Assembly (NCBI GenBank): GCA_937981515.1
Contig: CALJNY010000022.1
Location: forward strand, 1-23,262
DNA length: 23,262 nt
Source: an uncultured Collinsella sp.
GTDB taxonomy: Bacteria; Actinomycetota; Coriobacteriia; Coriobacteriales; Coriobacteriaceae
Direction: 5' to 3'
In this document: in pieces, positions 1 through 23,262 of the stretch
Layout: every line of letters starts with the position of its first letter
Position numbering within the stretch: position 1 is the first letter of the stretch
Position numbers and translations under genes: made by a program
The notes under the pieces: model-generated
Database searches by the model: none
Told to the model about the DNA's origin: nothing
The model's input: the letters and a program-made list of their open reading frames with translations, nothing else

Positions 1-290
1 GCCGCCACACCGTGCACCTCGCGGACCACGACCACCCACAGCTCGCCGTATTCCTTGGCGCCCGGACGCACCGTAAGACTCAAGCGCCCTCCCGCATGCC
101 CCATCACCAGGCGCGCGCCGTTGCCCACGCGCCCCAGGCGCTCGGCGACAAATGCCGCGACATCTTGCTCGAGCGCGACATCGTCCATGGTCGAAATCGC
201 CACGTGTCCATGCCCATCGATTGCCAACGCCGAGGCCCCGGCAGCAGCCAAGGCCTCGATCAAGATGTTCAGCTTGGCATCGCTATCCAT
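1..290 (-). CDS. Unrecognised protein, 5' part only (runs off left edge)
   Basis: An open minus-strand frame starts with ATG at 290-288, preceded at short distance by a G-rich stretch (GGGGGCAAATC) that can act as ribosome binding site, and stays open for 96 codons to the window edge. The visible protein begins MDSDAKLNILIEALAAAGAS and continues with alternating hydrophobic stretches and an Asp-Gly-His-Gly-His turn near residue 25. No signal peptide or membrane segment is seen. The pattern (helix, then strand-turn-strand) would fit a small alpha/beta ligand or dimerisation domain, but I do not recognise the family and assign no function. Codon use is like that of the neighbours. The C-terminus lies outside the window. 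Confidence 0.6.
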   Translation of the reverse strand, partial: MDSDAKLNILIEALAAAGASALAIDGHGHVAISTMDDVALEQDVAAFVAERLGRVGNGARLVMGHAGGRLSLTVRPGAKEYGELWVVVVREVHGVA

Positions 291-556
291 GATTTGCCCC
301 CGTCCGCGGCGACGTGCAACCGACGACGGTCACACGACCGAGTGTTTCAAAATTGAACGATATTGCTCACCAAACACTATAGGGCAGAAGTCGCCGTCCT
401 GCGAGTATATGAGTTGCCCCGCATCGCCATCCTGGCGGGGCGATAAGAGCTCTTCGGGACCTATCAACCTGCGGACAAGCCATACCCGCAAGAGCTCCTA
501 TCGCTCCACCGTAAGGATGCGCTCGCCAGCACGCAGCACGCAAATCAGCTACTTCT
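291..556. other. Gene-free stretch with hairpins between yeiH and the left-edge gene
   Basis: No convincing gene lies here. It holds the 5' leader of the left-edge gene, including a TATAGT box on the minus strand (about 378-383) as a possible -10 without a clear -35. A hairpin has arms GCCCCGC (416-422) and GCGGGGC (435-441). A longer pairing AAGAGCTC/GAGCTCTT (about 446-453 with 490-497) encloses a smaller TGCGG/CCGCA hairpin. None is followed by a clear T-run, so whether they terminate yeiH transcription or form something else is open. Confidence 0.4.
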
Positions 557-1591
557 CTACCAGATTCCCAGCACGTGCTGCATTCCCAAACTCATGCACG
601 CAATGCCAATCCAGCAGCAAAAGCCCAATGCGATGGGCTTGCCGCCCTTTTTGACCAGCTCGACGATATCGGTATTAAAGCCAATAGCAGCCATGGACAT
701 CACGATAAAGAACTTCGACAGCTCCTTGATGGGCGCCGTAATGGATGCAGGAAGCTGAAGCACCGTGGTGATTACGCTCGCCAGCACAAAGAACAGCACG
801 AACATGGGAAACGCGCGTTTAAGCGAGAACGTGCTCTTGGCGTCGCCGCCGGCCTTGCGCGCCAGATGCATCTGCCAGCATGCGAGAACCAACGTAATGG
901 GAATAATGGCCAGCGTCCTGGTGAGCTTGACCACCGTGGCGCTTTCGAGCACATTCGCGCCGGGATGCATACTGTCCCAGGCGCTCGCCGCAGCCGTTAC
1001 CGACGAGGTGTCGTTGATGGCGGTGCCGGCAAACAGGCCAAAGCCCTCGTTGGTCAGCCCGAGCATGCCGCCGAGCGTCGGAAACACGAGCGCCGCGATA
1101 ACGTTAAACAGGAAGATGACCGAAATAGCCTGGGCAATCTCGCGATCGTCGGCGTCGATGACGGGTGCGGTCGCGGCGATGGCAGAACCGCCGCAAATCG
1201 ACGAACCCACACCCACAAGCGTCGCGATCTTGCCCGGCACGTTCATAACGCGGCGGAGCACGAAGGCGATGACAAGCGAGGTCGAAATCGTCGCCACGAT
1301 AATCGGCAGCGACTGAGCGCCTTTAGACAGAATCTGCGAGAGGTTCATGCCAAAGCCAAGCAAGATTACCGCGTACTGCAAGACTTTTTTAGACGTATAG
1401 GTGATACCGGCGGCGAGCTGTTCGCGACGATTCTTGGGAAAGACGAGCGCCAGGACCATGCCAAAGAGGATGGCAAACACCGGCCCGCCAACCACCTCAA
1501 CCTGTTTGCCGAGCAACGTCGCGGGGATGGCGACGATCAGGCAGAACAAGACGCCCTTCCAGCGCTCGCGTACGATATTCGCCAGTTGCAT
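557..1591 (-). CDS. yeiH: YeiH/UPF0324 family inner-membrane protein (putative sulfate/sulfite exporter family)
   Basis: A 344-residue polytopic membrane protein with about ten hydrophobic segments and a Lys/Arg-rich cytoplasmic start (MQLANIVRERWKG). Family marks include the GGPVFAILFGM region near residue 35, LLGFGMNLSQI near 77, the glycine-rich GVGSSICGGSAIAA near 127-140, and GTAINDTSSVTAA near 190. This is the UPF0324 family typified by E. coli YeiH. Length is typical. The family is usually annotated as a putative sulfate exporter; in enterobacteria yeiH is controlled by the sulfite-responsive LysR regulator YeiE, but the transported substrate is not settled and is an inference here. 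The start has a good ribosome site (AGAAGGA, about 6 bases before ATG). It is divergent from a GntR-type regulator 193 bases away, which makes local control by that regulator plausible. Confidence 0.88.
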   Translation of the reverse strand: MQLANIVRERWKGVLFCLIVAIPATLLGKQVEVVGGPVFAILFGMVLALVFPKNRREQLAAGITYTSKKVLQYAVILLGFGMNLSQILSKGAQSLPIIVATISTSLVIAFVLRRVMNVPGKIATLVGVGSSICGGSAIAATAPVIDADDREIAQAISVIFLFNVIAALVFPTLGGMLGLTNEGFGLFAGTAINDTSSVTAAASAWDSMHPGANVLESATVVKLTRTLAIIPITLVLACWQMHLARKAGGDAKSTFSLKRAFPMFVLFFVLASVITTVLQLPASITAPIKELSKFFIVMSMAAIGFNTDIVELVKKGGKPIALGFCCWIGIACMSLGMQHVLGIW

Positions 1592-1784
1592 ATGGGATTC
1601 CTTCTTTCTATTTCACGTTTGTGACGGCTTATGATACGGCAACATTGAGCACAGCCGCGTGCAAACACAGACTAAGGTGCCGCAATAGTTCTCGGGCGAC
1701 AGCCGAATTACCCACCACGGAGAGCTGATTCGCGGCATAATTAACAGCTGATATATGAGTGTGATAGAACGGTTGTGAGGCACT
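1592..1784. promoter_or_regulatory. Divergent control region between yeiH and the GntR regulator
   Basis: This 193-base gap must carry the promoters of both divergent genes. It is more AT-rich than its surroundings. Visible candidates are TATCAT on the minus strand (about 1631-1636) as a -10 for yeiH, and CATAAT (about 1736-1741) or TATATG for the regulator. A direct repeat AGCTGAT occurs at about 1722 and 1746. I cannot point to a convincing GntR-type palindrome. Confidence 0.35.
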
Positions 1785-2486
1785 ATGGAAGAATCGATGC
1801 ACGTCGGCGAGCAGGAAACGAGCCTGCAGGACCAGTCCTACCACACCATTCGACGCAAAATCGTCTACCTGGACTACAAGCCGGGCGAAAAGTTGGGCGT
1901 CAAGCAGCTTTGCGACGACCTGGATATGGGGCGCACCCCTGTGCGCGAGGCGCTGGTGCGTCTGGCGCAAGAGGGCCTGGTGCGCACCGTGCCCCAAAGC
2001 GGCACCTATGTCTCGCCCATCAACCTCACCCTTGCCGAGAGCGCCTGCTACATTCGCGAGCACCTGGAAAAGCAGGTGATTGTGGAGTGCTGCGCCCGTG
2101 CCACCTCGGCAGGCATCGAGCAGCTCGACCGAGCCATCGCGCTGCAGGAAAAGACCATGGCCGAAGAGGATCGCATCGGCTTCTTTTTAAGCGACAACCT
2201 CATGCACCGCATGATCTTTAGCATCGCGTGCCGCAGCACCGTGTGGTCGTGGCTCGAAGAGACCAATGCCGACCTGGAGCGCTTCCGCTGGCTGCGCGCC
2301 GCCACGCAGACGCTCGACAATCAGGAGATTGTTAACGAGCACAAGCAAATCCGCCGCGCCATCGCCGGCCGCGACCCCATCGAGGCGAGCTTTTTGGTCA
2401 GCAAGCACCTGCATATGATGTTCCGCAACCAGACCGAGGTCCTGGACCAATATCCCAAGTACTTCGAGACCAGCAAGCTCCGCTAA
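1785..2486 (+). CDS. GntR-family transcriptional regulator, FCD (FadR-type) effector domain
   Basis: A 233-residue DNA-binding regulator. Residues 15-80 form the GntR winged helix-turn-helix; the recognition region GRTPVREALVRLAQEGLV (49-66) and wing QSGTYVSP are textbook. The C-terminal helical FCD domain shows the usual metal/ligand-binding pattern: Asp137, His141 (SDNLMHRMIF), His186 (EHKQIRRAI) and His208 (SKHLHMMF). FCD regulators typically bind carboxylic acids with a metal; the ligand here is unknown. ATG at 1785 is preceded by TTGTGAGG; a second in-frame ATG at 1797 is possible. The gene is divergent from yeiH, its most likely target besides itself. Its stop codon directly abuts a type A hairpin repeat, whose stem plus TTTTAT tail could end its transcript. 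Confidence 0.92.
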   Translation: MEESMHVGEQETSLQDQSYHTIRRKIVYLDYKPGEKLGVKQLCDDLDMGRTPVREALVRLAQEGLVRTVPQSGTYVSPINLTLAESACYIREHLEKQVIVECCARATSAGIEQLDRAIALQEKTMAEEDRIGFFLSDNLMHRMIFSIACRSTVWSWLEETNADLERFRWLRAATQTLDNQEIVNEHKQIRRAIAGRDPIEASFLVSKHLHMMFRNQTEVLDQYPKYFETSKLR

Positions 2487-2537
2487 CCTGCCAAAAAGGG
2501 ACAGGTTTATTTTGGCAGGTTTTATCTGGGCAAATGC
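2487..2537 (+). repeat. Type A 51-bp hairpin repeat, copy 1
   Basis: A hairpin with arms CCTGCCAAAA (2487-2496) and TTTTGGCAGG (2510-2519) around a 13-base loop containing GGGACAGG, followed by TTTTATCTGGG and a conserved AAATGC end. It begins at the first base after the GntR stop codon. Closely matching copies lie at 4885-4935 (minus) and 8110-8160 (plus). The arm plus T-rich tail also has the form of a Rho-independent terminator for the GntR gene. Confidence 0.9.
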
Positions 2538-2540
2538 AAC

Positions 2541-2574
2541 AAGGCCCGGCTCCGCTGCAACGGAGCCGGGCCTT
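2541..2574. terminator. Strong hairpin terminator between convergent GntR gene and glmS
   Basis: Perfect 14-bp stem AAGGCCCGGCTCCG (2541-2554) / CGGAGCCGGGCCTT (2561-2574) with a six-base loop. It lies just past the glmS stop on the minus strand and after the GntR gene on the plus strand. T-runs are weak on both sides (minus side reads TTGTTGC), so efficiency is uncertain, but the position and stem are right. Confidence 0.75.
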
Positions 2575-2597
2575 AGTCGTTAGAGCAGCGGAACCAA

Positions 2598-4445
2598 CTA
2601 CTCTACTGTGACACTCTTGGCCAGGTTGCGGGGCTGGTCGACGTCGCAACCGCGCAGGATGGCCACCTCGCGGGCGAGCAGCTGCAGCGGGACGCTCGCC
2701 GTGATGGGGCTGAACACGTCGCGGACGGCCGGCACGCGAATGATACAGTCGGCAATCTTGTTGATCTCCTCGTCACCCTCGGTGGCAACGACGATGACCT
2801 TGGCACCGCGCGCCTTGCACTCCATAAGGTTCGACACGGTCTTGTCGTAGGTGGCACTCTTTGTGGCCACGGCGATGACGGGGAAGCCTGGATCGATCAG
2901 CGCGATGGGACCGTGCTTCATCTCGCCGGCAGCATACGCCTCGGCATGCAGGTAGCTGACTTCCTTGAGCTTGAGTGCGCCCTCGTAGGAGATGGCAGCG
3001 CCCATACCGCGGCCCACGAACAGCGCCGACTGCGCATCCTTGCACAGCAGGGCGGCCTCGTGCACGGCCTCGGTCTGGGTATCCAAAATCCACTGGATCT
3101 GCTCGGCCGTATCGGAAAGTTCGCGGAACAGCATGCGCGCCTGCTTGGTGGTCAGACGGTACTTAACCTGCGCCAGCAGCAGAGCAAGCAACGTGAGGCT
3201 CACAACCTGACCGATGAAGCTCTTGGTCGAGGCGACGGCGATCTCCTTGTTGGCCTTGGTATAGATGACGCCGTCGCTCTCGCGCGCCACGGGGCTGCCC
3301 ACCACGTTGGTGATGCCAAAGACCTTGGCACCCTTGATGCGCGCATCGCGAATGGCGGCGAGGGTATCGGCCGTCTCGCCCGACTGGGACACGGCAACGA
3401 CGAGCGTCGTCGGCGTGATGATGGGGTTGCGGTAGCGGAACTCGCTGGCAGCCTCAACCTCGGTGGGAATGCGAGCCCAGCCCTCAATAAGGTTCTTTGC
3501 GATGAGGCCGGCGTGATAGCTGGTGCCGCAGGCGATCACGTAGACACGGTCGATGTCGTTGAGCTCCTCGAGGGACAGGCCCAGCTCATCGATGTCGAGC
3601 TCGCCGGCAGGCGCCATACGGCCAACCAGCGTGTCGCGCACGACGCGCGGCTGCTCGTGGATCTCCTTGAGCATAAAGTCAGGATAGCCGCCCTTTTCGG
3701 CCATGTCCAGATCCCAATCGATGTGGGTGACCTTGGGCACGATGACATTGCCGGCCTCGTCGGTGTACTCGACGCCCGCAGGCGTAAGCTTGGCAAACTG
3801 ACCGTCCTCGAGCACCACGACATCGCGGGTGGCGTCGATGAGCGCGATGACGTCGGAGGCAACGTAGGAGCCGGTCTCGCCCACGCCGACCACGATCGGG
3901 GAATCCTTACGGGCAACGGCGATCACGCCAGGCTCGTCGGCGCACACGGCGGCCAAGCCATAGGCGCCTACCACGTGGGTGCAAGCCTCGCGCACGGAGG
4001 CCATCAGGTCGTGCGTCTCGGCATAGGCCTCTTCGATCAGATGCGCGAAGACCTCCGTATCGGTCTCGCTCTTAAAGTGATGGCCGCGGCCCTCCAGCTC
4101 CTCGCGCAGTTCGGCGAAGTTCTCGATAATGCCGTTGTGGACGATGGCGATGCGACCGTCGCAGCTGGTGTGGGGATGAGCGTTAACGACGGAAGGCTTG
4201 CCGTGGGTAGCCCAACGGGTGTGACCGATACCGCAGGTTGCGTCGCTATCGATGTTGGAAAGCTCGCTCTCCAGGCCCGCGACCTTGCCCACGCGGCGGA
4301 TGACGTCGAGGTGCGCCGCGGCGCCCTCGCCCACCTCGAGCGCGACGCCCGAGGAGTCATAGCCGCGATACTCCATGCGCTTAAGGCCTGTGACCAGGAT
4401 GTTCTTTGCAATATCAGAGCCGGTGTAGCCAACAATTCCGCACAT
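2598..4445 (-). CDS. glmS: Glutamine--fructose-6-phosphate aminotransferase (isomerizing)
   Basis: GlmS makes glucosamine-6-phosphate from fructose-6-phosphate and glutamine, the first committed step to UDP-GlcNAc for peptidoglycan. The 615-residue length is typical. The protein starts MCGIVGYTG, so Cys2 becomes the N-terminal nucleophile of the class-II glutamine amidotransferase domain (about 1-220), with GHTRWATHG and HNGIIEN motifs. Two SIS sugar-isomerase domains follow (about 290-430 and 460-600), with CGTSYHAG, SQSGETADT and SLSTKSF-like sequence (VASTKSFIGQV), and the terminal PRNLAKSVTVE tail carries the conserved C-terminal lysine. The start is fixed by MCGI and an upstream AAGGGA. 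The upstream region has a TACAAT -10-like box and palindromic candidate operators. The conserved core of a glmS ribozyme is not seen. Confidence 0.97.
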   Translation of the reverse strand: MCGIVGYTGSDIAKNILVTGLKRMEYRGYDSSGVALEVGEGAAAHLDVIRRVGKVAGLESELSNIDSDATCGIGHTRWATHGKPSVVNAHPHTSCDGRIAIVHNGIIENFAELREELEGRGHHFKSETDTEVFAHLIEEAYAETHDLMASVREACTHVVGAYGLAAVCADEPGVIAVARKDSPIVVGVGETGSYVASDVIALIDATRDVVVLEDGQFAKLTPAGVEYTDEAGNVIVPKVTHIDWDLDMAEKGGYPDFMLKEIHEQPRVVRDTLVGRMAPAGELDIDELGLSLEELNDIDRVYVIACGTSYHAGLIAKNLIEGWARIPTEVEAASEFRYRNPIITPTTLVVAVSQSGETADTLAAIRDARIKGAKVFGITNVVGSPVARESDGVIYTKANKEIAVASTKSFIGQVVSLTLLALLLAQVKYRLTTKQARMLFRELSDTAEQIQWILDTQTEAVHEAALLCKDAQSALFVGRGMGAAISYEGALKLKEVSYLHAEAYAAGEMKHGPIALIDPGFPVIAVATKSATYDKTVSNLMECKARGAKVIVVATEGDEEINKIADCIIRVPAVRDVFSPITASVPLQLLAREVAILRGCDVDQPRNLAKSVTVE

Positions 4446-4519
4446 AGGATAAATCCCTTCGTTCGCGTGACTGCAAGACGTCCACGCACGGAAGGCGCTG
4501 AGACGTATAACGTTCGAGT

Positions 4520-4525
4520 ATTGTA
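4520..4525 (-). promoter_or_regulatory. Candidate -10 box for glmS
   Basis: On the minus strand the sequence reads GAGTACAATACTC, with TACAAT matching the -10 consensus at five of six positions. No good -35 is seen 17 bases upstream (ATATCA). That position overlaps the palindrome at 4547-4562, so the promoter may depend on, or be blocked by, a bound regulator. Confidence 0.45.
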
Positions 4526-4546
4526 CTCACGCAAGCGCAAGCTGAT

Positions 4547-4580
4547 ATACCAGAAGTGGTATCTTAACTTGGATACCACT
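4547..4580. promoter_or_regulatory. Overlapping palindromes upstream of glmS (candidate operators)
   Basis: Three copies of the half-site ATACCA or its complement TGGTAT lie in 34 bases: ATACCA (4547-4552), TGGTAT (4557-4562) and ATACCA (4573-4578). They form a 16-bp palindrome ATACCA-gaag-TGGTAT, and a wider one, AGTGGTATC (4555-4563) / GATACCACT (4572-4580), with an 8-base spacer. They sit where the -35 region of glmS would be. Which protein binds is unknown; the adjacent LacI regulator is one candidate, an unseen GntR/HutC-type amino-sugar regulator another. Confidence 0.5.
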
Positions 4581-4599
4581 CGATACACACACGTCCAGC

Positions 4600-4650
4600 C
4601 GGCCCAAACCACCACAATGGGGACAGGCACCTTTGTGGTGGTTTGGGCCG
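4600..4650 (+). repeat. Type B hairpin repeat, copy 1
   Basis: Perfect 18-bp arms CGGCCCAAACCACCACAA (4600-4617) and its complement (4633-4650) enclose a 15-base loop containing GGGGACAGGCACC. The inner part (ACCACCAC...GGGGACAGGCACCTTTGTGGTGGT) recurs in opposite orientation at 4834-4872. Confidence 0.9.
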
Positions 4651-4676
4651 AGGCGGCGCTCTGTCCCGGCGGAAGA

Positions 4677-4731
4677 TCTCGATCTGTAACATCTGGGGCT
4701 CTGGAAGTCGGCTTGGTGTTACAGATCGAGA
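4677..4731. repeat. Type C inverted pair 1
   Basis: TCTCGATCTGTAACA (4677-4691) and its exact complement TGTTACAGATCGAGA (4717-4731), separated by 25 bases. A near copy of the pair follows at 4756-4814. No coding potential is seen inside. Confidence 0.85.
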
Positions 4732-4755
4732 CATTGCGGTTCGGCCCCAGCACTA

Positions 4756-4814
4756 TGTCTCGGTCTGTAACAGGTAGAGCCGGTTTTGCCGTCCAGATGT
4801 TACAGATCGAGACA
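4756..4814. repeat. Type C inverted pair 2
   Basis: TGTCTCGGTCTGTAACA (4756-4772) pairs with TGTTACAGATCGAGACA (4798-4814) except for one G-T position, which would still pair as G-U in RNA. This is the second copy of the type C pair at 4677-4731, with a different 25-base interior. Confidence 0.85.
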
Positions 4815-4833
4815 ATTGAAGGTCCGGGCAGCT

Positions 4834-4872
4834 CAAACCACCACAAAGGTGCCTGTCCCCTTCGTGGTGGTC
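4834..4872 (-). repeat. Type B hairpin repeat, copy 2 (opposite orientation)
   Basis: On the minus strand this reads ACCACCACGAAGGGGACAGG, then CACCTTTGTGGTGGTTTG, matching the inner part of the type B copy at 4600-4650. The two B copies face each other and enclose the two type C pairs, giving the cluster a mirror-like layout. Confidence 0.85.
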
Positions 4873-4884
4873 GCGCTGGCAACG

Positions 4885-4935
4885 GCGTTTACCCAGATAA
4901 AACCTGCCAAAATAAACCTGTCCCTAATTGGCAGG
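4885..4935 (-). repeat. Type A 51-bp hairpin repeat, copy 2
   Basis: On the minus strand: CCTGCCAATTAGGGACAGG, TTTATTTTGGCAGG, then TTTTATCTGGGTAAACGC. It differs from the copy at 2487-2537 by two bases in the left arm (AATT for AAAA) and in the tail. Its outer end sits three bases from the -35 element of the LacI-family gene. Confidence 0.9.
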
Positions 4936-4937
4936 TT

Positions 4938-4968
4938 TTGACACCCTAGGGGCGGGCGATGCTACAAT
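4938..4968 (+). promoter_or_regulatory. Promoter of the LacI-family gene
   Basis: A perfect -35 TTGACA (4938-4943) and a -10 TACAAT (4963-4968) are separated by 19 bases, slightly long. Transcription would begin near 4975. This decides the gene start: an in-frame ATG at 4959 lies inside the promoter, so translation should begin at 5004. Confidence 0.7.
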
Positions 4969-4979
4969 CTGGCTTGTAC

Positions 4980-4993
4980 TTGAAACGCATCAA
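4980..4993. promoter_or_regulatory. Candidate LacI-family operator (autoregulatory)
   Basis: TTGAAACGCATCAA has four-base arms TTGA/TCAA around a central CG, the usual symmetry of LacI-family operators. It lies just after the predicted transcription start and touches the ribosome site AAAGGGG, so a bound repressor would block its own gene. The regulator assignment is inference. Confidence 0.45.
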
Positions 4994-5003
4994 AGGGGCC
5001 GCT

Positions 5004-6116
5004 ATGGCAAAGGTAAATATCAGCGACGTCGCGCGCGAGGCAGGGGTTTCGCTGGGCACGGTTTCCAACGCACTCAACCACCCCGAAAAGCTGCGCCCCG
5101 AGACCCTCAAACTCATCAACGAGACCATCAATCGCCTTGGCTACCTGCCCAACCAAAGCGCCCGTCAGCTCGCGGGCGGCACCACCAAGTCCTTTGGCCT
5201 GGTCCTTCCCCGTCTCGACCACGGTTTTTCGCTCCAAATTGCCAGCGGCGCCCATAACGAGGCCCGCAAGCACGGTTACGACCTGCTCATCGCCAACGCC
5301 GATAACGACGATATTCTCCAGGACCATTACCTGCGCTACTTTATGGGCACGCAAATGTCCGGCGTCATGGTTCAGCCCATGGCGTCCCCCGACTGGCACC
5401 CCGCAACGACCAAGATGCCCGTGCCGATCGTCCATCTGGACATCCACTGCTCCGAGCCCGGTTACTACGTGGCCGCCGACAACGAGGCACAGGGGCGCAT
5501 TATCGCCGAGCTCGCCGTCGCCCGCGGCGCACGCCATATCACCGTTGTGGGCAGAGCGGCATTCATGCAGCTCACCCTGCGCGTACTTGGCATTCACAAG
5601 GCCCTCGCCCTGCATCCCGATATCAAAATTGAAGTCATTGACGCCGGAGAGTGGAATACCGCAGCCGACGGCTACAGCATTGGCGCTCAGATTGCCGGGC
5701 GCCCTGCCGACGAACGCCCCGATTTTGTCGTCGGCCTGACCGACGTGTTAGCCTCGGGCGTTATCTCGGCATTGGTCGACAAAGGCATCTCCGTCCCCGA
5801 GCAGGTTCGCGTGGCCGGATGCGACGGCAACCCACTCGCTTGGAGCGGGTCGGTCCCCCTCACCACGGTGGCACCGCCGGGTTACGAAATTGGCCGCAAG
5901 GGCGTTCAGTTGCTGATGGAGCAGATTGAGAACAAAGCCCCGGCAAAGACCAAGCATATCCGCGTCGGCTCTGCGGCGCGCACCGTCGCCGCAGTCACCA
6001 CCGCGGAGGATATCAACCGCCAAGAACTCGTGCGGCCGTTCCTCCTCGAGCGCGCCAGCACCCAGGCAAGCAACCACGCCGAAGCCACCGCCATCAACCT
6101 CGGCGCGTATCTATAG
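5004..6116 (+). CDS. LacI-family transcriptional regulator
   Basis: A 370-residue regulator. The N-terminal helix-turn-helix and hinge are canonical (ISDVAREAGVSLGTVSNALN at 6-25, then RPETLKLINETINRLGYLPN and QSARQLAGG). A periplasmic-binding-protein-like sugar domain follows from about residue 63, with the usual VAGCDGNPLA near 280 and LTTVAPPGYEIGRKGVQLLM near 297. Start 5004 is chosen because of AAAGGGG five to six bases upstream and because the promoter lies over the earlier in-frame ATG. A C-terminal tail of about 30 residues extends beyond the usual domain end. It is divergent from glmS across the repeat cluster and has no sugar operon beside it, so its effector is unknown; control of itself and possibly of glmS is inference. 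Confidence 0.93.
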   Translation: MAKVNISDVAREAGVSLGTVSNALNHPEKLRPETLKLINETINRLGYLPNQSARQLAGGTTKSFGLVLPRLDHGFSLQIASGAHNEARKHGYDLLIANADNDDILQDHYLRYFMGTQMSGVMVQPMASPDWHPATTKMPVPIVHLDIHCSEPGYYVAADNEAQGRIIAELAVARGARHITVVGRAAFMQLTLRVLGIHKALALHPDIKIEVIDAGEWNTAADGYSIGAQIAGRPADERPDFVVGLTDVLASGVISALVDKGISVPEQVRVAGCDGNPLAWSGSVPLTTVAPPGYEIGRKGVQLLMEQIENKAPAKTKHIRVGSAARTVAAVTTAEDINRQELVRPFLLERASTQASNHAEATAINLGAYL

Positions 6117-6144
6117 CACGTCGGCCAGTATGCCAAAATGCCGT

Positions 6145-6188
6145 TTAAGCAAAAGAGGCCCGACCATTGCCGGACCTCTTTTGCTTAA
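6145..6188. terminator. Bidirectional terminator between LacI gene and HAD gene
   Basis: Arms TTAAGCAAAAGAGG (6145-6158) and CCTCTTTTGCTTAA (6175-6188) pair perfectly, and the stem extends inward by three more pairs after one mismatch. The A and T tracts within the stem suit termination in both directions for these two convergent genes. Confidence 0.8.
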
Positions 6189-6229
6189 GTGCAAAGACGG
6201 CCAATGTCTCGCTTCAACGCCGCGATTGC

Positions 6230-6880
6230 CTAGCGTACGGCCTTGACCGCCGCCGCCAGGTCGAACAGCGAATCGAGCACGGCCTCGCAGCCATCTACCA
6301 CATCCTGCGGCAGCGGCACGATATCGGGGACGGCAAAGACATGGCAGCCGGCCGTGATGCCCGAGACGCAGCCGTTGCGCGAATCCTCGACCACGGCGCA
6401 CTCCTCGGGGGCAAAGCCCGCGCGCTCGCAAGCGAGCAGATACATCTCGGGGTCGGGCTTGCCGTGCACGACGTCCTCGCCACAGGTCACCGTCTCAAAC
6501 TTGTCAAAAAGACCGACCATCTTAAGGTTGCGCTCGGCCGTAACGAGGCGCGACGACGTCGCTAGGCCCACGTGATAGCCCGCAGTCAGCAGCTCGTCTA
6601 TGCACTCAGCGGCACCGGCCTTAAGCTCCAGTTCGGTCTTGACCATCTCGTCGCGAATCTCCTTGTGGCGGGCATAGACCGCCTCGGTGGTTTCGTGGCT
6701 GCCGTAATGCTTATCGAGGATGTCCATAACGTCGGGCAGCGTGCGACCGATAAACTGATGGATCAGCGCTTCATCAATCGCGACCCCCAGCTCGGCAGCG
6801 CCCGCCTTCCATGCCTTAATGCCCAAACGCTCGGTATCGACCAGCGTTCCATCCATGTCAAAAATAACAGCCTTGATCAT
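6230..6880 (-). CDS. HAD-superfamily phosphatase / beta-phosphoglucomutase-like hydrolase
   Basis: A 216-residue cytosolic hydrolase with all four HAD motifs. Motif I is DMDGTLVDTE (nucleophile Asp8, acid/base Asp10), motif II is LATSSR (Ser109/Ser110), motif III is Lys141 in HGKPDP, and motif IV is VVEDSRNG (Glu165, Asp166). The helical cap after motif I places it in subfamily I, with phosphoglycolate phosphatase, beta-phosphoglucomutase and sugar-phosphate phosphatases. Asp10 would fit either a phosphatase or a mutase; the substrate cannot be read from sequence. GGGGGA precedes the ATG. It is monocistronic, convergent with the LacI gene across a terminator and divergent from larE; no functional link with either is evident. 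Confidence 0.9.
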   Translation of the reverse strand: MIKAVIFDMDGTLVDTERLGIKAWKAGAAELGVAIDEALIHQFIGRTLPDVMDILDKHYGSHETTEAVYARHKEIRDEMVKTELELKAGAAECIDELLTAGYHVGLATSSRLVTAERNLKMVGLFDKFETVTCGEDVVHGKPDPEMYLLACERAGFAPEECAVVEDSRNGCVSGITAGCHVFAVPDIVPLPQDVVDGCEAVLDSLFDLAAAVKAVR

Positions 6881-6991
6881 ATCGGTCCCCCATCGGCTCT
6901 CGCTATCGCATTACCGCAACTCTACCGCATTTGGCAACTTGTATATAACGTATATGCCATATTGCACTTTCGTTACATAGGTAGAAGTATT

Positions 6992-7019
6992 ATGACAAGC
7001 AGCCCGGTAGGATTATAGT
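6992..7019 (+). promoter_or_regulatory. Candidate promoter for larE
   Basis: ATGACA (6992-6997, five of six matches to the -35 consensus) and TATAGT (7014-7019) are spaced by 16 bases, in a locally AT-rich gap between two divergent genes. Plausible by sequence only. Confidence 0.35.
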
Positions 7020-7053
7020 TTTTGACCGAGTACATATTGGTAAGGATCGATTC

Positions 7054-7932
7054 ATGTTTTCAGACACCACCGCACCTGCAAAGGAGCTTCAGGACAAACT
7101 TGCAGAGCTCGAGCAGCTGCTTTTGGCATACGGACGCGTTGCCATCGGCTTTTCCGGCGGCGTCGACAGCAGCTTTTTGGCCGCGGTCTGCGCCCGCATC
7201 ATGCCTGCCAGCACGCTTCTCGTCCACCTCACCACGCCGCTCATCGGCACGCCCGAACAGGCTTCGTTTGAGCGATCCGTTGACGGGCAAGCCAATGAGG
7301 AGCCGCATTTTAAGCTCCCTGTGCTCAATCTTTCGGTCGATCAGTTGCAGCTCCCCCAAGTAGCCTGCAACGATGCCAATCGCTGCTACCACTGCAAGCA
7401 CGCCAGCTTTACCGCTATCGTCAACCACGCCAAGTCGCTCGGCTTTCCCACCGTCATCGATGGCAGCAATGCAAGCGATCGCGGTGACTACCGCCCTGGC
7501 ATGCGAGCGGCAGAAGAACTCGGCGTACGCTCCCCCCTCATGGAGGTCGGCTTTACCAAGGACGAGGAGCGCGAGCTGCTGCGCGCGTGGGGCTATTCCG
7601 TTTGGAACTTGCCGGCAGGCGCCTGCCTTGCCACACGCGTCCCTACGGGCGAAGAGCTGACACGCGAGAAGGTCGATTTAATCCGCGCCTGCGAGGATTA
7701 CCTGCACGACCTTGGCCTGGCGCAGGTTCGCGCGCGCTTGGTCGGCGGCTGCATGCATATCGAAGCCGCTCCCGCGGATGTCACCAAGATCGCCGCCCTC
7801 GGCGGAACTGCAGTCGACGACCAGGGCAAAACCCCGCTGCCCACCGCTATCGAGTCCGCGCTGCGCGAGCTGGGCTGCGGCCACATCTCCCCCGAGGTCA
7901 CCCCCTACATCCACGGCAACATGAACCTTTAG
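7054..7932 (+). CDS. larE: LarE-type ATP-dependent sacrificial sulfur transferase
   Basis: LarE adenylates and then inserts sulfur into the pyridinium dicarboxylate precursor of the nickel-pincer nucleotide cofactor used by lactate racemase (LarA) and related enzymes. The 292-residue protein has the PP-loop SGGVDS at 34-39, the GSNASDRGDYRPGMRAA region at 137-153 and the LarE signature GACLATRVP around Cys191, the position of the sulfur-donating cysteine in the family. It also has a CxxC (Cys111 and Cys114 in NRCYHCK). Three cysteines suggest the iron-sulfur-cluster variant rather than the single-cysteine sacrificial type; this is inference. AAGGA precedes the start. No larA, larB or larC is nearby, so it is an orphan here. 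Confidence 0.92.
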   Translation: MFSDTTAPAKELQDKLAELEQLLLAYGRVAIGFSGGVDSSFLAAVCARIMPASTLLVHLTTPLIGTPEQASFERSVDGQANEEPHFKLPVLNLSVDQLQLPQVACNDANRCYHCKHASFTAIVNHAKSLGFPTVIDGSNASDRGDYRPGMRAAEELGVRSPLMEVGFTKDEERELLRAWGYSVWNLPAGACLATRVPTGEELTREKVDLIRACEDYLHDLGLAQVRARLVGGCMHIEAAPADVTKIAALGGTAVDDQGKTPLPTAIESALRELGCGHISPEVTPYIHGNMNL

Positions 7933-8043
7933 GTTACGCCGTTTTACAAACGGCGTAACTGCCCGGCGCTGCGCAGGCCCCGGGCACGGCAATCTGACGT
8001 TCAACTTCACGGGCGCGACCAAAAGGTCAGCGCCCGCTTGTTT
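7933..8043. terminator. Three tandem hairpins after larE
   Basis: Starting one base after the larE stop: stem GTTACGCCGTTT (7933-7944) / AAACGGCGTAAC (7948-7959) with a three-base loop; then TGCCCGG (7960-7966) / CCGGGCA (7980-7986); then CGGGCGCGACC (8010-8020), loop AAAA, pairing with GGTC-A-GCGCCCG (8025-8036) with a one-base bulge, followed by CTTGTTTC. The last is the most terminator-like. The first ends without a T-run. Confidence 0.55.
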
Positions 8044-8312
8044 CACGTCACCTTACCGCACCCGGAGCCCGCTCGCTCGCATATGCTCAACCTGGACTGC
8101 GTTAACTGACCCGCCAAAAAGGGACAAGTTTATTTTGGCAGGTTTTATCTGGGGAAATGCAGAATAGCTCCATATGCACAACCGCCGCAGCTCCATATGA
8201 GGTAAATGAATCCGTAGCGTTTGTCCCAAATCTTAAGTATTTGTTCGACAGAACGGCCCCTGCCGGCTCCTGCTAGACTGGTAGATTCCCAACCGTCCAT
8301 CCAGGAGCCTCA
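8044..8312 (+). other. Intergenic leader before the endonuclease gene
   Basis: No gene is seen here. Contents are a type A repeat (8110-8160), a direct repeat AGCTCCATATG (8166-8176 and 8189-8199, 23 bases apart), and close to the gene a TGCTAGACT extended -10-like box (about 8271-8279) without a clear -35. Confidence 0.5.
8110..8160 (+). repeat. Type A 51-bp hairpin repeat, copy 3
   Basis: CCCGCCAAAAAGGGACAAG, TTTATTTTGGCAGG, then TTTTATCTGGGGAAATGC. It is nearly identical to the copy at 2487-2537: one change in the left arm (CCCGCC for CCTGCC), one in the loop, one in the tail. It is not next to a gene end, so here a terminator role is less likely. Confidence 0.9.
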
Positions 8313-9296
8313 ATGTCGCGCAAGTCCGCCTACAAGCAAGTGCTTTCCATCGGCACCGCCGTGGTGCTGGGGTTTGCGCTGTTCACAGGGTCGCTCGACG
8401 GAGCGCCCAAGCTGCTGTCGCCGCAAAGCGATGAGCAGGCAGCGGCTCTGGCCGAGAAGCAAAACGAGAATCCCAGCCGTACCGACGACGAGGCAGACCT
8501 GGTTGCCCGGCTTGAATCGGGAACAGCGAGCTCCGAGGACCCTCAAAATAGCCAAGACTCTGGCGATGGCTCTGAATCCGCCGCAACCGACACCGGTGAC
8601 GCTGCCTCCGCGGATAGTGCCGCCACCCCCATCGACGAGGTCGAAAACCCCGATCTCGTCCGCGCCCGCGGCGTATATCTCAACAGCATTCCCGACTACG
8701 CCGGCAACCCTTATGTTGCCCTTCGCGCCGACAGCACGCACCCGTTGGGCATGCCATCATTCACGCTCGACGAATACGAGCGCGCTACAGAAGAGGGTTG
8801 CTTTAAGAAGTTCTCCAAGCTCGACAGCCTGGGCCGCACTCGCAAGGCGCTCGCCTGCGTAGGCCCCGAGTCGCTCGGACAGGGAAAGCGCGGCGATATC
8901 TCGCGTATCCATCCTGCCGGTTGGCACCAGCAGCGCTACGACTTTATTCCGGGCCAGAGCCTCTACAACCGCTGCCACCTCATCGCCTGGTCGCTCTGCG
9001 GCGAAAACGCCAACCGCAAAAATCTCCTCACCGGCACGCGCTATCTCAACGAGACGGGCATGCTACCGTTTGAAGAGCAGATTCTCAACTATATTCGCGA
9101 TACGGGCAACCATGTGCTCTACCGCGTCACGCCCATGTATAACGAAGAGGAACTTGTCTGCCGTGGCGTGCGCCTTGAGGCACAATCGGTCGAGGACCAC
9201 GGCAAGACCCTCTGCTTCCACGTGTACTGTTACAACCTGCAGCCGCACGTGCAGATCGACTACGCCACCGGCCGCAACCAGGCATCCGGAGACTAG
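8313..9296 (+). CDS. Secreted or membrane-anchored DNA/RNA non-specific endonuclease (EndA/NucA-like)
   Basis: A 327-residue nuclease. An N-terminal basic stretch and hydrophobic segment (about 9-25) without an obvious cleavage motif suggest a signal anchor. A low-complexity Ser/Asp/Ala/Glu-rich linker covers about 36-112. The catalytic domain (about 115-315) holds the beta-beta-alpha-metal site: YNRCHLIAWSLCGENAN, with His222 as the likely general base (DRGH/NRCH type) and a metal-binding Asn in GENANRKNLLTGTRYLNETGM. Relatives include the streptococcal DNA-entry nuclease EndA and other extracellular nucleases. The role (nutrient scavenging, DNA uptake or competition) cannot be read from context; no competence genes or immunity gene are adjacent. 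AGGAG precedes the ATG. Confidence 0.9.
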   Translation: MSRKSAYKQVLSIGTAVVLGFALFTGSLDGAPKLLSPQSDEQAAALAEKQNENPSRTDDEADLVARLESGTASSEDPQNSQDSGDGSESAATDTGDAASADSAATPIDEVENPDLVRARGVYLNSIPDYAGNPYVALRADSTHPLGMPSFTLDEYERATEEGCFKKFSKLDSLGRTRKALACVGPESLGQGKRGDISRIHPAGWHQQRYDFIPGQSLYNRCHLIAWSLCGENANRKNLLTGTRYLNETGMLPFEEQILNYIRDTGNHVLYRVTPMYNEEELVCRGVRLEAQSVEDHGKTLCFHVYCYNLQPHVQIDYATGRNQASGD

Positions 9297-9360
9297 TGCC
9301 GACCGCGCCACCCGTAACCCAAAAAATGGTCCGTTTTCCTCCGTCCCCAAGGGATCAAAT

Positions 9361-9390
9361 AAGGCCGCCCCGGTTACCCAGAGCGGCCTT
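9361..9390. terminator. Bidirectional terminator between endonuclease and EF-G-like gene
   Basis: Stem AAGGCCGC (9361-9368) / GCGGCCTT (9383-9390), followed by TT on the plus strand and TTATTTG on the minus strand. It separates two convergent genes. Confidence 0.8.
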
Positions 9391-9425
9391 TTCGTCAGCA
9401 CCTACATTGCAGGCAAAACCACACG

Positions 9426-11501
9426 CTACTTGGCGCGACCCTCCTCATAGCGCTCGACCAGCTTGGCCTGAACGTCATAAGGCACCTGCTCGTAGCCTGC
9501 AGGCTTCATGGTAAAGTCACCCGTGCCGCGCGTGATAGAGCGCAGGCGCGTCGAGTAATCCGTCAGCTCTGCCAGCGGCGCCTGGGCAATAACCACGGTA
9601 TCGCCACGCTCATCGGTCTCCATGCCCGTCACGCGACCGCGCGATGCCGAGATGTCGCCCATCACGGCGCCGGCGTAGCTCTCGGGGATAGTCACCGTGA
9701 TTTCCTCGATGGGCTCCAGCACCACCGGGTCGGCATCGGCGCATGCCTTGCGCAGGCCGATACGAGCCGCCGCGCGAAACGCCATCTCGTTGGAGTCGAC
9801 GCTGTGATACGAGCCGTCGTACACCGCGACGCGAATGCCCGTAAGCGGGTAGCCGGCAATGATGCCGTCCTTCATGGTCTCCTGGACGCCCTTGTCCACG
9901 GCGGGGATCAGCGAGCGAGGAATACGGCCGCCTACGACCTCGTCAACAAACTCATAGCCGTCGCTCGTGCCGTCGGGCCCAATGAGCGGCTCCACACGCA
10001 GCCAGCAGTCGCCGTACTGACCGGCGCCGCCGGTCTGCTTCTTGTGGCGACCCTGGGCGCTTGCCGTGCGGCGGATGGTTTCGCGATACGGAATGCGGAT
10101 CGGCACGCTTTTGGCCACGACCTTGGTGCGATCCTCCAAACGGTTGAGCAGCACCGAAACCTGCGCCTCGCCCACGGCGGAGATGATAGTCTGGCCCGTC
10201 TCCTCGTCGCGGTCGATGCTCATGGTCGGATCGGCCTTGCAGGCCTTCTCGATAAACGTGTAGAGCTTCTCTTCGTCGCCACGATTCTCGGCCTCGATGG
10301 CGATGCGGTACTGCGAGTTGGGAAACTTAAACGCCGCAGCCTCGACCTTGCCGGTAATCGAGAGCGTATCGCCCGTCTCGGCCGCCAGCTTGGGCGCCAC
10401 GATGATGTCGCCGGCATAGGCGTGACCGACCTCGGTCATGTCGCGGCCGCACATCACATACAGGTGAGCCAGACGGTCGCTCTTGCGCGTGCGGGCATTG
10501 ATCAGCTCAAGGCCCGGCTCAAGCGTACCCGTCAGTACCTTGATAAAGCTGATGCGGCCCTGCTGCGGGTCGGCCAGCGTCTTAAACACAAACGCCACCG
10601 GACGGTCATCGTCACTCGAGATCTTGAGCGAGTCGCCGTCGATGAGCGGCATCTCGCCGTAGTCAGTCGGCGCCGGGAAGTACGTGGCAATGTCGTCCAT
10701 CAGCGAGTTGACGCCCTGCTCCTTAATGCAATCGCCCGCAAAGACCGGCACAAAGATGCGCTCGGCGATCGCTTTCGACAGCAGGCCTTCGAGCTCCTCC
10801 TGCGTCAGCGTCTCCTCGCCTTCCAGGTACTTCATCATCAGCTCATCGTCGGCCTCGGCCACCAACTCGCACAGATGGTCGTGGGCCTCCTCAGCCTGGG
10901 CACGATACTCCTCGGGGATCTCCGACTCAACGGCCTCGGTGCCGTTGCAATGGCGCGCCTTCATGCGCACCAGGTCGATAATGCCGTTAAAGTCCTCGCC
11001 CTCGCCCCAGGGGAGGGTCACGGCGCCCAGACGCGTGCCAAAGCGCTCCTGCAGCAGGTCCATCGTGGTCGCAAAGCTGGCTTCGGAGCGCGACAAGCGG
11101 TTTACGAACACCGCGCGCGCCAGGCGCAGGTCCTCGGCGGCGTACCAAAGCTTAACCGTCGTTGGCTGCGGGCCGGCCTCGGCGTCGACCACAAACAGCG
11201 CCGTCTCGCAAACGCTCATCGCAGCAAAGGCGTCGCCGATAAAATCGGGATAGCACGGAGCATCGAGCACGTTGATGCGGGCGCCCTTCCAGTCGATCGG
11301 CGCGATGGTCGTCGAGATGGAGAATGAACGCTTGACCTCTTCGGGGTCATAGTCGAGCGTGGGCTTGGTGCCGTCGTGGCCGCCCAGGCGGGCGGTCTTA
11401 CCGGAAAGGTGGAGCATGGCCTCGGCGAGTGAAGTCTTGCCCACCCCGCCTTGGCCTACGAGCACCACGTTCCTTACGTTGCCGGTCTTGGGAGCACCCA
11501 T
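9426..11501 (-). CDS. Elongation factor G-like protein (EF-G2 type) with degenerate GTPase motifs
   Basis: A 691-residue translation-factor-like protein with the full EF-G layout: G domain (1 to about 280), domain II (about 300-385), and domains III-V to the end (NSQYRIAIEAENRGDEEKLY, GRHKKQTGGAGQYGD, YAGAVMGDISASRGRVTGME). The P-loop GQGGVGKTS (16-24) is intact. G3 reads DAPCYPDF (80-87) where EF-G has DTPGHVDF, so the catalytic His is Tyr84. G4 reads NRLS (134-137) where NKxD is expected. Such EF-G-like paralogues are common in Actinomycetota and usually named EF-G-like protein EF-G2; their role is not settled. The start at 11501 is set by AAGGAGG five bases upstream; a longer TTG-initiated frame has no such support. 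The canonical fusA is not in the window. Confidence 0.9.
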   Translation of the reverse strand: MGAPKTGNVRNVVLVGQGGVGKTSLAEAMLHLSGKTARLGGHDGTKPTLDYDPEEVKRSFSISTTIAPIDWKGARINVLDAPCYPDFIGDAFAAMSVCETALFVVDAEAGPQPTTVKLWYAAEDLRLARAVFVNRLSRSEASFATTMDLLQERFGTRLGAVTLPWGEGEDFNGIIDLVRMKARHCNGTEAVESEIPEEYRAQAEEAHDHLCELVAEADDELMMKYLEGEETLTQEELEGLLSKAIAERIFVPVFAGDCIKEQGVNSLMDDIATYFPAPTDYGEMPLIDGDSLKISSDDDRPVAFVFKTLADPQQGRISFIKVLTGTLEPGLELINARTRKSDRLAHLYVMCGRDMTEVGHAYAGDIIVAPKLAAETGDTLSITGKVEAAAFKFPNSQYRIAIEAENRGDEEKLYTFIEKACKADPTMSIDRDEETGQTIISAVGEAQVSVLLNRLEDRTKVVAKSVPIRIPYRETIRRTASAQGRHKKQTGGAGQYGDCWLRVEPLIGPDGTSDGYEFVDEVVGGRIPRSLIPAVDKGVQETMKDGIIAGYPLTGIRVAVYDGSYHSVDSNEMAFRAAARIGLRKACADADPVVLEPIEEITVTIPESYAGAVMGDISASRGRVTGMETDERGDTVVIAQAPLAELTDYSTRLRSITRGTGDFTMKPAGYEQVPYDVQAKLVERYEEGRAK

Positions 11502-11740
11502 GATGACCTCCTTGCAGGGTCGCGCGCGATGCGCGACGCCAACGGGGAGAGTTCGCGGTCGATGCCGTCCCGGGAGCAGCATGGTCGGCAGCCGAGCCGA
11601 CTCACCCTCCAAATGTCCTATGCCACCACACTACCCTTGCAGTCGCCTGTCCATGCAGACCTTTCGGCACGCGTATGGATACGGGCGGCGAGAGGAGGGC
11701 GCGAGCTTGCGAGGCGATTATTGAACCCCGCGGATGCAAA
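11502..11740 (-). other. Leader region upstream of the EF-G-like gene
   Basis: About 240 GC-rich bases with no gene that I can support. The only clear signal is the AAGGAGG ribosome site of the downstream minus-strand gene at its left end. No convincing -35/-10 pair is seen. Small inverted stretches such as CGCGCGATGCGCG are present without a clear role. Confidence 0.4.
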
Positions 11741-11776
11741 CAAAAAGCCGCCACAGACCGTAAGGCCTGCGGCGGC
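11741..11776 (-). terminator. Terminator of the amino acid ABC operon
   Basis: On the minus strand GCCGCC-G-CAG pairs with CTG-T-GGCGGC (stem bases 11771-11776 with 11747-11752), followed directly by TTTTTG. This is the form expected for a Rho-independent terminator about 35 bases after the ATPase stop. Confidence 0.85.
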
Positions 11777-11811
11777 ATCACCTCAATATACAGTTGAGTA
11801 AATAGCTGAGC

Positions 11812-12576
11812 CTATCCCTCGATACGGCTTAAGAACTCGCGTGTACGCTGCTCGCGCGGATGGTCGATGACCTGCTCGGCAGGACCTTCCTCGACAATAC
11901 GACCGCTGTCCATAAAGACCACGCGGTCGGCAACGTCGCGGGCAAACTGCATCGCGTGCGTCACAATCACCATCGTCATATTCTGCGCAGCAAGGTCTTT
12001 AATGACACGCAGCACCTCGGCCGTCAGCTCGGGATCGAGCGCCGAAGTCGGCTCGTCAAAGAACAAGATTTCCGGTTCGAGCGCCAAGGCGCGGGCGATA
12101 CTCACACGCTGTTGCTGACCGCCCGAAAGCTCACACGGAACCTTGTTCTCGTTGCCCGTCAGCCCCATTTGCGCAATCAGCTCGTGTGCGCGGGCCTCCG
12201 CCTGCTCGCGCGGGCGCTTGAGCACGCGGATCGGTGCATCGGTGATGTTTTTCATCACGGTATAGTGCGGGAACAGATTGTAGTTCTGAAACACCAGACC
12301 AAACCGCGAGCGCGCCTGTTTAGGTACATCGCCCTTTGCGTACACCGCGCCCGAACCCGCATCCGTCGCGACGGCAAGGTCGCCAAACGAGAGCGAGCCA
12401 CCGTCAAGCGTCTCGAGCAGCGTGGCACAGCGCAGCAGCGTGGACTTACCGCCGCCCGAAGGCCCGATAATCGCCACGACCTCGCCACGCTTTACCTCGA
12501 GCGAGATATCCTTGAGCACCTCATTGCCGCCAAACGCCTTGCGCGCGCTCGTTATATTCATTACCGAATTAATCAT
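11812..12576 (-). CDS. Polar amino acid ABC transporter, ATP-binding protein (GlnQ-like)
   Basis: The ATPase that powers the importer encoded just upstream. It has 254 residues with every ABC motif: Walker A GPSGGGKS (38-45), Q-loop VFQN (Gln98), signature LSGGQQQR (150-157), Walker B ILFFDE (170-175), D-loop SALD and switch His207 in VTHAM. The match is to the polar amino acid uptake subfamily (GlnQ, HisP, ArtP). Start 12576 (ATG ATT AAT) lies eight bases inside the permease gene, so translation is probably coupled; another ATG at 12561 is possible. A terminator follows at 11741-11776. Confidence 0.94.
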   Translation of the reverse strand: MINSVMNITSARKAFGGNEVLKDISLEVKRGEVVAIIGPSGGGKSTLLRCATLLETLDGGSLSFGDLAVATDAGSGAVYAKGDVPKQARSRFGLVFQNYNLFPHYTVMKNITDAPIRVLKRPREQAEARAHELIAQMGLTGNENKVPCELSGGQQQRVSIARALALEPEILFFDEPTSALDPELTAEVLRVIKDLAAQNMTMVIVTHAMQFARDVADRVVFMDSGRIVEEGPAEQVIDHPREQRTREFLSRIEG

Positions 12577-13222
12577 GGTAGTAATCCAATTTTTTCTCGG
12601 CAGCGCCCAGCAGCATCTCGACCACAAAGTTGAAAACCCAGTAGATCAGCGCCGCAATCGCAAACGGTACCATGCTCACCTGCGAGGCAACCAGGGCCTT
12701 GGCGGTCGAGAACATCTCGCCCACGCCAATGGCAAACGCCAGCGACGTGTCCTTGACCAGCGTGATAATCTCGTTGCCCATCGCCGGCAGAATACGCTTG
12801 GCGACCTGCGGCATCACGATATACAGAAACATCTGCATGCGCGAATAGCCCAGCACCTCGGCTGCCTCGTATTGACCGCGCGGAATGGACTGCAGGCCCG
12901 AGCGATAGATCTCGGCAAAGTAACCGGCGTAGTTGATGATGAACGCCACGACGCACGCCGTCCACTTGGAATCGGGCGTGAGCGAAATACCAAACACATA
13001 ATACGGGGCAAAGTAGATGGCAAACATCTGCAGCATGAGCGGCGTACCGCGCATCACCGAAATATAGATACGCGCGATCCAGCGAAGCGGCGCGATTTTG
13101 CTCATGCGCATGAACGCCACGGGGATTCCCAGCGGAATCGACCCCAGCAGCGTCAGCACAAACAGCTGCAAACTGACCAAGAATCCCTGGCCAAGCATCT
13201 GCATCATGACCTGAATAGACAT
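12569..13222 (-). CDS. Polar amino acid ABC transporter, permease (HisM/GlnP-like)
   Basis: A 217-residue inner-membrane permease with about five hydrophobic segments. The cytoplasmic EAA loop (GQYEAAEVLGYSRMQMFLYIVMPQ, spread over two lines of family consensus) contacts the ATPase. The N-terminal segment is typical of the His/Glu/Gln/Arg/opine family, and the MRGTPLMLQMF motif near residue 60 is diagnostic. The ATG at 13222 overlaps the stop codon of the binding-protein gene as TAATG, and its own end overlaps the ATPase start by eight bases: a tightly coupled operon. A single permease implies a homodimer. Confidence 0.93.
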   Translation of the reverse strand: MSIQVMMQMLGQGFLVSLQLFVLTLLGSIPLGIPVAFMRMSKIAPLRWIARIYISVMRGTPLMLQMFAIYFAPYYVFGISLTPDSKWTACVVAFIINYAGYFAEIYRSGLQSIPRGQYEAAEVLGYSRMQMFLYIVMPQVAKRILPAMGNEIITLVKDTSLAFAIGVGEMFSTAKALVASQVSMVPFAIAALIYWVFNFVVEMLLGAAEKKLDYYHD

Positions 13223-14082
13223 TACTTGAGCACCCAATTATCGAAAGATAGACCGTAGCTTGAATACTTGTCGCACAGGTCCTTGACCGTGCCATCCTCG
13301 TAGAGTGCCTTGAGCGACTCGGTCACGGCATCGGCGGACTTGGTGTCGCCCTTCTTAAAGCCGACGGCGTAGTGCTCGCTGGACAGCGGCTTGTCGAGCT
13401 GCGTATAGGCATCGGGCTTGGCGGCAAGCTGATATTGAGCGATCGAGAGATCACAGGCAACGGCATCGACTGCACCACTCTCGAGCTGCATAAACGCCGT
13501 GTTGTACTCACCGATGGTATCGAGCGTGGCAAACGTCGCGGCCAGACCCTTCTGGTCGCCCTCGAGCACATCCTGCGCCGCGGAATCGGTCTGGGTAATC
13601 ACCGTCTTGCCGGCAAGATCGTCCCAGCTCTTGATACCCGCGTCCTTCTTGACCACGAGCACTTGCTCGTTAAGCATGTACGGCTCGGAGAACGTGTAGT
13701 CGTCCTCGCGGCCCTCCATGGTAAAGCCGTTCCAGATGCAGCTGATGGCACCCGAGTTGAGCAGCGTGTCCTTGGCATCCCAGTCGATAGCCTCATACTC
13801 AACGTCCCAGCCTTGCTTGTCGGCAACGGCCTTGGCAAGGTCGAGGTCAAAGCCCGTGTACTCGCCATCGTCGCCCACAAAACCGTACGGAGGATAGGAC
13901 TTGTCAAAGCCCACGACGAGCTTCTTGGACTCCGCAGCGCCCTTCACGTCCTTGGCTGCGGCAGAGCCAGCAGCGGAGCCCTTGCCGGCACCACCGCCGC
14001 AGCCGACAAGACCAAGGCCAAGCACCGTGGCAAGCGAGCCGGCTAGACCAACAAACTGACGACGAGACATATCGGTATTCAT
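13222..14082 (-). CDS. Polar amino acid ABC transporter, substrate-binding lipoprotein (Tat-type signal)
   Basis: A 286-residue solute-binding protein, first gene of the importer operon. The N-terminus has a twin-arginine motif (SRRQFVG, residues 6-12), a hydrophobic core and a lipobox LVGC with Cys28, so it is likely exported folded by Tat and lipid-anchored. A Gly/Ala/Ser linker follows. The mature domain shows the family-3 signature FDKSYPPYGF, GFDLDLAKAVADKQG, WNGFTMEGRE and TFSEPYM. Substrate is probably a polar amino acid, exact one unknown. GGGAGA precedes the ATG at 14082; an ATG seven codons earlier is less well supported. Its promoter is at 14139-14167. Confidence 0.93.
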   Translation of the reverse strand: MNTDMSRRQFVGLAGSLATVLGLGLVGCGGGAGKGSAAGSAAAKDVKGAAESKKLVVGFDKSYPPYGFVGDDGEYTGFDLDLAKAVADKQGWDVEYEAIDWDAKDTLLNSGAISCIWNGFTMEGREDDYTFSEPYMLNEQVLVVKKDAGIKSWDDLAGKTVITQTDSAAQDVLEGDQKGLAATFATLDTIGEYNTAFMQLESGAVDAVACDLSIAQYQLAAKPDAYTQLDKPLSSEHYAVGFKKGDTKSADAVTESLKALYEDGTVKDLCDKYSSYGLSFDNWVLK

Positions 14083-14100
14083 GGTATTCTCCCTTGATGG

Positions 14101-14153
14101 CACTTTAGTTAGGTAAAGCGAGTCATGTAACGTTCAGAATCATACACTTTAGT
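14101..14153. promoter_or_regulatory. Direct repeat CACTTTAGT around the ABC operon promoter
   Basis: CACTTTAGT occurs at 14101-14109 and again at 14145-14153, exactly 44 bases apart, about four helical turns. The second copy lies in the promoter spacer and the first in the leader. Such spacing suits a looping or cooperative repressor, but no regulator is encoded beside the operon. Confidence 0.35.
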
Positions 14154-14167
14154 GAGATGGAGTACAA
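14139..14167 (-). promoter_or_regulatory. Promoter of the amino acid ABC operon
   Basis: On the minus strand TTGTAC (14167-14162) and TATGAT (14144-14139) are separated by exactly 17 bases. The -10 has five of six consensus matches and the -35 four of six. The -35 sits nine bases outside the 34-bp inverted-repeat element. Confidence 0.65.
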
Positions 14168-14175
14168 GGGAGGGT

Positions 14176-14312
14176 TTGCCCGCTGGGCTCCGGGGCGGGG
14201 GTTAAGTTTCCTGCTCTACAGTCCTGCTCACGACGGAGGCCACATTAAGTGGCCTCCTGTTCGTGCGGAACTCGCGATAAACTTAACCCCCGCCCCGGAG
14301 CCCAGCGGGCAA
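14176..14312. repeat. 137-bp element with perfect 34-bp inverted repeats and a nested hairpin
   Basis: The left arm 14176-14209 (starts TTGCCCGCTGGG, ends GGTTAAGTTT) is the exact reverse complement of the right arm 14279-14312. Between them are 69 bases holding a smaller hairpin, GGAGGCCAC (14235-14243) / GTGGCCTCC (14249-14257), loop ATTAA. Open frames crossing it look spurious. A MITE-like non-autonomous element or a large structured terminator between the divergent genes are both possible. Confidence 0.85.
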
Positions 14313-14421
14313 TCATCGTTGTACCTATCACTGATACCAATAAACCGCTTGCATATCGTCTGTTGGCTTGGCACGGTACAATGCTTGTGGCTTTCAATTT
14401 ATAAATTAGTGGGGTTAATTC

Positions 14422-15870
14422 ATGGCAGAATCTCGTGCGGAGCGTAGGGCTCGTCGTGCTTTGGTGGAGGCGGCTGAGGGGTCGAAAGAGGAGAGATCTT
14501 CTACGAAATCCAAGTCTTCCAAAGCTGCAAAAAGCAAATCGACCGAGAACAGGGCTAAGGCCAAGCGTGCCAGCTCTCGTCGGAGCGAGGACAAGGCATC
14601 TCAGACTCGCACCAAGCGCCCGCATAAAGATCCGGTTTCGTCTGCGCGTAAGGCTGTGGACCCCAAGTCTCCCTGTTCGATCATGAAATCTTGCGGTGGG
14701 TGCACGGCGCTCAATCGTCCTTATAAAAAGCAGTTGGCAGCCAAGCAGGCTGCTATGGAGGAGCTTTTTGCTGCTCTTTGCGAGCGCGAGGGCATCGCCG
14801 TTGATCCTATTCGCGGTATGGGCGTCACCCTGGGCGACCCGGGTAAATATCCTGCGCCGCGTGGCTTTCGCCATAAGGCTGCCACTCCCTTTGCTCCCGG
14901 TAAGGAGGGCGCTGTCCGTTGCGGTTTCTTTGAGCGCGGCACGCACAGAATCGTTGCCGTGCCCGAGTGTCCTGTCGAGGCGCCGGGAGCCCGTCAGATT
15001 CTCAACGGCATCGCGCGCGAAGCTGAGCGGCTGCATATTCCCGCCTTTAATGAGGACAAGCATCTGGGGCTGCTTCGCTATGCCGTCGTCCGCTGCGGTT
15101 GGCGTACCGACCAGGTCATGGTTACGCTCGTGACCGCCCAGCGCGACTTACCGCATGCGCAGGAGTTCTTTGAGGCCGTCGCGGCACTCGATCCGCATAT
15201 CGTCACCGTTGCCCAAAATATCAATGGCCGTCCCGGTAACGCCATCTTGGGTGAGGAGACTCGTATCGTCTATGGCGCCGAGTGCATGCGCGATCAGCTG
15301 CTCGGCTGCAACTTCGATATCTCCCCCACCGCGTTTTATCAGACCAACCCGCAGCAGACCGAACTGCTCTATCAGCTCGCCATTGACGGCATGAATCTGC
15401 AGCAGGGTGACGTACTCATGGATGCCTATTGCGGTAGCGGAACTATCGGCCTGTGTGCAGCCAAAGCCGCCCAGGACAAGGGCATCGGCATTATGCTGCT
15501 CGGCGTGGAGCGCAACCCGGCGGGCATTGCCGACGCACGTCGCAATGCCGAACTCAACGGCCTCACCCGCAGCGCTTGGTTTATGACCGACGATGCCACC
15601 GACTACATCCTAGATGCCGCCGACAACAACGAGCGGGTCGACGTCCTTTCCATCGACCCGCCGCGCGCCGGCTCTACCCCCGAGTTCCTCGAGGCCACCT
15701 GCGCACTTAAGCCGCGCCGCATCACTTATATCAGCTGCAACCCCGTGACCCAAGAGCGCGATCTGCACCACCTCCTCGACGGAGGCTATCGCCTGCTCAA
15801 GATCACGCCCGTAGACATGTTCCCTCACACCGACCACACCGAAACCGTAGCGGTCCTCGAACGCCGCTAA
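14422..15870 (+). CDS. TrmA-family RNA (uracil-C5) methyltransferase, RumA/RlmD-like
   Basis: A SAM-dependent enzyme that methylates C5 of a uridine in 23S rRNA (RlmD/RlmC type) or tRNA; 482 residues. Residues 1-80 are a Lys/Ser/Arg-rich, probably disordered extension, and no clear TRAM domain is seen in front of the catalytic part. Iron-sulfur ligands are Cys85, Cys91 and Cys94 (CSIMKSCGGC) plus Cys183. The SAM site is DAYCGSGTIGL (334-344), with IDPPRAG at 411-417. The nucleophile is Cys439 in ISCNPVTQERDL and the proton acceptor Glu474 in HTDHTE. GTGGGG precedes the ATG. The first part uses more T-ending codons than the rest. Exact target base cannot be decided from sequence. Confidence 0.9.
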   Translation: MAESRAERRARRALVEAAEGSKEERSSTKSKSSKAAKSKSTENRAKAKRASSRRSEDKASQTRTKRPHKDPVSSARKAVDPKSPCSIMKSCGGCTALNRPYKKQLAAKQAAMEELFAALCEREGIAVDPIRGMGVTLGDPGKYPAPRGFRHKAATPFAPGKEGAVRCGFFERGTHRIVAVPECPVEAPGARQILNGIAREAERLHIPAFNEDKHLGLLRYAVVRCGWRTDQVMVTLVTAQRDLPHAQEFFEAVAALDPHIVTVAQNINGRPGNAILGEETRIVYGAECMRDQLLGCNFDISPTAFYQTNPQQTELLYQLAIDGMNLQQGDVLMDAYCGSGTIGLCAAKAAQDKGIGIMLLGVERNPAGIADARRNAELNGLTRSAWFMTDDATDYILDAADNNERVDVLSIDPPRAGSTPEFLEATCALKPRRITYISCNPVTQERDLHHLLDGGYRLLKITPVDMFPHTDHTETVAVLERR

Positions 15871-15898
15871 CCAACCTCAGTAGATTTTTGGGACAAGA

Positions 15899-15928
15899 AA
15901 GGGGGCGACCCGCCTGGGCCGCCCCCTT
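15899..15928. terminator. Bidirectional terminator between methyltransferase and PHP gene
   Basis: Stem AAGGGGGCG (15899-15907) / CGCCCCCTT (15920-15928) with a 12-base loop, between two convergent genes. T-runs are short on both sides. Confidence 0.75.
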
Positions 15929-15948
15929 CGCTTGGTTTATAAACTCCG

Positions 15949-16770
15949 CTACATCCCCTTGCGCAGATCGCACACGCCGGCTGCCGCCATTTCGCGCAGC
16001 AGCGTCTCGCGATCGCGCGTCACGATCAGATCCAACGGGAAGTGAATCTCGTCGAGCATCTTGCGGGCATGATCGAGCTTGCCAATGGCCATACCAATGT
16101 GCGCATCAGTCGACACGCCAATGCCCACGCCCAGCTCGGCGCAGCGCTCGGCAATCTTGCGGCATACGGCCCAATGCTCAGTGTCGGCACCGTGCTCAAG
16201 ACTATGGTTGTTGATCTCGATAATCTTGTGCTTCGCCTTAGCCGCCAACAGCACCTCATCGATATCGAACGGCACGCCCGAGCGCCCCGTATGTCCCAGC
16301 ATAAACACCTTGGGGTGCTCCAGGGCGTTGATATACATCTCGGTCGTCTGGGCAAGCGTCGCACCTTCAGCAATCTGCGGATTATGCACGCTTGCCACCA
16401 AATAATCCAAATTGCGCGTCACCAATTCGAACAGCGAATGCTGGTGACTGTACGAATCGCCGGCAATATCGAGCGAAACGGGAATGTCCTCGCCAAACAA
16501 GCTTCCGTCCAGCGAAACGATATCGGCCTCGGCGCCGCGAAGCACCAGCACGCCGCTCCAAATACGCGGCCAGATATCCTGGTTAATAAAGAACTGGAAA
16601 CTGCGCAGGTCATTGGGGCAAGGCGTAACCATCGAGCTTAAATGATCGGCGGAACCGAGCACCTGAAGGCCGCGCTCTGCCGCCCAATATATGTTCTCCT
16701 CGATGGTTGAATACGCATGCGCAGAGAACATCGTATGAGTATGGATATCACAAGAAAGCAGGTAGGGCAT
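15949..16770 (-). CDS. PHP-domain phosphatase (YcdX-like)
   Basis: A 273-residue metal-dependent phosphoesterase of the PHP superfamily. Metal ligands are visible in order: DIHTHT (Asp8, His10, His12), SADH (His43), RGAEAD (Glu81), ASVHNP (His129), GHTGR (His160) and STDAHI (Asp222, His224). This spacing and length match the YcdX group of PHP phosphatases rather than histidinol phosphatase or DNA polymerase PHP domains. The substrate is unknown. AAGGAG five bases before the ATG supports this start. It is downstream of the aminotransferase on the same strand, but a terminator-like hairpin at 16871-16901 separates the two. An association with histidine synthesis is not supported, because no his genes are near. 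Confidence 0.88.
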   Translation of the reverse strand: MPYLLSCDIHTHTMFSAHAYSTIEENIYWAAERGLQVLGSADHLSSMVTPCPNDLRSFQFFINQDIWPRIWSGVLVLRGAEADIVSLDGSLFGEDIPVSLDIAGDSYSHQHSLFELVTRNLDYLVASVHNPQIAEGATLAQTTEMYINALEHPKVFMLGHTGRSGVPFDIDEVLLAAKAKHKIIEINNHSLEHGADTEHWAVCRKIAERCAELGVGIGVSTDAHIGMAIGKLDHARKMLDEIHFPLDLIVTRDRETLLREMAAAGVCDLRKGM

Positions 16771-16870
16771 CGGGTCTCCTTATCCGGTATGGCCGTCGCG
16801 TATATTCATTGTACGCATAGCATTCGATGGTCGTAAAACCGCTCCATCCCAACGACACAACGTCCATGAC

Positions 16871-16901
16871 AACGGGGTCTGGCTTAGCACCAAACCCCGT
16901 T
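16871..16901 (-). terminator. Terminator-like hairpin after the aminotransferase
   Basis: AACGGGGT (16871-16878) pairs with ACCCCGTT (16894-16901), and TGG/CCA adds pairs inside. It lies about 30 bases downstream of the aminotransferase stop on the minus strand. The T-run after it is poor (GTTGTCATGG). Confidence 0.55.
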
Positions 16902-16929
16902 TCACGTAAAACATTGTAAGCAGAGCGCT

Positions 16930-18120
16930 TTACTTTTGACGATACTCGTCGGCCAGCTGCTTCCAGGCGGGCAGCGAGTTGACGATAGTCTCGTAGCTCA
17001 CGCAGTAGCCCAAGCGGAACCAGCCCGGCATGCCGAAGCTATCCGAGGGCACTGCGAGCAGTTCGTACTTCTTCGCGCGCTCGCAGAAGGCGTTCGCATC
17101 GGGCTCCAGCGCTTTCACCCATAGGTAGAACGCGCCATCCGGCTCAACATAGGTGTAGCCGTACTCCGCTAGCGCATCGGTAAGCGCCGTGCGGTTGCGT
17201 GCATAGGCCTCAACGTCACTCGGCTCATCGATGCAATCGATAATCACGCGCTGGAAGAGCGCCGGTGCGCACACGAAGCCCAGCGTGCGGGCAGCACCCG
17301 CAACAGCCGGCATCAGACGAGCTGCCTGAGGATTCGTATTGGGAACCAGGATCCACCCCACGCGCTCGCCCGGCAGCGAAAGCGACTTGGAATACGAGTA
17401 GCACACGATGGTGTGCTCGTAGATTGAAGGCACCCAAGGCACCTCGGCGCCATAGACAATCTCGCGATACGGCTCATCCGAGATAAGCATGATCGGGTTC
17501 TCGGGATTGCGCTTGGCGTTGACCTCGCGCAGAACATTGGCCAGTCGCGTCAGCGTGTCGCGCGTATATACGGCACCGGTCGGATTGTTGGGCGAGTCGA
17601 TGATGACAGCAGTCGTCTTATCGGTAATCGCCTTGAGCACGTTGTCCACGCTCAGCTGGAACGTATCTTCATCGGCGAGCGCCTCGACACACGTACAGCC
17701 GGCCTTCTCAATCCAAACGCGATACTCCGGAAAGTACGGGGCGATAACAATAACCTCGTCGCCCGGATTCGTAACGGCGTTGAGCGTACAGGTGAGCGAA
17801 GCCGCGGCGCCCACCGTCATAAAGACGTCCTTGCCCTCATAGCTCGTGCCAAAGCGGCGGTTGAGCGACTCGGCGACGGCTGCTCGACATTGTGGCAGGC
17901 CCGGTGCGGGCGTGTATCCGTGCAGCTGCTCGCTCGGCAGTTCAAGCGCCTTTTTGATGGACTCCGCGACGGCAGCGGGAGCAGGAACGCTCGGGTTGCC
18001 CAGCGAGAAATCGAACACGTTTTCCGCGCCGATTTGCGCCTTGCGCTCAAGGCCATAGCTAAAAATCTCGCGGATGATGGAGCTCTCCGCACCGCGAGCA
18101 TACATGGTTTCGTTAATCAT
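16930..18120 (-). CDS. Pyridoxal-phosphate-dependent aminotransferase, class I/II
   Basis: A 396-residue fold-type I aminotransferase. The cofactor site is complete: SPNNPTG (176-182, Asn179), SDEPYRE (Asp215, Tyr218), SYSKSLSLPGERVGW with Schiff-base Lys245 and phosphate-binding Arg253, and a C-terminal substrate-carboxylate Arg in GWFRLGY. The GNPSVPAP motif near residue 41 is typical of aspartate/aromatic aminotransferases in the I-gamma group. The amino acid used is not certain. Start 18120 is preceded by AAAGGGGA at five bases; a longer frame would begin inside the hairpin at 18181-18240 and is not credible. A TACAAT box (18145-18150 on the minus strand) is a likely -10. Confidence 0.92.
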   Translation of the reverse strand: MINETMYARGAESSIIREIFSYGLERKAQIGAENVFDFSLGNPSVPAPAAVAESIKKALELPSEQLHGYTPAPGLPQCRAAVAESLNRRFGTSYEGKDVFMTVGAAASLTCTLNAVTNPGDEVIVIAPYFPEYRVWIEKAGCTCVEALADEDTFQLSVDNVLKAITDKTTAVIIDSPNNPTGAVYTRDTLTRLANVLREVNAKRNPENPIMLISDEPYREIVYGAEVPWVPSIYEHTIVCYSYSKSLSLPGERVGWILVPNTNPQAARLMPAVAGAARTLGFVCAPALFQRVIIDCIDEPSDVEAYARNRTALTDALAEYGYTYVEPDGAFYLWVKALEPDANAFCERAKKYELLAVPSDSFGMPGWFRLGYCVSYETIVNSLPAWKQLADEYRQK

Positions 18121-18180
18121 CTGTTCCCCTTTCGCATAGGCGCTATTGTACGCTTTAGTCGGGAAAAGCGCCGCAGCAAT

Positions 18181-18240
18181 GTTGATTGGGGACAGACTTA
18201 AATGCGTGAAAACGCTCATTTAAGTCTGTCCCCAATCAAC
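18181..18240. repeat. Type D 60-base near-perfect hairpin
   Basis: Arms GTTGATTGGGGACAGACTTA plus AATG (18181-18204) and the exact complement (18217-18240) form 24 pairs. Inside, GCGT/ACGC continues the stem after a two-base bulge and closes on a GAAA tetraloop (18208-18211). GGGGACAG appears on both strands, the core also found in type A and B repeats. It lies between the aminotransferase promoter and the ftsH terminator. Confidence 0.9.
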
Positions 18241-18261
18241 AGATGGCCCCATATCGCTCAA

Positions 18262-18297
18262 AAGAAAAGCCTCCGCAGGTTTCCCCACGGAGGCTTT
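18262..18297 (-). terminator. Terminator of ftsH
   Basis: On the minus strand AAAGCCTCCG (18297-18288) pairs with CGGAGGCTTT (18275-18266), followed by TCTTTTGAG, so the hairpin runs into a TTTTCTTTT tract. It lies 12 bases beyond the ftsH stop codon. A typical Rho-independent terminator. Confidence 0.9.
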
Positions 18298-18308
18298 CAC
18301 CACAAAGA

Positions 18309-20447
18309 CTATTTGTCGTCGTCGGTGTCGGCACCGGCATTGACGGCACAGTCATCATCGGCAGTCTCGGATGCGGCTTCGGCATCCTCCTGCATAGCCG
18401 CCTGCGCAAATGCCGCGGCATCAGCCGCCAGCTCCTCCTCGCTCATGCGAGGCGCACGCTTCTTGGTCGGCATGCCGGCCGCCTTAGCGTTGCGCTCCTC
18501 CTTGGCCGCCAGGATATCGCCCTCGCGCTCAAGGTAGGCGTCCCACTCGTTGTCGAGCAGGGCGCTCACGGCGTCGCCCTCGACGGTCTCACGCTCAAGC
18601 AGTACCTTGGCCATCAGGTCGAGCTGATCGCGACGGGCATCCAGGATCTCGACCGCACGACGATGGGCCTCACGCATAATGCGCTGGACCTCGATGTCGA
18701 TGCGACGCGCCGTCTCCTCGGAGTAGTCCTGATGATCGGCATAGTCGCGGCCCAGGAATACCTGATGCTGCGCCTCACCAAACACCTGCGTTCCAAGCTC
18801 CTCGCTCATGCCCAGGCGCGTGACCATCTCGCGCGCCATCTTGGTCGCGCGCTCTAGATCGTTGCTCGCGCCCGACGTGATGTCGTCGCACATGAGTTCC
18901 TCGGCAACGCGACCGCCCAAGAACACGGCAAGCTCGTCGAGCATCTCGTTCTTGGTCTTGAGGAAGTGGTCCTCCTGCGGAAGCTGCAGCGTGTAGCCCA
19001 GCGCCTGGCCGCGACTGACGATCGAGATCTTGTGAACCGGATCGGAGTGCTCCAGGATGTGGCCCACCAGAGCGTGACCGCTCTCGTGGTAGGCAATCGT
19101 GGTGCGCTCGGCCTCGGTCATCACGCGACCCTTGCGCTGCGGACCGGCAATCACGCGCTCCATCGATTCCTCGACCTCGTCCATCGAGATCACGGAACGA
19201 TGGCGGCGGGCAGCCAGCAGCGCAGACTCGTTGAGCAGATTTGCCAGATCGGCGCCGGTGAAGCCAACGGTCATCTGGGCGAGCTTCTCAAACTTCACGT
19301 CCTCGTCCATCGGCTTGTTCTCGGCATGCACGCGCAAGATCTGCTCGCGGCCCTTCACATCCGGACGGTCGACCGTAACCTGACGGTCAAAACGACCGGG
19401 ACGCAGCAATGCCGGATCCAGGATGTCAGGACGGTTGGTCGCAGCGATCAGGATGACTGACTCGCTCTCCTCAAAACCGTCCATCTCGACCAGCAGCTGG
19501 TTGAGCGTCTGCTCGCGCTCGTCGTGACCGCCGCCCAAGCCAGCTCCGCGCTGACGTCCCACGGCATCGATCTCATCGATGAAGATGATCGACGGGGCCT
19601 GGGACTTGGCCTCCTTAAAGAGGTCACGCACACGGCTCGCGCCGACACCCACGAACATCTCGACAAAGTCGGAACCCGAGATGCTAAAGAACGGCACGCC
19701 CGCCTCGCCGGCAACGGCCTTGGCCAGCAGCGTTTTACCGGTGCCCGGAGGGCCCACCAGCAACACGCCGCGCGGGATCTTGGCGCCCAGCTTGCGATAG
19801 CGATCCGGATCGCTCAAAAAGTCACGAATCTCCTCGAGTTCCTCGACTGCCTCGTCCACACCGGCAACGTCTTCAAACTTGACCTTGGGGCGCGTGGCCT
19901 CGTTGGTCTTGGCGTTGGTCTTGCCAAACTGCATGTTCCTGTTGTTGGCGCCCATCATCTGGCGCATAAAGTAGAACATGATGGCAATCAGGGCGATCGT
20001 CGGAAGCACGCTCATCGCCAGGTCACCCCAAAAATCGGGGTCATTGGTGTTGACGATGTACTTGGTATCGGGGTGCTCCGCCATAAGCTCGGCAAGCGAA
20101 TCGGAGCCGACATAGGTCGAAGAGAAGCTCTTGAGCTCGCTTGTATCGCCCTTGTCCTTCTTCGTCTTCCAGTAATGACCCGTCACGCTTCCGTCTTGAA
20201 CCGTATAGGTCAGATCTTCGACACGGTCCTGCTTAATGGCGTTGACCATCTCGCTCGTCGCGAGCTTTACGGTATTGCTGGAATTGGCAAAGCCGGAGCC
20301 CATGTTAAAGAAGGCGTAGCCCAGAAGCGCGCAAGCCAAAATAAAATACAGCCAGCCCGTACGCGTGGGCTTCTTGCCTCCGGGCATCCCCGGGATCTTA
20401 GGCTCCCGGGGAGTCTGGGAATTGTTATCGTTACGGTCGTCGGGCAT
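18309..20447 (-). CDS. ftsH: ATP-dependent zinc metalloprotease FtsH
   Basis: A membrane-bound AAA+ protease that degrades unassembled or regulatory membrane and cytosolic proteins. 712 residues: membrane segments at about 31-49 and 146-161 flank an extracytoplasmic domain. The AAA domain has Walker A GPPGTGKT (232-239), pore motif FVEMFVG (261-267), Walker B IIFIDE (287-292) and the second region of homology [19 protein letters not shown] (336-354). The zinc site is HESGH (454-458), with the third ligand Asp in [11 protein letters not shown]. The C-terminal 70 residues are acidic and Ala-rich, probably disordered. The ATG follows the hpt stop after a single base (TAAGATG), with GGAGG about 12 bases upstream inside hpt, so the two are translationally coupled. 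Confidence 0.97.
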
Positions 20448-20448
20448 C

Positions 20449-20997
20449 TTACGAATAAACCTCCGGTTTCAAAATGCCCAGATACGGAAGGTTACGATAG
20501 CGCTCGGCATAGTCGAGGCCGTAGCCCACCACAAAGGCATCGGGGCAATGGGTTCCAACATACTTGGGCGTGATGGCCGAGGTACGGTCCTCAACGTCCT
20601 TCCACAGGAAGGCGGTGACCTCCAGAGAAGCGGGCTTGCGGCTCTCGAGGTTCTTCATCAGGTACTTGAGCGTCAGGCCCGAGTCCAGAATGTCCTCGAC
20701 GATCAGCACGTCGCGACCGCGGATGTCGATATCCAGGTCCTTAATGATACGCACGATACCCGAGGACTTCACACCGTCGCCATAGCTCGAAACAGCCATG
20801 AAATCGATGTTGGTCGGCAGCTCGATCTTGCGCATCAGGTCGCCCATAAAGACCACAGCGCCGCGCAGGACCGCAATCAGCACCAGATCCTTACCCGCGT
20901 AGTCGCGAGTAATCTGCTCGCCTAGGCGAGAGACGATACCGTCGATATCCTCCTGCGTAAACAGAACCTTCTCGATATCCGGATGTTGAGAAGCCAT
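20449..20997 (-). CDS. hpt: Hypoxanthine phosphoribosyltransferase
   Basis: Purine salvage enzyme that joins hypoxanthine (or guanine) to PRPP giving IMP or GMP. The 182-residue length is normal for the type I family. The PRPP-binding motif is VLIVEDILDSGLTL (97-110, acidic Glu101-Asp102). The flexible-loop region SSYGDGVKSSG lies at 70-80 and the LRGAVVFMGDL region at 44-54. The C-terminal VVGYGLDYAERYRNLPYLG is the purine-binding end. AAAGGG precedes the ATG. It lies in the widespread tilS-hpt-ftsH order and is coupled to ftsH. It has its own candidate promoter, an extended -10 at 21054-21062. Confidence 0.96.
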   Translation of the reverse strand: MASQHPDIEKVLFTQEDIDGIVSRLGEQITRDYAGKDLVLIAVLRGAVVFMGDLMRKIELPTNIDFMAVSSYGDGVKSSGIVRIIKDLDIDIRGRDVLIVEDILDSGLTLKYLMKNLESRKPASLEVTAFLWKDVEDRTSAITPKYVGTHCPDAFVVGYGLDYAERYRNLPYLGILKPEVYS

Positions 20998-21053
20998 GAC
21001 AACCCTTTCTTGTGCTTATCGCCCACACACCGCCGTATGGACGCGAACTTCAC

Positions 21054-21062
21054 ATTCTAGCA
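21054..21062 (-). promoter_or_regulatory. Extended -10 box for hpt-ftsH
   Basis: On the minus strand TGCTAGAAT: a TGn extension plus TAGAAT, five of six matches to the -10 consensus. No clear -35 is needed for this type. It lies in the 147-base gap between tilS and hpt and would allow hpt-ftsH transcription independent of tilS. Confidence 0.45.
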
Positions 21063-21144
21063 GCGCACGGGGTATATTTTCCAGCCCGTACGCCATCAGC
21101 GCGGGAATACCGTCAACGTCGCACAGAATAGCTGGCGTGGGACG

Positions 21145-22686
21145 CTATTCCGCATCGACCACACGAAGCAGATACGCCACGCGCGTTGCGGCCGTGCATT
21201 TAAAACGCTCGTCCGCGCGAACGCCTGCGACCCATACCACGGCACCTCCCGGAGCCGTTCTCACCACGGGAACGCCTGCGCGCTCAGAAACAGGAATACG
21301 AGCCTCGTTGAGCAGGTCGGACACCTTCTTACTTCGCCCACTCATGCCCAACGGACACATCACATCCCCCGGCACGGGACCGTCTACCCACAGACGCGCC
21401 AAACGCGCCTCGGCGGGAATCTCCCCGCGCGAGCCGGCGAGCATCCGTTCGCTATCGCGATCGGCAAAGCCCAGCGTCGCGGCATCCACCATAGCGGCCA
21501 CCCCTCCGGCACCCGCGAGTTCGCGGGCACGGCGCACAATATCACACCCCGGCTCGACGGCCATCGGCTCTGCCACCAGGATGCGGCCCGCCCCCAGCGG
21601 CAATCGACCGGGAATGGTGACCCAATCGGCAACTAGCCCCTCGCGCGCCGCCGGGGCCTTGAATGACAGCATGCCAAACTCCACGCGCGCATCGATTCCC
21701 GCCGGCAGCGTGACCGAGCCCGAGCCTTCGGCGACACAGGCGAGCACGCGCTCCACATGCCGCATCTCCGGGCGAGCGTCGGGGTCGATACGCTTAATTG
21801 CCAGTCGCACCATGCGCCGAGCAATCACCACCTCGGCCGCGGCCAGTCGGCGAGCGTCAAGGACCAGTGCACCCGCCGCCTCCTTACGCAGGCAGCTTCG
21901 AAACGCCTGTGCGGAAAGCTGGGAAAGAAAGGCGTCCTCATCGCCTAAGATCTCGCAGGCGGCGCCAATCGTCTTGCAGACGCTTGCGTTGCGCTGTGCC
22001 ACCACCGGCATCACTCGATGGCGCACGTAGTTACGCAAGTACGACACGTCCTCGTTGCTCTCGTCCTCTCGCCACGGCTGACCATGCACCTGCAGATAGC
22101 CCACGAGCTCATCATGGGTCAGGTCGAGCAAGGGCCGCACCACGATATTCCTCCGGCGAGGAATGCTCGATAGACCAGCGGGCCCCGAACCCTTAATCGC
22201 GTTCATCAAAAACGTTTCCGCCCGATCAGAAGACGTGTGCGCAGTGCAGATACGAGCCGCCGTTCGCGGTGACCCCGTCTGGGCGCAGAGCTCGCGAACA
22301 TACCTCCGCGCCGCGGCATAGCGCACCTCGCGGGCAGCCGCCTCGATATTGCCCGATTCATCATCAAAATAGGCATGCTCAACGCACAGCGGCAAGCCAT
22401 ATTGTGCGCATAGGCCGCGCACAAAGGCCTCGTCGCCATCGGATGCCTCGCCGCGCAGATGATGGTTCACATGCAGCACGTGCAGTCGCTCGCGCGCGAT
22501 GGGGGCTATCCCACGCCCATCCAGAATATCCAACTTTGATGTGCACGCCATAAGGAGCAAAGCCGTCGAGTCCGCACCACCTGATACCATGAGCACCACG
22601 GGGGCAGCCGTCTGCCGCGTTGCCAGGGCCTTATCATCGGCCCACGATGCAGCATGGTGTCCATAATGCTGAGATACCGTTGGCAT
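21145..22686 (-). CDS. tilS: tRNA(Ile) lysidine synthetase
   Basis: TilS adds lysine to C34 of the CAU-anticodon tRNA-Ile, so that it reads AUA. 513 residues. The PP-loop SGGADS at 35-40 binds ATP. VNHHLRGEASDGDE (73-86) and the CTAHTSSDRAETFLMNAIKGSG region (about 146-168) are diagnostic of the family, as is RPLLDLTHDELVGYL. The C-terminal domain ends with the TilS_C-like SGRSKKVSDLLNEARIPVSER region. AGGAGGAAG six bases before the ATG supports the start. The gene is divergent from the metallo-beta-lactamase-fold gene with only 48 bases between them. Confidence 0.95.
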   Translation of the reverse strand: MPTVSQHYGHHAASWADDKALATRQTAAPVVLMVSGGADSTALLLMACTSKLDILDGRGIAPIARERLHVLHVNHHLRGEASDGDEAFVRGLCAQYGLPLCVEHAYFDDESGNIEAAAREVRYAAARRYVRELCAQTGSPRTAARICTAHTSSDRAETFLMNAIKGSGPAGLSSIPRRRNIVVRPLLDLTHDELVGYLQVHGQPWREDESNEDVSYLRNYVRHRVMPVVAQRNASVCKTIGAACEILGDEDAFLSQLSAQAFRSCLRKEAAGALVLDARRLAAAEVVIARRMVRLAIKRIDPDARPEMRHVERVLACVAEGSGSVTLPAGIDARVEFGMLSFKAPAAREGLVADWVTIPGRLPLGAGRILVAEPMAVEPGCDIVRRARELAGAGGVAAMVDAATLGFADRDSERMLAGSRGEIPAEARLARLWVDGPVPGDVMCPLGMSGRSKKVSDLLNEARIPVSERAGVPVVRTAPGGAVVWVAGVRADERFKCTAATRVAYLLRVVDAE

Positions 22687-22734
22687 TTGCTTCCTCCTCT
22701 ATTCGTTCGCACCCATTGTATCCTTTGGAATCTT

Positions 22735-23262
22735 ATGTCTCGTCTGCACCTTCATATCCTTGGCAGCGGCTCAAAAGGCAACTGCGCGCTCATCGAAGGC
22801 CCCCGGGGGCTCATCATGATTGACGACGGTCTTTCTCGCCGCGAGACATTAAAGCGCATGGCGGAACTGGGGCTCTCGGCAGACAACATCTCGGCTCTTC
22901 TCATTACTCATGAGCATAGCGATCACATCAAGGGTCTCGATGTCTGGTGCAAGCACTGGCACGGTCCCCTCTTTGCCAGCAGGGGCACACTTTCGAGCAA
23001 AGAAAATCTTTCGCATCTGCCTGTCGAGGAATTCGACCCCGGTGACACCCTATCCATTGCCGGCATCCACGTGCAAACCTACTCAACATCACACGATGTC
23101 ATAAATCCAATCGGCTTTCGATTCGACGCCCTCGATGATTCCATCGGCTTTGCTACCGACACCGGAGAGCTATCGAGCCAAGCCATGAACACCCTCAAAG
23201 ATTGTCGAGTCCTCGCGCTCGAAAGCAACCACGATGTGACCATGCTGCGCGAGGGAGAATAT
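22735..23262 (+). CDS. Metallo-beta-lactamase-fold hydrolase, YycJ/WalJ-like (partial, runs off right edge)
   Basis: Translation from the ATG at 22735 stays open for 176 codons to the window end. The start MSRLHLHILGSGSKGNCALI and the motif THEHSDH (His59, His61, Asp63, His64) mark a metallo-beta-lactamase-fold enzyme of the YycJ/WalJ group. Later metal-site positions are STSHD (His120), FATDTGEL (Asp142) and ALESNHD (His166). Members are proposed to act as 5'-3' nucleases or phosphodiesterases; in Firmicutes the gene accompanies the WalRK system, which is not seen here. The ribosome site is weak (TTTGGA). The C-terminus lies beyond the window. The RNase J or hydroxyacylglutathione hydrolase families fit less well. 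Confidence 0.88.
   Translation, partial: MSRLHLHILGSGSKGNCALIEGPRGLIMIDDGLSRRETLKRMAELGLSADNISALLITHEHSDHIKGLDVWCKHWHGPLFASRGTLSSKENLSHLPVEEFDPGDTLSIAGIHVQTYSTSHDVINPIGFRFDALDDSIGFATDTGELSSQAMNTLKDCRVLALESNHDVTMLREGEY

Follow-up and report, generated by a model that had tools for sequence, protein, structure and literature searches.

A BIME-like mosaic of hairpin repeats between glmS and a LacI-family regulator gene of Collinsella, with B hairpins as allele breakpoints

REP/BIME repeats are short intergenic palindromes that occur in many copies, form alternating clusters of mixed families and are targets of insertion sequences (IS). As far as the accessible parts of the cited papers go, REP clusters are recombination hot spots in Pseudomonas fluorescens SBW25 (PMC11708052), IS elements insert into REPs (Tobes and Pareja 2006, PMC1525189), RAYT genes are flanked by inverted REPs (PMC2817692), and repeats with the consensus GGGGWSAS are the terminal repeats (TIRs) beside TIRYT transposase genes (Di Nocera et al. 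2013, PMC3733652); the same consensus is cited in PMC6006769, there with subclass 2.1. The repeats described here, named A, B and C, share all of the listed features of REP/BIME repeats, and an IS with the ends TGAACTGC/GCAGTTCA sits in B loops as other IS sit in REPs; however, their copies number tens, not hundreds, and no GTAG/CGTC tag was seen at the foot of the B copies read by eye at the glmS-lacI gap and the other compared loci. They come from Collinsella, an abundant genus of the human gut.

According to the accessible text on the TIRs of TIRYT (PMC3733652), the likeness to them lies in the sequence GGGGACAG, which fits GGGGWSAS, in repeats that stand inverted on both sides of a Y1 gene, and in single, dimeric and grouped copies elsewhere; unlike these TIRs, in A and B the motif lies in the loop that tops a long stem, and no copy of either was found beside a transposase gene. 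That text contains no mention of Collinsella. No description of A, B or C repeats in Collinsella was found in the literature searched (subscription papers are mostly outside its coverage), and a text search for the letters of GGGGACAG gave, among the matches listed, only papers on other subjects. REP-mediated rearrangement is already known, reportedly also from Shyamala et al. 1990; the present case differs from it in that many species-level alleles have the same hairpins edging replaced content, and in the presence of hybrid single hairpins. If B hairpins do determine where gene loss and exchange begin and end, part of the accessory content of Collinsella obeys a simple, testable rule, and REP-type repeats shape gene content across species, beyond laboratory rearrangements.

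The cluster and its repeat families

The window (the whole stretch of 23,262 nucleotides that was analysed) has G001 as its nearest genome, with 44% of sampled 31-letter words in common. The cluster is bordered on the left by a minus-strand ORF (2598-4445), which is presumably glmS and whose relatives were retrieved with its translation (best named relative: Collinsella sp. AK_207A, 84% identity), and on the right by a plus-strand LacI-family regulator gene (5004-6116; Pfam LacI and Peripla_BP domains; start from sequence reading). An earlier note, made from the sequence alone, had called these two divergent regulatory genes, which is right for the LacI-family gene, whereas glmS is an enzyme gene. 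The five elements that it had listed, B(+), C, C, B(-) and A(-), were all recovered at their positions, and the two B copies do face each other around two near-identical C pairs.

The first B hairpin, B1 (4600-4650, plus strand), is an inverted repeat (4600-4620/4630-4650, 95% complementary) with the plus-strand loop GGGGACAGGCACC; B2 (4831-4871, minus strand) is the inverse of B1 over 41 nt (93% complementary) and has GGGACAG on the minus strand. Between them lie C1 (4677-4731; arms 4677-4691 and 4717-4731) and, 26 nt past it, C2 (4758-4812; arms 4758-4772 and 4798-4812), each with an inner spacer of 25 nt, so that the two have common 15-17-nt arms around 25-nt loops. The A hairpin (4898-4939) carries the loop core GGGACAGG on the minus strand and is the inverse of two plus-strand A copies at 2485-2537, 3' of a GntR-family regulator gene (92% complementary to 4885-4937), and at 8106-8161 (93% identity to 2483-2538). 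Folded as single-stranded DNA, B1 reached -26.3 kcal/mol (z -8.8), and z was -5.8 for C1, -6.4 for C2 and -6.8 for A (0 of 200 shuffles as stable in each of the four), with a weaker value for B2 (z -2.9, 1 of 200 shuffles as stable); the entire segment 4599-4875 folded into a single nested hairpin, a quasi-palindrome, at -98.1 kcal/mol (z -15.0, 0 of 200).

Regarding the 65 genomes of the family, the exact B hairpin pattern was present in 24 and the exact C pattern in 23, in one genus of six only, whereas the reversed control patterns of B and C were found in none; the repeats are therefore beyond chance, and the concern of the earlier note that they might occur only at this spot fell away. 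Exact B copies numbered 5-20 per genome, with the exception of G016 and G038, which had one. Among the most frequent 14-base words of G003, a complete genome, are words from A, B and C, as well as from other repeats. In this genome a loose pattern gave 87 B-like hairpins, and the ORFs called by a crude ORF caller contained 3 of 38 B copies and 0 of 18 C arrays. B is thus an intergenic repeated palindrome and the C arrays, with 1-5 hairpins each, have the alternating orientation and tandem units of REP/BIME arrays, which bears out the description of the cluster as a BIME-like, non-coding array, namely a mosaic of dispersed hairpin repeats.

The loops of A and B have the common core GGG(G)ACAG. 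The form GGGGACAG is present in B and in a further repeat of the window, an inverted pair of GGGGACAGACTTAAATG (18180-18241; perfect 25-nt inverted repeat); in A the motif is limited to GGGACAG, preceded by A or T. (Note that many of the 278 occurrences of GGGACAG in G003 lie in coding-like sequence, and that, among the matches listed, it also stands in loops of other hairpins with unrelated stems.) The motif of the pair at 18180-18241, which looks like a non-autonomous dimer, is that flanking a Y1 gene (Pfam Y1_Tnp) in G003 and G001. In both genomes one further hairpin family with the core of A and B (GGGGACAGAC; GGGGACAGACTTA with short ATGAGT-type arms) has two inverted copies on each side of this transposase gene; GGGGACAG pairs were present beside both orthologues checked. 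Because no A or B hairpin adjoined Y1 genes at six loci (four scanned, two by eye), we only infer a past dispersal of A and B by a transposase of the Y1 (RAYT/TIRYT) type.

The inner spacers of the C hairpins in G003 measured 25 nt in 41 of 44 cases (one of 26; two of zero length, which are overlapping hits), and the outer spacers (n = 28) 25 nt in 18, 26 in nine and 24 in one. An RNA hairpin was rejected as a reading of C, because arm covariation was absent from 41 C hairpins (16.24 of 20 pairs complementary vs 16.11 with shuffled partners, p 0.28); the Rfam scan of the window gave no matches. The inner spacers were less complementary than shuffled partners (3.85 vs 4.96 of 12), to which single-base runs across the centre contribute. 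A CRISPR-like array was also rejected, as the arms alternate in orientation and the spacers have a common weak TAG...CTA pattern. In orthologous arrays (three loci, four alignments), variable columns amounted to 20 of 300 in C arms vs 75 of 403 in spacers (Fisher p 3.5e-6; the columns are not independent, and the arms were placed from a reference row). The fixed 40-base phasing, the conserved arms and the lack of pairing covariation point to a candidate DNA-binding protein, for which the arms may be individually conserved double-stranded sites. Of the 36 array sides in G003, nine have a B copy no more than 100 bases away, as against a mean of 0.55 and a maximum of 5 in 5000 permutations; 16 of the 18 arrays lie at 1.05-2.06 Mb, with the skew minimum at 1.76 Mb, a weak indication that C arrays may be nearer the origin.

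Alleles of the gap and of other loci

A match to the glmS leader was found in 32 of 43 genomes of the genus; 22 with at least 213 of 219 bases were used, and ten with only 29-69 leader bases in common were left out. The gaps of these distant genomes were not alignable, and no inverted repeat of at least 12 nt was present in the five of them that were scanned; an ordinary leader conserved base for base in distant relatives, which the earlier note had considered as the opposite case, is therefore not what is seen. The 22 relatives and the window form a set of 23 alleles. B-C-C-B is present in five (window, G035, G019, G003, G004), a single B in 14, and transporter genes (solute-binding protein and permease) between two B copies in three (G001 by Pfam SBP_bac_3 and BPD_transp_1, G032 by edges of the same kind, G034 by length and repeat layout only). 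The remaining allele, G018, has an IS inside the B loop with a 3-base CAG repeat at the IS ends.

Homology between the window and G001 extends to 4643, at the end of B1, and restarts at 4835, at the start of B2, the segment 4644-4834 being exchanged as a block for the transporter genes. In the transporter alleles both B copies are plus, not inverted, as they are at locus 6, and a strict mirror rule was rejected on these grounds. The same cargo was not found relocated to another place in G003, the one genome tested, which contained only relatives of 28-37%. The IS of about 1.5 kb with the ends TGAACTGC/GCAGTTCA occupies B loops at four places in G003 (555249-556742, 1628699-1630208, 1675077-1676580 and 1917217-1918710) and at three in G018, where the copies are partly masked. 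The landing site suggested for the cluster is supported, since an IS occupies the B loop of G018 at this very gap, but its clean insertion is not: no empty site occurs in any of the 22 close relatives, and the alleles differ at or between the B hairpins. A MITE inserted as a unit, for which an empty site and a target duplication were looked for, was likewise rejected.

Single-B alleles were compared by their flanks, a hybrid being a single B that has, to its left, the sequence found outside B1 and, to its right, the sequence found outside B2. Over three loci, 24 of 28 single-B alleles were such hybrids: 10 of 14 at glmS-lacI (G033, G011, G012 and G031 being no simple hybrids), 6 of 6 at locus 2 (G003, 363 kb) and 8 of 8 at locus 3 (G003, 1,806 kb). 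Some of the calls were close, the closest being that of G021 at locus 2 (right flank 5 vs 3). The junction lies in the left arm in nine of the glmS-lacI hybrids, which have the B2-type (minus) loop, and in the right arm in the tenth, G006, which has the B1-type (plus) loop; at locus 3, four loops are minus and four are plus.

Locus 2 was matched in 22 of 43 genomes (the distant G020 was excluded), with B-C-B in 11, a single B in six, and other content in G004, G031 and G018 (IS); in G002 the flanks stand about 38 kb apart. The gene-bearing alleles G004, G031 and G002 have B at the left edge only. Locus 3 was matched in 43 of 43 genomes; within the 22 close relatives (G034, G010 and G012 are split between contigs and not resolved) it showed B-C-B in six, a single B in eight, and 3.4-14.9 kb in G032, G004, G021, G007 and G018, with gene products of about 400-470, 530-820 and 2,200 residues. 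The B-C-C-C-B alleles of G003 and G006 at this locus correspond to the two ends of the gene-bearing alleles of G004 and G032, with 4 bases of overlap. At locus 4, inserts of 4.4-4.6 kb in G006, G024 and G004 lie within a C array and have no B at the edges. When 27 G001 loci bearing A, B or C (some overlapping) were aligned to G003, at least 10 aligned as one unbroken block. Two further hybrids were seen: at one locus, G001 has two C hairpins between an arm and a B where G003 has a single B; at the other, G003 has B copies some 5 kb from each other, both of them plus, where G001 has a single B.

Explanations of the allele differences

At several loci the alleles break at B hairpins, and the majority of single-B alleles join the two outer flanks as hybrids. 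The cluster is probably a BIME-like mosaic in which B hairpins serve as breakpoints for the loss or exchange of intergenic modules. Once A and B had been dispersed by a Y1 transposase, two B hairpins, which repeat each other's arms in both direct and inverted orientation, would recombine or slip, the content between them (C arrays, genes) would be lost and one hybrid B would be left; replacement of content would probably be import via flanking homology. The window would represent an uncollapsed B-C-C-B allele. Evidence for this reading comes from the homology edges of the window and G001, the hybrids at three loci and the two further ones, the matching ends of the locus 3 alleles, the B copies beside C arrays and the GGGGACAG pairs around the Y1 gene. 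Against it count the reversible junctions, the four single-B alleles that are no simple hybrids, the close hybrid calls, the gene-bearing alleles of locus 2 with B on the left only, the inserts inside the C array of locus 4, the B pairs that are both plus, the unbroken G001 loci and the lack of A or B hairpins beside the Y1 genes viewed. Arm-directed recombination predicts junctions in both arms, and the loops at glmS-lacI (9 minus, 1 plus) and locus 3 (4 and 4) agree. Use of either arm agrees with recombination or slippage, but not with cutting at one site, which argues against the reading that a Y1 enzyme (RAYT/TIRYT-type) cleaves B hairpins and moves B-bounded units in or out. That reading gains from the GGGGACAG motif common to B and the repeats around the Y1 gene, from relatives of the enzyme in 37 of 43 genomes of the genus and from the ability of TnpA-REP to cleave and rejoin REPs, as stated in the accessible part of PMC6006769. 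We nevertheless regard it as unlikely: a 93-100% orthologue of the flanked enzyme is present in just 11 of 43 genomes, one with a stop, no full one is present in the window-like genomes G004, G019 and G035, and no A or B hairpin was seen beside a Y1 gene at the six loci viewed. Short fragments of the flanked transposase occur in G005, G009, G018, G019 and G035, as if it were decaying in the genus.

A hybrid junction is reversible and so cannot separate loss from gain. It fits equally well if the single B is older and B-bounded units (C arrays, genes) came in by recombination at B, and B-C-C-B takes four changes on the tree of the glmS and lacI flanks, a number as low in 122 of 500 shuffles. 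This tree has a midpoint root, with 4 of 20 inner branches starred, 12 open and the bootstrap not settled; the allele states, with the IS allele of G018 pooled with the transporter alleles as cargo, need eight changes (least possible three). Gain appears quite unlikely to us, as B-C-C-B rows sit in several separate places with the nine-genome minus-loop single-B group nested among them (on this weak tree), the shorter alleles of locus 3 are subsets of the longer ones, and the transporter cargo has only distant relatives elsewhere in the one genome tested. Loss of content is favoured over gain, not shown. Very improbable is a functional element under selection in the glmS-lacI gap (nucleoid, gyrase or insulator), with incidental allele differences. 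Such a site would account for the low variability of the C arms and the fixed spacer lengths, but C and one B are missing from 14 of the 23 alleles, the C arms do not covary, and the insulator proposed earlier gains no support from 4400-5100, where no terminator-like site was found. Beside the preferred reading of B hairpins as breakpoints, it is conceivable, if improbable, that they are integrase-free adaptors, a B-bounded module leaving as a circle and re-entering at any B, with C as new phased protein-binding arrays travelling along; through the B set, any such intergenic gene module could then be swapped from site to site and from species to species.

Motifs beside the flanking genes

Outside the cluster, perfect 34-nt inverted repeats without relation to A, B or C lie at 14176-14209 and 14279-14312, 69 bases apart. 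A TTGACA...TACAAT pair, 19 bases apart, adjoins the A hairpin 5' of the LacI-family gene (4935-4970) and is absent from the output of a promoter scan with spacings of 16-18; the alleles of G003 and G004 are 17 bases shorter there and have no TTGACA. The glmS leader contains the palindromes ATACCA-GAAG-TGGTAT (4547-4562) and GGTATC-N8-GATACC (4558-4577), which may serve as operators for the GntR-family regulator encoded nearby (1785-2486; Pfam GntR and FCD). Directly 5' of the LacI-family gene stands TTGAAACGCATCAA (4980-4993), presumably of LacI-family operator shape, and its position hints at self-regulation of that gene.
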